From positions 1-64,000 of the forward strand of contig JAFWQF010000021.1 in assembly GCA_017509205.1 (NCBI GenBank): a DNA stretch of 64,000 nt. The letters run 5' to 3'. Below the pieces are notes generated by a model. That model was not told where the DNA came from and searched no databases. It saw nothing but the letters and a program-made list of their open reading frames with translations. Origin of the DNA: Clostridiales bacterium. Its GTDB lineage: Bacteria > Bacillota > Clostridia > Saccharofermentanales > Saccharofermentanaceae. Positions within the stretch are counted from its first letter, which is position 1; the number at the start of each line of letters is the position of its first letter. Positions 1-64,000 of this stretch are shown in pieces. The position numbers were made by a program, and so were the translations under genes.

Positions 1-3
1 AAG

Positions 4-32
4 TTGACAACGGGGCGTGGATTATGTACTAT
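4..32 (+). promoter_or_regulatory. sigma-A promoter of the aspS T-box transcript
   Basis: TTGACA at 4-9 is a perfect -35 box. After exactly 17 bases comes TACTAT at 27-32 as the -10 box. Transcription would begin near 39, just ahead of the T-box structure, so this is the likely promoter for the leader and aspS. Confidence 0.75.
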
Positions 33-39
33 TTCCTCG

Positions 40-260
40 TTAATTGCGATGACGGAGACCCAGTAACTGCGGTAAGTCGCCTTCAGAGAGCTTTGCCCCC
101 GGGCTGTAAGGCAGAGCGGAAAGAGACCGTAAGCGAATAACAACTCCAGCAGCATACCGGTATAAAGAGATTCCGCGCTTTGCGGAGTAAATCAGGTGGC
201 ACCGCGGACTAGTTTTGTTCGTCCTGAACTTAAGCAGCTTAAGTTCGGGGCGTTTTTGTT
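40..260 (+). ncRNA. T-box leader of aspS
   Basis: The region between the promoter and aspS carries the hallmarks of a tRNA-sensing T-box riboswitch. The AGAGAG element follows the 5' half of stem I (about 84-90), and the conserved T-box AGGTGGCACCGCGG lies at 194-207, complementary to an uncharged tRNA 3' end. An intrinsic terminator follows at 223-259. A GAC triplet at 125-127, on the 3' side of stem I, is a possible aspartate specifier codon, but I placed it by eye rather than by folding. Binding of uncharged tRNA-Asp should favour the antiterminator and switch aspS on during aspartate starvation. Confidence 0.88.
223..259 (+). terminator. T-box regulated terminator
   Basis: CCTGAACTTAAG at 223-234 pairs with CTTAAGTTCGGG at 238-249 (one G-U pair, three-base loop) and is followed by a T-rich run. 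It is the terminator that competes with the T-box antiterminator. Confidence 0.85.
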
Positions 261-285
261 TATCCCCGGATAGAAAGGAACGGAT

Positions 286-2034
286 ATGAGTAACATCTAC
301 AGAGACAAGTACATCAACGAGCTCACAGAGCAGGATGTTGGAACTGAACTTCGCGTATGCGGCTGGGTCGAGAACATCAGAGACCACGGCGGCGTTTCCT
401 TTATCGACCTCAGAGACATGTACGGCACGCTTCAGGTCGTCATGCGCGACACGAGCCTTCTTGACGGCATCGTAAAGGAGGAGTGCCTTTCGATCGTTGG
501 TAAGATCGAGCACAGGGATGAAGAGACATACAATCCCAAGATCGCAACAGGTACGATCGAGCTCGAGGCTCACAAAGTTGATGTTCTCGGTAAAGTCTAC
601 ACACAGCTTCCTTTCGAGATCATGACATCAAAGGAGATCAGGGAAGACGTAAGACTCAAGTACAGATATCTTGACCTCAGAAACCAGAAGGTCAAGGACA
701 ACATCGTCTTCAGATCCAACGTCATCGCTTTCTTAAGACAGAAGATGACTGAGATGGGATTCCTCGAGATCCAGACTCCTATCCTTACAAGCTCTTCACC
801 TGAAGGCGCAAGAGACTACATCGTTCCTTCCAGAAAGTTCAAGGGCAAGTTCTATGCTCTTCCGCAGGCTCCCCAGCAGTTCAAGCAGCTGCTCATGGTA
901 TCCGGCTTTGATAAGTATTTCCAGATCGCTCCCTGCTTCAGAGATGAGGATGCGAGAGCAGACAGATCACCGGGAGAGTTCTATCAGCTCGACTTCGAGA
1001 TGAGCTTTGCAACACAGGAGGACGTATTCAGGGCAGGTGAGGAAGTCCTCACGGCTGCTTTCGAAAAGTTTGCTCCCAAGGGCGCTCAGGTTACGGCTTC
1101 ACCTTATCCCGTAATCCCTTACAAGCAGGCAATGCTCGAATTCGGTACGGACAAGCCTGACCTCCGCAACCCGCTCAGGATCATCGACGTATCAGAGTTC
1201 TTCTCAAGATGCACGTTCAAGCCTTTCCACGGCAAGACCGTAAGGGCCATCAACGTTCACGCTAAGCTTTCCAAGGGCCAGCATGAGAAGATGCTCAAGT
1301 ACGCTCAGGAAGACCTCGGAATGGGCGGATTAGGCTACCTCGAAGTCCTTGAGGACATGAGCTACAAGGGACCCATCGACAAGTTCATTCCCGATGAAAT
1401 GAAGGGTGAACTCGCAGAGCTCGCAAAGTTTCAGGCAGGTGATACGATCTTCTTCATCGCTGACAATGAGGCAAAGGCAAACGAGTGCGCAGGCGCGATC
1501 AGAAACGAGCTCGGAAAGAGACTTGACCTCATCGAGAAGAACGCTTTCAGATTCTGCTTCGTCAACGATTTCCCGATGTTCGAGAAGGACCCTGAAACAC
1601 ACAAGTACATCTTCACGCACAATCCGTTCTCAATGCCGCAGGGCGGCCTTGAGGCACTCAATACAAAGGATCCCGGCGAGATCCTTGCTTACCAGTACGA
1701 CATCGTCTGCAACGGCATAGAGCTCTCTTCCGGTGCTGTCAGAAACCATGACCTTGAGATCATGAAGAAGGCCTTCGAGATCGCAGGCTATTCCGAGGAA
1801 GAGCTCAAGACAAAGTTCGGCGCTCTCTACAGCGCATTCCAGTTCGGTGCTCCGCCGCACGCAGGAATGGCTCCCGGCGTAGACAGAATGATCATGATCT
1901 TAAGGGGCGAAGAGAACATCAGGGAAGTCATCGCTTTCCCGATGAACGGAAATGCTCAGGATCTTTTGTGCGGCGCGCCCGGCGATGTAACCGAGCAGCA
2001 GCTCAGGGAGGTCCACATCAAGGTCAGACAGTAA
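286..2034 (+). CDS. aspS: Aspartyl-tRNA synthetase
   Basis: This class II synthetase charges tRNA-Asp with aspartate in the cytoplasm. The 582 residues match the bacterial-type enzyme. An N-terminal OB-fold anticodon domain covers about 1-110. The catalytic core has motif 2 around FRDEDARADRSPGEF and motif 3 around GAPPHAGMAPGVDR near the C-terminus, with the bacterial GAD insertion between them (about 300-420). The start is supported by AGAAAGGA just upstream and by the T-box leader. Whether it discriminates tRNA-Asp from tRNA-Asn cannot be decided here; no gatCAB genes are in the window. It is followed after 10 bases by mtaB, so the two are probably cotranscribed. Confidence 0.98.
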   Translation: MSNIYRDKYINELTEQDVGTELRVCGWVENIRDHGGVSFIDLRDMYGTLQVVMRDTSLLDGIVKEECLSIVGKIEHRDEETYNPKIATGTIELEAHKVDVLGKVYTQLPFEIMTSKEIREDVRLKYRYLDLRNQKVKDNIVFRSNVIAFLRQKMTEMGFLEIQTPILTSSSPEGARDYIVPSRKFKGKFYALPQAPQQFKQLLMVSGFDKYFQIAPCFRDEDARADRSPGEFYQLDFEMSFATQEDVFRAGEEVLTAAFEKFAPKGAQVTASPYPVIPYKQAMLEFGTDKPDLRNPLRIIDVSEFFSRCTFKPFHGKTVRAINVHAKLSKGQHEKMLKYAQEDLGMGGLGYLEVLEDMSYKGPIDKFIPDEMKGELAELAKFQAGDTIFFIADNEAKANECAGAIRNELGKRLDLIEKNAFRFCFVNDFPMFEKDPETHKYIFTHNPFSMPQGGLEALNTKDPGEILAYQYDIVCNGIELSSGAVRNHDLEIMKKAFEIAGYSEEELKTKFGALYSAFQFGAPPHAGMAPGVDRMIMILRGEENIREVIAFPMNGNAQDLLCGAPGDVTEQQLREVHIKVRQ

Positions 2035-2044
2035 TCTTTGTCTG

Positions 2045-3355
2045 ATGAAGGTCTATTTCCTGACATTGGGATGCAGGGTAAACCAGTACGAGACTGATGC
2101 CCTGAGAAGCATGTTCCTCGAAAGAGGTCATGAGCTTGCCGAAAAGCCTGAAGACGCAGACTGCTGCGTCGTTAACACCTGCTCGGTCACAAGCGAGGCC
2201 GACAGGAAATCCAGGCAGATGTTAAGAAGAATGGCAAGGCTCAATCCGGACACGATCGTCGTTGCCGCAGGGTGCTCAGCAGAGACCACCGACGGCAAGG
2301 TCGCCGCGGACATAATCGCGGGCACGAAGGAACGCCTGACCATCGTAGACAGGGCAGAAAAGCTCTTTGCTGAGCGTTCTGAACTGATCCATGAACAGGA
2401 TCACGTAAGGCCTGCAGTTTCCAAAAAGGATGAATATCACGACTTCGGAAGCGTATTGTCTCCCGAAGGCTGCCGCGCGTTCATGAAGATAGAGGACGGG
2501 TGCGATTCTTTCTGCACCTACTGCATAATCCCGTTCGCAAGGGGCAGGGTTGCCAGCAGAAGCGTTGAATCCTGCATTAAGGAAGCACAGTATCTCGCAG
2601 CCAGCGGCTTTAAAGAGATAATCGTATCAGGCATCCACCTGTGCTCATATGGTAAGGACAGGGGCGAAGACATAATGTCTCTGGCGTCTCTGCTCAAGGA
2701 TATCGATAACGTCGAAGGCATCGAACGCCTGCGTCTGGGTTCGCTCGAACCCATCTCCATGACGGATGAGTTCATTGATGCGCTGGCTTCTCTCAAACAT
2801 ATCTGCCCGTCGTTCCATCTTTCGCTCCAGAGCGGGTCTGACACGGTCCTTAAGAGGATGAACAGACACTATGACTCAAAAGGATACGCATCGCGTGTGG
2901 AGCGCCTCAGAGCGCGTTTCCCGGACATGTCGCTGACCACTGACATCATCGTCGGATTCCCGGGCGAGACGGATGAGGAATTCGAAGAGACGATGAGGTT
3001 TGCGGAAGAAATGGGATTTGCAAGGATCCACGTTTTCCCGTATTCACTTCGAAAAGGCACTAAGGCTGCCGAAATGGAGCAGGTCGCTCCCGAGATCAAG
3101 AAACAGCGTGAATCAAGGCTTCTTGCGCTGGCTTCAGATCTTTCTTCAGAGTTCGCTGGCAGATTGAAGGGAAGGAAAGAAGAAATCCTCGTCGAAAAGA
3201 CCGAAGGCATGAAAGCCTCGGGTTACACGCGCAATTACGTAAGGGCTGAAGCGGTCTTTGATCAGGGCTTAACGCTCCCTGTTCCGGGCGATATCGTAAG
3301 GGGAACGGTGACAGGCAGCAGCGGGGCTGAAATTGTCCTCAAACCCGACCTTTGA
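2045..3355 (+). CDS. mtaB: tRNA t6A37 methylthiotransferase MtaB
   Basis: This radical-SAM enzyme adds a methylthio group to t6A at position 37 of ANN-decoding tRNAs. The N-terminal UPF0004 domain has the cluster cysteines C10 (in LGCRVNQYETD), C46 (VNTCSVTS) and C77 (AAGCSAE). The radical-SAM CxxxCxxC motif is C153-C157-C160 in GCDSFCTYC, and a TRAM-like domain closes the protein (about 375-436). The GCRVNQYE wording and length (436 residues) fit MtaB better than MiaB or RimO. It begins 10 bases after aspS with no clear Shine-Dalgarno, so translation may be coupled to aspS. A methylthiotransferase beside a tRNA synthetase makes this a tRNA-function unit. Confidence 0.93.
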   Translation: MKVYFLTLGCRVNQYETDALRSMFLERGHELAEKPEDADCCVVNTCSVTSEADRKSRQMLRRMARLNPDTIVVAAGCSAETTDGKVAADIIAGTKERLTIVDRAEKLFAERSELIHEQDHVRPAVSKKDEYHDFGSVLSPEGCRAFMKIEDGCDSFCTYCIIPFARGRVASRSVESCIKEAQYLAASGFKEIIVSGIHLCSYGKDRGEDIMSLASLLKDIDNVEGIERLRLGSLEPISMTDEFIDALASLKHICPSFHLSLQSGSDTVLKRMNRHYDSKGYASRVERLRARFPDMSLTTDIIVGFPGETDEEFEETMRFAEEMGFARIHVFPYSLRKGTKAAEMEQVAPEIKKQRESRLLALASDLSSEFAGRLKGRKEEILVEKTEGMKASGYTRNYVRAEAVFDQGLTLPVPGDIVRGTVTGSSGAEIVLKPDL

Positions 3356-3369
3356 TTTTATAAAGAATC

Positions 3370-3400
3370 TTTACAATTTGCTGTTCAAATGTGCTAATAT
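3370..3400 (+). promoter_or_regulatory. Putative promoter of the ireB-ruvX run
   Basis: TTTACA at 3370-3375 and TAATAT at 3395-3400 are 19 bases apart, with TGC just before the -10 box (extended -10). The site lies in the 84-base gap between mtaB and ireB. Confidence 0.5.
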
Positions 3401-3439
3401 ACAAGTGTATAAGGATTTTTCCTTCACCGGAGGACAGCT

Positions 3440-3688
3440 TTGGAAGACAGTACCGCAAAATTCAATCTTTCAGGAGACAGGACCGCGGATGTACACGCGC
3501 TTATGTCCTATGTGCTTTCAGCATTGAAAGAGAAAGGTTACAACCCCATCAATCAGCTGGTGGGTTACTTCATTTCGGGCGATCCTACCTATATCACGAA
3601 TTATAAAGGCGCGCGAGGCCTTATCAAGAGAATAGACCGCGACGAACTTCTCGAGGTCATTATCAACGATTACTGCTCAAGGCTGTAA
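3440..3688 (+). CDS. ireB: IreB family regulatory phosphoprotein (UPF0297)
   Basis: This small cytoplasmic protein of 82 residues belongs to the UPF0297/DUF965 family. In Enterococcus, IreB is phosphorylated by the PASTA kinase IreK and tunes cephalosporin resistance; its role here is inferred. Family features are the N-terminal threonine region (SGDRTADVH) and the conserved NPINQLVGYFISGDPTYIT stretch. The start is TTG at 3440, chosen because GGAGGA sits five bases upstream and no in-frame ATG fits. The order ireB-ruvX-DUF1292 matches yrzL-yrrK-yrzB of Bacillus, which strongly supports the call. Confidence 0.93.
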   Translation: MEDSTAKFNLSGDRTADVHALMSYVLSALKEKGYNPINQLVGYFISGDPTYITNYKGARGLIKRIDRDELLEVIINDYCSRL

Positions 3689-3709
3689 TCTTTTCACGAG
3701 GAATAATTA

Positions 3710-4138
3710 ATGGCTAAACCCGCAGGGCGTATTATGGGCATCGACTTCGGCATGAAACATATCGGAGTCGCGCTTTCTGATGAATCCAGAATCATTGCAA
3801 GAGGCTATGAGACCGTTAACTGGAACGGTGTTGACGACTCATGGGCGATAAACCGCATCTGCGAGATCATAAAGGAGATGAACGTCAACGCGATCGTTCT
3901 GGGGAAACCTTCAAGGACTGACGGCACAAAGTCAGAGACAGAGGCCAAGGCTGAGGTTTTCGGCGCCAAGCTCAAAGAGGCATGCGGGATCGAGCCTGTC
4001 TATAAGGATGAGCGCTTTACCACGGTCATTGCCTCAAGATATCTTCACGACTGCAACATCAAGGCCAAAAAGCAGAAAAAGGTCATAGACCAGGTTGCCG
4101 CAGAGATAATTCTGCAGGAATATCTCGATATGCTATAA
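3710..4138 (+). CDS. ruvX: Holliday junction resolvase-like RuvX (YqgF)
   Basis: This RNase H-fold nuclease of the YqgF/RuvX family is involved in 16S rRNA 5' maturation and possibly in branched-DNA resolution. The 142 residues show the first catalytic aspartate in MGIDFGMKHIGVALSD, the second acidic site in DERFTTV, and the C-terminal KKQKKVIDQVAAEIILQEYLD with the last aspartate. CGAGGA precedes the ATG. It lies 21 bases after ireB, so the two are one transcript. The gene end contains TGCTATAAT (4131-4139), which may double as an extended -10 for the next gene. Confidence 0.94.
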   Translation: MAKPAGRIMGIDFGMKHIGVALSDESRIIARGYETVNWNGVDDSWAINRICEIIKEMNVNAIVLGKPSRTDGTKSETEAKAEVFGAKLKEACGIEPVYKDERFTTVIASRYLHDCNIKAKKQKKVIDQVAAEIILQEYLDML

Positions 4139-4175
4139 TAATTATTATTTTTTACCTGAGAAGGAGATAATAATT

Positions 4176-4541
4176 ATGTCTGAAGATAAAGAAATGAACC
4201 AGAGCGAGCCCGTTAACAAGAAGGATGAGCTCCTTAGCGCCATCGCCGAGATGGATGTTGACATGGACCGCACCATCACCCTGACTGACGAAGAGACAGG
4301 CGAGGACATCGAATTCATAGTTAACGACACGTTCAGCATGAACGGCAAGGAATATCTCGTTCTTCTCCAGCCCACAGAGGATCCCGATGCAGATTACGAG
4401 TATGTGATCATGGAAACCGTTACGGTTGACGGCGAGGAGATGCTCCAGACCCTCACAGACAAGGAAGCTGACGTGATCTACGATTATTACGACAAGCTCT
4501 GTGACGAGCTCTACGGAGACGATGAAGAATCAGACGAATAA
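4176..4541 (+). CDS. DUF1292 family acidic protein
   Basis: This is a small acidic protein of 121 residues of the DUF1292 family, the YrzB type that follows ruvX in many Firmicutes. The DUF1292 core runs from TITLTDEETGEDIEF to the YDYYDKLCDEL end. It has no catalytic motif and its molecular function is unknown. The start is well supported by AGAAGGAGAT about eight bases upstream. A second DUF1292-like gene overlaps its last 20 bases, so the two are translationally linked. Confidence 0.88.
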   Translation: MSEDKEMNQSEPVNKKDELLSAIAEMDVDMDRTITLTDEETGEDIEFIVNDTFSMNGKEYLVLLQPTEDPDADYEYVIMETVTVDGEEMLQTLTDKEADVIYDYYDKLCDELYGDDEESDE

Positions 4542-4950
4542 CAAACCCGCGGGTTTTCGCAAAAAGAAGGCCATAAAGGAAGCTCAGAAGGCCAGACAGG
4601 CCGGAGAGAACCTTAAGACCGACAGCGGCAGCGATGACCTGTTAGTAATACGTGACGCGTACAGCCACAAAGAGTACTATCTTTCGATCATAGATACTTT
4701 TGCTCTGCAGAAGTCAGAGTATTTCGTCATGTACAATTACGTTCCGGATAACGGCAGCCATACTCCGCCGGAACTTGTCATAATGCGCGCCGGACGTTCA
4801 CCTAAAGGCGACCAGATCCTTTATTCGATCAAGGATAAGGATGAGCTGGACCGCGCCTTTGTATGCTTCATGCGCAGATTTTATGCTTCCCGTGTTCCTG
4901 ATGACAAGACCAGGAACGGCGTGGCATCCGCGGAAAGTGCGGCCGAATGA
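4522..4950 (+). CDS. DUF1292-like protein, paralogue of the preceding gene
   Basis: The protein has 142 residues with a lysine-rich N-terminus. Its core (DLLVIRDAYSHKEYYLSIID to about residue 125) resembles the upstream DUF1292 protein. It probably arose by tandem duplication. Function is unknown. I chose ATG 4522, which has CGGAG just upstream inside the preceding gene, over an in-frame GTG at 4501 that lacks a ribosome site. Its stop overlaps the ATG of the downstream CPBP gene (ATGA), so three genes are chained by overlap. Confidence 0.72.
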   Translation: MKNQTNNKPAGFRKKKAIKEAQKARQAGENLKTDSGSDDLLVIRDAYSHKEYYLSIIDTFALQKSEYFVMYNYVPDNGSHTPPELVIMRAGRSPKGDQILYSIKDKDELDRAFVCFMRRFYASRVPDDKTRNGVASAESAAE

Positions 4951-5837
4951 AATTCGCAGAGAAAGCATCCGGATGGCTCTTTGCCATAGGTCTGGCTGTC
5001 GCACTGGTGCTGGCCTTCAATTATCTGGATGTTCTGATCCTTATCTGTTTTAAGAATGCCGGGGTAAACACCAAGATTTATACCGGTATTTATTCTTTGA
5101 CTGCCGCAGTGGTCAATACAATTGCTTTTACGGCTTTCTTCATTATCTGCAAAAAGATCAGGAGACCTGTTCTGCAGATAAGAAAGTCAAGCTGGGTCGA
5201 GATCGTTCTGATCGTTATCATCGCAATCGGAATGCTTGGGTTTGTAGATACTTTCATCATGGTCTCAAACAGGATCTCCGACTACATCAAGTCGCTCTCC
5301 GATCAGATGGACCAGTACAAGCAGTCTGTTGACAGGTTTGCCGGTGTCGATGAAGAGGTCGTTCCCCTTTGGGATACCATCTGCTACCTGATAACCATCT
5401 GCTTTATCGTGCCTTTGGAGGAGGAACTCATATTCAGAGGTGCTGTTTTCGGAGTCTTAAGGCGCAAGATGGGTCCTTTGGCCGGAATATTGATTACTGC
5501 CGTCATATTCGGCATAATGCACCGCGTTTCAATCCATACCGCATACGCGATCGTCTGCGGCATGATCCTTACGGCATGCTACTACTACACTGAAAACATT
5601 TTCGCAACCGTAATAATGCACTCGATCTTCAACATCATCGGATCGGGGCTTAAAGATCTGCTCAAACTTAGTGTTTTCGGCATTCCGTCCGGAGTTAGAA
5701 ATGAGATCCTGATGAATTTCACCATTATCTGCATCCTCATGATGGTTCCCGCAGGACTCGGTTTCCTGGCACTGGCGCGCATATCAAGAAGACGCCGCAT
5801 CAAGAAGCAGGCGGAAAGCGTGGCCGCAGTTGAGTAA
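4947..5837 (+). CDS. CPBP family intramembrane metalloprotease
   Basis: This polytopic membrane protein of 296 residues belongs to the CPBP/Abi family (CAAX prenyl protease-like). The catalytic pattern is complete: EExxxR at E159-E160-R164, FxxxH at F188-H192, and HxxxN at H225-N229. Hydrophobic segments lie at about 11-35, 48-68, 85-105, 143-157, 177-193, 197-215 and 250-275. The substrate is unknown; family members cleave membrane proteins or give self-immunity to bacteriocins, but no bacteriocin gene is nearby. It starts in an ATGA overlap with the preceding gene and ends overlapping a very large anchored protein, which could be a partner or substrate. Confidence 0.88.
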   Translation: MKFAEKASGWLFAIGLAVALVLAFNYLDVLILICFKNAGVNTKIYTGIYSLTAAVVNTIAFTAFFIICKKIRRPVLQIRKSSWVEIVLIVIIAIGMLGFVDTFIMVSNRISDYIKSLSDQMDQYKQSVDRFAGVDEEVVPLWDTICYLITICFIVPLEEELIFRGAVFGVLRRKMGPLAGILITAVIFGIMHRVSIHTAYAIVCGMILTACYYYTENIFATVIMHSIFNIIGSGLKDLLKLSVFGIPSGVRNEILMNFTIICILMMVPAGLGFLALARISRRRRIKKQAESVAAVE

Positions 5838-8800
5838 GCTCGACCTGTTCAGATTCGGAAATACCAGGAGAAGGAAGTTCGCCGTGTATGTGATCACGGT
5901 GGCTTCTGTTTTTCTTGCAGCCGCGCTGTTCATGGTGGCCATTGGCTTCTTCAGCTACAGATCCGAACTCGTTACGGTTACTGCGACCGAAAACGATGCA
6001 GGCGATACTGCCGCAGGTACCGGCGTAAATGCTGAGCTCATTCCCAACGTCAACATGGTCTGCGATTCGTCTTTTGAAAGCTCGAACAGGTATTACAGCA
6101 TGCTTGTCGCGGGCAGCTCGGGAAACTCGGTTTATCTTAAGCCTGATGCTGTACTGGGCAGCGGTTTTGACGGAAAGACTGCGACTGGTGCTTCTGTTAG
6201 AATCGTGTCTATCGATGCTGACGGAGTCATGAACGAAAAGTATTCCGGAACCATTACCGGATTTGAGACCGCAAGACTCGGCGCGATTGCACCTCTTGAT
6301 GACATCAGGGGTCTTTACGGCGAAGATTCCATCGTTAAGGTCAGAGGTTTCGGCGGTACGGTCTGTGCTCTTACCCAGGAAGGATTCATTCTTTACGACA
6401 TCACGAGCCAGCAGCTCGCGGGCAGGGTATCGGGCAATGAAAGCTTTATGGACATTGCCTGCGCTGATTCTTATGTCATGGCGATAACTCTGGACGGTAA
6501 GGTCTATCTGTCATCAGACGGAAAGAACTTTAATCCTGCACAGACGTACGGCGGCGCAGACGAACCGCGTGATTACAGCAAATCGGTATTCGCAGGCAGC
6601 GGTGCGGTCGGGAAGACGGCAGCCGCGGCATTCGGCGACGGAACGGTAGTTACCGTCTGTGACGGAAAAGTCTATTATTCCAAGATTGCATCAGTTTCGG
6701 GTGTTACGAGATTCCTTTCGTATGACACCGGTTTTGCAGCCGTTACTTCATCCGGAGACATTTACACTTCTTCAAACGGCATCGTATTCGGCTACACGGG
6801 CTCATCAAAGGCTCTGCAGGTCAACATCGCTGCCTGTGCGGGAAGAAACGGCAAAGCATGTTTTATCAACGAGAACGGTACTGTCGTAAGCCTGGTCTCA
6901 ACAACTGAAGGCGTGAACCTGACTGAATCGATAGCTCCTCTTGCACAGGCTGACATACCTGTTTCCGTTACGCTTTCGGATTCCGGTCTCATCGTTGCGC
7001 CTCATAATGACGGCAAGGCCGTTACGATCGATCCATCTTCAGGAACGGTAAGTCCGTTCACTTCCGAAAACGTCGTAGTCGGACGCATACTCGGTTTCTA
7101 CTCCGACAAGATCGTGTTTGATTCGGGAAAAGGAATCTACAGGGCTCAGGTCCTTTCCGAGATCAATGTCAGCGGTAACGTTCCCGAAGGAACGATCATG
7201 GCAGATGACATTATCTTTATCGGGGAGGAGAAGAGCGCATTCGGAGGTTCTGTAGGAAGCGGTGACGAGCAGCAGTGGTATATGTCTGGAACCAATTCCT
7301 GGGATGTATACGGCGGAGGAACCGTGTTTGCATTATCCAATGCGGCATACAGCGGTTCTGGATGCGCAAGGCTGACCGGTACCGGAAACAATCTGCACGC
7401 AATGTCACAGAAGCTCAGCGGCTTGTCTTCGGATTCCTTTAAGGCAGATACATTCTACAGGCTCAGCGTATGGCTTAAGTCACCGGATCTTTCAGGCAAG
7501 ATCTATCTGTGGATCGAAGGCAAGACTTTCGGAAGAGTAGGCACGATACTTAACAAGGTCACGACGTCTTATCAGCAGTACGACTATGTTTTCGCCGTAA
7601 CTGACCAGATGATGAAGAACAATGAGGAGATACGCGTTACCATTGCCTTTGAGGGCCCCGGCACGCTCTATGCCGACAACGTCTATCTCGGACCCGATTC
7701 ATACCGTGAGGCGGGAATCCCCACACATTATCAGGAAGTCATAAAACTCGGAAAGCCCGCAGCGATCAGGCTCGGAAATTTAAACCTCGCATCTTCCGGT
7801 TTTTCACAGGCTTCTTTCTATGGACTTAGCGATGATTCAAATTCCGCCGATTGTGAGATCGGAGGAAAGACCAAGAGAGTCTCTGTCTGCAATTCGCTTG
7901 AGGACAGCTTGAGGCTCGTTAACGGCTGCGAATCGTCACCGTGGTTTAAGATGGGTTCTTGCGCAACACTTAATGACGTGAACAATTTCCTTGAGTATAT
8001 GTGCGGATCCGTATCTTCGGTTTACGGAAAGAAGCGTATCGACAACGGAACCGCAATGCCGTGGGCACGCCGTTTTGACCGCATCTATATCGAGATAACC
8101 GACAGTGAGGGCTTCTTCATCAGCGACACGCAGAGAGCAGCTTACGTCAATTTCGTCATTTCGATGTTCTCCCAGTCTGAATACTTTACGGACATTAAGG
8201 ACAAGGCCGTATTCCTTGACGGAATGAAGTACGACGGCGGCGTCATGATGTCATCTGCTAACAGCCATACGATGCCTGTCGTGATCGAGAACAACGATCA
8301 GAACGCAACCTTCAACGGCAACATCGAAGCTGCGTTCTCCGTTGCGCAGTACGATGTTCCCCGCGTATCCGCGAGCGGATACAGAGGTGAGTACATCAAT
8401 TCGATCACTCTCGTCGAGGGCCTTAATGCAGGCAAGATCGCATCGCTCCTGATATCTGATAAATCTGCCTTTGCAGAGATGTTCCTCTTTGATGCGGGAA
8501 TAAGTTTCAGACCTGCTTATTATTCCGATGACACCATGTTCATCAATTCAACTGAATTCGTGGAAGCCATGAAAGTATCGAGCGCGCTTGCCACATACCG
8601 CGGATGGAAGGAACTCTATGTCGACATAGCTGAACCTCTTGATGCCGCAAACAGAGGCAAATCGGAGGCTTTCCGCAGCATGTGTTCTTATGCTGTTTTC
8701 TATGACGGAAAAGACTACCTCATGATCATATCGAATTCTTCAAATGCGCAGCAGGCATTCCTCATCAATGACAACGCGATAAGGAGCACGAAGAGTACTG

Positions 8801-8913
8801 TCTTCAGGTATTCAAGCAACGGTACGCTGCTGACCGAAAGACCGCTCAGATCACAGAGCTTAAGGAACATCCTTCAGCCCGGCGAGTATTTCATCATTAA
8901 GATCAGGAAATAA
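5830..8913 (+). CDS. Large membrane-anchored extracytoplasmic protein with a carbohydrate-binding-like domain
   Basis: I do not recognise this 1027-residue protein as a named family. The start is a TTG inside the end of the CPBP gene (8-base overlap). A single N-terminal membrane segment (about 17-41, after RRRK) would anchor it with the bulk outside. Residues about 100-470 have repeated short beta-rich units (such as TLDGKVYLSSDGKNF and TSSGDIYTSSNG), suggesting a beta-propeller. Residues about 480-620 resemble a CBM4/9-type jelly roll (YRLSVWLKSPDLSG, then GTLYADNVYLGPD). The last 400 residues look like a mixed alpha/beta domain that could be a degenerate glycosidase fold; no catalytic pair can be assigned. 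It probably binds glycans at the cell surface. Confidence 0.7.
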   Translation: MSKLDLFRFGNTRRRKFAVYVITVASVFLAAALFMVAIGFFSYRSELVTVTATENDAGDTAAGTGVNAELIPNVNMVCDSSFESSNRYYSMLVAGSSGNSVYLKPDAVLGSGFDGKTATGASVRIVSIDADGVMNEKYSGTITGFETARLGAIAPLDDIRGLYGEDSIVKVRGFGGTVCALTQEGFILYDITSQQLAGRVSGNESFMDIACADSYVMAITLDGKVYLSSDGKNFNPAQTYGGADEPRDYSKSVFAGSGAVGKTAAAAFGDGTVVTVCDGKVYYSKIASVSGVTRFLSYDTGFAAVTSSGDIYTSSNGIVFGYTGSSKALQVNIAACAGRNGKACFINENGTVVSLVSTTEGVNLTESIAPLAQADIPVSVTLSDSGLIVAPHNDGKAVTIDPSSGTVSPFTSENVVVGRILGFYSDKIVFDSGKGIYRAQVLSEINVSGNVPEGTIMADDIIFIGEEKSAFGGSVGSGDEQQWYMSGTNSWDVYGGGTVFALSNAAYSGSGCARLTGTGNNLHAMSQKLSGLSSDSFKADTFYRLSVWLKSPDLSGKIYLWIEGKTFGRVGTILNKVTTSYQQYDYVFAVTDQMMKNNEEIRVTIAFEGPGTLYADNVYLGPDSYREAGIPTHYQEVIKLGKPAAIRLGNLNLASSGFSQASFYGLSDDSNSADCEIGGKTKRVSVCNSLEDSLRLVNGCESSPWFKMGSCATLNDVNNFLEYMCGSVSSVYGKKRIDNGTAMPWARRFDRIYIEITDSEGFFISDTQRAAYVNFVISMFSQSEYFTDIKDKAVFLDGMKYDGGVMMSSANSHTMPVVIENNDQNATFNGNIEAAFSVAQYDVPRVSASGYRGEYINSITLVEGLNAGKIASLLISDKSAFAEMFLFDAGISFRPAYYSDDTMFINSTEFVEAMKVSSALATYRGWKELYVDIAEPLDAANRGKSEAFRSMCSYAVFYDGKDYLMIISNSSNAQQAFLINDNAIRSTKSTVFRYSSNGTLLTERPLRSQSLRNILQPGEYFIIKIRK

Positions 8914-8918
8914 AGAGA

Positions 8919-9461
8919 TCAGGCGTTGTCCCTGATGAGACCGGGAAGAATGCCCGGGATCTTTCCGTAAGAGGTTTTCCATGCCCTGCACAGTTCTGAT
9001 GCTTCGGCTTCAGTCTTGACGGTTATCTCTGCACGGAAGGGCATACCGGAATTGTCCGAGAAAAGAGTGACTTTCCAGAGACCGTCGGGAGTGGGAGCCT
9101 TGGAGCCTGTTACGAGTGCCGCAAGACGCATCTCTTCAATGAGTTCTTTGACGGAAGCATCGAGATTTGAAATAACAGCCGAATTGAGAGCGGGCATGGC
9201 ATCATCAAGAAGTGCTTTGCCGCCGGCTGATATCGTAAGCGTCTCGGTTCCGCCGATAGCAGGAGCAGTCTCGCCGTCATCGTATTCACGGTCCATGAGA
9301 TTGCCTGCGATGAGTTCCTCATAGGCTCTGCTGAAAGTGAAGAAATCAGTATAAAGCTGATCTATGCACCTGTTCATGAGCAGGTGATAACTGATGCCGG
9401 GAACCCGGCTCACGAGATAGAGTATTCTGATCTTTGCTTCAGCAATCGAAAAATCTGCCAT
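8919..9461 (-). CDS. DUF4364 family protein
   Basis: The protein has 180 residues. Family members are found in Clostridia and start with a winged-helix-like segment, seen here as AEAKIRILYLVSRVPGISYHLLMNRC. This suggests a DNA-binding regulator, but the function is unproven. I start it at the ATG of MADFS because AAAGGAG lies eight bases upstream; a TTG seven codons earlier has no such support. It converges on the 1027-residue gene with only five bases between stops and no terminator hairpin. Confidence 0.85.
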   Translation of the reverse strand: MADFSIAEAKIRILYLVSRVPGISYHLLMNRCIDQLYTDFFTFSRAYEELIAGNLMDREYDDGETAPAIGGTETLTISAGGKALLDDAMPALNSAVISNLDASVKELIEEMRLAALVTGSKAPTPDGLWKVTLFSDNSGMPFRAEITVKTEAEASELCRAWKTSYGKIPGILPGLIRDNA

Positions 9462-9481
9462 TTGGTACTCCTTTGTTTCCA

Positions 9482-9512
9482 ATTATAATCGAAAGTCTCA
9501 AAATTGACTCAA
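9482..9512 (-). promoter_or_regulatory. Putative promoter of the DUF4364 gene
   Basis: On the minus strand, TATAAT (plus positions 9482-9487) follows TTGAGT (9507-9512) at a long 19-base spacing. The direct repeat CTCAAAATT, twice between 9498 and 9518, overlaps this region. Confidence 0.4.
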
Positions 9513-9519
9513 AATTTTA

Positions 9520-9549
9520 TTGTTAAGACCGCTTTGTCTTTAATATAAT
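9520..9549 (+). promoter_or_regulatory. Promoter of the ChW-repeat gene, giving a leaderless mRNA
   Basis: TTGTTA at 9520-9525, 18 bases, then a perfect TATAAT at 9544-9549. The ATG of the gene is at 9556, only six bases after the -10 box, which is where transcription should begin. There is no room for a Shine-Dalgarno sequence. Confidence 0.6.
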
Positions 9550-9555
9550 TAAAAA

Positions 9556-11730
9556 ATGGCAAAACAAACGGACAGAAAGTATATTGCATTGTTGGGAAAG
9601 AAGGCTTTTGCCGCAGTTATGGCGGCAGTATCCTGTTTCTACATGTCCGCCGGCATCATGCCCGTGGAATATGTTTTCGCCGATGAGGTTCCTGAAGTAA
9701 CTGCCGAAGAAGACGGCGGTGAAGAAAAGAAGGAAGAACTTGTAAGGAAAACTGTTCCTGAAACAAAACCCGAAAACAAAGAAACCGTAAAAGAGACTGA
9801 AGCAAAGCCTTCCGAAGATAAGCCGGTACAGACTGAAAAGCCTGAAGAAATAGAGAAGGACGAGGCGGAGACCGAGCCTTCGGAATCTTCTGAAACACCT
9901 TCAGAAACGTCAGCAGAGACTACTGCTGAGACTTCTTCTGAAAAGCCTTCTGAAGAATCAGAAGAAAAGCCTGAACAAAAGCCGGAGGAAACAACTGAAG
10001 AAACTACGCCTGAACCCCCGTCAGAGACTGAGCCTGAGGTACCCGCTGAGACTCCTTCTGAAAATGAACCGGAGACCATACCTGATGCAGAGCAGGGCAC
10101 GTCCCAGGATGCCGGAGATACGGCCGATGAGCTCGGATACTCAATGTCTGGTAAGGGCTATCTTCCTAAATATAAAGCAAAGACTGCCCAGTTTAAGGAC
10201 GGCCTTCTTACCATAGGTCAGAAGGGCAAAAGGCTTGAGGCATTTTCGATCAGCCTGAAGAATAAGACCGGCTTTGAGGGAAGCATCACATACAGGGCTT
10301 ACATCAAGAAAAAGGGCTGGTCCAAGTGGGCTGAGTCAGGCAAGGTCGTCGGCACGAAAAAGAAGAACCTCAGGATCGAGGCAGTTCAGATAAAACTCAC
10401 GGGCGAACTTGCAAAGCACTATTTCGTTGAATACAAAGCTTCAGTCAGTACGCTCAAGGATTCACAGGGATGGGTGCATGACGGAACGATCGCAGGCACC
10501 ATGTATAACACCAAAAGAATGGAAGAGCTTCAGGTAAGGCTCGTTCCGGTCGGCGAAAACAAAACGTCCTCGGTAATCTACAGACTCCGCGGACAGTCGT
10601 ACGGATGGCAGAATGAATGGAGCAGGGACGGCGAGGCATGCGGTACTTTTTCTAACCGTATCGAAGCGCTCACGATAGCGCTCGGACCTTCACAGTATCA
10701 AGGCGGTATAACTTACAGGACTTATGTCCAGGACGGCAAGTGGACAGGATGGACTTCAGCCGGAGCAATGAGCGGCAACAGCAAGACGGGCAAGCGCATC
10801 GAGTGCATACAGATGAAGCTTACCGGCGAGATGGCTGAGCATTATGACATCTATTACCGCGTGTATACACAGTCTTTCGGATGGCTCGACTGGGCCGTAA
10901 ACGGACAGGCTTCAGGCACGACGGGATGTTTTTGCAGGATCGAAAAGATCCAGATCGTCCTGCGCGAAAAAGATTCGGGAGAACCCGGAAATGAAGGCGG
11001 AATAACGAGTGCCAAAGAGCATGCTTATTATGCCGCTTCGAATTCCGGTGCCATAATGACATACAAGAACATATTAAGCTGCGGCTATGCGGATCCTGAA
11101 GAATTCAGAAAGCAGCTCATCAAGAATTTCGAGTACATGGACGGCGTCGGTTATTTCCACATGGGCAAGATGGTCCAGGGCTATACTGACTGCGCAGGTT
11201 CCGTTTCGCTGGCATTCAGGGTCGCCCTCGGTACTGCTAAGTTCACGAAAAAGTATAAGAAGGGCACTTTGAGCAACGGCAAACAGCTTTACGGCATCGG
11301 CGTAAACTACTGCGGCATAAAGAGCTACAAAGACAAGTTCGGATGGTGCCGTAACGGTACGGCTTCCGTAAACAGCCACTTCCTGAATACCATTATCAAG
11401 AACAGGAAGATCAAGTATTCGCAAGTTTCGCTTTCTGACAGAAGTGACGGCGTTAAGGGCTGGTCCAATGAAGAGTGGATAGACTATCTCAAGGAGACGG
11501 GTGCAAAGCCCGGCGACGTCATCGTCTGGTTCAATCATGACTGGAGCAAGACCAAAGGCCAGCACATGACCATGTACGCCGGCATCGGAGAAGACGGCAT
11601 TGCATACGAATGGACAGCCTCGAGCACTTACGGCGTCATCCTTTCGCCTCTTACCGACAGGTCACCTCAGAATATCTTTGAGGCATTCACGATTTTTAAG
11701 GGCGTTGCTGACGTAACCGGATATTATTGA
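9556..11730 (+). CDS. Secreted ChW-repeat protein with NlpC/P60-like cysteine peptidase domain
   Basis: The 724-residue protein is exported: a basic N-region (to about 17) and a hydrophobic core ending near VFADE form a signal peptide. Residues about 45-195 are a Glu/Pro/Thr/Ser-rich linker. Residues about 215-475 hold Clostridial hydrophobic-W repeats, with the glycine-tryptophan units KKGWSKWAESG, SQGWVHDGTIAG, NEWSRDGEACG, WTGWTSAGAMSG and FGWLDWAVNGQASG. The C-terminal domain (about 490-724) has a candidate nucleophile in YTDCAGSVSLAFR and a histidine in KGQHMTMYAG, as in NlpC/P60 or CHAP-type enzymes. It is probably a surface-bound murein peptidase or amidase. The ATG seems to be leaderless. 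Confidence 0.85.
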   Translation: MAKQTDRKYIALLGKKAFAAVMAAVSCFYMSAGIMPVEYVFADEVPEVTAEEDGGEEKKEELVRKTVPETKPENKETVKETEAKPSEDKPVQTEKPEEIEKDEAETEPSESSETPSETSAETTAETSSEKPSEESEEKPEQKPEETTEETTPEPPSETEPEVPAETPSENEPETIPDAEQGTSQDAGDTADELGYSMSGKGYLPKYKAKTAQFKDGLLTIGQKGKRLEAFSISLKNKTGFEGSITYRAYIKKKGWSKWAESGKVVGTKKKNLRIEAVQIKLTGELAKHYFVEYKASVSTLKDSQGWVHDGTIAGTMYNTKRMEELQVRLVPVGENKTSSVIYRLRGQSYGWQNEWSRDGEACGTFSNRIEALTIALGPSQYQGGITYRTYVQDGKWTGWTSAGAMSGNSKTGKRIECIQMKLTGEMAEHYDIYYRVYTQSFGWLDWAVNGQASGTTGCFCRIEKIQIVLREKDSGEPGNEGGITSAKEHAYYAASNSGAIMTYKNILSCGYADPEEFRKQLIKNFEYMDGVGYFHMGKMVQGYTDCAGSVSLAFRVALGTAKFTKKYKKGTLSNGKQLYGIGVNYCGIKSYKDKFGWCRNGTASVNSHFLNTIIKNRKIKYSQVSLSDRSDGVKGWSNEEWIDYLKETGAKPGDVIVWFNHDWSKTKGQHMTMYAGIGEDGIAYEWTASSTYGVILSPLTDRSPQNIFEAFTIFKGVADVTGYY

Positions 11731-11796
11731 TCATTCATTTATTGCTATTCCGGGCAAAAATATATTAAATTTGATGATTTTCAGGCCAAAAACCTG

Positions 11797-11825
11797 TTCA
11801 AGAACGCCCTTTGCGGTGCTATACT
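11797..11825 (+). promoter_or_regulatory. Putative pgi promoter
   Basis: TGC followed by TATACT (11820-11825) forms an extended -10. TTCAAG at 11797-11802, 17 bases upstream, is a weak -35. No clear terminator separates it from the preceding gene. Confidence 0.5.
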
Positions 11826-11864
11826 TTGTAATGCTTTTGAAATAATCTGCAAGGAGTTATTGAG

Positions 11865-13214
11865 ATGATTACATTTGACTATTCAAACGCACTCGGCTTT
11901 ATCGGCGGACAGGAAGCAGTAGACAGAATGGAGCCTCAGGTTAAGGCTGCAGCTGACATGCTTCACAAGAAGAACGGCCCCGGCAATGATTTCCTCGGCT
12001 GGCTCGATCTGCCTTCAGCATATGACAAGGAAGAGTTCGCAAGGATCCGCAAGTCTGCACAGAAGATCAGAAGGGATTCCGACGTTCTCATCGTTATCGG
12101 TATCGGAGGTTCCTACCTCGGTGCAAGAGCTGTCATCGAGATGCTTGGCCACAGCTTCCAGAACGCTGTTTCCAAGAAGATCAGGAAGAGCCCGCTGATC
12201 CTTTTCTGCGGCAACTCCATCAGTGCAACATATCTCGCTGACCTCATGGATGTTATCGAGGGCAAGGATATCTCCCTCAACATCATTTCCAAGTCAGGAA
12301 CAACAACAGAGCCTGCTATCGCTTTCCGTATCCTCCGCGCTTACATGGAGAAGAAGTACGGTAAGGAAGAGGCAAGATCCCGTATCTACGCTACAACAGA
12401 CAAGGCAAGGGGAGCACTCAAGGGCCTCGCTACAGAGGAAGGATATGAGTCTTTCGTAGTACCTGACGACGTAGGCGGACGTTTCTCCGTTCTTACAGCC
12501 GTAGGTCTCCTTCCCATCGCTGTTGCAGGCATCGACATCAGAGAGCTCATGAAGGGCGCAAGGGATGCTTCAAAGGCTTACAAGAAGCTTCCTCTTTCCG
12601 AGAATCCCTGCTATCAGTACGCAGCAGTACGTAACTGCCTGCTGCGTTCAGGTTATTCTACTGAGATCATGGTCAACTATGAGCCTTCATTCCACTTCAT
12701 GACAGAGTGGTGGAAGCAGCTCTACGGCGAGTCCGAGGGCAAGGATGGCAGAGGAATCTTCCCTGCAGGCGTAGACAACACAACAGACCTTCATTCCATG
12801 GGCCAGTTCATTCAGGATGGCGCAAGGATCATGTATGAGACTGTTGTCCAGATCGACCAGCCCAGAAGATCTTTCGAGATCCCCAATGATCCCGATAACC
12901 TCGACGGTCTCAACTTCCTCTCCGGCAAGGACATGAACGACGTTAACACAAAGGCAATGCAGGGCACCATCCTTGCACACGTTGACGGTAAGGTTCCGAA
13001 TCTCCTTATCCACATGTCCGAGCAGTCAGCATACGCTCTTGGTGAGCTTATCTACTTCTTCGAGAAGGCATGCGGAATCTCCGGATACATTCTCGCTGTA
13101 AATCCTTTCAACCAGCCCGGTGTTGAGGCTTACAAGAAGAACATGTTCGCTCTCTTGGGCAAGCCCGGATATGAGGATCAGAAGGCAGCGCTCGAGAAGA
13201 GACTTGCTAAATAA
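11865..13214 (+). CDS. pgi: Glucose-6-phosphate isomerase
   Basis: This enzyme interconverts glucose-6-phosphate and fructose-6-phosphate in glycolysis and gluconeogenesis. The 449 residues fit the shorter Firmicutes form. Visible motifs are [12 protein letters not shown] in the sugar-phosphate site, [28 protein letters not shown] (signature 1) and the C-terminal [20 protein letters not shown] stands eight bases ahead of the ATG. It is a single-gene unit closed by a strong terminator. Another hexose-phosphate enzyme, pfkA, is 31 kb away in the same window. Confidence 0.97.
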
Positions 13215-13246
13215 TCACGCTTATTACAATGCGGTTAAACAACGTG

Positions 13247-13273
13247 CCCGGCGGATGGTCCGCCGGGTATTTT
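13247..13273 (+). terminator. Terminator after pgi
   Basis: CCCGGCGGA (13247-13255) and TCCGCCGGG (13259-13267) form a perfect nine-pair stem with a TGG loop, followed by TATTTTG. A TATAAT at 13278-13283 immediately follows and may be the -10 of the next gene. Confidence 0.85.
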
Positions 13274-13313
13274 GTTATATAATCTGAAAAAACCAAACTG
13301 GCGGAAACGGAAC

Positions 13314-14249
13314 ATGAATAAGGTATTCAAACAGTGGATCGTACCACTTTTCTTTATAACCGTAGGAGCTGTTATAGCGGCTTTTGCTCTTGAGGAATTT
13401 CTTGTTCCTTTTAAGATACTTGACGGCGGCGTTGTCGGTATCTCGATGATCATAAGCCAGCTGACGGGATTCCAGCTCGGTGTCCTGACGATCCTTCTGA
13501 ATATCCCTTTCATGATAGTCGGTTTCAAACGTCTCGGAATAAGGTTTCTTATCCGTTCCATATATGCAATGATTATCTTTTCGGTGTTCCTGAGCGTTTT
13601 CGCGGACATGAAGGAAGTTACCGACAAGGAGATCCTGGTCGTAGCGTTCGGAGGCGTCACGCTGGGTATCGGTGTCGGCCTTATCCTTCGTTACGGCGGA
13701 TGCCTTGACGGAACCGAGATCGTAGCGATGCTCCTTTCGCATCACACTGAGTTTTCAGTAGGCCAGATAGTATTGTTCTTCAACATCATCATCTACGGTG
13801 TTGCAGGCGTGCTCTTCGGACCTGACAGAGCGCTTTATTCACTGCTTACGTATTTCATCACTTCCAAGGTCATAGACATCGTCGAAAACGGCATGGAGCA
13901 GGGCAAGTCCGTCATGATCATCACTGATCACGGCAAGGACATCGCTGATGCCATCTATTCACAGCTCGGCAGAACCTGCACGCAGATGGAAGGAAAGGGC
14001 ATGGTCAGCAACGGCATAAAGACCGTGCTTTACTGTGTCATCACGAGAGTCGAAGTGCCTGCGATAAAGAAGATAATCAACGATGCTGATGTATCAGCGT
14101 TCATGACCATCTCGGACGTTTCGGAGATAGTCGGAAATCACATCAAGAAGAGAAAAGTCATTACTCCCAAGGCGCCCCCTAAGGCAGCTCCCAAAACTCC
14201 GGCAGTCAAGACTCAAAAACCGGCTCACAAAGCTGCTCCAAAAAAGTAA
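13314..14249 (+). CDS. YitT family membrane protein
   Basis: This 311-residue polytopic membrane protein belongs to the YitT/DUF161 family with a C-terminal cytoplasmic DUF2179 domain. About five or six hydrophobic segments fill residues 8-170, including the family stretch LGIGVGLILRYGGCLDGTEIVAMLL. The DUF2179 part follows from about residue 200 (KSVMIITDHGKDIADAI). An Ala/Pro/Lys-rich tail of about 30 residues is added at the end. Function is not established in the family. I use ATG 13314 (MNKVFKQW); a TTG 14 codons earlier overlaps the terminator. Confidence 0.88.
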   Translation: MNKVFKQWIVPLFFITVGAVIAAFALEEFLVPFKILDGGVVGISMIISQLTGFQLGVLTILLNIPFMIVGFKRLGIRFLIRSIYAMIIFSVFLSVFADMKEVTDKEILVVAFGGVTLGIGVGLILRYGGCLDGTEIVAMLLSHHTEFSVGQIVLFFNIIIYGVAGVLFGPDRALYSLLTYFITSKVIDIVENGMEQGKSVMIITDHGKDIADAIYSQLGRTCTQMEGKGMVSNGIKTVLYCVITRVEVPAIKKIINDADVSAFMTISDVSEIVGNHIKKRKVITPKAPPKAAPKTPAVKTQKPAHKAAPKK

Positions 14250-14369
14250 AGAGCAATATCTGTATACTTTTCGATACGATTCATATAGCAACGCAAACTT
14301 CTTTGATATATATTTATATTGGTAGGGGTGGAATTTGCGTTTGAACCTGGATAGCTTTCCAATTACAAA

Positions 14370-15290
14370 ATGAGAGATTTAGTCAGTTATACGTGTTCGT
14401 CATGCGGCGGTGCGTTGACCGTCGATAAGAGTCAGGAAGTCTATGAGTGCCCGTTTTGCGGCAATGCATATGACTTTGTTCAGATGCATCACGATGAACT
14501 TCTGAAAGACGCGGAAACAAACATGCGTCAGATGGAGTTCACTTCAGCAAAAGAGAAGTACAGCGCGATCCTTGAAAGCGATCCGCAGGATTTTTATGCG
14601 CTCCGCGGTCTTGTGCTTTGCAGCGGTCCCGTTATTTCGACTGAATCATTTAAGAAACCCGAAAAGCTGACGGACTGTTCTTTTGATCAGATGAAGGACT
14701 GTCTTAATAAGGTCAAAGAGCAGGCGAAAGAGGCTGATCAGCCGTATTTTGAGAAGCTTTTTGAACTGGTCGATCTTGCTCAGAAACATAAGGCTGCATC
14801 TGAAGAAAAGGCCAGGCTTTCCGGTGAATCGAACAGAAGATTCGGTGAGATAGTCGAGGTCGAACTTGAGCGTGAAGAAGCTAATGAGGAAGCCTGGGAA
14901 AAGGCTAAGTCTGCCGGCAGGGTAATAGCCGCGGTGACTTCCAAACACAGTTACGGGGACGATGATTCCAGAGGTGTGTATGGTCTGGTCATCGGTGGGT
15001 TTACCATCATTATTGTGCTTATCTATTTCCTGAGCTTGTGGGCTTTCGCAGTAATTGCAGGCGTCGCCGCCATTGTTATTGCCGTCCTGATCTTTAATAA
15101 AAGATCGGATGAGAAAAGGCAGGCTGAAATAAGCGCAAAAATGAAAGTCGGCAATGGCAAGAGCGGAGCAGTCGCAACTGAACTTGCTGAGACAGGTAAT
15201 AAGTATTCCCAGGCATACAGGGCACTTGTGAAAATGGAACCGAAGACCAACAAGGCGGCTGAAGTGAAATACACACCGAAAACGTTCTGA
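14370..15290 (+). CDS. Zinc-ribbon protein with helical repeat region and two membrane helices
   Basis: I do not recognise a named family. The 306-residue protein opens with a zinc ribbon of two CxxC pairs (C9, C12, C27, C30). A TPR-like helical stretch (ETNMRQMEFTSAKEKY to YALRGLVLC, about 50-85) and a long charged helix follow. Two membrane segments lie at about 208-242, then a basic cytoplasmic tail. The gene downstream is a soluble paralogue with the ribbon cysteines at identical positions. The ATG has no recognisable Shine-Dalgarno; an in-frame stop near 14351 rules out a longer form. A membrane sensor or chaperone-like role would be a guess. Confidence 0.7.
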   Translation: MRDLVSYTCSSCGGALTVDKSQEVYECPFCGNAYDFVQMHHDELLKDAETNMRQMEFTSAKEKYSAILESDPQDFYALRGLVLCSGPVISTESFKKPEKLTDCSFDQMKDCLNKVKEQAKEADQPYFEKLFELVDLAQKHKAASEEKARLSGESNRRFGEIVEVELEREEANEEAWEKAKSAGRVIAAVTSKHSYGDDDSRGVYGLVIGGFTIIIVLIYFLSLWAFAVIAGVAAIVIAVLIFNKRSDEKRQAEISAKMKVGNGKSGAVATELAETGNKYSQAYRALVKMEPKTNKAAEVKYTPKTF

Positions 15291-15305
15291 CGGCAGGAGT
15301 TTCTG

Positions 15306-15905
15306 ATGGAAAACAATATCAAAGTTATCTGTACAAAATGCGGCGGTGAACTTCTTCCCGATCAGGAAGGGAAGATATACAGATGCATGTATTGCGGCGT
15401 TGCTTTTGGCAGTACAGTTCTGTTTAATAAGGATGCTCACACTAAGGCTCACAAAGCACTGGTCATAGGCGAGTACAACGAAGCGGACGTGTGGTACAGC
15501 TGCATGCTGATGCGTGATCCCGGAAACATATATGCTCTTCGCGGACGCGTACTCTGTGCGGGAAAATGGAAAAGACCTGCCGATATCAGCACTTCATTGA
15601 AGATGTCTGACATCAGGTTTAACAATCTCTACGAGAGGATCGCTGAAGGTGCGGCCCATGCGGATGAGAAATACAGTGAGTACTTTATTTCGTTTAATAA
15701 GCTTGTGAATATCCTTGCTCAGATCCAGGGAAAGAGTTTTGAACTCAGGTCTCTTATCAAAGAGGACGATGAACCTTCCGGAAAACGTGACGCTGTTACC
15801 TATTCCAAGGGAATGCTGGGAACTGCATTTGAAACAACCCGCAAGGTCCTGAACTTAATGGACATAGAATTCGGACTCGACAAAACGCCTGATCCGGAAG
15901 AATGA
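15306..15905 (+). CDS. Zinc-ribbon protein, soluble paralogue of the preceding gene
   Basis: The protein has 199 residues and no membrane segment. The zinc ribbon again uses C9, C12, C27 and C30. The helical region with ANYALRGRVLC-like wording (NIYALRGRVLC) matches YALRGLVLC of the upstream protein, so the two are tandem duplicates that differ in the membrane part. GGCAGGAG stands ahead of the ATG, and the gap to the upstream gene is 15 bases, so they are cotranscribed and may form a complex. Function is unknown. Confidence 0.7.
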   Translation: MENNIKVICTKCGGELLPDQEGKIYRCMYCGVAFGSTVLFNKDAHTKAHKALVIGEYNEADVWYSCMLMRDPGNIYALRGRVLCAGKWKRPADISTSLKMSDIRFNNLYERIAEGAAHADEKYSEYFISFNKLVNILAQIQGKSFELRSLIKEDDEPSGKRDAVTYSKGMLGTAFETTRKVLNLMDIEFGLDKTPDPEE

Positions 15906-15935
15906 CCGGCGTTCAAAATACGGAGATAAGCAACA

Positions 15936-16571
15936 GTGTTTTTTGATAATGCATACTTCATAAAAGGCTCGGCATATGCCGGCAAATCAACGATGGTAAA
16001 ACTTCTTGCCGAAAAGCATGGCGGTATTTTGTGTGAAGAGAATTACCATGACCGGTATTCAGGTGAACTGGACAGCAGCGAGTTCCCGTGCCTTACATAT
16101 ACCCGCGATCTTAAGGACTGGCATGATTTTATAAGGCGCACGCCTGAAGAATATCTTGCGTGGATCGACGGTGTTGCAAAAGAGTGCGAGATATTAGAAC
16201 TGCGCATCTTAAAGGATCTGTGCTCACAGGGAAAGCCGGTGTTTGTAGATTCGAATATCTCACTTGAAACGCTCAAGAAGATCACGCCGCATGATCACGT
16301 TCTTGTTATGCTTGCGGATCCCATGATCTCGGTTAACAGATTTTTCGAGCGCCCCGATAAGGAAAAGCAGTTCCTTTATAAACTGATAATGGAAGAACCC
16401 GATCCCGAAAAGGCGTTGGAGAACTACCGTCAGGGGCTTATGCTCATCAATTCGCAGGAGCGTTATGACCGTTATCTGAATTCAGGATTTACGGTCATAA
16501 AAAGAGATGACGGCAGAAACATTGATCAGACTCTTGAAATGGTGGAAAAAGCTTTCGGTCTTACAACATAA
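15936..16571 (+). CDS. P-loop NTPase, kinase-like
   Basis: The 211-residue protein has a Walker A motif at 11-19 (GSAYAGKST), preceded by a hydrophobic beta strand, and a possible Walker B in GKPVFVDSNIS. The pattern resembles small-molecule kinases of the P-loop superfamily (adenylate or shikimate kinase-like). No substrate can be assigned. The start is GTG at 15936 with CGGAGA ten bases upstream; no ATG fits. It follows the zinc-ribbon pair after 30 bases and probably shares their transcript. Confidence 0.65.
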   Translation: MFFDNAYFIKGSAYAGKSTMVKLLAEKHGGILCEENYHDRYSGELDSSEFPCLTYTRDLKDWHDFIRRTPEEYLAWIDGVAKECEILELRILKDLCSQGKPVFVDSNISLETLKKITPHDHVLVMLADPMISVNRFFERPDKEKQFLYKLIMEEPDPEKALENYRQGLMLINSQERYDRYLNSGFTVIKRDDGRNIDQTLEMVEKAFGLTT

Positions 16572-16674
16572 TTCGGTCTTATCTGTCACTTTCATTGCGA
16601 ACCTTCTTCTATTCAGGGTCTTTGAGAAAAGAAGGTGATAACATAATCGAAAATGATATGGTTCAGGAGGCATT

Positions 16675-17499
16675 ATGAGACTGGGAACATCAAGTCCGCT
16701 AAAGCATGATTCAGCAGAAGAATGGGCAAAGAACCAGATTGCATTAGGCTGCAGATCTGTAGTGTTCCCGCTGTCTTCTGATGACCCCGAAGAGAAGATA
16801 AAAGAATATGTTGATGCTGCCAGGAAATATGATCTTCTCATAGCTGAAGTCGGCATCTGGCGCAATGCGATGTCAATGGATCCTGATGACCGCAAAGCAC
16901 AGCGTGATTACTGCGTGAGACAGCTTCAGCTTGCAGACCGTATCGGTGCGCGCTGTGCCGTTAATGTTGCAGGCGCAATGGGCCCAAGATGGGACGGTCA
17001 TTATAAAGAAAACTTCACTGAAGAAACCAAAGCTGAGATAGTGAAGATGGTCCGCGAGATCATCGACAGGGCAGAGGTGACCAATACGTATTTTACGCTG
17101 GAACCCATGCCGTGGATGATACCCACGGGTCCCGTGGATTACGTGAGGCTTATCGAAGAAGTAAACCGCGACCGTTTTGCGGTTCACATGGACATCATTA
17201 ACATGACCAATTCTTTCGATAGATATTACGGTGCGGAAAGATTCATCGACCGTTGCGCGGAACTCCTCGGAAACAGGATCAGGAGCTGCCACATCAAGGA
17301 CGTTCATCTCAAAGAGGAATATACTTTCCAGCTCGAGGAATGTGCACCGGGCAAAGGTGAATTCCCGCTGCGTTACTACGTCCAGAAGATGAATTCACTC
17401 GATCCTGACATGCCGGTTATTCTCGAGCATCTGAATACGGACGAAGAATACATCCAGTACATGAATTACCTTAAGGAGGTCCTCTATGGCATACAGTAG
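16675..17499 (+). CDS. Sugar phosphate isomerase/epimerase family TIM-barrel protein
   Basis: This 274-residue protein has the xylose-isomerase-like TIM-barrel fold (AP-endonuclease-2 superfamily). Likely metal ligands are the glutamate in TYFTLEPMPW, the aspartate/histidine of VHMDIINMTN, the histidine in SCHIKDVHL, and the glutamate in MPVILEHL. This pattern occurs in epimerases and isomerases of sugars and sugar acids. The exact substrate is unknown. AGGAGG precedes the ATG. Its last 14 bases overlap the start of an FMN-dependent dehydrogenase, so the two products are made together and probably act in one pathway. Confidence 0.82.
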   Translation: MRLGTSSPLKHDSAEEWAKNQIALGCRSVVFPLSSDDPEEKIKEYVDAARKYDLLIAEVGIWRNAMSMDPDDRKAQRDYCVRQLQLADRIGARCAVNVAGAMGPRWDGHYKENFTEETKAEIVKMVREIIDRAEVTNTYFTLEPMPWMIPTGPVDYVRLIEEVNRDRFAVHMDIINMTNSFDRYYGAERFIDRCAELLGNRIRSCHIKDVHLKEEYTFQLEECAPGKGEFPLRYYVQKMNSLDPDMPVILEHLNTDEEYIQYMNYLKEVLYGIQ

Positions 17500-18382
17500 G
17501 ATTTCAGATGCAAATGAGATCACTGAACGTTACATGGACAGTTTTCTTATCAAGGAGAGACTGATAGATTCCGTTGTCGCTGATACGGAAATTGAACTGT
17601 TCGGAACAAAGTTCTCGAGCCCCGTCATGATGCCTGCTTTTTCGCATCTCAAGGAATTCGGCGGACGTAAGCTCACGGGCCTTGAGGAATACTCGATAGC
17701 CGCGAAGAACATGAACATCTTAAACTTCGTCGGCATGATGGAAAACGACATGTATAAGCGCATCGCTGATACGGGCGCAAAGACGGTCCGCATAGTCAAA
17801 CCTTATGCTGACAACATCAAGGTCAGGGATCAGATGAAATATGCTGAAGATGAGGGCGCGTTCGGAATCGGAATGGATATCGATCACATCTTCGGAAACG
17901 AAGGACTTGACGTTGTCGTCGGTGAACTCATGACCGTTCAGACATCCGAGATGATCAGGTCTTACATAGAATCAACGAAACTTCCGTTCTTTGTTAAAGG
18001 CGTTCTTAGCGAAGAGGAAGCGGTGAAGTGCGCTGACCTCGGAGCTAAAGCGATAATAGTAAGCCACCATCACGGAAGACTTCCTTATGCGGTTCCGCCG
18101 CTCATGGTCCTTCCTTCGATAAAGAAAGCTCTGCAGGGAAGAGACGTTAAGATAATCGTTGACTGCGGCATCAGTTCAGGTGCTGATGTCTACAAGTGTC
18201 TTGCGCTTGGCGCAGATGCCGCTGCGGTCGGAAGAGCCATGCTTCCTTCGCTTGAAGAAGGCGGCATCGAGGGTATGGAAAAGTTCATCACAAAAGTGAA
18301 TAACGAACTCAGGTTCATCATGAGCTGCACCGGTTTTGAGACCGTAAGTCAGATCGACGATTCATGCATCGTTAAGACCTGA
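17486..18382 (+). CDS. FMN-dependent alpha-hydroxy-acid dehydrogenase-like protein
   Basis: The 298-residue TIM-barrel protein matches the FMN-binding alpha-hydroxy-acid oxidase/dehydrogenase family (lactate and glycolate oxidase type). Lysine 171 in FFVKGVLS corresponds to the FMN lysine. SHHHGR at 193-198 aligns with the family SNHGGR, keeping the catalytic histidine (H195) and arginine (R198). The FMN phosphate region is IVDCGISSGADVYKCLALGA (about 224-243), ending GR at 249-250. It is shorter than usual (350-400), and the altered SHHHGR suggests an unusual substrate. AAGGAGG lies inside the upstream gene. The substrate may be a sugar acid fed by the neighbouring isomerase. Confidence 0.8.
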   Translation: MAYSRISDANEITERYMDSFLIKERLIDSVVADTEIELFGTKFSSPVMMPAFSHLKEFGGRKLTGLEEYSIAAKNMNILNFVGMMENDMYKRIADTGAKTVRIVKPYADNIKVRDQMKYAEDEGAFGIGMDIDHIFGNEGLDVVVGELMTVQTSEMIRSYIESTKLPFFVKGVLSEEEAVKCADLGAKAIIVSHHHGRLPYAVPPLMVLPSIKKALQGRDVKIIVDCGISSGADVYKCLALGADAAAVGRAMLPSLEEGGIEGMEKFITKVNNELRFIMSCTGFETVSQIDDSCIVKT

Positions 18383-18403
18383 ACGTCGGTTTAACAGGCA
18401 ATC

Positions 18404-18443
18404 AAAAAGGGGCGCAGCACACACAAAGACTGCACCCCTTTTT
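18404..18443. terminator. Bidirectional terminator between convergent units
   Basis: AAAAAGGGGCGCAG (18404-18417) pairs with CTGCACCCCTTTTT (18430-18443) around a 12-base loop. A-tract and T-tract flank the stem, so it can stop transcription from both the FMN dehydrogenase and the minus-strand lipoprotein gene. Confidence 0.85.
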
Positions 18444-18459
18444 ACGGACAGAATATTTC

Positions 18460-18963
18460 TTATTTGTTGACAACGACCTTGTCGAAAGCCAAGGTTACAG
18501 TATTGCCTTTTATCACTGCGGGGATGTAGAGGATTACTTTTCCTTCATTATCGTTATCGCAAAGTACCATTACGTAATCTCCGTCTTCAAGTCCTCCAAT
18601 CTGGTTTTCATCGAATTCGAAAAGATAGTCATCACTGTCCTGACGGTCACCGTTAGCGATGTAAGAATAAAGAACGTCAACTTCATCGGCGTCAACTTCA
18701 TTTACATAGCCCTTTGTGCCGGGGCAGAAACCGAGCCATGCATCCTGTGTGAGAAGGACTTCTTTGTTTACGGTAAATATGTATTTGCCGTCTTTCTTCT
18801 GGAAAGTAACGTTGTCGTATTTTGTGGCATCTGCCTCAGGCGCATTTGTCTGAGCTGCAGCAGAGGTTGCCGGTGTTCCGCTGTTTCCGCCGCTTTTTTT
18901 GCCGCATGCCGATAATGAGAGGATCATTGCAAACGCCATGGTTGCTGCGATAAGTTTCTTCAT
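18460..18963 (-). CDS. Small putative lipoprotein
   Basis: The 167-residue protein begins MKKLIAATMAFAMILSLSAC, a classic lipoprotein signal with a lipobox (LSAC) and Cys20 as the lipidated residue. A Gly/Ser/Ala/Thr-rich linker follows, then a compact beta-rich domain of about 115 residues. I recognise no family. The start at 18963 has AAAGGAG upstream; an extension into the preceding gene is not supported. It lies 16 bases after the GGDEF gene and is probably in its operon, so it may be an extracytoplasmic partner of that signalling protein. Confidence 0.75.
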   Translation of the reverse strand: MKKLIAATMAFAMILSLSACGKKSGGNSGTPATSAAAQTNAPEADATKYDNVTFQKKDGKYIFTVNKEVLLTQDAWLGFCPGTKGYVNEVDADEVDVLYSYIANGDRQDSDDYLFEFDENQIGGLEDGDYVMVLCDNDNEGKVILYIPAVIKGNTVTLAFDKVVVNK

Positions 18964-18979
18964 AAATGAGACTCCTTTT

Positions 18980-20386
18980 TTAACGCTTGAGTTCGGGATT
19001 ATCCCTGTAGAATGTTTCTTTGTCTTCGTACATCCTCTGATCAGCCAGCTTGAGAGCGCTGGTGATATCGGATGAGTCATTCTGATAGCTGTATCCGAGG
19101 GCGAAGCTGACGTCCTTGTACTGCTTGGAAAGGGCTTTGACCCTGCTGCATTTTTCCTTGATCTCGTCTTCCGTTGTATAGGAGAGAAGGATCATGAACT
19201 CGTCGCCGCCGGCCCTGTAGATCTCGTCGCCGGTGAATACATTCTGGAGAACTATTGCGGCGTTCTTAAGCAGAAGGTCTCCCGCGGAATGACCGCCCTT
19301 GTCATTGACTCTCTTAAGACCGTTGAGATCTGCAAAGATGATGCCTATGCCCTTGATCGCGGTTATGGAACCTGCTCTCAGACCGTCGATCCTGTTGTTC
19401 ATCTCATTTCTGTTGAGAACACCGGTAAGCATATCCATGGAACTTAAGACCTTAAGCCTTTCGAGGAGCTTATGATTCGCGATCTCGGATGCTACGAAGT
19501 ATATGGTAAGTTCGAGGGTTTCCTTGATCTTGACGCTGTTGTTTGTATCAAAGTTGCATGCCCAGATGTATCCGAGGGATTCACCGTTTACATCGAGAGG
19601 GAAGAGAACAAGGCTGTCGACGTGCTCTTTCTTAAGAGACTCGTACCATGCGGAATTCTTTTCCTTGAGGTACTGCCAGTCATTGGTGTTCTTGATGATG
19701 AGACCGTTGCTGCCTCCGATGGTATCCTTCCATGATGCGGTAAGATCGTAGAACTTGTCATTAAGAATTCTGCTCATGCTGGGAAGGACCGAATATTCAT
19801 TTCTGGATTCGCTCAAAATGGAGCAGGTTCTCTTCTCGTGGTCCGTCAGAAGAACAACGCAGGACTGTGCGTCGATGATCTTTCTGATATCAGAAATGAC
19901 CTCATCCATTGTATGCTGGAAATTGGTGGCACCCCTGAGCTTGATGCATGTGTTGAGTACTGCGGAAGCAGTTGAAGCGGATGTGTTGCTCATCTGCTCG
20001 CTGTCGGCGTTTTTGGATATTATCTGCGAATATGTGCAATAGTGGATGTTTCCCACACTCTGAAGAGGGATCATGTAGAGGTTGAACCAGAAATCAAATC
20101 TTTCCGGTTTGACGTAAGTATGCATCGGCTGCTTTAACACGGCGCATCTGTAGCAGAAATCCTCAAAGTTTAGATCCTTCGGAATGTATTTCTGATAAGG
20201 GCTGTTCGGGATGAACTTGCTCGCGAGCATTTGAGGCATTGCTTCATTCGGTATCTCGATGGAAGCAATGTAGGGGGCATTGCCATGGACTATTCTTATC
20301 TCGCCGTAGGAACCGTCTTCCTTTGTTTCAACCGAGAGGATACATGTCATTACGTCGATCATGTCGACAAATCCCTTGAAGTCCAT
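18980..20386 (-). CDS. GGDEF-domain protein, probable diguanylate cyclase
   Basis: The 468-residue protein lacks a membrane segment. A PAS-like N-terminal part (about 1-125) and a GAF-like middle domain (about 150-305) precede a GGDEF domain with the exact motif AGGDEF (393-397) and the metal aspartate in IIFADLNGLK (D353). This should make cyclic-di-GMP from GTP. The inhibitory I-site RxxD five residues before GGDEF is not conserved (FTGD here), so product inhibition is probably lost. GGAGG stands upstream of the ATG. The lipoprotein gene follows closely. Confidence 0.88.
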   Translation of the reverse strand: MDFKGFVDMIDVMTCILSVETKEDGSYGEIRIVHGNAPYIASIEIPNEAMPQMLASKFIPNSPYQKYIPKDLNFEDFCYRCAVLKQPMHTYVKPERFDFWFNLYMIPLQSVGNIHYCTYSQIISKNADSEQMSNTSASTASAVLNTCIKLRGATNFQHTMDEVISDIRKIIDAQSCVVLLTDHEKRTCSILSESRNEYSVLPSMSRILNDKFYDLTASWKDTIGGSNGLIIKNTNDWQYLKEKNSAWYESLKKEHVDSLVLFPLDVNGESLGYIWACNFDTNNSVKIKETLELTIYFVASEIANHKLLERLKVLSSMDMLTGVLNRNEMNNRIDGLRAGSITAIKGIGIIFADLNGLKRVNDKGGHSAGDLLLKNAAIVLQNVFTGDEIYRAGGDEFMILLSYTTEDEIKEKCSRVKALSKQYKDVSFALGYSYQNDSSDITSALKLADQRMYEDKETFYRDNPELKR

Positions 20387-20460
20387 AGTATGCCTCCATA
20401 TCTAAAGTTTACTTGATATTATTCTATCACATCTGATAATTTATGTCTTTAATAAATAAA

Positions 20461-20484
20461 AGGCTGCCGTAAGACCGGCAGCCT
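20461..20484 (-). terminator. Terminator after leuS
   Basis: AGGCTGCCG (20461-20469) pairs with CGGCAGCCT (20476-20484) around a six-base loop. On the minus strand it is followed by a T-rich run (the A-rich plus-strand bases 20445-20460). Confidence 0.8.
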
Positions 20485-20509
20485 TGAGTGTTTGAACTGT
20501 TCGAAAAGC

Positions 20510-22993
20510 TTATTTTGCTACGATGTTGGCTATCCTGCCCTTAACGTAGATGAACTTCATTATGGATCTTCCTGCAAGAGCGCCTTCCAGTCTGCCGTCT
20601 GCCTTTACGATGGCTTCAACTGCATCCTGATCTGCTTCTGCTGGGATGTTGACCTTGAACTGGACCTTACCGTTGATCTGAACGGCGATCTCAATCTCAT
20701 CCTTTACAAGAGCACTCTCATCAACTTCAGGCCACTTCTGGTTGTAAACGGAATAGCCGTTGCCCAATACTTCGCACCAGAGTTCCTCTGTGAAGTGGGG
20801 AGCGAAAGGTGCAAGGAGGAGAACGAGCTTCTCTGTTGCGTATCTCTTGAACTCAGCCTTGCAGGAACTGTCCTGGCTGTACTTTGTGATGGCGTTCAGG
20901 AGCTCCATCATTCTCGCGATCGGAGTGTTGAACTGGAACTTCTCTATGTCTGCAGTGGAACTCTTGATGGCATAGTTGACTGCATAGTTGAGTTCCTTGT
21001 CGGCAGAAGTCATGTCAGATTTAGCGGGAACAGCTGATGTCTTGCACTCAGCACTCTCTGCGACACATGTCTCGATCCTTCTGAAGAACTTGACGATGGC
21101 CTGGAGACCGGAGTCTGACCAGGGACCGCCCTCGATGTAGGCGAATCCGAATCCGAGGTATGTTCTGAATACGTCTGAACCGTACTTGCTGATATAGTCG
21201 TCAGGTGCAACGGTGTTGCCTCTGGACTTGCTCATCTTTTGGCCGTCAGGTCCGAGGATCGTACCCTGGTGAACGAGGCTTGTGAAGGGCTCGTCAAAAT
21301 CGAGCATGCCCATGTCACGCATTGCCTTTGTGAAGAACCTTGCATAGAGGAGGTGCATGCATGCGTGCTCAGCGCCGCCGACATACTTATCGACAGGGCA
21401 GAACTTGTTGATCTTATCCTTGGAGAACATCTCCTTGTCGTTCCTGTTGTCCGGATATCTGAACTGATACCAGGAGGAGTCAACGAAGGTGTCCATAGTA
21501 TCAGGATCACGTCTTGCGTCAGCACCGCACTTGGGGCACTTGCAGTTCATGAATGATTCGCACTTTGCGAGCGGGCTCTCACCGTCGGGTGTGAACTCAA
21601 CGTCGTAGGGGAGAAGAACTGGAAGTTCCTCTTCGGGTACGGGAACAACGCCGCAGGAAGGGCAGTGGATCATCGGGATCGGAGTTCCCCAGTATCTCTG
21701 ACGGGAGATGAGCCAGTCACGGAGTCTGAAGTTGACTTTCCATTCGCCCATGCCGATCTCGGCAAGCTTAGCGACGATGGCCTTCTGCGCATCGTGCATC
21801 TCCATTCCGTCGAACTCGCCGGAGTTTGTAAGATAACCCTTTTTGTCGCAGTAAGGGAGATCTGAATCAACACCCTTTTCGGGCTGGATTACGCGGATGA
21901 TCTCAAGGCCGTACTTGTGAGCGAAATCAAAGTCTCTTTCGTCGTGTGAAGGAACAGCCATGACAACGCCTGTGCCGTATCCTGCGACAACATAATCTGC
22001 TGCCCAGATCGGAACCTTTCTGCCGTTCAGGGGATGGATCGCATAAGCGCCCGTGAACACACCGGTCTTCTCGCGTGTGGTGGACATACGGTCGATCTCG
22101 GTAACCTTTGCGGTTGCCTTGCGGTATTCCTCAACTGCGTCTCTGCACTCGTCAGTGGTGAGCTTTGCGCAGAGTTCTGACTCAGGTGCGATTACTACGT
22201 ATGTGATACCCATGAACGTATCGACTCTGGTGGTGAACACCTCGAGCTTCATGGGAGAACCGTCTTTGTTTGTAAGCTGCTTGCCGTCCTTTTCGACATA
22301 GAGGGCAACCTGTGCACCTTCAGATCTGCCGATCCAGTTCTTCTGGAGCTTCTTGGTCTTCTCGGGCCAGTCGAGCTTCGGAAGATCATCTAAGAGTTCC
22401 TGAGCATACTCGGTGATCTTGAAGAACCACTGGGTCATGTTCTTGCGGATGACTTCGGAATGGCATCTCTCGCACTCGCCGTCGACTACCTGCTCGTTTG
22501 CAAGAACGGTCTTGCATGAAGGGCACCAGTTGACGGGTGCGTTCTTACGGTAAGCAAGGCCTCTCTTGTAGAGTTCGATGAAGAACCACTGGTTCCATCT
22601 GTAGTAATCTGGCATGCATGTCTTGACTTCATAATCCCAGTCAACGGTGGTACCCATTGCCTGAAGCTGCTTTTCCATCGTGTCGATGTTCTTCAGAGTG
22701 GAATCCTTGGGGTGAATGCCGGTCTTGATGGCATAGTTCTCAGCGGGGAGTCCGAATGAGTCGAATCCCATGGGGTGGAAGAGGTTGAAGCCCTGCATGT
22801 GCTTGAACCTTGCCCAGGAGTCAGTAAGGGAATAGTTATACCAGTGACCAAGGTGTAGGTTGGCTCCGGAAGGATAAGAGAACATCTCAAGGCAATAAAG
22901 CTTTTTGCCTTCTGCGTCCGGATTGAACTTGTAAAGTCCGCTCTCGGCCCATTTTGCCTGCCATTTTTTGTCGGTCTCGATTGAATAACTCAT
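20510..22993 (-). CDS. leuS: Leucyl-tRNA synthetase
   Basis: This class Ia synthetase of 827 residues attaches leucine to tRNA-Leu. The HIGH signature appears as [13 protein letters not shown] near the N-terminus and KMSKS as [10 protein letters not shown]. Zinc-binding cysteines are visible in [15 protein letters not shown] and in CPSCG..CKCPKCG. The editing domain (CP1) lies at about 220-420 ([13 protein letters not shown], then SHDERDF). The tRNA-binding end closes with [22 protein letters not shown] stands ahead of the ATG. Unlike aspS, the short leader has no T-box, so leucine starvation must be sensed another way. Confidence 0.98.
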
Positions 22994-23028
22994 GACACTG
23001 CTCCTTAATACTTAAAAAATAACAACTA

Positions 23029-23056
23029 ATTTTAGCACCAGAGGATTAAAAATGAA
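23029..23056 (-). promoter_or_regulatory. Putative leuS promoter
   Basis: On the minus strand TTCATT (plus 23051-23056) and TAAAAT (plus 23029-23034) are 16 bases apart, with TGC before the -10 box (extended -10). Confidence 0.5.
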
Positions 23057-23073
23057 ACATAGTTGTAATTCGC

Positions 23074-23086
23074 TTTGATATTCAAA
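23074..23086. promoter_or_regulatory. Palindromic operator TTTGATATTCAAA upstream of mreB
   Basis: This is a 5-3-5 palindrome (TTTGA, TAT, TCAAA). The identical 13-mer occurs at 49107-49119 before the FabT-like gene. It lies three bases upstream of the mreB -35 box and upstream of the divergent leuS promoter. It resembles the published FabT half-site arrangement. Confidence 0.55.
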
Positions 23087-23089
23087 TAA

Positions 23090-23118
23090 TTGATTTTTGA
23101 AGAATGTGATGTAATAAT
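23090..23118 (+). promoter_or_regulatory. Putative mreB promoter
   Basis: TTGATT at 23090-23095 and AATAAT at 23113-23118 are 17 bases apart (or TAATAA at 16). The leader to mreB is about 60 bases. Confidence 0.55.
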
Positions 23119-23182
23119 AGGGCGTTGATTTTGAATTAAGATGCCGTATTTCGGCGTTTCTATATATTTGAGGTGATATTTT

Positions 23183-24196
23183 ATGGCATTAGGCATGGAG
23201 ATTAGTGTCGATCTCGGCACCAGCAGCGTGTTGATATATATCAGAGGCAAAGGCATCGTCCTTAAAGAACCCTCTGTAGTCGCAGTTAACAGCAGAACAG
23301 GTAAAGTACTTGCAGTAGGTGAGTCCGCAAGCCTCATGCTCGGAAGGACTCCGGGAATCGTTGAAGCCATCAGGCCTCTGCGTGAAGGTGTCATTTCAGA
23401 CTTCCGCGCAACAGAGGTAATGCTCAAGGCTTTCATCGGACGTGTCTGCACGGGACTCCGCGCAACATATTTCAAGCCTACGATCGTTGTATGCGTTCCT
23501 TCGGTAATCACACCGGTTGAGCAGCAGGCAGTTGAGAATGCCTGCCGTCATGCCGGCGCAAAGGACGTTTTCCTCATCAGAGAGCCTATCGCTGCTGCGA
23601 TCGGTGCAGGTATCGACATCACAAAAGCATGCGGTTCAATGGTAGTTGATATCGGCGGCGGTACGACGGATATCTCCGTCATCTCACTCTGCGAACCTGT
23701 TGTTGATGCATCCCTCAAGGTTGCAGGCGACAAGTTCGATGAGGCCATCATCAAGCACGTAAGAAAGAGACATAACATCCTTATCGGTGAGAAGACAGCC
23801 GAGAAGCTCAAGATCGAGATCGGATGCGCTTACCCGAGAGACGAGGAGCTTACATTAGACGTTCAGGGAAGAAACATCATCACGGGTCTTCCTTCAACTG
23901 TCACCGTTTCTTCAACCGAGATGCTCGAAGCACTCGAAGAACCGATCACCCAGATCTTCGAAGCAGTTCACAACGTTCTCGAGAGAACACCTCCAGAACT
24001 CATGGCTGATATCTCTCAGAGAGGTATCGTAATGACCGGCGGCGGTGCAATGCTCTACGGTCTTGACCACATGCTTTCCAACAGGATCGGAATCGATGTC
24101 TACCTTGCACAGGATCCGGTATCGTGCGTAGTTATCGGAACAGGTAAGGCTCTTGACATGATGGACAAGTTCGCAGCACTTTCAAGCGACGTCTGA
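23183..24196 (+). CDS. mreB: Rod shape-determining protein MreB/Mbl
   Basis: This bacterial actin of 337 residues polymerises under the membrane and directs lateral cell-wall synthesis. Nucleotide-binding motifs are clear: phosphate 1 in VDLGTSSVLIYI, phosphate 2 in VVDIGGGTTDISVI, and the adenosine motif in IVMTGGGAMLYGLD. GAGGTGA precedes the ATG. It is a single-gene unit; mreC and mreD do not follow, so it could be the Mbl or MreBH paralogue rather than MreB itself. A strong terminator closes it. Confidence 0.94.
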   Translation: MALGMEISVDLGTSSVLIYIRGKGIVLKEPSVVAVNSRTGKVLAVGESASLMLGRTPGIVEAIRPLREGVISDFRATEVMLKAFIGRVCTGLRATYFKPTIVVCVPSVITPVEQQAVENACRHAGAKDVFLIREPIAAAIGAGIDITKACGSMVVDIGGGTTDISVISLCEPVVDASLKVAGDKFDEAIIKHVRKRHNILIGEKTAEKLKIEIGCAYPRDEELTLDVQGRNIITGLPSTVTVSSTEMLEALEEPITQIFEAVHNVLERTPPELMADISQRGIVMTGGGAMLYGLDHMLSNRIGIDVYLAQDPVSCVVIGTGKALDMMDKFAALSSDV

Positions 24197-24218
24197 TCTT
24201 ATTGAATTTGACTTTGAT

Positions 24219-24254
24219 AGACGCCTGTCGATTTATAGACGGGCGTCTATTTTT
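24219..24254 (+). terminator. Terminator after mreB
   Basis: AGACGCCTGTC (24219-24229) pairs with GACGGGCGTCT (24238-24248; one G-U pair), with an eight-base loop and ATTTTT after the stem. Confidence 0.85.
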
Positions 24255-24295
24255 ATGTTTAGCCTGAGATAACTCAAACGTGCCTGAAATAAGGC

Positions 24296-24324
24296 TTGAC
24301 GAGTAAAATACGTAATGTTAAAAT
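24296..24324 (+). promoter_or_regulatory. rho promoter
   Basis: TTGACG (24296-24301), 17 bases, TAAAAT (24319-24324). The transcript would have an untranslated leader of about 120 bases before rho. It starts with a small perfect hairpin, TTAGGA (24333-24338) and TCCTAA (24342-24347). Confidence 0.7.
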
Positions 24325-24450
24325 TCACGCAGTTAGGACATTCCTAATCTTTAGATAATTCCATTTGGTAATTCGTTTGATCTTTTATAACCTGATCCCA
24401 ATTCCCACGATTTGAATTTTGATATCTAAAACTACACATGAGAGGTATTC

Positions 24451-26297
<1,847 letters not shown>

Positions 26298-26301
<4 letters not shown>

Positions 26302-26326
26302 CAACGGGTTTTTATTCAAGTAATAT
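26298..26326 (+). promoter_or_regulatory. Strong promoter of rpmE
   Basis: A perfect TTGACA at 26298-26303 overlaps the rho stop codon. TAATAT follows at 26321-26326 after exactly 17 bases. rpmE is therefore transcribed independently of rho. Confidence 0.75.
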
Positions 26327-26341
26327 AGCAACGCTGATTTA

Positions 26342-26383
26342 GTAATCCGGTATGACATACGTGATGGAAGATTACGCGTCATA
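26342..26383 (+). promoter_or_regulatory. Candidate L31 autoregulatory leader hairpins
   Basis: TATGAC (26351-26356) pairs with GTCATA (26378-26383), and the inner CGTGAT can pair with ATTACG around a GGAAG loop. GTAATC (26342-26347) can instead pair with GATTAC (26370-26375), so the two folds exclude each other. The structure ends about ten bases before the rpmE ribosome site. Ribosomal protein L31 leaders are known in several phyla; I cannot check this one against a model. Confidence 0.45.
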
Positions 26384-26406
26384 TCTTTGATTGAGAGGTG
26401 AAAACA

Positions 26407-26607
26407 ATGAAAGAAGGCATCCATCCTCAGGCACAGGTTGTAACCGTTAGATGTGCTTGCGGTAACACATTCGAGACGCTGTCTACAAAGAGCGACCTCA
26501 GAGTAGATATCTGCTCCAACTGCCACCCGTTCTACACAGGTAAGCAGAAGCTGGTTGATACAGGCGGACGCGTTGACAAGTTCAACAAGAGAATGGGCAA
26601 GGCTTGA
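26407..26607 (+). CDS. rpmE: Ribosomal protein L31, zinc-binding form
   Basis: This 66-residue 50S protein has the cysteines of the C+ (zinc-binding) form: CAC at the front (RCACGN) and CSNCHPF, with the usual [19 protein letters not shown] ending. I start at the ATG at 26407 (MKEGIHP, the family start), with GAGAGGTG upstream; a GTG three codons earlier is not needed. A strong own promoter and a terminator flank it. Confidence 0.97.
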
Positions 26608-26637
26608 TCCTTTACCCGGGTTAAAAAGATTAACCGA

Positions 26638-26665
26638 AGAGCTGTGCAAAAGCGCAGCTCTTTTT
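26638..26665 (+). terminator. Terminator after rpmE
   Basis: AGAGCTGTGC (26638-26647) pairs with GCGCAGCTCT (26652-26661; one G-U pair), with an AAAA loop and a T run. Confidence 0.85.
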
Positions 26666-26704
26666 CTTTTGCCTTTGCTTTATTCTTATTTCCTGAAGCA
26701 ATAA

Positions 26705-26713
26705 TGATATAAT
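26705..26713 (+). promoter_or_regulatory. Extended -10 promoter of the DUF1385-prmC unit
   Basis: TGATATAAT is an extended -10 box with a perfect TATAAT at 26708-26713. No good -35 is visible. Confidence 0.45.
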
Positions 26714-26754
26714 CTGCATATTAATGAATAAGTTTCCTGTCTGGAGATCAAGAT

Positions 26755-27792
26755 ATGTCTAAGAAAAAAGAGAACAAGCCTGCCGTCAGGTCTGCGGAGA
26801 CCGCGGTTTCCTGCGAGCCCGGAAAGCCCTGCAAGAAGACCACCATCGGCGGTCAGGCTCTGATCGAAGGTGTCATGATGGTCGGTCCTTCTAGGACGGC
26901 CATAGCTGTCCGTAAGGGCGACGGCACCATATATGTTGAAGAGATAAAGCAGAGCGAGAGGGTTTCCCATTTCGAGAAGATCCCTTTCATCAGAGGCTGC
27001 ATAAGGTTCTATAAGATGCTCGTTACCGGCACCGGCGCTCTCATGAGGTCGGCTGACATTTCCGAAGAGGGAAAACCTGAGGAAGAGACAGGCGAAGAGA
27101 AGAAGCCTTCCAAGCTTGATGAATTCCTTGGCCGTCACCGCAATGCTGTTGTTACTTTTGCCGCGATCCTCGGAATACTTCTTAGCATCGGCCTTTTCAT
27201 ACTACTTCCGAGACTCATCGTTGATATCGGAGCGAAGTTCATTCCCGAGCGGATTCTCGAACAGACCTGGATGTCTGTCGTTCTCAATGTCGTTGAAGGT
27301 ATCCTGAGGCTTGTCATCTTCCTGCTCTATCTGATCAATGCATCCAGGATCAAGGACGTTAAGCGCGTATGGCAGTATCACGGTGCAGAGCACAAGACCA
27401 TCGCATGCTATGAGGCAGGCGAGGATCTTACGGCTGAAAACGTTCTTAAGTTCACGAGATTCCATCCCCGCTGCGGAACGGCTTTCATGTTTATCGTTCT
27501 TGCTATCTCCATAATGATCTATACGGTTATCGGAGTGTTTACGGGAACACAGCCGATGTGGGTCAATCTCGTCATCCGCCTTGTTTGCATACCTTTCATC
27601 TGCGGCATCTCATATGAGCTCCAGCGCTTTGTCGGACGCCATGACAAGAACGGATTCTGCAGGCTTTTGTCCAAGCCCGGACTCTGGCTTCAGAAATTCA
27701 CCACGGCTGAACCTGATGCTGCCATCGTTGAAGTTGCCATTGCATCGCTTCAGGCTGTAATTCCGGAGAATAAGGAAGATGACATCTGGTGA
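26755..27792 (+). CDS. DUF1385 family membrane protein
   Basis: The 345-residue protein carries the DUF1385 signature: GGQALIEGVMMVGPSR near residue 31, and WQYHGAEHKTIACYEAGE followed by FHPRCGTAFMFIVL. Hydrophobic segments lie at about 130-155, 175-195, 238-260 and 270-290. Function is unknown. The gene often sits between rpmE and prmC in Firmicutes, as here. GGAGATC precedes the ATG. The last 14 bases overlap prmC, so expression is coupled. Confidence 0.9.
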   Translation: MSKKKENKPAVRSAETAVSCEPGKPCKKTTIGGQALIEGVMMVGPSRTAIAVRKGDGTIYVEEIKQSERVSHFEKIPFIRGCIRFYKMLVTGTGALMRSADISEEGKPEEETGEEKKPSKLDEFLGRHRNAVVTFAAILGILLSIGLFILLPRLIVDIGAKFIPERILEQTWMSVVLNVVEGILRLVIFLLYLINASRIKDVKRVWQYHGAEHKTIACYEAGEDLTAENVLKFTRFHPRCGTAFMFIVLAISIMIYTVIGVFTGTQPMWVNLVIRLVCIPFICGISYELQRFVGRHDKNGFCRLLSKPGLWLQKFTTAEPDAAIVEVAIASLQAVIPENKEDDIW

Positions 27793-28624
27793 TGTTTTAA
27801 AAATCCTTACCGCGTCTGGCGATGAGGAAGCACAGACTGATGCACGCATACTGTGTGAAGAACTTGAAGGGGAGGCTCTGTCTCTTGCTGCCGCAAGGCG
27901 TGCAAAGGGCGAGCCTCTTGCGTATATTCTGGGTCACAGGCATTTCTGGCGTGAAGACTATAAAGTCGTTCCGGGAGTACTTATTCCCCGTCCTGACACT
28001 GAGATCCTTGTTGAGTGTGCGTTAAGGTTTTGCGCCTGCCATGAGCTCGCAATGGGAGATGTGCTGAACGTGCCTGTTTCAGGCATTTCCGGAAATGTCA
28101 GGTTTGCCGATGTCTGCACCGGTACCGGCTGCGCGGGAATCTCTGTTGCAAATGAGCTACTTACACACGGATTAAGTGTTGACGGAATACTTACTGATAT
28201 CAGTGATGCGGCACTTGAGACTGCCGGGACAAATGCAGGATCTCTGCTTAAAGACACTTCCGCTCTTAAAGTGATCAGGAACGATATTTTGCGGGATGTA
28301 CTTCCCGGAAAATACGATTTCATTATCTCCAATCCGCCTTACATAACTGATAAGGAGATGGAGGAACTGGACAGCACCGTAAAAGACCATGAGCCTGATC
28401 TGGCTTTAAGGGGCGGATCTGACGGTTTGGATTTCTACGGTGTCATATTCAAAAAGAGCTTTGACGCTTTGAACCCCAGAGGTGCAGTGTTCGTCGAGCA
28501 CGGATATCTTCAGGGCGAAGCTGTCAGAAAGCTGTGCAGGAAAGCTGGTTTTGATCAGGTCGGAACCGTAAGGGATTACGGCGGAAACGAACGTGTCACA
28601 TGGGGGATTAAGCATGCCGGGTAA
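27779..28624 (+). CDS. prmC: Release factor glutamine methyltransferase PrmC
   Basis: PrmC methylates the glutamine of the GGQ loop in release factors RF1 and RF2. The 281 residues show the helical N-terminal domain (to about 85) and the SAM-binding fold with DVCTGTGCAGIS. The family catalytic motif NPPY is in FIISNPPYITDKEM, followed by EPDLALRGGSDGLDFY. The ATG lies inside DUF1385 with AAGGAAG upstream. Its usual neighbour prfA is missing; the next gene is DUF951. Confidence 0.95.
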   Translation: MTSGDVLKILTASGDEEAQTDARILCEELEGEALSLAAARRAKGEPLAYILGHRHFWREDYKVVPGVLIPRPDTEILVECALRFCACHELAMGDVLNVPVSGISGNVRFADVCTGTGCAGISVANELLTHGLSVDGILTDISDAALETAGTNAGSLLKDTSALKVIRNDILRDVLPGKYDFIISNPPYITDKEMEELDSTVKDHEPDLALRGGSDGLDFYGVIFKKSFDALNPRGAVFVEHGYLQGEAVRKLCRKAGFDQVGTVRDYGGNERVTWGIKHAG

Positions 28625-28829
28625 ATTCTACAGATACAAGTTCGCTGAAGGCGAGACCGTAACGCTCAAGAAAAAGCATCCGTGCGGAAGCCAGGACTGG
28701 ACCGTCACCGGAACGGGCTCAGACATAAAGCTCAAATGTTGCGGATGCGGACGCGTAATGACGCTGGACCGCGAGAGCCTTGAAAAGGCCACGGTTGCTG
28801 TAAAGCCTGCGGATAATTCCGAAAATTAA
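28614..28829 (+). CDS. DUF951 family protein
   Basis: This is a small protein of 71 residues with the DUF951 pattern: KHPCGSQDW, then SDIKLKCCGCGRVMTLDRE. The cysteines (PCGS, KCCGC) suggest a bound metal. Function is unknown. I start at the ATG of MPGKFYRYKF, the family start; a GTG seven codons earlier is unlikely. It overlaps the end of prmC by 11 bases. Its stop codon overlaps the stop of the convergent gene on the other strand. Confidence 0.88.
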   Translation: MPGKFYRYKFAEGETVTLKKKHPCGSQDWTVTGTGSDIKLKCCGCGRVMTLDRESLEKATVAVKPADNSEN

Positions 28830-29683
28830 AGTGATTCCAGACTCTGCGATACGCAGATGTGCCTTCCGTCACAGTCTTCGAAAACGAACTGCCTGTTGAC
28901 TTTCATCTGCTTTGCTTCGTGCGCTTCGGGAAGCTGTTCGATTATCTTTATGTCGGATGCCATGATCTCGTTTTGGAGCAGGTAAGGCTCTGAACAGTAA
29001 ATGTACATGTCGTATTTGATCCCGAATTTTCTAAGAGGCCTTGCTATGTCGCCGCTTCCTTTTACAAGCACGATCGCGATGTTGTCTCTTGTGAGCCTGA
29101 TGTGCGGCATCGACTCATCATCTAAATGAGCGGCTTTGAAGCCGAGTTTTGTCTCATAGAAAATGGAAGTTCTGTAAGGATCAGGGCAGACAAAAAGAGC
29201 TGCCTGGCTGTTCATTAAAAGAAGCCTGCCATTGTCATCTTCATTCTCTTCGGATTCCTTGTCGGAGCAGTCAGGTGCGGTTACCTGTGTGCTGCTGTTG
29301 AATTGATAGCCCAGAAGAGGCTTGCAGAAAGCCTTCTCGTGATCTTCCAGGGAATCCATGAGTGCCTTGCGGTCAAGGATCTCCTGTGTCGTCATGTTGG
29401 AAGGGACGGATCTGAGCCTGTCGACTTTCTCGCAGTATTCAGCGAGGCTTAAGAAACGTATGAAAAGAGGAGTTATCTCGTTGACTGATTCGGGAAGCTT
29501 TTTCTCGCCGTGAAGGAACATCATGCCGTATTCGACTGCTTCAGGCGGGAGCGCTGCAAAAAGGTGATTCAGGAATAAGAGTTCGTCCTGTGCCTTTTCG
29601 TCTGTTCCTCCTGCGTCAATGGTGGACTGCATCATGTCGAAGACCGCGTTTATGTCGTGTGCGGGATATTCCTTTTCGAGCAT
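28826..29683 (-). CDS. Protein with C-terminal VOC (glyoxalase-like) domain
   Basis: The 285-residue protein has an all-helical N-terminal half (about 1-125) that I do not recognise. An acidic linker follows (CSDKESEENEDDNGR), then a C-terminal vicinal-oxygen-chelate domain (about 155-285) with the pattern FVCPDPYRTSIFYETKLGF and a closing VFEDCDGRHICV strand. Metal ligands are not obvious, so it may be a binding rather than catalytic VOC domain. The ATG at 29683 has AGGAGG ten bases upstream. It is transcribed towards prmC-DUF951, with stop codons overlapping. Confidence 0.65.
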   Translation of the reverse strand: MLEKEYPAHDINAVFDMMQSTIDAGGTDEKAQDELLFLNHLFAALPPEAVEYGMMFLHGEKKLPESVNEITPLFIRFLSLAEYCEKVDRLRSVPSNMTTQEILDRKALMDSLEDHEKAFCKPLLGYQFNSSTQVTAPDCSDKESEENEDDNGRLLLMNSQAALFVCPDPYRTSIFYETKLGFKAAHLDDESMPHIRLTRDNIAIVLVKGSGDIARPLRKFGIKYDMYIYCSEPYLLQNEIMASDIKIIEQLPEAHEAKQMKVNRQFVFEDCDGRHICVSQSLESL

Positions 29684-29727
29684 TATGGGAAAGCCTCCTG
29701 ATGTTTTCAAAAGAATGAATTTGACTT

Positions 29728-29733
29728 ATTATA
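29728..29733 (-). promoter_or_regulatory. -10 box of the VOC-protein gene
   Basis: On the minus strand this reads TATAAT, preceded by TGA (extended -10). It lies in the 87-base gap with the divergent ybaK gene. Confidence 0.4.
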
Positions 29734-29770
29734 TCAGACATAATTTTTATAAAAATAAGAGGTTAAGTAA

Positions 29771-30256
29771 ATGCCGGCGTTTAAAAAGACAAATGCGATG
29801 AGGATGCTCGACAAAGCGGGTGTCGATTATGAATATAAGGAATACGAATATGACGAGAACGATCTCGACGGCCACCACGTGGCAGAGTATCTCGGTGTGC
29901 CTTATGAGGAAGTCTTCAAGACTCTCGTGGCAGTGAGCGACAAGGGAGAATACCTTGTTTACTGCATCTGCGTTGACGATGAGATCGACCTGAAGAAAGC
30001 TGCAAAACTCGCAGGCGAAAAGCGCGTGGACATGATACATGTCAAAGATCTGCTGAACGTGACCGGATACATAAGAGGCGGCTGTTCTCCGATCGGAATG
30101 AAGAAGAAATACAGGACGTTCATCGACGAGATGATCGAGCTTGTGGACAGCGTAAGCGTAAGCGGCGGACAGAGAGGGCTGCAGATCAAGCTTAAGCCTT
30201 CTGACCTTGTAAGCTTTACCGAGGCTACTGTCGGTGACTTTGCCGTCAGAGACTGA
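29771..30256 (+). CDS. ybaK: Cys-tRNA(Pro) deacylase, YbaK family
   Basis: This 161-residue trans-editing enzyme hydrolyses cysteine mischarged on tRNA-Pro. Characteristic features are EYLGVPYEEVFKTLVAV, the lysine-containing KKAAKLAGEKRVDMI and the glycine-rich GYIRGGCSPIGMKKKY near residue 105. AGAGGT precedes the ATG. A related INS/ProX role cannot be fully excluded, but the YbaK/EbsC wording is clear. murC follows 46 bases later. Confidence 0.92.
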   Translation: MPAFKKTNAMRMLDKAGVDYEYKEYEYDENDLDGHHVAEYLGVPYEEVFKTLVAVSDKGEYLVYCICVDDEIDLKKAAKLAGEKRVDMIHVKDLLNVTGYIRGGCSPIGMKKKYRTFIDEMIELVDSVSVSGGQRGLQIKLKPSDLVSFTEATVGDFAVRD

Positions 30257-30302
30257 ATTGAAGTATAATGTCTTTCTGAATAAACAGAGGAAGTAAATCG
30301 TT

Positions 30303-31763
30303 ATGTTGGACAGTAAAAAATTCACACTTGATGATCTTAAGAGCGGCGCAAGGATATATTTCATAGGCATAGGCGGCATCTCGATGAACGGCCTTTCCAG
30401 ACTTGCCAAAGCGGCAGGATTTACCGTCGGAGGTTCTGACAATCATCCGGGCGAGAGGACTGATATCCTTGCATCTGAAGGCATAAAGATCTACGGATGT
30501 CAGGTCGCATCCAACATCGATGATTTTAAGCCCGATGTGTTGGTCAAGACCGCAGCAATACTGCCTCATAACGAGGAAGTGAAGAGAGCTTCCGAACTTG
30601 GTCTTCAGGTCCTGGACAGAGCTGAATTCCTCGGAGCTTTCACAAGGACATACAAGAATGTTATCAACGTCTCCGGAACACACGGAAAGACCACCACGAC
30701 ATCGATGATCTCACTGATGATGATCGAAGCAGGTGCCGATCCCACAGTTCATCTCGGAGCAGACCTCGATCTGTTCAAAGGAACCGTAAGGACCGGTGCT
30801 GAAGACCGCGGTGTTCTCGTTTCCGAAGCATGCGAATTCAACAGGTCTTTCCTGAACTTCTCGTCAACCACTGCTGTCATAACCAACATCGATCATGACC
30901 ATGTTGACTGCTATCCGACAATCCAGGATGTAATCGATGTTTTCGCTGATTTCATGGGACTCGTAAGTGATGACGGAAACATCGTTGTTTCAGGACATGA
31001 CAAGAACATCGCAAAGTCTGTCGAAGAGGCAAGGAAAGCTTTTGAAAAAGCTGGAAGAAAGTTCCCTCAGGTAGTTACGTGCGCAACGGATGAAGCTGTA
31101 TGTGAAGTCTCAGGAAAGACAGCTGATTTCTTTGCAAGGGATATCTCATTTGAGCAGGGACTGCCTTCGTTTGAGATCGTGCATGACGGTGTGTCTTTCG
31201 GAAAAGTGCACCTGCGCATTCCCGGAACTCACAACATAGCAAATTCACTTAACGCCGCTGCTGCAGCATACCTTAACGGCGCATCGCCCGAGAGCATTGT
31301 CACAGCGCTTAACGGCTTCGGAGGCGCTGACGGAAGATATACTGTGAAAGGCAAGTATAAGGGATGCGATGTCGTAGTCGATTACGCTCATCATCCCACG
31401 GCAGCAAGGGCAACGATCGAGGCCGCTTCAAACATGCCTCACAACAACATCCTCGTTGTTTTCCAGCCTCTGACATACGACAGAACGAAAAAGCTTTTCG
31501 AAGATTACGTTACGAGCCTTCTGCCATGCAGAAAGGTGCTCTTTGCAGAGATCTTCTCTGACCGTGAGATCAACATGCACGACATCTCTTCGAAGAATAT
31601 TTCGGATGAGATCAATAAGCGCGGCGGAGATTCCGAGTTCTATGAGGACAGAGAAGAACTCAAGAGAAGGATCGACGAGCTCATAGAGCCCGGCGACATC
31701 ATATTGATCCTCGGACCTGAGGACATCAGGACACTCGGCGACACTTTGTGCCCGAAGGGCTGA
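30303..31763 (+). CDS. murC: UDP-N-acetylmuramate--L-alanine ligase
   Basis: MurC joins L-alanine to UDP-MurNAc, the first step of the peptidoglycan stem peptide. The 486 residues have the N-terminal UDP-binding motif YFIGIGGISMNGLSR (about 19-33). The ATP-binding loop is GTHGKTTTTS at 125-134. The Mur ligase centre includes EACEFNRSF and NIDHDHVDCY, and DYAHHPTA marks the C-terminal domain. AGAGGAAG precedes the ATG. It is separate from any division/cell-wall cluster; the downstream gene is a membrane protein six bases away. Confidence 0.96.
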   Translation: MLDSKKFTLDDLKSGARIYFIGIGGISMNGLSRLAKAAGFTVGGSDNHPGERTDILASEGIKIYGCQVASNIDDFKPDVLVKTAAILPHNEEVKRASELGLQVLDRAEFLGAFTRTYKNVINVSGTHGKTTTTSMISLMMIEAGADPTVHLGADLDLFKGTVRTGAEDRGVLVSEACEFNRSFLNFSSTTAVITNIDHDHVDCYPTIQDVIDVFADFMGLVSDDGNIVVSGHDKNIAKSVEEARKAFEKAGRKFPQVVTCATDEAVCEVSGKTADFFARDISFEQGLPSFEIVHDGVSFGKVHLRIPGTHNIANSLNAAAAAYLNGASPESIVTALNGFGGADGRYTVKGKYKGCDVVVDYAHHPTAARATIEAASNMPHNNILVVFQPLTYDRTKKLFEDYVTSLLPCRKVLFAEIFSDREINMHDISSKNISDEINKRGGDSEFYEDREELKRRIDELIEPGDIILILGPEDIRTLGDTLCPKG

Positions 31764-31769
31764 TCAGGC

Positions 31770-33332
31770 ATGAAGAGAAAGACCATTACGCCTCAGGAGG
31801 AATTCACCGGACGCGCTCCTGAGATGAACAGAACGACCAGAGTCAGAAAGGTTTCCGCAAAAGCCTGGATAGCCGCGGCTTTGTCCCTGGTAATGAGTCT
31901 TGCTCTAATAGGTCTTTATAATCTTGCTTATTCCGGTGCAGGTGAAAAGGAGAAGATAGCGTTGTTTTATTGCGACAAGCGTTTCTTCCCGTATGTCTCC
32001 ATGAGCAATGCGCTTCTTTCTGCCGGATTCGATTACGATGTCGTTAAAGTCAGTGAAGATGACGAAGTAAAAGATACTGAAAAGTACAGGATCCCCGATC
32101 AGTATAACGGCAGAAAGATCGTAGTCATTTCGTTTGGCAAGGCAGCGTTCAAGGTTATGGATGCTGTAGCCAAAACGGAAAACCAGAATGTCATAGGTTA
32201 TTGTCTCGTTGATCCGGATTATCCGGGAAACAGCGCACTTGAAGGATACGGACGTTATTTTCCCAAGACACCTGTTGCCATATTCAGCAGTGAGGAAAAG
32301 TCAGCTCAGGCAGGACAGGAGGGGGGAGCTCCGATGCTCTACGAGAAACTGTCCGGTGCCGATACCAAATACGGCGTGCCCGCGGTCAGCGGAACCGTTA
32401 TAAAGAGCAAAGTATACATTACACCTGACCAGAGCAGATACATGTCGCTTTCGTCTGTTTCACTCGGAACGCATGTACTGCGTTATTCGCCGCTGTTTGA
32501 AAACGAACTCGCAAGATACCTTGGCATCACATACGGAGACGGAATATCTTCTTTCAGGCTGACTTCGTGGTTTGTTCTTGCTCCGTTTACGGCTTTTGCA
32601 GCGCTCTGCTTTCTCGCGCTGTTCGTTTTCCTCATTCCTGTCAGGGAATCCGACAAGGGTTCGAAAGAGCTCAAGGGCAGGGACAGCTTAGGTACCATAA
32701 TCTTTTTGGGTCTTTCAGCATGGATAGCCCTTACAATTTGTGTGATGACCTATATTCCCGCATTGAAAGGTTATGTCAGATACGCCGTCGTATTGGCACC
32801 GGCTGCGTTCGTGGCAATGATGGCTCTGATGCGCGTTCCGTTCCTGCTTTCGAAAAAGGTGGCTTACAAGCGTGACAAGCTGCAGGGCAACATGGTGCTC
32901 GTGCCTTTGGCCATGGCGGTGTGCGAGATAGTATTCGTCTATGCTCTGGTAATAGCGTTTACCGACTTTTCGGGAATCGATCAGGGGCAGAAAAAGCTTG
33001 CTGCGTCGCTCATAGTATTCGCTGTATCAAGCCTTTCAGCATTTGCTCTGGCAAGAGCTGACAGGAAATCGAGGTTTGCGGGTGAAGGCCCGGCCTCATA
33101 TTTCGGCAATCCTGCCTATTTTGCGGAAACTGTCATCCCGCCCGTGGCACTCATGGTAATCTCGATAGTCCGTGCAAACGGGGCGGATATATGCTATGCT
33201 TCCATGGCACTCGTCTGTGCTCTGATACCGTTTGCGGCTGCAGTGACCATCAAGCGGTTCTCAGACTTTTTCGAAGCGGCGGGAGTGACTTACGGGATCC
33301 TTATGGGAATCCTCGTGTATATTGCTCTTTGA
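31770..33332 (+). CDS. Polytopic membrane protein with large extracytoplasmic domain
   Basis: I do not recognise a family. The 520-residue protein has a basic N-terminus, a first membrane segment (about 31-52) and an extracytoplasmic region of about 200 residues. That region looks like an alpha/beta (Rossmann-like) domain: IALFYCDKRFFPYVSMSNAL, KIVVISFGKAAFKVMDAV. Eight further membrane segments fill residues 268-520. The ribosome site is weak, and it starts six bases after murC, so it is likely translated with murC and may act in wall assembly. The architecture resembles envelope sensors or transporters fused to a binding domain, but no function can be assigned. Confidence 0.7.
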   Translation: MKRKTITPQEEFTGRAPEMNRTTRVRKVSAKAWIAAALSLVMSLALIGLYNLAYSGAGEKEKIALFYCDKRFFPYVSMSNALLSAGFDYDVVKVSEDDEVKDTEKYRIPDQYNGRKIVVISFGKAAFKVMDAVAKTENQNVIGYCLVDPDYPGNSALEGYGRYFPKTPVAIFSSEEKSAQAGQEGGAPMLYEKLSGADTKYGVPAVSGTVIKSKVYITPDQSRYMSLSSVSLGTHVLRYSPLFENELARYLGITYGDGISSFRLTSWFVLAPFTAFAALCFLALFVFLIPVRESDKGSKELKGRDSLGTIIFLGLSAWIALTICVMTYIPALKGYVRYAVVLAPAAFVAMMALMRVPFLLSKKVAYKRDKLQGNMVLVPLAMAVCEIVFVYALVIAFTDFSGIDQGQKKLAASLIVFAVSSLSAFALARADRKSRFAGEGPASYFGNPAYFAETVIPPVALMVISIVRANGADICYASMALVCALIPFAAAVTIKRFSDFFEAAGVTYGILMGILVYIAL

Positions 33333-33344
33333 CGCAATTGATTA

Positions 33345-33374
33345 TTGACTTTCAGGCTCCATAGGTGTTATTAT
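33345..33374 (+). promoter_or_regulatory. Promoter of the rplU-prp-rpmA operon
   Basis: TTGACT (33345-33350) and TATTAT (33369-33374) are 18 bases apart, immediately after the upstream membrane-protein gene. Confidence 0.65.
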
Positions 33375-33379
33375 ACGCG

Positions 33380-33490
33380 GGTGACCGCATGCAACGGGCT
33401 CTTTAAACACGCTTTGAAATAGGCTCAAAGCCAATGAATTCGGGCGTTGCCTTGGTTTAAGCAGCGAGACTGGAAGAACAGGAGGAACGA
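33380..33490 (+). ncRNA. Ribosomal protein L21 leader
   Basis: About 110 untranslated bases separate the promoter from rplU. They contain the run GGGTGACCGCATGCAACGGG (33379-33398) and paired segments such as GCTTTGAAATAGGCTCAAAGC (quoted in part; 33411-33431). These look like the L21 leader that controls rplU in Bacillus and Clostridia. I identified it by position and resemblance, not by a covariance model. Confidence 0.55.
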
Positions 33491-33492
33491 AC

Positions 33493-33795
33493 ATGTACGC
33501 AGTAATTAAGACAGGCGGAAAGCAGTACAAGGTTTCTGTCGGCGACGAGATCTTCGTTGAGAAGCTCGAAGGCGAGGAGGGAACTCAGGTTACTTTTGAC
33601 GAAGTACTTGCTATTGCTGATGACAACGGCATTCAGGCTGGTGATCTCAAGGCTACAGTTACCGGAGAAATCGTAAAGCAGGGCAAGAACAAGAAGGTAA
33701 TCATTTCAAAGTACAAGGCTAAGAAGGGTTACCGTCGTAAGAACGGACACAGACAGCCCTATACCCGCGTTAAGGTATCGGCTATCAACGCCTGA
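33493..33795 (+). CDS. rplU: Ribosomal protein L21
   Basis: This 100-residue 50S protein has the full family pattern: MYAVIKTGGKQYKVSVGD at the start and YKAKKGYRRKNGHRQPYT near the end. AGGAGG lies upstream of the ATG. It is the first gene of the conserved rplU-prp-rpmA operon. Confidence 0.98.
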   Translation: MYAVIKTGGKQYKVSVGDEIFVEKLEGEEGTQVTFDEVLAIADDNGIQAGDLKATVTGEIVKQGKNKKVIISKYKAKKGYRRKNGHRQPYTRVKVSAINA

Positions 33796-33803
33796 GATCC
33801 GCT

Positions 33804-34178
33804 ATGATTACCGCCGCATTTGAGCGTGACCAGAAGGGCAGCATACGCAGTTTGCGTGTAAGCGGCCATTCGGGATACGCAGAAGCAGGTAGTGATATCA
33901 TCTGTGCGGGAGTTTCCAGCTTATGCTACGCAGCCGCCAATGCTTTAGAAGACATTTGCGGATATGACAACGAAGAGTTTCTCGTTATCAGAGGCGAAGG
34001 CACCGAAGATGTTGATCTCAGCATAAAGGTTCCTGATAAAGGCACAGCGGAAGTCCGTGACAGGGCACAGGTCATCTTAAGGATGGCAGAGCTCGGAATA
34101 ATCGCTATAGCGGCGGAATACAACGGCAAAGGCAAGAAGTACTTGGAAATCAACAATAAGAAGACACCGGAGGTGTAA
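33804..34178 (+). CDS. prp: Ribosomal-processing cysteine protease Prp
   Basis: Prp removes the N-terminal extension of L27 before ribosome assembly. The 124 residues carry the catalytic pair H22 and C34 in [18 protein letters not shown], at the same positions as the Staphylococcus enzyme. It sits between its partner genes rplU and rpmA, the normal Firmicutes order. The ribosome site is weak; the ATG lies eight bases after rplU. Confidence 0.96.
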
Positions 34179-34180
34179 AC

Positions 34181-34462
34181 ATGATCAGAATGAATTTACA
34201 GCTCTTCGCTCATAAGAAGGGAATGGGTTCCACCAAGAACGGCCGTGAATCCCAGTCTAAGAGATTAGGTGCGAAGAAAGGCGACGGACAGGCAGTTCTC
34301 GCCGGCAATATTCTTGTCAGACAGCGCGGAACAAAGATCCATCCCGGCACAAATGTCGGCATCGGTTCTGACGACACCCTTTTCGCTCTTATCGACGGTA
34401 CCGTTAAGTATGAGCGCATGGGCAAGGACAAGAAGCAGGTCAGCGTTTATCCTGTAGCTTGA
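34181..34462 (+). CDS. rpmA: Ribosomal protein L27 precursor
   Basis: L27 is a 50S protein that reaches the peptidyl-transferase centre. The 93-residue precursor begins [19 protein letters not shown], with a Prp-cleavable extension: cleavage is expected after F9 in [16 protein letters not shown] precedes the ATG, two bases after prp. The presence of both substrate site and protease confirms the processing pathway. Confidence 0.98.
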
Positions 34463-34493
34463 TTTAAAGCTGAGGAATACTAAGCGTTTACGA

Positions 34494-34532
34494 AGAGCAG
34501 TCTGTCATTTGATGACGGCTGCTCTCTTTTTT
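34494..34532 (+). terminator. Terminator after rpmA
   Basis: AGAGCAG (34494-34500) pairs with CTGCTCT (34519-34525), with an inner GTCAT/ATGAC stem, followed by CTTTTTT. Confidence 0.82.
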
Positions 34533-34544
34533 AAGGTATAAGAG

Positions 34545-35819
34545 ATGTTTATCGATCACGCAAAAATATACGTCAAGGCGGGAGACGGCGGAGCCGGAGC
34601 CCTTAGTTTCCATACCGAGAAGTACATCACGAACGGCGGACCGGATGGCGGAGACGGAGGAAACGGCGGCAATGTCGTTTTTGTCGCTGCCAAGAATCTT
34701 ACCAGCCTTCAGAATTTCCGCTTCAAACACAAGTTTGTCGCTGAAAACGGAGTTAAGGGCGGAAACCGCAAGATGTACGGCAGATGCGGAGAAGACCTGG
34801 AGATCGGCGTTCCCGTCGGAACGGTTATCAAGAATGCCGATACGGGGGAACTCATTGCAGACTTTACCGAAGACGGTGAAAAGGTCGTTGTCGCACACGG
34901 CGGCAAAGGCGGCCTCGGAAACATGCACTATGCCAATTCCATCCGTCAGGCTCCCCAGTTTGCAACGCCCGGAACACCAGGTGAGGAGCTCAACCTCTAT
35001 GTTGAGTTAAAGCTCATCGCAGACTGCGGTCTTGTAGGATTCCCGAATGCGGGAAAATCCACGCTCTTATCCGTTCTTACCAGGGCGAAGCCGAAGATCG
35101 CGGATTATCCGTTCACTACGCTTGAACCTGTTCTCGGAGTAGTCGCAAATGACGATTTCTCTTACGTCATCGCCGATATCCCGGGAATCATCGAGGATGC
35201 GCATCAGGGCGCGGGCCTCGGACACGATTTCTTAAGGCACATCGAGCGTACAAGGCTTCTTGTCCATGTGGTCGATGTTTCAGGCAGTGAGGGAAGAGAG
35301 CCGATCGAGGATTTCAAGGCAATAAACCACGAACTTGAGGAATTCAGCAAGGAACTTGCAGCAAGACCTCAGATCGTTGTTGCCAACAAATGCGATGCTG
35401 CTGAACCGGAAGCAGTGGAAAAGTTCGTATCTGAAGTCAAAAAGCTCGGCTACGAGGAAGTGTTCGTTGTTTCCGCTGCAGGCCGCATAGGTCTTAAGGA
35501 ACTTTCCGACAAGATCACCGAGATGGTATCAAAGCTTCCTCCCACGGTTCTCCATGACATCATTAAGTCTGATGAGAAGACATATAAGTTCGAAGAGGCA
35601 AAGAAGTACGACATCGTGATCGAAGACGGCGTTTATGTTGTCAAAGGCGCGTGGATCAAGAAGATCTTCAATTCCACAAACTTTGAGGATACCGAGTCCA
35701 CGAACTTCTTCCAGAGGACCTTGGAAGGCGCCGGAGTGTTTGAAGACCTTAAGAAAGCAGGCGTTAAGGAAGGGGATACGGTCAGGATCGAAGATCTGGA
35801 ATTTGACTATTTTGACTAA
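34545..35819 (+). CDS. obgE: GTPase ObgE/CgtA
   Basis: This ribosome-assembly and stress GTPase has 424 residues. The glycine-rich Obg fold covers about 1-158 (GDGGAGALSF, GGPDGGDGGNGGNVVF). The G domain has P-loop GFPNAGKST (about 165), switch DIPGIIEDAHQGAGLG and NKCD. The C-terminal OCT domain is at about 340-424. It follows the L21-L27 operon, its usual neighbour, though a terminator lies between. The terminator's T run overlaps the region where the ribosome site (AAGGTATAAG) is found. Confidence 0.97.
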   Translation: MFIDHAKIYVKAGDGGAGALSFHTEKYITNGGPDGGDGGNGGNVVFVAAKNLTSLQNFRFKHKFVAENGVKGGNRKMYGRCGEDLEIGVPVGTVIKNADTGELIADFTEDGEKVVVAHGGKGGLGNMHYANSIRQAPQFATPGTPGEELNLYVELKLIADCGLVGFPNAGKSTLLSVLTRAKPKIADYPFTTLEPVLGVVANDDFSYVIADIPGIIEDAHQGAGLGHDFLRHIERTRLLVHVVDVSGSEGREPIEDFKAINHELEEFSKELAARPQIVVANKCDAAEPEAVEKFVSEVKKLGYEEVFVVSAAGRIGLKELSDKITEMVSKLPPTVLHDIIKSDEKTYKFEEAKKYDIVIEDGVYVVKGAWIKKIFNSTNFEDTESTNFFQRTLEGAGVFEDLKKAGVKEGDTVRIEDLEFDYFD

Positions 35820-35833
35820 ATTGGCCCTGCTTA

Positions 35834-35863
35834 TTTACAAATTGTTAAAATTTCTGCTATGGT
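35834..35863 (+). promoter_or_regulatory. Putative promoter of a short intergenic transcript
   Basis: TTTACA (35834-35839) and TATGGT (35858-35863) are 18 bases apart, with TGC before the -10 box. It lies just after the obgE stop and would start a transcript near 35870. Confidence 0.45.
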
Positions 35864-35868
35864 CACGC

Positions 35869-35967
35869 CTTGATGTTTCTGTACTATAAAGTCATCAAGG
35901 TAGTCCTAAAGAGGTTTTGAGTTTGTGTTTGGAAAGGACCGCGGAAAACACCGCGGTCCTTTTTTTA
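35869..35967 (+). ncRNA. Candidate small RNA between obgE and the PAP2-like gene
   Basis: From the predicted start near 35869, a hairpin CCTTGATG (35868-35875) with CATCAAGG (35893-35900) is followed by a linker and a strong terminator at 35935-35967. No open reading frame with a ribosome site lies inside. The unit of about 100 bases has promoter, body and terminator of its own. Alternatively it is only the 3' end of obgE mRNA. Confidence 0.35.
35935..35967 (+). terminator. Strong terminator between obgE and the PAP2-like gene
   Basis: AGGACCGCGG (35935-35944) and CCGCGGTCCT (35951-35960) form a perfect ten-pair stem with an AAAACA loop, followed by seven T. Confidence 0.92.
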
Positions 35968-36023
35968 TTGTATTACCCCTGCTTCCTGTCGTAAAATAGT
36001 TTGCGGATAAGCAGGAGGGATTT

Positions 36024-36491
36024 ATGGAGATTCTCAGGCAGATAATCAATAACAGGATATTGTGGGTCGGCATCCTGTCATGGTTCATAGCTCAGGTCTT
36101 TAAGACCATCAATAACGTAATAATCACAGGCAAGTTCAGCATTGAGAGAATGTGGGGAGACGGAGGAATGCCCAGCGGCCATTCCGCTACCGTTTCTTCG
36201 GTTGCGCTTGCGTGCGGACTCTATGAGGGTTTTACGTCACCAATATTCGCAGTTGCTCTGATCGTTGCGATAATCGTCATGCATGATGCGATGAACGTAA
36301 GGCTTCAGGCCGGAAAACAGGCGGCCTTGCTTAATGTTATGGCTGACATGTTTGAGAAGGTTACCGGAACTGATCTGCCCAATGATGAAAAACTCAAGGA
36401 ACTCCTCGGGCATACCCCGCTTCAGGTAATTGCCGGCTGCCTTTTGGGACTTTTAGTTGCTACAGTATGTTATTTATTCTTTAGAGGTTGA
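36024..36491 (+). CDS. Divergent PAP2 family protein (YuiD-like)
   Basis: This 155-residue membrane protein belongs to the divergent PAP2/DUF212 family. It keeps the MPSGHSATVSS motif and a later HDAMNVRLQAGKQA stretch, which resemble phosphatase motifs of the PAP2 superfamily. Three to four hydrophobic segments are visible. A role as a lipid or prenyl phosphatase is plausible but unproven. AGGAGG precedes the ATG. It is followed after two bases by the PfkB-family kinase. Confidence 0.88.
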   Translation: MEILRQIINNRILWVGILSWFIAQVFKTINNVIITGKFSIERMWGDGGMPSGHSATVSSVALACGLYEGFTSPIFAVALIVAIIVMHDAMNVRLQAGKQAALLNVMADMFEKVTGTDLPNDEKLKELLGHTPLQVIAGCLLGLLVATVCYLFFRG

Positions 36492-36493
36492 TC

Positions 36494-37414
36494 ATGATCT
36501 ACACACTGACACTTAATCCTGCCATAGACGCTAGTTCACACATGCCAAGACCTTTCGACAGGGGCGGCTTAAACCGTCTGAACAAGATCAGGCGCGATCC
36601 CGGCGGAAAGGGCATCAATGTTTCAAAGACACTGAGAAATCTGGGCGAACCCACATGCGCTTGCTTCCTTTCGGGCGGCGCTGCAGGCAGGGAGCTCTAC
36701 GACATGCTCGTTGCTGCGGACATTCAGTGTGTCTGTGCCGAGATCGGAACCGGAAATACCCGTACGAATCTTAAGATCACTGATTCTGACGGTTTTACGA
36801 CCGAGATCAATGAGGAAGGTCCGGCATTCGATTTCCAGGCAAGTGCGGCGATAAGAAAGAGACTCCTCGAGATGGCAACGCCCCAGGATGTTGTCGTCAT
36901 CTCGGGAAAGATACCGCCTTCAGCTCCCACGGACATTTACAGAACGATAATCAGGGAGATCTCACACAGAGGCATAAGGGTAATCCTTGACGCATCGGGT
37001 GAAGCTCTCGAAAACGGCCTCAGGTCAGTGCCTTTCGCGGTCAAACCCAATGCTGCGGAAGTCGGCATCAATGAAGATGTGGAATCCGCTGTCAAAGTAT
37101 GCTCAAGGATTCTTACCGTCGGCACATCAATAGCACTGGTCTCTTTGGGCGAAAAGGGCGCGGTCTACTGTGACAGGAGCGGCGTAAGGATGTTTGCCGA
37201 AGGCATGAAAGTCGACGTCAAATGCACCACCGGATGCGGAGATGCAATGACAGCGGGACTTGCTTACGGCATAGCAAACAATCTCTCACCCGAAGATACG
37301 ATGAGGATCGCATGCGCGTGCGGCACGGCTGCTGCTCTTACGGACGGCACACAGGCACCTTCCGCAGGTTCGATCGCAGGTTTTGAGGACAAGATCAGGC
37401 TTATACGACTGTAA
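36494..37414 (+). CDS. PfkB-family hexose phosphate kinase (1-phosphofructokinase type)
   Basis: The 306-residue kinase has family signatures: TLNPAIDASS at the start, PGGKGINVSKTLRNLG, and the catalytic TGCGDAMTAGLAYG near residue 248. The closest named groups are 1-phosphofructokinase (FruK) and tagatose-6-phosphate kinase (LacC). No fru PTS genes are adjacent, so the substrate is open. I use ATG 36494 (MIYTLTLNP), with AGAGG upstream, over a TTG two codons earlier. Confidence 0.88.
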   Translation: MIYTLTLNPAIDASSHMPRPFDRGGLNRLNKIRRDPGGKGINVSKTLRNLGEPTCACFLSGGAAGRELYDMLVAADIQCVCAEIGTGNTRTNLKITDSDGFTTEINEEGPAFDFQASAAIRKRLLEMATPQDVVVISGKIPPSAPTDIYRTIIREISHRGIRVILDASGEALENGLRSVPFAVKPNAAEVGINEDVESAVKVCSRILTVGTSIALVSLGEKGAVYCDRSGVRMFAEGMKVDVKCTTGCGDAMTAGLAYGIANNLSPEDTMRIACACGTAAALTDGTQAPSAGSIAGFEDKIRLIRL

Positions 37415-37428
37415 AACGCTTCTTTATG

Positions 37429-37457
37429 TTGTAACGCCCGAACAATTGTTCTAAAAT
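37429..37457 (+). promoter_or_regulatory. uvrB promoter with embedded LexA (SOS) box
   Basis: TTGTAA (37429-37434) and TAAAAT (37452-37457) are 17 bases apart. The spacer contains GAACAATTGTTC at 37440-37451, a perfect GAAC-N4-GTTC palindrome that fits the Gram-positive LexA box. LexA binding here would block the promoter, making uvrB DNA-damage inducible, as known in Bacillus. Confidence 0.85.
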
Positions 37458-37476
37458 GACTCTATAGGAGTTCAAG

Positions 37477-39489
37477 ATGTTTAAACTGGTATCTGATTAC
37501 AAACCTTCGGGCGACCAGCCGCAGGCGATAGATGCACTCGTAAAGGGCATCGAAAGCGGCATGCGCGGTCAGACCCTCCTTGGAGTCACGGGTTCGGGCA
37601 AGACTTTCACCATGGCTAACGTCATTCAGCGCGTTCAGCGTCCCACGCTGGTGCTCGCACACAATAAGACGCTGGCCGGACAGCTTTACGCCGAGTTCAA
37701 GGAACTGTTTCCCGAGAATGCCGTGGAATACTTTATTTCATACTACGATTACTATCAGCCTGAAGCATATATAGCGGCTTCGGACACTTATATCGAGAAG
37801 GACTCCTCAGTCAATGAGGAGATCGACCGTATGCGCCACGAGGCAACAAAATCGCTGCTTACGCGTGATGACGTGATTATCGTTGCATCGGTGTCCTGCA
37901 TATACGGCATCGGTGAGAAGAGCGATTACATGTCGCTGGTTTTAAACCTTGAGACGGGGCTTGAGATCTCGCCTGAGGATGTCATAGGTCAGCTCATCAA
38001 CATGCAGTACAACCGCAATGATTTCGCGCTTGAGAGAGGTGCGTTCAGGGTAAAGGGCGATACCATTGACATATGGACTCCGGATTCGGAGCACACGCTT
38101 ACCAGGATCAGCTTTTTCGGAGATGAGATCGACAAGATAAGTTATGTAGACAGCGTCAGCGGAAGGACAGAGTTTACCAAGAACTATATCGAGATTTTCC
38201 CTGCATCTCATTATGCGACCGGAAGGGCCAAGCTCAACCGTGCGATCGAGACGATCGACGTCGAGCTTGAGGAAAGGCTTAAGGAACTGCGTGATCAGGG
38301 TGACATGATCGCTGCCTACAGACTCGAGCAGAGGACCAGATATGATATGGACATGCTGCGCGAGACCGGTTTTGTCAAAGGCATTGAGAACTATTCAAGA
38401 CACATATCCGGCAGGGCTCCGGGAGAGCCTCCGTGCACTCTGATGGATTTCTTTCCTGAGGATTTCCTGATGTTCATCGATGAGTCGCACCAGACGATCC
38501 CTCAGGTCGGCGCGATGTATAACGGCGACAGATCCAGAAAAGAGATGCTCGTAAAATACGGATTCAGGCTTCCTTCTGCTTTCGACAACCGTCCGCTGAA
38601 GTTTGATGAGTTTGAGCAGAAGATGGGACAGACCATCTTTGTCAGCGCTACTCCCGCAGACTATGAGAAAGATCACAGCGAGCAGACAGTTGAGCAGATG
38701 ATAAGGCCTACGGGACTTCTCGATCCCGAGATATTCGTCCGTCCGGTCGAAGGCCAGATCGAAGACATCCTGCATGAGCTTTCCGAACAGAAGAAGAGAG
38801 GCGACAAGAGCCTTATAATGACGCTCACCAAGAAGATGAGCGAAGACCTTACCGAGTTCCTTGAGAAGGAAGGAGTAAGGGTCACATATCTGCACTCTGA
38901 CATCAAGGCCGTCGAGAGAATGCAGATATTGAACAAGCTGCGTAACGATGAGGTCGACGTAATCGTCGGAATCAATCTCTTAAGGGAAGGCATCGATCTT
39001 CCCGAGGTATCGCTGCTTATGATTCTGGATGCCGATAAAGAAGGTTTCCTGAGGTCCGAGCGTTCGCTGATACAGATAATCGGAAGGTGCGCGCGTAACG
39101 AACGCGGACGCGTAATATTGTATGCGGACGAAGTCACTGATTCGATGATGAACGCTGTCGGTGAGACCAACAGAAGACGTTCGATACAGAAGGCTTACAA
39201 CGAAGAACACGGTATCGTTCCGAAGACTGTAAAGAAGGCAGTCCGCGATGTCTTTGACATCGTTGCCGGAAGCGCGGAGAAGGTTTCTTCAAAGGCTTCT
39301 TCAGGCAAACGCGGCGGCATCGATCCCGCACGTCTCATCAATGAGGGCGTTTCGGGCGGCACGGCAGAAGAGAATGAGAAGATGATCGCACAGCTCACGA
39401 TAGAGATGACCAACGCCGCGAAGAATCTCGAATTCGAGAAGGCTGCGGAGATCAGGGATATCATCATTGAACTCAAGGGGAAGAAATAA
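37477..39489 (+). CDS. uvrB: Excinuclease ABC subunit B
   Basis: UvrB is the damage-verifying helicase-like subunit of nucleotide excision repair. The 670 residues show Walker A GVTGSGKTFT (about 36-45), the damage-probing hairpin around ISYYDYYQPEAYIA, helicase motifs DESHQTIPQ and IGRCARNERG, and the C-terminal UVR domain (MTNAAKNLEFEKAAEIRD). AGGAG precedes the ATG. Its stop overlaps the dnaE start by one base (TAATG). uvrA and uvrC are not adjacent. Confidence 0.98.
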   Translation: MFKLVSDYKPSGDQPQAIDALVKGIESGMRGQTLLGVTGSGKTFTMANVIQRVQRPTLVLAHNKTLAGQLYAEFKELFPENAVEYFISYYDYYQPEAYIAASDTYIEKDSSVNEEIDRMRHEATKSLLTRDDVIIVASVSCIYGIGEKSDYMSLVLNLETGLEISPEDVIGQLINMQYNRNDFALERGAFRVKGDTIDIWTPDSEHTLTRISFFGDEIDKISYVDSVSGRTEFTKNYIEIFPASHYATGRAKLNRAIETIDVELEERLKELRDQGDMIAAYRLEQRTRYDMDMLRETGFVKGIENYSRHISGRAPGEPPCTLMDFFPEDFLMFIDESHQTIPQVGAMYNGDRSRKEMLVKYGFRLPSAFDNRPLKFDEFEQKMGQTIFVSATPADYEKDHSEQTVEQMIRPTGLLDPEIFVRPVEGQIEDILHELSEQKKRGDKSLIMTLTKKMSEDLTEFLEKEGVRVTYLHSDIKAVERMQILNKLRNDEVDVIVGINLLREGIDLPEVSLLMILDADKEGFLRSERSLIQIIGRCARNERGRVILYADEVTDSMMNAVGETNRRRSIQKAYNEEHGIVPKTVKKAVRDVFDIVAGSAEKVSSKASSGKRGGIDPARLINEGVSGGTAEENEKMIAQLTIEMTNAAKNLEFEKAAEIRDIIIELKGKK

Positions 39490-42400
39490 TGGCCGGTTTC
39501 TGTCATCTGCATCTTCACACCGAATTCAGCCTTCTGGACGGAGCCATAAGGATCACCGAACTGGCCGAGCGTCTGAAGGAAATGGGCATGACTTCATGCG
39601 CGATCACGGATCACGGAGTCATGTACGGTGCCGTTTCATTTTACAAGGCGATGCAGGCGGCAGGCATTCATCCTGTTATCGGATGCGAGGTGTATGTCGC
39701 GCCCGGTTCAAGATTTGATAAAGATCCCAATTCATATCAGCATGAGAGGTATTACCATCATCTGATACTTCTTGCAAAGAATAACACCGGTCTCGTTCAT
39801 CTCAACAAGCTCGTTTCCGCAGGATTTACTGACGGCTTCTACAGAAGACCGAGGATAGATGAAGAACTTCTTGAAAAGTATCACGAGGGCCTTATCTGTC
39901 TTTCAGGATGCGTCGCGGGAAAACTGCCTTGTCTTATCCAGGCGGGTGATCTTGACGGTGCGTTAAAGTGCGCGCAGAGATATGATGCGCTCTTCGGCAG
40001 AGGCAATTACTATCTGGAGATCCAGGCAAATACGACCAGTGAACAGGCAATAGTCAACTCTGCTCTTATCAGGATGTCGCGTGAGACCGGCATACCTCTT
40101 GCAGCCACCAATGACTGCCATTATCTGAAACAGGAAGATGCTGAAGCACAGGACATACTGCTCTGCATTTCCACTGCTGCGAGGATCGATGACGAGAACA
40201 GGATGAAGATGTCCTGCAATGAATTCTACGTTAAATCAGAGACCGAGATGAGACGTTTCTTCTCCGAAGTTCCCGATGCTATCGAGAACACCGGAAAGAT
40301 CGCGGAGATGTGCAATGCGGCATACGATTTCGATACCATTCATCTTCCGGTATATGAAGTTCCGGAAGGGTATGCGGGACACGCTGAATATCTTTCCGAA
40401 CTGACTTTCAAAGGACTCGAAAGAAGATTCGAAGTCACGCCTCCCACGGGTGATCCTGAAGAATACCGCAAGAGGGCGGAGTATGAGCTTTCCGTCATCA
40501 ACAGCATGGGTTACACGGATTACTACCTCATAGTCTGGGACTTCATCAATTATGCAAAGACACATGAAGTCACCGTCGGACCGGGAAGAGGATCAGGCGC
40601 GGGATCGCTTGTTGCATATGCGATCGGAATTACCGATATCGACCCGATCAGATACGGCCTTGTCTTTGAAAGATTCCTCAATTCGGAGCGTGTGTCGATG
40701 CCGGACTTCGACGTCGATTTCAACGATGAAAGAAGACAGATCGCAATCGATTACGTTACCGAAAAATACGGCAGGGACAGAGTTGCACACGTTATCACGT
40801 TCGGTACTCTCGCAGCGCGCCAGGCGGTGAAGGATGTCGCCAGAGTCCTTAACATGCCCATAGCACAGAGCAACAAGATAACGAAGATGATACCGTTCTC
40901 GCCCGGAATGACATTAAAGCAGGCACTTGAGATAAGCACTGAATTCCGTGAATGCTATGAGTCTGATGAAGAAGCAAGAAAAGTCGTCGACATGGCGATG
41001 CGCATTGAAGGACTTCCGAGAAACTCGGGAACGCATGCCGCAGGCATAATCATTTCAGGCGCAGACATCACGGACATAGCTCCGCTTTCTGTCAATGACG
41101 ATACCGTCGTCGTACAGTTTGCGAAAGCCGATGTCGAGAGCATAGGACTTCTTAAGTTCGACTTTTTGGGCCTGCGTACTCTTACCGTTCTTCAGGAAGC
41201 GAGAGATCTCGTTAAACAGAATTACGACAGGGACATAGATTTGGAGCGCATACCGCTCGATGATCCAAATATCTTCAAGATGATAAGCAGAGGCGACACG
41301 GTCGGCGTGTTCCAGCTTGAAAGCCGCGGCATGACTTCATTCATGAAGCAGTTAGAGCCTGAGAGCTTAGAGGACATCATCGCAGGTATCTCACTTTACA
41401 GACCGGGCCCTATGGATCAGATCCCGAAATATGTCGACTGCAAGCATAATCCTTCACACATCACATACGATCATCCGCTCCTTGAACCCATCCTCAATGT
41501 CACTTACGGATGCGCGATCTATCAGGAGCAGGTAATGCAGATAGTAAGGGACCTCGCAGGTTTCTCGATGGGCCAGTCCGACAATATCCGCAGGGCGATG
41601 AGCAAAAAGAAGAAGTCGATAATGGAGAACTACAGACAGCTCTTCATGTACGGCGGAACGGATGACAAGGGAAGGCAGATCGACGGCGCCGTGAAACGCG
41701 GAGTGCCCGAGAATGTTGCCGCCAAGATATTTGATGATGTTGCCGGTTTTGCGGGATATGCATTTAACAAGTCGCATGCCGCATGTTATGCGGTCGTCGG
41801 TTACTGGACGGCTTATTTCAAATACTACTATCCGACCGAGTTCATGGCTGCGAACATCAATTCATTCAGAACAGAGCTTGCCCAAGCGTCGCATTACATC
41901 AGCTGTTGCGCAGACATGGGCATAGAGGTGCTTCCTCCTGACATAAACAGGAGCCGCGAGAAGTTCACGACTGAAGGAGACAGGAAGATCAGGTTCGGAA
42001 TGTCTACTGTTAAGAACGTAGGCGAGAATGCCGTTCTGGATATTCTCGCAGACAGAGATAAGAACGGCCCTTACAAGTCCTTTGATGATTTCGTCATCAG
42101 GGCATCGAAGATCGGAGTCAAGCGTAACGTCGCGGAAGCTCTGATCCTTGCTTCGTGCATGGATGGTTTCGGCCTTACCAGAGCACAGATGGTCGCATGC
42201 GTTCAGACCGAACTCGACAAGCTTGCTCAGACCGCGAACCGCAACATAGAAGGACAGCTGTCGCTTTTCGATCTTGGAGGGGATGCTTCGCAGGATACCG
42301 GCATATTCATTCCCGACATTGAGGAATATCCGCCTGAGACCAAGCTCGGATACGAGAAGGAAATGGTAGGCATCTATATTTCCGGAAATCCTCTTGCTCC

Positions 42401-43142
42401 TTATCACGACATAATATCCAGACTGGTAACCTTTGATACCGCTGAAGCGGCGAATGTTGCTGAGCTTCACGGGGCTGAGGCGCTGGACGATAACCGTGAA
42501 GTCGTAATGTGCGGAATGGTCACGTCAAAGAAGACAGGATACACGAAGAAAAAGAGCATGCTTGCTACCATTGTCTGCGAAGATCTGACAGGGCGCTTCG
42601 AAGTCATGCTCTACGGAAAGAGCTTTGATACTTTCAACAGGATAGTGGAGAAGAACAGACCCTACATATTCATCGGCAGAAGGCAGATGCGTGAGGACAG
42701 CGGACTTACCATGTTTGCCGATGCCTGCTACCTGCTCAGCAAGGACACGGACGTTGTAAGCAACGTCATGAATGACAGGGCGTATATGGCGGCAGTAAGA
42801 GAAGCCGGCGGGAAGGTGAATGCGGCACCCAAAGAATCTGAACGTGCCGTGCTGATGCCTGAAAGCGTACCTGCCGCAGCCACGCAGGTACAGACGGATG
42901 AAAGACCGCCTCAGATCTTAAGGATCAATTACGCGGGAAGCCCCGGATCGGAAGGATTTAACAGGCTCTTGAATTTCCTCGCGTATTTTCACGGGAATCT
43001 TCCTGTCGAAGTTAGGTTCGTATCGGACGGAAGCATCGCCAGACTTGATCCGGTCTGCGATATAATGTTTGATGATGACGTTATTGAAAAGCTGAATGAA
43101 CTGGTCGGAAACGGAAACACTGAGATCATCAGGGAGGCTTAA
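39489..43142 (+). CDS. dnaE: DNA polymerase III alpha subunit, DnaE type
   Basis: This 1217-residue replicative polymerase begins with a PHP domain (HLHTEFSLLDGAIR). The catalytic palm has MPDFDVDFND (two aspartates), preceded by GPGRGSGAGSLVAYA. The fingers, helix-hairpin-helix (about 800-880) and OB-fold (MCGMVTSKK, about 1000) follow. Length and domain order mark DnaE rather than the exonuclease-containing PolC. It begins in the uvrB stop, so its transcription is likely raised by DNA damage through the LexA-type promoter. Confidence 0.97.
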   Translation: MAGFCHLHLHTEFSLLDGAIRITELAERLKEMGMTSCAITDHGVMYGAVSFYKAMQAAGIHPVIGCEVYVAPGSRFDKDPNSYQHERYYHHLILLAKNNTGLVHLNKLVSAGFTDGFYRRPRIDEELLEKYHEGLICLSGCVAGKLPCLIQAGDLDGALKCAQRYDALFGRGNYYLEIQANTTSEQAIVNSALIRMSRETGIPLAATNDCHYLKQEDAEAQDILLCISTAARIDDENRMKMSCNEFYVKSETEMRRFFSEVPDAIENTGKIAEMCNAAYDFDTIHLPVYEVPEGYAGHAEYLSELTFKGLERRFEVTPPTGDPEEYRKRAEYELSVINSMGYTDYYLIVWDFINYAKTHEVTVGPGRGSGAGSLVAYAIGITDIDPIRYGLVFERFLNSERVSMPDFDVDFNDERRQIAIDYVTEKYGRDRVAHVITFGTLAARQAVKDVARVLNMPIAQSNKITKMIPFSPGMTLKQALEISTEFRECYESDEEARKVVDMAMRIEGLPRNSGTHAAGIIISGADITDIAPLSVNDDTVVVQFAKADVESIGLLKFDFLGLRTLTVLQEARDLVKQNYDRDIDLERIPLDDPNIFKMISRGDTVGVFQLESRGMTSFMKQLEPESLEDIIAGISLYRPGPMDQIPKYVDCKHNPSHITYDHPLLEPILNVTYGCAIYQEQVMQIVRDLAGFSMGQSDNIRRAMSKKKKSIMENYRQLFMYGGTDDKGRQIDGAVKRGVPENVAAKIFDDVAGFAGYAFNKSHAACYAVVGYWTAYFKYYYPTEFMAANINSFRTELAQASHYISCCADMGIEVLPPDINRSREKFTTEGDRKIRFGMSTVKNVGENAVLDILADRDKNGPYKSFDDFVIRASKIGVKRNVAEALILASCMDGFGLTRAQMVACVQTELDKLAQTANRNIEGQLSLFDLGGDASQDTGIFIPDIEEYPPETKLGYEKEMVGIYISGNPLAPYHDIISRLVTFDTAEAANVAELHGAEALDDNREVVMCGMVTSKKTGYTKKKSMLATIVCEDLTGRFEVMLYGKSFDTFNRIVEKNRPYIFIGRRQMREDSGLTMFADACYLLSKDTDVVSNVMNDRAYMAAVREAGGKVNAAPKESERAVLMPESVPAAATQVQTDERPPQILRINYAGSPGSEGFNRLLNFLAYFHGNLPVEVRFVSDGSIARLDPVCDIMFDDDVIEKLNELVGNGNTEIIREA

Positions 43143-43146
43143 GATT

Positions 43147-43896
43147 ATGGCTGAAAGTGATTACGGTAAACTTAACGAGATCATCAGGGAATGCAAGCAC
43201 ATAGTTTTCTTCGGAGGCGCAGGCGTGTCCACCGAGAGCGGCATTCCCGATTTCAGGAGCAAGGACGGCCTTTATAAACAGCACGACGTCAAGTTCGACA
43301 GGTATTCGCCTGAGTATCTCCTGAGCATTGACTGCCTTGAAGACCACCCGGACGTATTCTATGAGTTCTACAGACAGAAGCTCGATACGAAGGACATAAT
43401 GCCCAACAGAGCGCATTACAAGCTCGCCGAGATGGAGAAGGCAGGCAAGCTTGACGGCATAATCACGCAGAACATCGACGGACTTCATCAGCGTTCAGGA
43501 AGCAAGAACGTACAGGAAGTGCACGGCTCAACGCTCCGCAATTACTGCATGAAGTGCCATACGCCTTATCCTTCGGATTTCATCTTCAAGAGCGAAGGAC
43601 CGATCCCCAAGTGCCCTGAGTGCGGCGGAATGGTAAGGCCTGACGTTACGTTATACGGCGAGGGGCTCCCTCAAACGGCCTGGATCGAGTCAAAGAGGCT
43701 CGTTTACAGGGCGGACTGCCTGATAGTCGGCGGAACTTCGCTCGTCGTACAGCCTGCTGCTTCGCTTGCATACGATTTCCCGGGTAAGTATCTGGTCGTT
43801 ATTAACAGGGATAAGACGGCCGCAGACAGGAATGCGGCGCTCGTATTCCACGAAAGTATAAGTAAAGTCTTAGATACCATCGAACTTGGTGTATAA
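43147..43896 (+). CDS. cobB: Sir2-family NAD-dependent protein deacylase
   Basis: This 249-residue sirtuin removes acyl groups from lysines using NAD. It has the motifs GGAGVSTESGIPDFRSKDGLY (quoted in part), TQNIDGLHQRSGS and the catalytic histidine in VHGSTLRN. The zinc module has four cysteines (CMKCHTP..CPECGG). I use ATG 43147 with AGGGAGG nine bases upstream; a longer form inside dnaE is not supported. It follows dnaE after four bases. An imperfect -10 (TATAAT) in a 13-base palindrome spans its stop codon (43889-43901). Confidence 0.94.
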   Translation: MAESDYGKLNEIIRECKHIVFFGGAGVSTESGIPDFRSKDGLYKQHDVKFDRYSPEYLLSIDCLEDHPDVFYEFYRQKLDTKDIMPNRAHYKLAEMEKAGKLDGIITQNIDGLHQRSGSKNVQEVHGSTLRNYCMKCHTPYPSDFIFKSEGPIPKCPECGGMVRPDVTLYGEGLPQTAWIESKRLVYRADCLIVGGTSLVVQPAASLAYDFPGKYLVVINRDKTAADRNAALVFHESISKVLDTIELGV

Positions 43897-43933
43897 TACA
43901 CTTTGTTATTTTTGAATTTCGGAGGACTTTTTT

Positions 43934-44989
43934 ATGGGCCGACTTTTATATGACGAGAGCAATCTCCCTGAGATAAACACTCTTAAAGCTGCAAATTACG
44001 ATAGCATCGACAAGAATACCGTCGAGCCTGTAAAGCGTGTCGGAGTCCTTACGAGCGGCGGCGACGCTCCCGGAATGAATGCTGCGATCAGATCCGTCGT
44101 AAGGGCCGGCCTTAATGCGGGCTTTGAGATGTACGGCGTTACCAGAGGCTTTCACGGTCTTTGGAAGGGCGAGATAAAGCAGCTTGATGGAAGATCTGTT
44201 TCTGAGACGCTTCAGCGCGGCGGTACATTCCTCATGACCGCAAGATCACAGACTTTCATGACAGATCAGGGTGTACTCAAGGGCGCAAGGATGATGGAAG
44301 CTTATGAACTTGACGCACTGATCGTTATCGGAGGCGACGGTTCCTATAAGGGTGCGAGAGCCCTTGCAAGGATCGGCATGCCGGTCGTCGGCCTGCCCGG
44401 AACAATCGACAACGATATCGCATCGACCGAATACACGATCGGTTACGATACGGCAATGAATACGGCAATGCAGTGCATCGACAAGCTCAGGGATACGGCT
44501 TCGTCACACGAGCGCTGCAGCGTTATCGAGGTAATGGGAAGACATGCGGGCTGGATCGCACTTAACGTCGGCATCGCAACAGGTGCAGAGAGCATTCTCA
44601 TTCCAGAGGTTCCTTATGATTTCAACAGGGATGTCTTAAGAGTCATCCTTGACGGACGCAACACAGGTAAGAAGCACTATATCGTTATCGTTGCTGAGGG
44701 CGTCGGCCATGCCGAGGAGATTGCAAAGCAGATCGAAGAGGCAACCGGCATCGAGGCACGTCCGACTATTCTGGGACACCTCCAGAGAGGCGGATCTCCC
44801 ACGCTCAGAGACAGGACCATGGCAAGCCTTATGGGCATCAAGGCCATCGACTGCCTCGTGGAGAAGAGATTCAACAGACTCGTAGTCATGCAGCACGGTG
44901 AGATCACCGATGTCGACATCGAGGAAGGTCTCCAGATGAGCAAGACCATCTCGCCTGAGACGATCGAGAAGATCAAGAGACTCGGCTGA
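43934..44989 (+). CDS. pfkA: ATP-dependent 6-phosphofructokinase
   Basis: PfkA phosphorylates fructose-6-phosphate in glycolysis. The core matches the bacterial enzyme: GVLTSGGDAPGMNAAIR (start of the fold), GGDGSYKGA, PGTIDNDIASTEYTIGYDT and EVMGRHAGWIAL. Glycine in GGDGS points to ATP rather than pyrophosphate as donor. The 351 residues include an N-terminal extension of about 35 residues (MGRLLYDESNLPEIN..) absent from typical 320-residue enzymes. CGGAGGA precedes the ATG. Activation by ADP and inhibition by PEP are family features, not tested here. Confidence 0.95.
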   Translation: MGRLLYDESNLPEINTLKAANYDSIDKNTVEPVKRVGVLTSGGDAPGMNAAIRSVVRAGLNAGFEMYGVTRGFHGLWKGEIKQLDGRSVSETLQRGGTFLMTARSQTFMTDQGVLKGARMMEAYELDALIVIGGDGSYKGARALARIGMPVVGLPGTIDNDIASTEYTIGYDTAMNTAMQCIDKLRDTASSHERCSVIEVMGRHAGWIALNVGIATGAESILIPEVPYDFNRDVLRVILDGRNTGKKHYIVIVAEGVGHAEEIAKQIEEATGIEARPTILGHLQRGGSPTLRDRTMASLMGIKAIDCLVEKRFNRLVVMQHGEITDVDIEEGLQMSKTISPETIEKIKRLG

Positions 44990-45036
44990 AAAGGCTGATT
45001 TCTGCAATTCACAAAACTAACTGAAAGGACGGCATA

Positions 45037-45069
45037 ATGCCGCCATATATCATATGTACGAATATCTGA
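45037..45069 (+). CDS. Possible 10-residue leader peptide overlapping mutS2
   Basis: AAAGGA (45024-45029) lies seven bases before this ATG, the ideal spacing, while it is 24 bases from the mutS2 ATG. The reading frame encodes MPPYIICTNI and ends with TGA at 45067-45069, overlapping the first 16 bases of mutS2. CGGCAT/ATGCCG can pair across its start codon. It may couple or limit mutS2 translation. It could also be chance. Confidence 0.3.
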   Translation: MPPYIICTNI

Positions 45070-47528
45070 CGACAGATGAGGAACTCGAACGCCGCAAGAT
45101 ACGCGGAAGGGTACTGTCGACCCTTGAGTTCAACAAGATAAGAGACAAAGTCATCTCAAAAGCCAGGACAGCGTACGGCAAAAAGCTCTGTGAGGACATG
45201 GTTCCGTGCACGGATTATGCTTACGTGGAAGAAAACCTTGCCTGGACAAATGAGGCAATGACACACATCATGAGGTTCGGATGCCTTCCTCTCGGAGGAT
45301 TCCGTGACCTTACCGAATCCATAGCTTATGCAGAAGCAGGCGGCACGCTTACATGCGCGCAGCTTCTTTCCGCTGCATCTTTCTTAAGGAGCGCTTCCGG
45401 CATCAGGGATTCGCTTTCAAAAGCGCGTTCCGCAGGTTCACCGTTTGTTGACGAGACCGAACCGCATATCGTCAAGGCTATAGAAGAGACTGGAACCGAT
45501 GATAAGCTCCTCAATGCAATCGATGAAGCGATATTGGGTGACAACGAGGTCTCTGACCGCGCCAGCAGGACACTTGCCGAGATAAGACGTGAGAGGAAGA
45601 GCACGGCATCAGGAATCAGATCTCTCCTTGAAAGAGTCATCGAAAACGGCGGCGACATGCTCCAGGAGAGCATTATCACCATTCGTGAAGGAAGATACTG
45701 CATCCCCGTGAAGGCAGACTTTAAGGGAAGAATCGAAGGCATCGTTCACGGTGCTTCATCAACGGGCCAGACACTCTTTGTCGAGCCGATGAGCGTTGTT
45801 GAGGCCAACAATAAGATCTCCGAGCTTAATGCTCAGGAAGAAGCAGAAATCTTAAGGATACTTGGCGAATTTACCGCTGATTTTATTGCCGATAAGGAGA
45901 TATTCACGAATGACATAGATCTTGTCGCGAAACTCGACTTTGCTTTCGCAAAAGGTGAATATGGCATCGAGACGGAAAGCGCATGCGCAAAGCTCAATCA
46001 GAGCGGTGTCATTTCGCTGAGGAAGGCAAGACATCCGCTTATCGATAAGGATAAGGTCGTTCCCGTTGACATTACAATCGGTGAGAAATACAGCACGCTG
46101 GTCGTAACAGGACCCAATACGGGCGGTAAGACAGTATCTCTTAAGACCTGCGGACTTTTGGCGCTCATGACAATGTCAGGACTTGCCATCCCTGCAGGCG
46201 ACGGAAGTGAAGTCTGCGTATATGACAGAGTCCTTGCAGACATCGGTGATGAACAGAGCATCGAGCAGAGTCTTTCAACGTTCTCTGCCCATGTATCGAA
46301 TATTGTCTTCATCCTGAAGAACATCAGGGGAAGATCTCTGGTGCTTTTGGATGAGCTCGGTTCGGGTACTGACCCGGCAGAAGGTGCTGCGCTTGCGGTT
46401 GCGATAATCGATGAGCTCAGATCAAAGAACTGCATCACGATGGCTACCACGCACTACAAGGAACTTAAGAGCTACGCAGTTGAGACAGAAGGCGTCATGA
46501 ACGCTTCATGTGAATTTGATACGGAGACGCTCGCGCCTACTTACAGACTTATCATCGGAAGACCCGGATCTTCCAATGCTTTCGTAATATCCAAGCGCTT
46601 GGGCCTGCCCGAGCGTGTTCTTAACAGTGCGAAGGATAATCTTTCAACTGAAGAGATCGCTTACGAGACACTTCTTGCAAAGGCTGAACAGGATGCAAAA
46701 GCCGCAGCTGATGTGCTAAAGGAAAACGAGAGGCTGAAGGCTGAGCTTTCCGCTGCCGCAAAGGCTTTGGAAGAGGAAAAGACAGCCCTCAAGCAGTCCA
46801 AGACAAAGATACTCAACGAATCAAGGAGCGAGCAGAAAAAGCTTCTCGAAGAGCGTGAGGAAGAGATCGATAATATGCTCCGCGAGTTCCGCAAGAAGAG
46901 CGAGAAGATGGACAGACAGGAGACCCTGGCTGAGATGGAGAAGATCAGACGCCGTCTGCGTGCGGGCATCAAGGATCTTGAGGATGATTCGGAGGATGAC
47001 AACAATCCCGAAGCAGTCCAGAGCGGTGAACCCGTAAAGGATGTCGTTGCAGGAGAACTGTACTATGTTCCGTCTTTCAATGTCACCGGTACTGCCCAGT
47101 CCGGAGTGTCAAAGAGCGGCAGGGTCACGATCCGTGCCGGCGCGATGAATTATACCGTGAAGGTTTCCGATCTGCGCATGCCCACAAGAGAGCAGAGAGG
47201 AGTTTTCGAGGGCGGAAAGAAGAACGGCCTGAAGAAGAAGGGCCCTTCGAACATGGCAAAAGCGAGATTTGAGGCATCTGCAAGGACCAAGTCCGAGCTC
47301 ATGCTCATTGGAATGACCACCGCCGAGGCGGAGTCAACACTTATCAGATATCTTGAGAACTGCGCGATGTCCGGAATCAAAGATATCAGGATCGTTCACG
47401 GCAAGGGAACGGGAGCCCTCAGGATGTGCGTTCAGGATGTCCTTACAAGAGATGACAGGGTCGAATCTTTCCGTGCGGGTGAACAGGGAGAGGGAGACAG
47501 CGGCGTTACTGTCGCAAAGCTGAGGTAA
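45054..47528 (+). CDS. mutS2: Endonuclease MutS2
   Basis: MutS2 acts on branched DNA and collided ribosomes rather than on mismatches. The 824 residues contain the MutS core and ATPase with Walker A VTGPNTGGKTVSLKT (about 345) and DELGSGTDPAEGAALA. A long coiled coil follows (about 520-640), then a KOW-like linker and the C-terminal Smr nuclease domain (DIRIVHGKGTGALR). No mismatch-recognition domain I (Phe-x-Glu) is present. The ATG lacks a well-spaced Shine-Dalgarno; the nearby site serves a minicistron. CPBP follows after 12 bases. Confidence 0.96.
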   Translation: MYEYLTTDEELERRKIRGRVLSTLEFNKIRDKVISKARTAYGKKLCEDMVPCTDYAYVEENLAWTNEAMTHIMRFGCLPLGGFRDLTESIAYAEAGGTLTCAQLLSAASFLRSASGIRDSLSKARSAGSPFVDETEPHIVKAIEETGTDDKLLNAIDEAILGDNEVSDRASRTLAEIRRERKSTASGIRSLLERVIENGGDMLQESIITIREGRYCIPVKADFKGRIEGIVHGASSTGQTLFVEPMSVVEANNKISELNAQEEAEILRILGEFTADFIADKEIFTNDIDLVAKLDFAFAKGEYGIETESACAKLNQSGVISLRKARHPLIDKDKVVPVDITIGEKYSTLVVTGPNTGGKTVSLKTCGLLALMTMSGLAIPAGDGSEVCVYDRVLADIGDEQSIEQSLSTFSAHVSNIVFILKNIRGRSLVLLDELGSGTDPAEGAALAVAIIDELRSKNCITMATTHYKELKSYAVETEGVMNASCEFDTETLAPTYRLIIGRPGSSNAFVISKRLGLPERVLNSAKDNLSTEEIAYETLLAKAEQDAKAAADVLKENERLKAELSAAAKALEEEKTALKQSKTKILNESRSEQKKLLEEREEEIDNMLREFRKKSEKMDRQETLAEMEKIRRRLRAGIKDLEDDSEDDNNPEAVQSGEPVKDVVAGELYYVPSFNVTGTAQSGVSKSGRVTIRAGAMNYTVKVSDLRMPTREQRGVFEGGKKNGLKKKGPSNMAKARFEASARTKSELMLIGMTTAEAESTLIRYLENCAMSGIKDIRIVHGKGTGALRMCVQDVLTRDDRVESFRAGEQGEGDSGVTVAKLR

Positions 47529-47540
47529 AAGGTAAACCAG

Positions 47541-48467
47541 ATGGCAGAAAACAACATTGAAGACATCAAAACGGCAAGTGATAAGAGAACTGTAAGAAAG
47601 GGCTATATATTTCTTTCGTTCATTCCGTTCGCGATAATAATGGCAGTCCAGACTGCAACGACTACGCCGGGCATAATAATGGCAATGCTCGAAATGCAAA
47701 AGCAGGGCCTGCCCAATGAGCTGTCGAAGCTGATGGAGATATTTAATGAGAAATATGCTGCCGGAGCTTATGTTGCTTACTGCGTTATCTGCATAGCTGT
47801 GTTTATCCCGTGGTATTACAAGGGATTCGTAAAGAAAGGAACGAAAACTGCCTATAAGAAGGCACTCGGAATCAAACCGATCGTTCTTTCGATCTCTCTT
47901 CTGATATGTCTGTATCTGATCATATCGGGACTGTTTATCTTAGCAGAGCGTTTGGTGCCTGACGTGATGAGTAAGTACGCACAACTGATGGAGTTTTCCT
48001 CGCTCGGGAGCAATATGATCATCACCATTCTCTATGGTTATCTGCTCGGCCCCGTGACTGAAGAACTCTGTTTCAGGGGACTCATGTACAGCATGCTCGA
48101 GAAATCGAAAATGCATTATTTGCTTGTCATTTTTATTCAGGGACTTCTGTTCGGAGTCATGCACATGAACGTTGTGCAGAGCACATATGCGTTTCTTCTT
48201 GGTATTGCTCTGGGCTATATAAGATATAAGTACAAGACTATCTTTCTGTCTGTCGGCGCACACATTGTTTTCAATGTTTTCGGAACAAGTGTTGAACTCT
48301 TCTTGGAAGGGGCAGGCATAACAGACACGCAGAAGATAATACTCGGCGTTATAGGCGCAGCTTTAGCGGCAGCAGTTCTTGTTGTTATGCTGAAAGATAA
48401 GAATTCCTATACGAAAGAAGGGGAAGACCTTATGACAGCTTCCCGGCTTCCCTCAGACGCTTCTTAA
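47541..48467 (+). CDS. CPBP family intramembrane metalloprotease (second copy)
   Basis: This 308-residue membrane protein has the complete CPBP motifs: EExxxR at E174-E175-R179, FxxxH at F204-H208 and HxxxN at H241-N245. Hydrophobic segments lie at about 24-46, 75-92, 115-135, 158-172, 192-208, 216-228 and 260-285. It is not closely similar in sequence to the CPBP protein at 4947. The substrate is unknown. It lies 12 bases after mutS2 and overlaps the convergent DtxR-type gene by 38 bases. Confidence 0.88.
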   Translation: MAENNIEDIKTASDKRTVRKGYIFLSFIPFAIIMAVQTATTTPGIIMAMLEMQKQGLPNELSKLMEIFNEKYAAGAYVAYCVICIAVFIPWYYKGFVKKGTKTAYKKALGIKPIVLSISLLICLYLIISGLFILAERLVPDVMSKYAQLMEFSSLGSNMIITILYGYLLGPVTEELCFRGLMYSMLEKSKMHYLLVIFIQGLLFGVMHMNVVQSTYAFLLGIALGYIRYKYKTIFLSVGAHIVFNVFGTSVELFLEGAGITDTQKIILGVIGAALAAAVLVVMLKDKNSYTKEGEDLMTASRLPSDAS

Positions 48468-48807
48468 GAGCTTCGAAAGATTCATCACTGATGACATGCT
48501 CGATGCGGCATGCATCTTCGGCTGCGGTCTCTTTGTCAACGCCGATGTTTTCGAGAACGCCTGAGATTACGACATGACGCTCATAGATCTTCTCGGCGAT
48601 CTCGCGGCCTGAATTGGTCAGGGTAATGTAGCCGTTATCATCAATGGAAATATATTTGGCGTTGCGGAGAATGCCCATCGCACGTGAGATGCTGGGCTTG
48701 GAATAGTGAAGGTATTTGGCAATGTCGAGAGAACGGACATTCTTCTGATTTTGCGAAAGCACAAGGATAGTCTCAAGATACATCTCGCCTGATTCTTTTA
48801 ATTCCAT
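48430..48807 (-). CDS. DtxR/MntR family metal-dependent transcriptional regulator
   Basis: The 125-residue protein has the N-terminal winged helix of the DtxR family (ESGEMYLETILVLSQ, LHYSKPSISRAMGIL) and a dimerisation domain with candidate metal ligands in ERHVVISGVLENIG and EDACRIEHVIS. The typical FeoA-like SH3 third domain is absent, so it is the short MntR-like form. I start at the second ATG (48807), which has GCAGGT seven bases upstream; the ATG two codons before is too close. It faces a FeoB-associated gene, which suggests control of iron or manganese uptake. Confidence 0.9.
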   Translation of the reverse strand: MELKESGEMYLETILVLSQNQKNVRSLDIAKYLHYSKPSISRAMGILRNAKYISIDDNGYITLTNSGREIAEKIYERHVVISGVLENIGVDKETAAEDACRIEHVISDESFEALKKRLREAGKLS

Positions 48808-48843
48808 GTTCATACCTGCCTTATGTATTTTCCGTCCACCGAT

Positions 48844-48852
48844 TGATAGAAT
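48844..48852 (+). promoter_or_regulatory. Extended -10 box before the FeoB-associated gene
   Basis: TGATAGAAT (TAGAAT at 48847-48852) lies in the divergent gap. Downstream, AATAT (48882-48886) and ATATT (48892-48896) form a short inverted repeat that could be a repressor site. Confidence 0.35.
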
Positions 48853-48908
48853 ACTACATTAAGAGCTTGTGTTGTATTAGCAATATTTACCATATTTGAT
48901 ATTTATTT

Positions 48909-49097
48909 ATGATTGATTGGGTAATTGAAAATCTGGTTTCCATAATTATCGTTCTGGTTATCGCGGTCTTTGCGGTGCTTGCCGTTGTGAGTATTGTGAG
49001 AAACCGCAGAAAAGGGAAGACATGCTCCTGCGGATGCGAAGGTTGCGTTTATTCGGGAAACTGCACCAAAGCCGGCAAAGAGGATCCGGAAAGGTAA
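48909..49097 (+). CDS. FeoB-associated Cys-rich membrane protein
   Basis: This small protein of 62 residues has one membrane helix (about 8-30), a basic stretch (RNRRKGK) and a cysteine-rich tail (CSCGCEGCVYSGNC). This matches the FeoB-associated family normally encoded beside the ferrous-iron transporter. No feoA or feoB is in the window, so it is an orphan here. No Shine-Dalgarno is visible before the ATG. A DtxR-type regulator is divergent, supporting an iron role. Confidence 0.85.
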   Translation: MIDWVIENLVSIIIVLVIAVFAVLAVVSIVRNRRKGKTCSCGCEGCVYSGNCTKAGKEDPER

Positions 49098-49106
49098 GAC
49101 AAATAC

Positions 49107-49119
49107 TTTGATATTCAAA
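49107..49119. promoter_or_regulatory. Palindromic operator TTTGATATTCAAA before the FabT-like gene
   Basis: This 5-3-5 palindrome lies one base upstream of the -35 box of the downstream promoter. It is identical to the site at 23074-23086 and resembles the FabT operator known in streptococci and Lactococcus (ending TTTGA-N3-TCAAA). Self-control of the regulator is likely. Confidence 0.65.
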
Positions 49120-49120
49120 T

Positions 49121-49149
49121 TTGTGGTAAAAGGACTGATAGTGTAAAAT
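49121..49149 (+). promoter_or_regulatory. Promoter of the FabT-like regulator-acpP-lipid kinase operon
   Basis: TTGTGG (49121-49126) and TAAAAT (49144-49149) are 17 bases apart. Confidence 0.55.
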
Positions 49150-49181
49150 ACTATAAATGCTTTTTACGGGGGAATTTGAAG

Positions 49182-49697
49182 TTGAAGAGCGAAGAAGAAA
49201 TAATGTCTGAAGCGCTGGTGCGTATCTTTGAGAACGTTGTTCTTACTGAGGAAAAATCACTTCAGGCAGGGTATTTTTCAGATCTTTCCATAGCGGAGAT
49301 GCATACTCTCACTGCAATTGGTCCCTATGAATCAAGAACGATGACAAAGACTGCCGAAGACCTCGGCATTACCACGGGTACTCTTACTGTTGCGATCGAC
49401 AGGCTCGTCAAGAAGGGCTATGTCATCAGACAGCGCGACACAAATGACAAGCGTGTCGTAAGGATCAGCCTCACAAGGAACGGCAAGCTTGCCTGCAGAA
49501 TGAACAGCAAGTTCCACAGGGTGCTTGCCAAGCACATCCTGAGCGGATACAACGAAGAAGACAGAAAACATCTTTTGGATCTTGTCAATGAGGTCGACTT
49601 ATATGTTGCCCAGCAGCTCAGAAGATATGACGGAGCGGTAAATGTCAGAAAGACGGCCATGGAGGTCGCGAAAGACAGCAAAAAGGAGAATGAGTGA
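49182..49697 (+). CDS. MarR-family regulator, FabT-like
   Basis: The 171-residue winged-helix protein has the MarR fold: SIAEMHTLTAIG, recognition helix around TTGTLTVAIDRLVKKGY, and wing QRDTNDKRVVRISLT. It is followed by acyl carrier protein, the context of FabT-type regulators that repress fatty-acid synthesis genes. A FabT-like palindrome lies upstream. The start is a TTG at 49182, with GGGGGA eight bases before it; ATG 49203 is possible but has a poor ribosome site. No other FAS II genes follow, so its regulon must lie elsewhere. Confidence 0.82.
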   Translation: MKSEEEIMSEALVRIFENVVLTEEKSLQAGYFSDLSIAEMHTLTAIGPYESRTMTKTAEDLGITTGTLTVAIDRLVKKGYVIRQRDTNDKRVVRISLTRNGKLACRMNSKFHRVLAKHILSGYNEEDRKHLLDLVNEVDLYVAQQLRRYDGAVNVRKTAMEVAKDSKKENE

Positions 49698-49699
49698 TC

Positions 49700-49957
49700 A
49701 TGGGAGATTCCAGACGCGAAGAGATCTATAACGAAGTCTTACGTATTCTGAGTTCTGACCTTGAGGTTTCCGTGGACGACATCGAGAGGGACATGGATCT
49801 CAACACCGAACTTCCTTTTGATTCTCTCCAGCTTTACGAGTTCGTCATCGATCTTGAAGAGGCATACAACATCAAGCTTCCGGATGAGATGCTCGATCAG
49901 ATGAAGACAGTGGATGACATTGTCAGTCTCATAATGCAGCTCACGGAAGGAAAATGA
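49700..49957 (+). CDS. acpP: Acyl carrier protein
   Basis: This acidic protein of about 85 residues carries the phosphopantetheine serine in PFDSLQLYEF (Ser42), with helix II (EFVIDLEEAYNI) after it. It delivers acyl chains in fatty acid or related synthesis. DSLQ replaces the usual DSLD/DSLS of AcpP, so it may be a specialised carrier. AAGGAG lies upstream; GTG 49694 is an alternative start overlapping the regulator stop. The lipid kinase gene overlaps its stop (ATGA). Confidence 0.9.
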   Translation: MGDSRREEIYNEVLRILSSDLEVSVDDIERDMDLNTELPFDSLQLYEFVIDLEEAYNIKLPDEMLDQMKTVDDIVSLIMQLTEGK

Positions 49958-50934
49958 AAAGTTTCAGCAGAAAAGTCTTCATAGTCAACAGCAGAGCGGA
50001 TTCGCGCGGAATGGAAACATTCAAGGCAGCGACCGAAGCTTTTGCTGAAAGCCTGAAAGGCTGCGAGATCCGTTACACCGAATATGCCGGTCATGCCACC
50101 GATATCGCAAGAGAGACATTGTCACAGGATGACGGCGATACTCTCGTTGTTGCATGCGGCGGTGACGGCACGGTCCATGAAGTCGCAAACGTGCTGGCAG
50201 GAAGCAGTCTGCCGATGGCGATAATCCCTCTGGGGACCGGCAACGATTTTGCAAGGTCCGTCATGGATGAGCATCACAGAGGTGACTGTGAATACTGCGT
50301 CAGCGAGATCACCAAGAATGATTATGTCGTGAGGGCCATCGATCTCATAAAGGTTGAGTCTTTTGACGCCCAGGGTAATCTGATTCCTGAAAGCTCCGCA
50401 TGGTGCAACAACGTGGCTTCTATCGGCCTCGACACCGAAGTACAGCTCAGGGCGAAATCCCGCGTGTTAAGACATCCGAAGTCGGCCTTCGTCAGGAAGA
50501 CTTCTTATCCGATCTCGGCGGCCGGAGCACTTTTCGGAAACCGCAATTTCGATTTCAAATACGAATGCACCAGAGGCTCTGACGTTCCGGAGTTTGCGAA
50601 AAAGCCCGGATTTACGCTCATAAGCATCTGCAACGGTTCATATTACGGCAGCGGATTCTGTCCCGCTCCCAAAGCGGATGTAAGGGACGGGCTTCTCGAT
50701 GTGTGCGCGATCGGCCAGGTGAGCCTGCCCAGGGCGGTCTATCTGATTACAAAATATAAGAACGGACTCCACGAGGGAAAGAAGTACGTTGACTGCTTCA
50801 GGACTACCGAAATAACCGTGGAGGCTACCGGGTACCGTGATCTTAACGGCAATTACGACGGTGAGGACTTCTCCGGACGCAAGGTGAAGTTCACCTGTGT
50901 AAAAGGTGCATTGAATCTTGCATTTTACGATTGA
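49954..50934 (+). CDS. Diacylglycerol kinase family lipid kinase
   Basis: The 326-residue protein belongs to the DagK/YegS group of cytosolic lipid kinases. The nucleotide-binding GGDGTVHEVANVL motif (about 69-81) and PLGTGNDFARSV are clear. The C-terminal half is the beta-rich lipid-binding domain. It probably phosphorylates diacylglycerol or undecaprenol-type lipids. It is coupled to the acyl carrier protein by an ATGA overlap, with GGAAGG upstream. Confidence 0.9.
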   Translation: MKSFSRKVFIVNSRADSRGMETFKAATEAFAESLKGCEIRYTEYAGHATDIARETLSQDDGDTLVVACGGDGTVHEVANVLAGSSLPMAIIPLGTGNDFARSVMDEHHRGDCEYCVSEITKNDYVVRAIDLIKVESFDAQGNLIPESSAWCNNVASIGLDTEVQLRAKSRVLRHPKSAFVRKTSYPISAAGALFGNRNFDFKYECTRGSDVPEFAKKPGFTLISICNGSYYGSGFCPAPKADVRDGLLDVCAIGQVSLPRAVYLITKYKNGLHEGKKYVDCFRTTEITVEATGYRDLNGNYDGEDFSGRKVKFTCVKGALNLAFYD

Positions 50935-50947
50935 TTTTTTCTTCTTA

Positions 50948-50956
50948 TGCTATAAT
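50948..50956 (+). promoter_or_regulatory. Extended -10 promoter of the PLP enzyme gene
   Basis: TGCTATAAT, a perfect extended -10 box with TATAAT at 50951-50956. The only -35-like TTGATT is at 14 bases. Confidence 0.5.
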
Positions 50957-50990
50957 TATATTTTAATAAAGCAATAAGAAGGCCATTCCT

Positions 50991-52265
50991 TTGAATATAA
51001 CTGATACTGACATATTGAAGAATTACGGCGCTTACGGCGTCGGAACACGCGTGCTCGGACTTGCTGCCAGGGCAGAAGAAGCATGTTCGGGTGCTTACGC
51101 CGAGATAAAAGACATTGTCGCATTTAACCAGCTTAAGGTCCTTGATGCGTTCAGACAGGAGAAATTCTCCGACGTTCACATGGGACAGACCACAGGTTAC
51201 GGTTACGATGACATCGGCAGGGAGAAGATCGAGAACATCTTTGCACGTGTTTTCGGTGCGGAAAAGGCTTATGTAAGGATTCAGATCAGCTCCGGAACCC
51301 AGGCTATTTCAGCTTTGCTCTGGGCTGTTTTAAGACCCGGAGACGAGATGCTGTCCGTTACGGGACGCCCTTACGATACGCTTATGTCTACCATCGGCAT
51401 CGGCAGCGGCGAGAATGACATGTCGCTTGCATCTTACGGCATCAGCTATAAGCAGGTTGACCTTAAGGAATCGGGGGAGCCTGATCTTGAGGCCATAAAG
51501 GCTGCCATCACTGATAAGACCAAGATGGTTTTTGTTCAGAAATCCAGAGGCTACACGGGAAGAAGAGCTCTTCTTAACAGCGACATAAAGAAGATCGCCG
51601 AATGCGCAAAGCAGGTCAAGCCTGACGTCATCGTTGCGGTCGACAACTGCTACGGCGAATTCACCGAAAAGACTGAGCCCACCCAGAACGGCGCGGACAT
51701 CATCGCCGGTTCTCTCATAAAGAACCCGGGCGGCGGAATCTGCAAGACAGGCGGATATATCGCGGGAAGGGCTGATCTTGTCGAAAATGCCGCAAGACAC
51801 CTTACCACGGCGGGCCTCGGAAGTGAAGTCGGTCCCACACTGGGACTTAACGGCATGATCGCCAGAGGTCTGTTTACGGCTCCGCAGTGTGTCGGAGAGT
51901 GCCTGGCAGGCGCGGTTTTCGCAGCCAAACTCTTTGAACTTGCAGGATATGCGACAAGCCCTTCGGCTGAAGAGCCCAGAGGCGACATCGTTCAGACACT
52001 GACATTCGGTGATCCCGAGAAGATGAAGAAATTCGTAGGTGCGATCCAGTCATGCGCACCCGTTGATTCGTTTGTAACTCCTGAACCCTGGGACATGCCG
52101 GGTTATCAGGACCAGGTAATCATGGCGGCCGGCGCATTTGTTCAGGGAGCCACCACGGAGCTTTCCTGCGACGGACCCATGAAACCGCCTTATATCGCAT
52201 ACATGCAGGGCGGACTTGCCCGCGAGCAGGTCAAGCTTGCGTGCATGCTCGCTTTGGAGGATTGA
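50991..52265 (+). CDS. Methionine gamma-lyase family protein (aluminium resistance/YnbB type)
   Basis: This 424-residue PLP enzyme is of the Cys/Met-metabolism superfamily, in the group annotated as methionine gamma-lyase family or aluminium-resistance protein. The PLP lysine is K244 in IIAGSLIKNPGGGI. GGTGYGYDDIGREKIE and QISSGTQAISALLWA are conserved. The reaction is not established. The start is TTG at 50991, with AAGAAGG upstream. The HlyD-like gene follows after four bases. Confidence 0.88.
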   Translation: MNITDTDILKNYGAYGVGTRVLGLAARAEEACSGAYAEIKDIVAFNQLKVLDAFRQEKFSDVHMGQTTGYGYDDIGREKIENIFARVFGAEKAYVRIQISSGTQAISALLWAVLRPGDEMLSVTGRPYDTLMSTIGIGSGENDMSLASYGISYKQVDLKESGEPDLEAIKAAITDKTKMVFVQKSRGYTGRRALLNSDIKKIAECAKQVKPDVIVAVDNCYGEFTEKTEPTQNGADIIAGSLIKNPGGGICKTGGYIAGRADLVENAARHLTTAGLGSEVGPTLGLNGMIARGLFTAPQCVGECLAGAVFAAKLFELAGYATSPSAEEPRGDIVQTLTFGDPEKMKKFVGAIQSCAPVDSFVTPEPWDMPGYQDQVIMAAGAFVQGATTELSCDGPMKPPYIAYMQGGLAREQVKLACMLALED

Positions 52266-52269
52266 GCCC

Positions 52270-54609
52270 ATGCCTGACGATCAGCAGTGGTACAATGCTC
52301 CGCAGAATAACGGAAAGAAAAAAGGCAGGCCCGGCAATCCAAACAGAAAGCCTTCGGGTAAGCCTGCCCGTCCAAATGGCGGCAATGCTCCCGTAAAGGG
52401 CGGCAAAAGGCCACAGGTTCCTTCACAGGGAGTTCAGAGACCTGCAGGTACGGCTGTTCCCAATGGTCAGCAGAGAACTTCAGGAGTAGCTGCTCAGGGC
52501 GGTCAGCCCAGGCCTGCCGGTGCAAAACCGGTGAACAGGAAGGCTCAGGGCAATCCCAAAAAGCGTGTTAACCCTGCCGCAGGTGTTCCTCAGAATCAGG
52601 AGCGCCGTGTCAATCCTGCCTCAGCACAGCAGGATCCTAACCGCAGAATGAATCCGGTGGCCGGACAGCAGGCTGTTTCACCTAAGCCCGGCGACAGGCC
52701 TCAGGGAATGCAGCAGAAGCAGGGAACAAGACCGCAGGATGTTAACAAAAACAGGCAGAATCCTGCAAAGAAAAAGGGATCCAAGCCTAATAAGGTCAAG
52801 AAGAGCAATCTTCCTTATCCCGAGGATTATGTTGCTAAAAAGGAGACACCCGCGTACAATGCGGCTGCTCCCAAGGGCAAGCGTAAGCTGACTCCCGAGG
52901 AGAAGAGGAAGAAGTTTGAAAAGCTTGCTGAACTCGAGCAGGCCAAGATCGAAGGAAAGACTGCCGCACGCAAGAATCCTTCTCAGAAGAGCGCTCAGAA
53001 CAAGGCGATCAGAGGCGGTGTCCTCGGAACCATCGTTGTAATTGCAGCTCTTCTCGTGCTGTCTTTCGTCGTTCATCACCTTTACGACTATATCGCCGAA
53101 AAACCGCGTTTTGCTTTTGTCACGATGGGAACAGTCGAGCACTCCATCGGTGCGAAGGCACTTATCGTTCGTGATGAGGAAGTCATTAATTCTGCCAAGG
53201 CCGGCGATCTCGTTACACAGATCACGGAAGGTTCGAGAGTTGCAAAGGACCAGGCACTTGCGATGGTCGTTCCCGATTCGATGAAGTCGGTTGTTACGGA
53301 TCTGCGCAATGTTCAGTCACAGATCTCCGACGTTCAGCAGGAACTGATCATGAGCGGTGATGTTCCCGAAGCTGATACGCTCTACAGAAAATACAATACG
53401 AACATCTCATCTCTCATGGATTCAGTCAGATTTGATGCAATGAACGGAAACCTCACCAACGCGGCTTCCTACGGCGCTTCGGTCAACGTTGTCCTTGAAG
53501 AGCGCGAGTCTGAGATGTCCAAGATCTCGTTCAGCGATGACAGGCTAAAGGTACTCCGCAGTGATGAAGCAAACTATCAGTCACAGCTTCAGCGTGATGC
53601 CACCATGATTAATGCTCACAAGCCCGGCATCGTTTCGTTCAGGCTTGACGGAAAAGAGAGTACCATCGAGTATTCCGCATTCCTCAACATGCCGCTTGCA
53701 GAGATCAGAAAGCATATTGACGATTCCAAGGGCGCTATTACTTCTGACCTTTATGTAAAAGAAGGCAAGGGCGCAGTCAGGATCACTCAGAACGAAAGCC
53801 AGTATCTGACTGTCAATCTTTCCAAGAACGATGCCGCAATGTCTGACTTCGCGGTCGGAACCAAGCATGACATAAACGTCAGGTCGGAGGGCATCTCCAT
53901 TGACGACTGTGAGGTCGTACGCTGCGAGGAGGACTCACAGGGCATGCTCATCACGTTCAGCACCGCGCGTGCCGTAGAGTCGCTTCTGGACCGCCGTACG
54001 GTCGATATCGAGATCGTCATAAATGAATCGAGCGGCATGAAGACATCCGTAGCAAGTCTCATGAATACAGAATATGCACCTAAGGGTTCTAACGCATTCT
54101 GTGTATACTTCGGACCCAAGACCGGTGCTTCCGCAAGCTCGTTTGTATCAGGTGAGCTGTTTAACGTAAATGTCGTTCCCAATGCCGGCAAGCCCGACGA
54201 GAACGGTCAGACGCCCACAAGAAAGACCATAACGGTACCCGCATGCACGGTAATCCATACAGAGACTCTTAGCAGCGGAGGATTCGTTGTAGCATTCACG
54301 ACGCAGAATGATTACACCAATCTCCTGAGGCTTTCCAGACTCTGTCCTGACGGTTACAGTGCCGGCTTCGTCAATTCTTCATCCGGTCTTGGTACAACGA
54401 CCGACAATGTCAAGATCACGAAGTATACGGGTATGGCATCGGTCTATACCAACAATCAGGGATTTGTTGAAGAAGTCAGGGTAATCCTGATGGACAATGA
54501 CCGTGAGTTCGCTATAATTGACCGCGCAGGCAGCTCCAAGGTGCCTGACCTCAATACTGTAATAATCACCAACCCCAAGACCGTTAAACCGGGAGACAAG
54601 GTCGACTGA
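52270..54609 (+). CDS. HlyD-like membrane-anchored protein with long disordered N-terminus
   Basis: The 779-residue protein has a cytoplasmic, Lys/Pro/Gln/Asn-rich region of about 245 residues, including three RVNPA/RMNPV repeats (about 99-130). A single membrane helix follows (about 250-270). The outside part begins with an HlyD/biotinyl-lipoyl-like module (GAKALIVRDEEVINSAKAGDLVTQI), a coiled coil (about 345-445), and beta domains to the end. It resembles the HlyD-like proteins found beside yggS-sepF in Clostridia, so a division or envelope role is inferred. ATG 52270 has GGAGGA nine bases upstream. Confidence 0.78.
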   Translation: MPDDQQWYNAPQNNGKKKGRPGNPNRKPSGKPARPNGGNAPVKGGKRPQVPSQGVQRPAGTAVPNGQQRTSGVAAQGGQPRPAGAKPVNRKAQGNPKKRVNPAAGVPQNQERRVNPASAQQDPNRRMNPVAGQQAVSPKPGDRPQGMQQKQGTRPQDVNKNRQNPAKKKGSKPNKVKKSNLPYPEDYVAKKETPAYNAAAPKGKRKLTPEEKRKKFEKLAELEQAKIEGKTAARKNPSQKSAQNKAIRGGVLGTIVVIAALLVLSFVVHHLYDYIAEKPRFAFVTMGTVEHSIGAKALIVRDEEVINSAKAGDLVTQITEGSRVAKDQALAMVVPDSMKSVVTDLRNVQSQISDVQQELIMSGDVPEADTLYRKYNTNISSLMDSVRFDAMNGNLTNAASYGASVNVVLEERESEMSKISFSDDRLKVLRSDEANYQSQLQRDATMINAHKPGIVSFRLDGKESTIEYSAFLNMPLAEIRKHIDDSKGAITSDLYVKEGKGAVRITQNESQYLTVNLSKNDAAMSDFAVGTKHDINVRSEGISIDDCEVVRCEEDSQGMLITFSTARAVESLLDRRTVDIEIVINESSGMKTSVASLMNTEYAPKGSNAFCVYFGPKTGASASSFVSGELFNVNVVPNAGKPDENGQTPTRKTITVPACTVIHTETLSSGGFVVAFTTQNDYTNLLRLSRLCPDGYSAGFVNSSSGLGTTTDNVKITKYTGMASVYTNNQGFVEEVRVILMDNDREFAIIDRAGSSKVPDLNTVIITNPKTVKPGDKVD

Positions 54610-54611
54610 AA

Positions 54612-55349
54612 ATGGAATACGATTTTGATGACGAGCTTTTGTCACAGCTCAAAGAGAACATTGAAAAAGTTAGAAGCGATATCAGGTCATGCGCCATAGC
54701 GGCAGGCAGGGATCCTGAAGAGATCACCCTGATCGGTGTGTCAAAAGTATTCCCGGTCCAGTATGCAGAAGCGGCCGTCATGGCAGGTCTGAGGGATCTG
54801 GGTGAGAACAGGGTGCAGGAACTCATGCCGAAGATCGAGAGATTCTCTTCTCTGGATCTTGACGTTAACTGGCATCTCATCGGTACTCTTCAGAAGAATA
54901 AAGTCAAATATGTCGTAGGCAAGACAAAGCTCATCCATTCGGTCAATACGGTGGAGCTTGCAGAGGAGATTTCAAAGCGTTCTGCAGGTAACAATGTTAC
55001 AACGCGTATTCTTTTGCAGGCAAACGTGTCAGGCGAGGAGAGCAAGCACGGATTCGCTCCGCACGAATTAAAGCCGGCTCTGGACAATATAATGGATATG
55101 CCGGGAATCGAAGTCTGCGGCCTTATGACGATGGCTCCAATAGAGACATATGAAGGTGAGGCAAGGGAAGTCTTCGCGCGCACGCGTTCTATATATGAGG
55201 ATCTATCTGCATATGTCCGTTCGGATTCATGGAAGGTTCTTTCCATGGGTATGAGTCACGATTACAAGAGCGCCATTTTGGAGGGCGCAACGCACGTAAG
55301 GATTGGTACTGCTATATTCGGCGACCGTTCCAAATATGTGCCCGTGTAA
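54612..55349 (+). CDS. yggS: Pyridoxal phosphate homeostasis protein YggS
   Basis: This 245-residue PLP-binding protein of the alanine-racemase-like barrel fold controls free PLP. K45 in IGVSKVFP carries PLP; DLGENRVQELMPK, WHLIGTLQKNKVKY and MGMSHDYKSAI are family motifs. It starts three bases after the HlyD-like gene and is followed by sepF, the ylmE-sepF order seen across Firmicutes. Confidence 0.95.
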   Translation: MEYDFDDELLSQLKENIEKVRSDIRSCAIAAGRDPEEITLIGVSKVFPVQYAEAAVMAGLRDLGENRVQELMPKIERFSSLDLDVNWHLIGTLQKNKVKYVVGKTKLIHSVNTVELAEEISKRSAGNNVTTRILLQANVSGEESKHGFAPHELKPALDNIMDMPGIEVCGLMTMAPIETYEGEAREVFARTRSIYEDLSAYVRSDSWKVLSMGMSHDYKSAILEGATHVRIGTAIFGDRSKYVPV

Positions 55350-55440
55350 CATTGATACATTAAAAACCTTTGATTTTTGTTACATTTTGTAATAAAACCC
55401 CCGTTTCAGTTACCTTCTTGTGTCATATTGCCCAAATCTA

Positions 55441-55469
55441 TTGAACTGCCTCTATAAGTTCGGTAATCT
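55441..55469 (+). promoter_or_regulatory. Putative sepF promoter
   Basis: TTGAAC (55441-55446) and TAATCT (55464-55469) are 17 bases apart in the 177-base gap between yggS and sepF. Confidence 0.5.
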
Positions 55470-55526
55470 CCACTTATGTTTTACGAAAGTCCTTGGTCGG
55501 GCGAAATTTTAAGGAGGAAAACACAA

Positions 55527-56021
55527 ATGGGTAATTTCAACGTTAAGAACTTCTTCGGCAGCATGTTCACACCTGTTCAGGATGAAGAAATCGAAGAGAA
55601 CTACTATGAGGAAGAGACAGGTTACGCTGACGAGTCAGAAGAAGCTTATTACGAAGAGCCTGTAGTAGAAGAGCAGCCTTACGTTGCAGAGCCTCGTGCA
55701 TATGTTCAGGAGCAGCCTGCTGTTACAACACCTGTTGTTGCTCAGAACGCTACCGTAATCATGCTCACACCTTATGACATCAGAACAAGCCAGATCGTTT
55801 GCGATCACATCCGTGACGGACACATCGTTATCTGCAACCTCACCAACACAGATAAGAATCAGCGTGTTGTTGACTACATCAGCGGCGGTGTTTATGCACT
55901 CGGCGGCAGAGTTGAGCCTACACCTGTTAAGACAACATTCGTCTGCACACCTAAGTCTGTTAACCTCGTAATCGAGAATTCAGAATCTGCAGAGCAGGGC
56001 ACAAGAGTTTCAGCTCTCTGA
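55527..56021 (+). CDS. sepF: Cell division protein SepF
   Basis: SepF anchors and bundles FtsZ at the division site. The 164 residues have an N-terminal amphipathic membrane-binding helix (MGNFNVKNFFGSMF), an acidic linker rich in Glu and Tyr (about 18-70), and the SepF core (about 80-160: NATVIMLTPYDIRTSQIVCD, VVDYISGGVYALGG). I use ATG 55527 with AAGGAGG nine bases upstream; a longer frame from 55476 has no such signal. ftsZ is not in the window. Confidence 0.95.
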   Translation: MGNFNVKNFFGSMFTPVQDEEIEENYYEEETGYADESEEAYYEEPVVEEQPYVAEPRAYVQEQPAVTTPVVAQNATVIMLTPYDIRTSQIVCDHIRDGHIVICNLTNTDKNQRVVDYISGGVYALGGRVEPTPVKTTFVCTPKSVNLVIENSESAEQGTRVSAL

Positions 56022-56040
56022 TAACTAAAAGCGAAATCCA

Positions 56041-56076
56041 AGGAGTTGTCTCATAAAGAGGCAACTCCTTTTTTTA
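56041..56076 (+). terminator. Terminator after sepF
   Basis: AGGAGTTGTCTC (56041-56052) pairs with GAGGCAACTCCT (56058-56069; one G-U pair) around ATAAA, followed by seven T. Confidence 0.88.
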
Positions 56077-56191
56077 TGCAAAAAATTAGCAGCCGCTAAT
56101 ACATTTTCACTCCTATTTATTCTTTTATGCGTGTATACTTAAAGAATGTTGATTATTTTTATCAATATAATAAAAAATGGGGAGGATAAGA

Positions 56192-58054
56192 ATGAAAATC
56201 AAACGTTTACTGGCATTCATCATCAGCGTAGCAATGATCGTTGGTATGGTGCCGACTTTCGTATTTGCGAAAGAGATTGATCTCGAAGCTGACGAGCCCG
56301 CAACAACGGAGACAACGGAAGCTGAGGAAGAAGAGAAGGAAGAACGCGCAGAGTCAGAGGATAAGGAAGAAGCTTCCGAACCCGAAGATGACGAAGAAGA
56401 TGACGATGAAGATGCAGAAGCAGGTGATGAAGAGGAGATCGGAGAATTCATACTCGAAGGCACAGCTCCTGCACCCGAATCAAGCGATTCAAAAATTGCT
56501 GTAAACGGCCGTATCGGTAAGTCAAAGTGTTACTGGAGCTTTAATGGTACTACCCTTTCGATCTCCGGCAACGGAAAGATGCCTTCATGGTCAAAAGAGA
56601 CACAGGTACCTTGGCATGCTTACAGAAGTGATGTCAAGAATATCTATATCAGTGCCGGTGTCAGATCTATCGGTAATTTTGCGTTTAAGGATATGAAAAA
56701 TCTCTCTTACATATCTGTTTACACTTATCTGAGAGGTAAGAGGGCGTTAAAGACTTACGGTGCATATGCATTTGCAGGAGCTCGTGTCAATAAGGGTGCC
56801 ATGGTAAAGACACTTACGAAGATCGGTGCTCATTGCTATGACGGTTCCGGTCTGACGACCGCGATACTTCCTTCAAAGGTTAAGTCCATTGGTGCCTATG
56901 CATTTGCAAATTGCTACAGCCTGACAAAAGTATCTTTAAACAAGAAGATCAAGACAATTCCCAACTATTGTTTTTGTAATAGCGGATTATCAGCTATTTC
57001 GATTTCCAAGAACGTTAAAACGATTGGTCAGTATGCTTTTGCAGGCTGCGCTAACATGACTGCTGTCTCGTTCGGTAAGAAAGTAAAAACAATAGGACAG
57101 TATGCATTTGCCGCAACAGGTCTTAAGAAAGTCGTAATTCCGGCTAAAGTAAAATCCGTTTCTGCCGGTGCTTTTATGTTATGTAGCAGTCTGGCAAGTG
57201 TTAAACTGCCCGCTAAACTTACTTCCATTGGTGCGGGAGCTTTTTTGCTTTGCGCTAATCTTACAAGCATAGGAATCCCGGGCAAAGTTAAGTCAATAGG
57301 TAATTCTGCTTTCTATGGCTGCGGTCTTACTAGTGTCAGGATCCCTGGTAGCGTTAAATCAATGGGAACAGCTGCTTTTGCATATTGTCAGAATCTCACC
57401 AGTGTTACACTGCCCGGCAGCATTAAGACGATTGCAGCCAGTGCTTTTGCATATGATTCGAGTCTTGAAAGCATCGTCATTCCCGCAAGCGTTACTACGA
57501 TCGGGGAAAAGGCTTTTACCGACTGCACGAATCTTTCAAGCGTAACGCTCAAATACGGTATAAAGACGATCAGCGATTCTGCATTTGCAAACTGCACAAG
57601 TCTTAAGAACATAACGCTTCCGAGCAGCGTTACTAAAGTCGGCAAAGAGATCTTCAGCGGGTGTTCAGGCCTTGTTGTCAAACTGGTTCCTGAATTACAT
57701 GACAACAATCCCGATGCATGGACTACAGGTACAACTTTCCAGGCATTGAATGAAAATCTTTTCGAGGTCGTTGGCAAGACAGCAACAGTCAAGGCTTCCA
57801 AGACAAAGAAGAAGGCTCAGAAGATCGCAGCTTCCAAGCTTTACACATTCACCAATCCCGGAATCGGCGGTCATCTGTTTGCCAAGGCATCCGGCAGCAA
57901 GAAGATCACTGTCGCTTCAAACGGTGTCATAACAGTTAAGAAGGGTACAAAGAAGGGTACCTATACCGTTAAGGTTAAGGTCATGGCAACCGGTGATCTC
58001 GATCACAGAGATTCCGGCTGGAAGAACATTATTGTTAAAGTCAAGGTTAAATAA
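56192..58054 (+). CDS. Secreted BspA-type leucine-rich-repeat protein
   Basis: This 620-residue surface protein has a signal peptide (MKIKRLLAFIISVAMIVG, cleavage near FVFAKE). A strongly acidic Glu/Asp-rich stretch (about 28-90) follows, then about 14 BspA/LRR_5 repeats of roughly 22-23 residues (about 135-500: VKSIGAYAFANCYSLTKVSL is one). A C-terminal beta domain (ITVASNGVITVKKGT), Ig-like and lysine-rich, ends the protein. No LPXTG motif is seen. The repeats suggest adhesion to host or substrate. ATG 56192 has GGAGG upstream; ATG 56177 overlaps the ribosome site. Confidence 0.9.
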   Translation: MKIKRLLAFIISVAMIVGMVPTFVFAKEIDLEADEPATTETTEAEEEEKEERAESEDKEEASEPEDDEEDDDEDAEAGDEEEIGEFILEGTAPAPESSDSKIAVNGRIGKSKCYWSFNGTTLSISGNGKMPSWSKETQVPWHAYRSDVKNIYISAGVRSIGNFAFKDMKNLSYISVYTYLRGKRALKTYGAYAFAGARVNKGAMVKTLTKIGAHCYDGSGLTTAILPSKVKSIGAYAFANCYSLTKVSLNKKIKTIPNYCFCNSGLSAISISKNVKTIGQYAFAGCANMTAVSFGKKVKTIGQYAFAATGLKKVVIPAKVKSVSAGAFMLCSSLASVKLPAKLTSIGAGAFLLCANLTSIGIPGKVKSIGNSAFYGCGLTSVRIPGSVKSMGTAAFAYCQNLTSVTLPGSIKTIAASAFAYDSSLESIVIPASVTTIGEKAFTDCTNLSSVTLKYGIKTISDSAFANCTSLKNITLPSSVTKVGKEIFSGCSGLVVKLVPELHDNNPDAWTTGTTFQALNENLFEVVGKTATVKASKTKKKAQKIAASKLYTFTNPGIGGHLFAKASGSKKITVASNGVITVKKGTKKGTYTVKVKVMATGDLDHRDSGWKNIIVKVKVK

Positions 58055-58078
58055 GCCTTATCCAACCTGATTAATGAA

Positions 58079-58105
58079 GGGCAGTGAGCAGTCACTGCCC
58101 TTTTT
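58079..58105 (+). terminator. Terminator after the LRR gene
   Basis: GGGCAGTGA (58079-58087) and TCACTGCCC (58092-58100) form a perfect nine-pair stem with a GCAG loop and a TTTTT tail. Confidence 0.88.
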
Positions 58106-58124
58106 CTTTTGAGTTTCAAAATGA

Positions 58125-58154
58125 TTATGTAAAAAACCCGAGATAATGTATAAT
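58125..58154 (+). promoter_or_regulatory. Promoter of the DUF47 gene
   Basis: TTATGT (58125-58130) and a perfect TATAAT (58149-58154) are 18 bases apart. Confidence 0.5.
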
Positions 58155-58183
58155 CTTCATATTGAGTAAAGGGGTGGTTAGAT

Positions 58184-58807
58184 ATGACTATAGAAGAAAA
58201 GAATTATCTGTTCGATCAGGCGCTTGCGCTTTCAGGCATTCTTGAGCAGGAGAGCGTTGAACTTCTCGGCATGATGGAGAACATCGATGACAGAGTGGCT
58301 ATCTCCAAAGCCATTTCCAAGCTTGAGGCTGAAGGCGATGACATTTTCCATGCAACTACGGCTGAACTCCAGAAGATGGAACTTGATGAGGAAACAAGAC
58401 TCAAGATCTTCCACATGATCCGTCACATCGAAGATGTCACAGACATGATCGACGAGCTCAGCAAGACGATCGTAAGATACAATACGCGCACCGTTACCAA
58501 CGGCTTCAAGGCTAGTGTTAACAGCATTAACGGCGCCATAAAGAAGCTTGTCGTTCTCATCAACGCAATGCGTGAATATGAGCCCGAGATGAAGGAACAT
58601 TTCACAAAGACAGTCAATTCATTTGATGCTTTCAAGGTTGACTACGAGAAGATGTATGACGTGCTCATTTTCGACCTTTTCTCGAAGCCTCACGATGTCG
58701 TTGACATCATAAGATGCAAAGCAGTTTACGATGCGATCAGAGACATTTTCGAGGCATTTGAGGTCAGTGCCGACGATGCTTACAAGTTTATCGTATCAAG
58801 AGGCTGA
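58184..58807 (+). CDS. DUF47/PhoU-like protein
   Basis: The 207-residue all-helical protein belongs to the DUF47 family (PhoU-related). Conserved acidic clusters are visible in AEGDDIFHATTAELQ and IEDVTDMIDELSKTIVR. Members are usually encoded with a Pit-type phosphate transporter and regulate it; no transporter is adjacent here. GGTGG precedes the ATG. A perfect hairpin terminator follows. Confidence 0.88.
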   Translation: MTIEEKNYLFDQALALSGILEQESVELLGMMENIDDRVAISKAISKLEAEGDDIFHATTAELQKMELDEETRLKIFHMIRHIEDVTDMIDELSKTIVRYNTRTVTNGFKASVNSINGAIKKLVVLINAMREYEPEMKEHFTKTVNSFDAFKVDYEKMYDVLIFDLFSKPHDVVDIIRCKAVYDAIRDIFEAFEVSADDAYKFIVSRG

Positions 58808-58848
58808 TCCGCGGGTGTTTGTCTTATTATTTTGATAAAGTTCATGTT

Positions 58849-58884
58849 AAAATCCTTATAGATGGTTCTATAAGGATTTTTTAT
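58849..58884 (+). terminator. Terminator after the DUF47 gene
   Basis: AAAATCCTTATAG (58849-58861) and CTATAAGGATTTT (58868-58880) form a perfect 13-pair stem with an ATGGTT loop, followed by TTATT. Confidence 0.85.
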
Positions 58885-58912
58885 TGTCTTCAGACAAGAA
58901 CGGGGTATTCAG

Positions 58913-61222
58913 ATGAATGGAAAGAGACTTAACATCGGCCTTTTGATCGATGATTTCGATCACAACTTTTCAAGCCAGGCCTGCAAGGGCGCTGAACTCG
59001 CCGCAAAGGCGCTTGGTGCCAATCTGTTCATATTTCCCGGTCACTACATCGGAAAGCCTGACAGCAGGTATTCTGACAAGGAATTCGAGTATCAGTACAA
59101 CACGTTGTTCGATCTTCCTTCATCGCGCAACGTTGACATCATCTATGTCGTTCTCGGTACTATCTGTTCCAGAGCAGACATGGAGATGCAGAGAGCGTTC
59201 ATTGAATCGTTCCCGGATGTGCCTGTAGTATGTCTCTTTTCCAATTATGAGAATCTTCCTTCGGTCACGTTTGACAACAGGAGCGGTCTTGAAAATGCGA
59301 TAGACCACCTGGTCGAAAAACACGGTGCGCGTCAGATCGGATTTGTTTCTGGCCCGGTTACTAACCACGATGCCAGGGAACGTCTTGATGCTTATTCGGA
59401 TGCTTTGAAAAAGCATGGATTGCCGGTAGAGAAGAACAAGATAGTTTACGGTGATTTCACTGAAAACAGTTCCTTTGAAGTCAATAAACTTCTTAATGAC
59501 AACCAGGATCTTGATGCAATAGTATTTGCCAATGACAGCATGGCTGTAGGCGGATACCGCACGCTGAAGCACAGAGGTTTTCAGATAGGCAAAGACATAC
59601 TTGTTACCGGCTTTGACGATGACATTTTCTCTATCAACCTTGATCCGCCGCTTTCGACCGTCGAGGCAAGTTCAGCCGAACTGACATATAAGGCCGTATT
59701 GAATGCTGAAAACTATATTAACGGTTCCGCGCTGTCTGACATGTCCGTTGAGACAAGACCGGTCATGAGGAGTTCATGCGGATGCAAAACGCTCGACTGC
59801 GAAGAGATGAGCAGGCTGCTTGGTCTTGATAAGCTTGAGAACGGTGACCTTTCATTTGTGGAAGAACTCAAGAAGTTCCTTTTCGGAATATTCGCGGAAG
59901 ATGCTCCGATACTTGAGATAAAGGGGCAGCTCGGTGAGTTCTTCTACGCGTTTGCTGATTACGTTAACGGTAATGATGAAGGCACTGAAAATCTGGATAA
60001 CGCTTTTTCAAACGTACTGAAGACTTCGATACTTATCTATACATCACCTGAAAAACTGTTCAACGTTCTTCAGACGATGCAGTATGAGGCTGAGAAGATG
60101 ATAACCGACAGTGAACGCTGCTTATCGCTGATCAAGCTTTTCGCTGATTTCTACAGGCGTCTGTCTTTCTCTGAGATATCCGTTTCAAGTGAGAACTCAG
60201 CTCGTTCCGAAAGCCTGCCGCGTCTTGTAAACCAGCAGACAGGTGATATATTCCTGCTGCCTCAGAACAGTGACATCCCGTATGAACATCTGCTTGACGG
60301 TTTGTATTCTTCAGGATTTGAAAGATCGCTGCTTTATATGTTCCAGGGAAGTGTTGCCAATGAAGGTGACCGGGACTGGAAGTGTCCTAAATCAATTCTC
60401 CTCAAGGCGGTATCCGATAAGAATGGTGCCAGAGCACTACCTGAAGAACAGCAGCTCTTAAGGACTGATCTGATGTTCACAAATGAATTCATTGATGACT
60501 CAGAGCGCCGTACCATGGTCGTTTCACCCTTGTTTGTTGGTGCTGATATCTATGGCTTCCTCGTAAATGAGATCGATACCAGACATCTCATGAATGTCGC
60601 ACCTGTTGCAATACAGCTCTCAGTGACTCTCAAATCACTGCTTATGATCGAGAGCCAGAACAGGATAAAACAGAATCTGCAGAACTCCATCGAGCGTTTT
60701 ATCAGGGATAACACGAAGCTTGATGAAATCGCCAAACACGACGAACTTACGGGTCTGTTCAACCGCCGCGGATTCATAGCGAATGTGGAAAGGATCTTAA
60801 GTGATCCGGTCAACTATAACAAGGTTGCGATACTGTGTTTTTCCGATATGGACAATCTCAAGATGGTCAATGACAAGTTCGGTCACGACGACGGCGATTT
60901 TGCGCTCAGGACCGTTGCGGGAGTGCTTCGTGAAGCATTCCGTGATACTGACGTTATCGGTCGATTGGGAGGAGATGAATTCGTCGTCTTGGCGATCACG
61001 GGAACCGACTGCAACATCGCAGGAATAAAGGACAGGATCGAAAGGGTAACCAAACGCCACAATGAAACTGCAGGCAAACCTTATCCGATCGCCATGAGTA
61101 CCGGAATCTATAAGTTTAAGTGTTCTCCCGACATAGATATCTATGACATTCTGGACAGGGCAGACCGCTTGCTCTATGAAGAGAAGACAAGGAAGAAACA
61201 GCAGTACGGTTCTTACAGGTAA
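58913..61222 (+). CDS. Diguanylate cyclase with LacI-type ligand-binding sensor domain
   Basis: The 769-residue soluble protein has no HTH, signal peptide or membrane segment. Residues about 5-285 are a periplasmic-binding-protein/LacI effector domain (IGLLIDDFDHNFSSQ, FANDSMAVGGYRTLK, VTGFDDD). A short cysteine motif (SCGCKTLDC; C289, C291, C296) follows, then a helical/GAF-like middle region, and a GGDEF domain with GGDEF at 686-690. The I-site RDTD (677-680) is present, so product feedback is expected. It should couple a cytoplasmic sugar-type ligand to cyclic-di-GMP. The ATG has GGGG upstream. Confidence 0.88.
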   Translation: MNGKRLNIGLLIDDFDHNFSSQACKGAELAAKALGANLFIFPGHYIGKPDSRYSDKEFEYQYNTLFDLPSSRNVDIIYVVLGTICSRADMEMQRAFIESFPDVPVVCLFSNYENLPSVTFDNRSGLENAIDHLVEKHGARQIGFVSGPVTNHDARERLDAYSDALKKHGLPVEKNKIVYGDFTENSSFEVNKLLNDNQDLDAIVFANDSMAVGGYRTLKHRGFQIGKDILVTGFDDDIFSINLDPPLSTVEASSAELTYKAVLNAENYINGSALSDMSVETRPVMRSSCGCKTLDCEEMSRLLGLDKLENGDLSFVEELKKFLFGIFAEDAPILEIKGQLGEFFYAFADYVNGNDEGTENLDNAFSNVLKTSILIYTSPEKLFNVLQTMQYEAEKMITDSERCLSLIKLFADFYRRLSFSEISVSSENSARSESLPRLVNQQTGDIFLLPQNSDIPYEHLLDGLYSSGFERSLLYMFQGSVANEGDRDWKCPKSILLKAVSDKNGARALPEEQQLLRTDLMFTNEFIDDSERRTMVVSPLFVGADIYGFLVNEIDTRHLMNVAPVAIQLSVTLKSLLMIESQNRIKQNLQNSIERFIRDNTKLDEIAKHDELTGLFNRRGFIANVERILSDPVNYNKVAILCFSDMDNLKMVNDKFGHDDGDFALRTVAGVLREAFRDTDVIGRLGGDEFVVLAITGTDCNIAGIKDRIERVTKRHNETAGKPYPIAMSTGIYKFKCSPDIDIYDILDRADRLLYEEKTRKKQQYGSYR

Positions 61223-61244
61223 AAAGATATTTCAATTCAAAATA

Positions 61245-61277
61245 AATCCCGCAGCCATTTGACTGCGGGATCTTTTT
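61245..61277. terminator. Bidirectional terminator between GGDEF gene and flotillin
   Basis: ATCCCGCAG (61245-61253) and CTGCGGGAT (61262-61270) form a nine-pair stem, followed by CTTTTTTT on the plus strand and an A-rich flank that gives a weaker T run on the minus strand. Confidence 0.85.
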
Positions 61278-61300
61278 TTAGTCCTTTTCAGGATCTGCCG

Positions 61301-62917
61301 TTAATCCTTGTTCTCGCCTTCGTCTGGCTCGCTCTTTACTGCGTCTGCGATCGCACCTGCGACCACTCCGTCAGCAACTTTGCTTTCGCCGTCGATTCCG
61401 GAAACGTTGATGTTTCTGGTAACCTTGGCATCGTAGCCGCTTGCCTTGACGATGTCTGCGAGATCAACGCCTGTTGCAGCCTTTACGGTTTCAAACGTCT
61501 GAGCCATTACGGTAGGGACGTTTGCGGAGATGCCTGAGACACCGCCGTTGCTGCCGTCGCCGCCTGCGAAGACCGTGACCTTGTCGATGGAAGCGAGAGG
61601 CTCTGCAACAGCCTTGGCGACATCAGGGAGGACCTTAACGATCATCTCGAGGATTGCAGCCTGGCCGTACTTCTTCATGGCTTCCGCTTTCTTCTCCATT
61701 GCTTCAGCCTCAGCGAGACCTTTAGCCTGGATACCTGCAGCTTCTGCATCGTACTTTGCCTTGATACCTGCAGCTTCCTGCTCTGCAGCATAACGCTGTG
61801 CTTCAGCCTGAGCCTTCTTGGCTTCTGCGTCCTGAATTGCCTTGTACTTTTCAGTCTCGGCGATTACGCGCTCAGCCTCGGACTTCTTCTGCTGATTGTA
61901 CAGAGCAGCTTCTGCCTGCTTCTGCTTCTCGATGAGTTCAGCTTCAGCGAGCTTCTGCTTCTGATACTTGTCAGCATCAGCCTTACGGTTGATCTCAGCT
62001 TCGAGTTCCTGCTGTCTGACGTCGACCATCTTCTGACGGAGGATGGCTTCCTGCTGTGTCTTGGCGATCTCAGCATCGGTAGCCTTAACGCCGATGACCT
62101 TCTGCTGTTCCTGCTTCTGGATCTCATAAGCAGCGTCAGCTTCAGCCTTCTTGGTATCAGCCTGAACCTTGAGGTTAGCCTGCTTGATGGCGAGATCGTT
62201 GTTGCGCTCAGCGATGATGATGTCGGACTGAACGGATGCTTCATTTGCTTTCTGCTTAGCTTCAGCGACTGCGATTGCAACGTCTCTGTCAGCCTGTGCC
62301 TTTGCGATGGAAGCGTCCTTCTGGATCTGGCTCATGTTGTCCTGACCCAAAGCGATGATGAGACCGTTCTCATCGTCGATTCTCTGGATGTTGCAGGAGA
62401 TGATCTCGATACCGAGAGCGTTCATGTCGGTCTGAGCCTTGTTCTGCATCTCGTCACCGAACTTCTTACGGTCGGTGTTGAGTTCGCGGAGTCCTACAGT
62501 ACCAATGATCTCACGCATGTTACCCTGAAGGGAGTCGGTGAGAGCCGCACAGATCTTTTCCTCGTTCATGTTGAGGAAGTTCTTCATTGCGAGCTCGATG
62601 CCCTCCGGATCGGTCTTAACACGTACCTTTGCAACTGCGTCGATGTCGACACCGATGAAGTCGTTTGTCGGAACGAAACCGTTCGTCTTGATATCGATGC
62701 TGATCTGCTTGAGCAGAAGGATATCCTTTCTTTCAATGAACGGGATCCTTACTCCTGCGCGGCCGATGAGGATCTTCTTTTTCTTTCTGGGACCTGAGAT
62801 GATGAAAGCTACATCCGGCGGTGCTTTTACGTAACCTGAGAGAATGATTGCGATCACCAGGATCAGGACTACAATTCCGATTCCGATAGGAAGTGCATAA
62901 TCTGATAAATTTGGCAT
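61301..62917 (-). CDS. Flotillin family protein (SPFH/band 7)
   Basis: The 538-residue protein scaffolds membrane microdomains. It has one N-terminal membrane segment (about 9-28), an SPFH domain (about 30-220: VRIPFIERKDILLL, GVDIDAVAKVRV), and a long Glu/Ala-rich coiled coil (about 205-430: AKAQADRDVAIAVAEAKQKAN). A C-terminal region follows that probably mediates oligomerisation. It is the FloT/YuaG type. It begins at ATG 62917 with GGATGG upstream and no NfeD neighbour. It is divergent from the metal-efflux operon. Confidence 0.93.
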   Translation of the reverse strand: MPNLSDYALPIGIGIVVLILVIAIILSGYVKAPPDVAFIISGPRKKKKILIGRAGVRIPFIERKDILLLKQISIDIKTNGFVPTNDFIGVDIDAVAKVRVKTDPEGIELAMKNFLNMNEEKICAALTDSLQGNMREIIGTVGLRELNTDRKKFGDEMQNKAQTDMNALGIEIISCNIQRIDDENGLIIALGQDNMSQIQKDASIAKAQADRDVAIAVAEAKQKANEASVQSDIIIAERNNDLAIKQANLKVQADTKKAEADAAYEIQKQEQQKVIGVKATDAEIAKTQQEAILRQKMVDVRQQELEAEINRKADADKYQKQKLAEAELIEKQKQAEAALYNQQKKSEAERVIAETEKYKAIQDAEAKKAQAEAQRYAAEQEAAGIKAKYDAEAAGIQAKGLAEAEAMEKKAEAMKKYGQAAILEMIVKVLPDVAKAVAEPLASIDKVTVFAGGDGSNGGVSGISANVPTVMAQTFETVKAATGVDLADIVKASGYDAKVTRNINVSGIDGESKVADGVVAGAIADAVKSEPDEGENKD

Positions 62918-63041
62918 ATTCTTAATCCATCCTTTCCTTTTTGTTGCCTTAAATCTTAAAGATATTTGTGATAAAAATCAATATAAATCGGTCGGTATGA
63001 GTTACCAAACCGAATATGATATTTTTGACATCCGATTTGGT

Positions 63042-63067
63042 TCAAACGCACAAATAGTTGCGTTTGA
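63042..63067. repeat. Perfect inverted repeat between flotillin and the arsR-type operon
   Basis: TCAAACGCA (63042-63050) and TGCGTTTGA (63059-63067) are nine-base arms around an eight-base loop. It lies 20 bases upstream of the arsR-type -35 box and has no T run, so it is more likely an operator than a terminator. Confidence 0.6.
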
Positions 63068-63086
63068 GGGGGATATAACTGATAGG

Positions 63087-63115
63087 TTGACAATATTAAT
63101 ATGGTGGGTTAAAAT
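63087..63115 (+). promoter_or_regulatory. Strong promoter of the metal-efflux operon
   Basis: A perfect TTGACA (63087-63092) and TAAAAT (63110-63115) are exactly 17 bases apart. Confidence 0.8.
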
Positions 63116-63128
63116 TCAAACGAATGAA

Positions 63129-63150
63129 CATATGAATAATCGTTCATATG
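63129..63150. promoter_or_regulatory. ArsR/SmtB-type operator
   Basis: CATATGAA (63129-63136) and TTCATATG (63143-63150) form a perfect palindrome with a six-base centre. It lies just after the expected transcription start and is like the ATATGAA-type sites of zinc-sensing ArsR repressors. It is probably bound by the downstream regulator. Confidence 0.75.
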
Positions 63151-63166
63151 AAGAACGGAGGTCAAA

Positions 63167-63499
63167 ATGCCGCGCGAGAAAAAAATACAGCCCCAGGAAA
63201 CAAAACGTGAGCTGCCGCCCGAAGAACTGCTCCAGGATCTGGGTGATCTTTTTAAGGTCTTCGGTGACACTACCAGGATAAGGATTATGTACGCGTTATA
63301 TGAAGGCGAGATGAGCGTCATGGCAATCTCCGAACTTCTCGGTATGACGCAGCCTGCGATCTCTCATCAGCTTAAGACTTTGAAGGCCGCGAATCTCGTT
63401 GCCGGCAGACGACAGGGAAAGACCATCTTCTATTATCTTTCCGATGAGCATGTCAAATCGATAATAGCTGCTGGCTATGAACACTTAACTGAAGAATAA
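63167..63499 (+). CDS. ArsR/SmtB family zinc-type repressor
   Basis: This 110-residue winged-helix regulator has the recognition helix in GMTQPAISHQLKTLK. The alpha-5 metal site is complete: D93, H95, H106 and E109 in SDEHVKSIIAAGYEHLTEE, the pattern of SmtB/CzrA sensors of zinc or cobalt. The CadC-type cysteine site is absent. Binding of zinc should release the operator. GGAGG precedes the ATG. It leads an operon with an HMA protein and a P-type ATPase. Confidence 0.92.
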   Translation: MPREKKIQPQETKRELPPEELLQDLGDLFKVFGDTTRIRIMYALYEGEMSVMAISELLGMTQPAISHQLKTLKAANLVAGRRQGKTIFYYLSDEHVKSIIAAGYEHLTEE

Positions 63500-63517
63500 A
63501 CAAAAAGGAGTACATAT

Positions 63518-63736
63518 ATGAAAAAGACATTTGAACTTGAAGATCTCGACTGCGCAAACTGCGCCATGAAGATGCAGGAAGCCATCAGCAAGATCCCCGG
63601 AGTCATTTCATGCTCTGTTAATTTCATGACACAGAAGATGATCCTCGAAGCTGATGATGCTGAGTTTGACAAGATCCTCAAGCAGGCAGTTAAGACGATC
63701 GCAAAAGTTGAACCTGACTGTACGGTAATCATCTGA
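63518..63736 (+). CDS. Heavy-metal-associated (HMA) domain protein, metallochaperone
   Basis: This free-standing HMA domain of 72 residues has the metal motif LDCANC (C12, C15), where the aspartate before the first cysteine fits zinc/cadmium rather than copper. It probably delivers metal to the ATPase encoded next. AAGGAG precedes the ATG. The ATPase itself starts without an HMA domain, so this gene seems to supply the missing domain in trans. Confidence 0.9.
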   Translation: MKKTFELEDLDCANCAMKMQEAISKIPGVISCSVNFMTQKMILEADDAEFDKILKQAVKTIAKVEPDCTVII

Positions 63737-63737
63737 T

Positions 63738-64000
63738 ATGAAACTTAAGCTCACCAAAAAACAGAAAAAGATGCTGATAAGGATCATCGTTGCGTCAGTT
63801 TTGCTGGCGGTTATCGCGGTGGTTACTCATCTGATCGCTTTACCTTGGTGGGCTTGTCTCATCTTATATCTGATCCCTTATGCGATCGCAGGTTACGACG
63901 TCATCAAGGCGGCCGCGGTAAACATAATCCACGGACGTGTTTTCGATGAGAAGTTCCTCATGATGGTTGCAACGCTGGGAGCTTTCGGAACGGGAGAATA
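63738..64000 (+). CDS. Heavy-metal translocating P-type ATPase (N-terminal part, cut by window end)
   Basis: The reading frame is open from ATG 63738 to the end of the window (87 codons seen). The visible part has a basic start (MKLKLTKKQKK), two membrane helices, and the P1B-type wording GYDVIKAAAVNIIHGRVFDE followed by FLMMVATLGAFGTGE, as in ZntA/CadA. It probably exports zinc, cadmium or lead. The catalytic DKTGT and CPC motifs lie beyond the window. It starts one base after the HMA gene. The ribosome site is weak, so it is likely coupled. Confidence 0.85.
   Translation, partial: MKLKLTKKQKKMLIRIIVASVLLAVIAVVTHLIALPWWACLILYLIPYAIAGYDVIKAAAVNIIHGRVFDEKFLMMVATLGAFGTGE

Follow-up and report, generated by a model that had tools for sequence, protein, structure and literature searches.

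In a rumen Saccharofermentans-type species with a 2.38-Mb genome, the same short palindrome stands in the promoters of mreB and of a gene for a FabT-like regulator. Comparison among related genomes leads us to a reading that we consider quite probable, namely that these palindromes are FabT operators, that mreB joined the lipid regulon in one rumen clade, and that acyl-ACP-dependent repression is the most likely mode of control. The window analyzed here was a stretch of 64,000 nucleotides. Within it, TTTGATATTCAAA occurred exactly twice, at the two promoters where an earlier note on this DNA had placed it, with 0.01 copies expected in window shuffles, and the gaps to the −35 boxes, 1 nt at fabT and 3 nt at mreB, were as that note had claimed. 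The features of the window are collected in Table 1.

Table 1. Features of the window around the FabT-type palindromes
Feature	Position	Strand	Details	Basis
Divergent gene read as leuS (leucyl-tRNA synthetase)	20510–22993	−		ORF, own sequence reading
Putative FabT-type operator in mreB promoter	23074–23086	+	Centred at about −44 (mreB) or about −58 (leuS)	
mreB promoter	23090–23117	+	TTGATT 23090–23095, N16, TAATAA 23112–23117	Consensus reading
mreB	23183–24196	+		NCBIfam MreB, 456 bits
Putative FabT-type operator before fabT	49107–49119	+	Centre about −43	Comparison
fabT promoter	49121–49149	+	TTGTGG 49121–49126, N17, TAAAAT 49144–49149	Consensus reading
FabT-like MarR-family regulator	49176–49697	+		Pfam MarR, NCBIfam FabT, PDB 6jbx
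Acyl carrier protein (ACP)	49694–49957	+	FDSL phosphopantetheine site; linked to fabT	
YegS/diacylglycerol-kinase-type lipid kinase	49954–50934	+	Third gene of the fabT unit	
Third copy TTTGAGTTTCAAA, weaker candidate operator	58108–58120	+		4/9 close species

The regulator matched the Pfam MarR family (1.4e-12), and its best NCBIfam match, far ahead of the next, was FabT (3.9e-38, 130.8 bits). As the FabT equivalog model has a curated cut-off of 200 bits, which this score does not reach, the protein is named FabT-like here and not a FabT equivalog. Its best solved relative was 6jbx, a fatty acid biosynthesis regulator (2.7e-25, the next being 1e-9), which we take to be FabT of S. pneumoniae. 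The product is thus a MarR winged-helix protein with FabT as its nearest characterized relative, and the genome contains one close FabT-like protein of the MarR type. The order fabT–acp–lipid kinase was kept in most of 57 relatives, with the ACP motif downstream of fabT at 49 of the 57 loci and the lipid kinase motif at 48; these loci came from named genomes, many of them rumen and gut genomes with the label Saccharofermentans. The linked ACP is a candidate carrier of the corepressor. A FabT-like gene with 35% identity and an exact TTTGACAGTCAAA upstream was also observed in a bin labelled Spirochaetota, reflecting either transfer or mis-binning.

The fabH-fabK operon is the classical target of FabT. 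In the host genome, an operator was found at its TTGACA-N17-TATACT promoter (C81:71944); it starts on the final base of the −10 box, which is a classical repressor position. Every one of the 18 readable genomes of the genus had the exact motif at fabH; a few relatives (G009, G018, G034), in which the fabH start could not be placed, are not counted here. The motif was also exact in two genomes of another family having FabT, and two genomes of a third family had it with a single mismatch; in family f2, which has no close FabT relative, the motif was absent at both readable fabH genes. In six congeners fabH had two operators, of which one lay at the −10 box and the other preceded the −35 box by 4 nt. 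A gap of 4 nt to the −35 box was likewise seen at the membrane-protein gene, close to the gaps at mreB and fabT. The published FabT palindrome ANTTTGACTGTNAAATT (PMC8406281) fits TTTGA-N3-TCAAA. The comparison shows that the motif belongs to the fab operon and tracks FabT.

The genome-wide distribution of the motif, obtained by pattern search with the reversed palindrome as control, was not random. TTTGA-N3-TCAAA occurred 8 times in the host genome against 3 for the control (2.38 Mb, 125 contigs), and none of the 8 copies lay within a confident gene. They precede mreB, the fabT-like gene, a DUF47-like gene, a membrane protein gene, a lactate dehydrogenase gene, an alpha/beta hydrolase gene (at a contig edge, identified from the start of its reading frame), and the fabH-fabK operon, with one near a phosphoketolase gene. 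Totals were 73 versus 29 in nine close genomes and 206 versus 46 in 24 genomes of the genus. The fab operon was marked throughout the genus, and the mreB copy was kept wherever the promoter could be read in the close species. The 29 control sites of the nine genomes yielded one widely conserved cluster: the control palindrome AAACTNNNAGTTT (C55, about position 1892) appeared in 9/9 close genomes as TTTAGTTATATTAAACTTTNAGTTTAGAACGG, just before the gene of an XRE-cupin regulator, and is probably that regulator's own operator.

The mreB gene is the sole MreB gene of the genome, the next match being partial, 27% identical and of the Hsp70/actin type, and it is probably monocistronic because a terminator-like hairpin, read from the sequence, follows it. 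Nine close species, including the host, were compared; mreB was readable in eight of them and was not found in the ninth genome. Since the MreB genes were collected by protein search, the sample of promoters was independent of the motif. The site lay at the same place in all eight promoters, and none of its ten arm columns varied, while all three core columns did (TAT, CAG, TGG, TAG). Third codon positions of mreB differed by 26%–37% between every pair of these species. By a rough star-tree estimate, ten invariant columns would arise by chance with a probability of about 2e-7 at the mreB third-position rate and of 3e-4 at the rate of the same leuS–mreB spacer. The promoter around the site was likewise well conserved, so the constancy of the site may be due in part to promoter elements. 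Among 72 mreB promoters of the genus, the exact site was present in the 8 close species and absent in the 64 other congeners, most of which have a recognizable TTGATT −35 box without the operator. From the invariant arms, the drifting core, and the 64 congeners lacking the exact site, the mreB site is therefore best read as a putative FabT operator that arose a single time in one lineage and has since been maintained by selection. The exact match between the two window copies, on which the earlier note had drawn, is real but partly coincidental, since the N3 core can change freely at mreB. The note's proposal that one regulator would act on both promoters is strongly supported by the comparison; the shared control of lipid synthesis and rod-shape growth that it envisaged would hold in the lineage with the mreB site and is not general to the genus.

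The candidate regulon was not limited to fatty-acid genes, since conserved sites were also found at mreB, ldh, the membrane protein, and the alpha/beta hydrolase. Over the nine close genomes, the counts were 9/9 for ldh, 9/9 for the membrane-protein position, 8/8 for mreB, and, by a cluster table, 8/9 for fabH, with the fabH site of G017 found separately too; the alpha/beta hydrolase site was present in 7/9, the host included. The operator before fabT itself was exact and in the same place in only 5/9 close species, so that regulon membership is fluid; many congeners have sites at fabT in shifted positions. A looser form of the pattern gave the third window copy, absent from the earlier note, which directly follows a terminator hairpin and precedes the DUF47/PhoU-like gene at 58184; in the close species that have it, it keeps its place with a drifting core.

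The L-lactate dehydrogenase site (C24:4636) was kept in all nine close species and in the more distant congener G004, which suggests an influence of lipid state on fermentation end products as well. The sites of G004 and of a second distant congener, G016, included fabH and the alpha/beta hydrolase, and G016 had one at a CDP-lipid synthase gene; mreB was not among the motif targets found in these two genomes. Both also carried a FabT-type site before a gene resembling a biotin-dependent carboxyltransferase (named by eye). The targets in the two genomes are again largely lipid genes. A CarS-like/CDP-lipid synthase gene lay behind a FabT-type site in G040, G047, and G016, and in the remaining close species the equivalent operator–promoter is followed by a large membrane protein, as though a gene behind the operator had been lost or inserted.

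In the mechanism that we propose, FabT would hold a genus-wide lipid regulon comprising the fabH-fabK operon, the fabT–acp–lipid kinase unit, and other genes. The mreB gene would have entered this regulon in the ancestor of a single rumen clade, through the rise of an operator directly upstream of its −35 box. When long-chain acyl-ACP accumulates, a FabT dimer with acyl-ACP as corepressor would bind the mreB site near −44 and occlude the −35 region, lowering mreB transcription together with that of the fab genes; when acyl-ACP is scarce, mreB and the fab genes would both be released. We infer that acyl-ACP, by analogy with known FabT proteins, would be the signal, that this FabT would be the binding protein, and that the effect would be repression and not activation.

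Repression is the more likely sign at mreB, as the position next to the −35 box fits it, but the same position is compatible with activation. FabT–acyl-ACP bound near −44 could contact RNA polymerase in a class II-like manner, a good lipid supply then raising elongation capacity, and the imperfect mreB boxes would suit an activated promoter. Activation of cell-wall and lipid genes has also been reported for another MarR protein, RmaH of L. lactis (PMC13277315). We nevertheless consider activation a real but unlikely alternative, given that the −35-adjacent geometry recurs in fab operons that also carry a −10 operator, where repression is expected, and that similar mreB boxes in congeners without the operator indicate that no activator is needed there. 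The palindrome might instead serve the divergent leuS, not or not only mreB. Its distance of 80 nt to the leuS start codon was fixed in nearly all eight species, and the distance on the mreB side varied by 1–3 nt. Against this, the centre of the site would lie about 16 nt beyond the leuS −35 box, a position unseen at other targets, whereas its geometry at mreB matches other FabT promoters, and control of envelope growth makes better sense for a lipid regulator. This makes leuS an improbable explanation of the site, although the gene may be a second target.

It is more doubtful still that another regulator, such as a Crp/FNR- or Rex-type redox factor, reads the palindrome. The motif resembles FNR half sites, and its presence at ldh in every close species would suit such a factor; yet the site is 13 bp long with the N3 spacer known for FabT, not TTGAT-N4-ATCAA, the motif goes with FabT at fabH and is also found at fabT itself, and a close FabT-like candidate is encoded in the genome. 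Chance occurrence of a common AT-rich palindrome before mreB is the least credible reading, with hardly any weight left to it. By the control counts, about a third to half of the genome-wide copies could be accidental (8 vs. 3; 73 vs. 29 in nine genomes), but the mreB site stayed constant in eight of eight species around a drifting core despite the divergence at third positions, and the only widely conserved cluster of the reversed control is itself a likely operator of another regulator. For the mreB copy, chance is already refuted unless the conservation stems wholly from overlapping promoter elements. A simple chance origin of the palindrome was likewise rejected, as was a short coincidence of two copies.

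The closest known system is the FabT regulon of Streptococcus, Lactococcus, and Enterococcus, with which the present one shares a MarR-type regulator (about 40% identity over 120 aa, judged by eye from the alignment with 6jbx), the palindrome TTTGA-N3-TNAAA, sites at fabT and the fab operon, and the link to lipid synthesis. It differs in that the fabT unit contains ACP and lipid kinase genes and lies apart from the fab operon, and in that mreB, ldh, a membrane protein, and an alpha/beta hydrolase are included. In E. faecalis, all putative FabT sites were in fab-related genes, and acyl-ACP enhances DNA binding by FabT (PMC9083066). The FapR regulon of Bacillus is similar in placing fatty acid and phospholipid genes under a single lipid-sensing repressor, but FapR belongs to another protein family and its ligand is malonyl-CoA. 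Transcriptional control of an MreB-family gene is represented by WalR on mreBH in B. subtilis, which, going by a title cited in PMC4996995, is a two-component system for wall stress with the paralogue mreBH as its target, in contrast to a lipid sensor that acts on mreB itself. We set aside RmaH of L. lactis as an equivalent; its motif is different and FabT is not mentioned. In the open-access papers searched, mreB was not found as a FabT target, and FabT and mreB appeared together only in incidental co-mentions. While FabT is already known, mreB as its target is new as far as the literature found.

What keeps membrane growth in step with wall growth in bacteria has yet to be settled, and a 2023 study described the mechanisms coordinating membrane and peptidoglycan synthesis as unclear (PMC10128001). 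A conserved putative FabT operator at mreB offers a concrete, testable wire between the two, and the comparison of promoters suggests that one lipid-sensing switch probably acts over membrane building and cell elongation in this lineage. We lean toward the further view that FabT, as a lipid sensor, sets MreB levels directly, a single acyl-ACP signal tuning membrane supply and wall elongation as the result of a gain in one lineage. With the site present in eight close species and lacking in 64 congeners, the connection can be studied as an evolutionary gain. If true, a FabT–MreB link acquired in one Saccharofermentans lineage would provide natural pairs of species with and without it.
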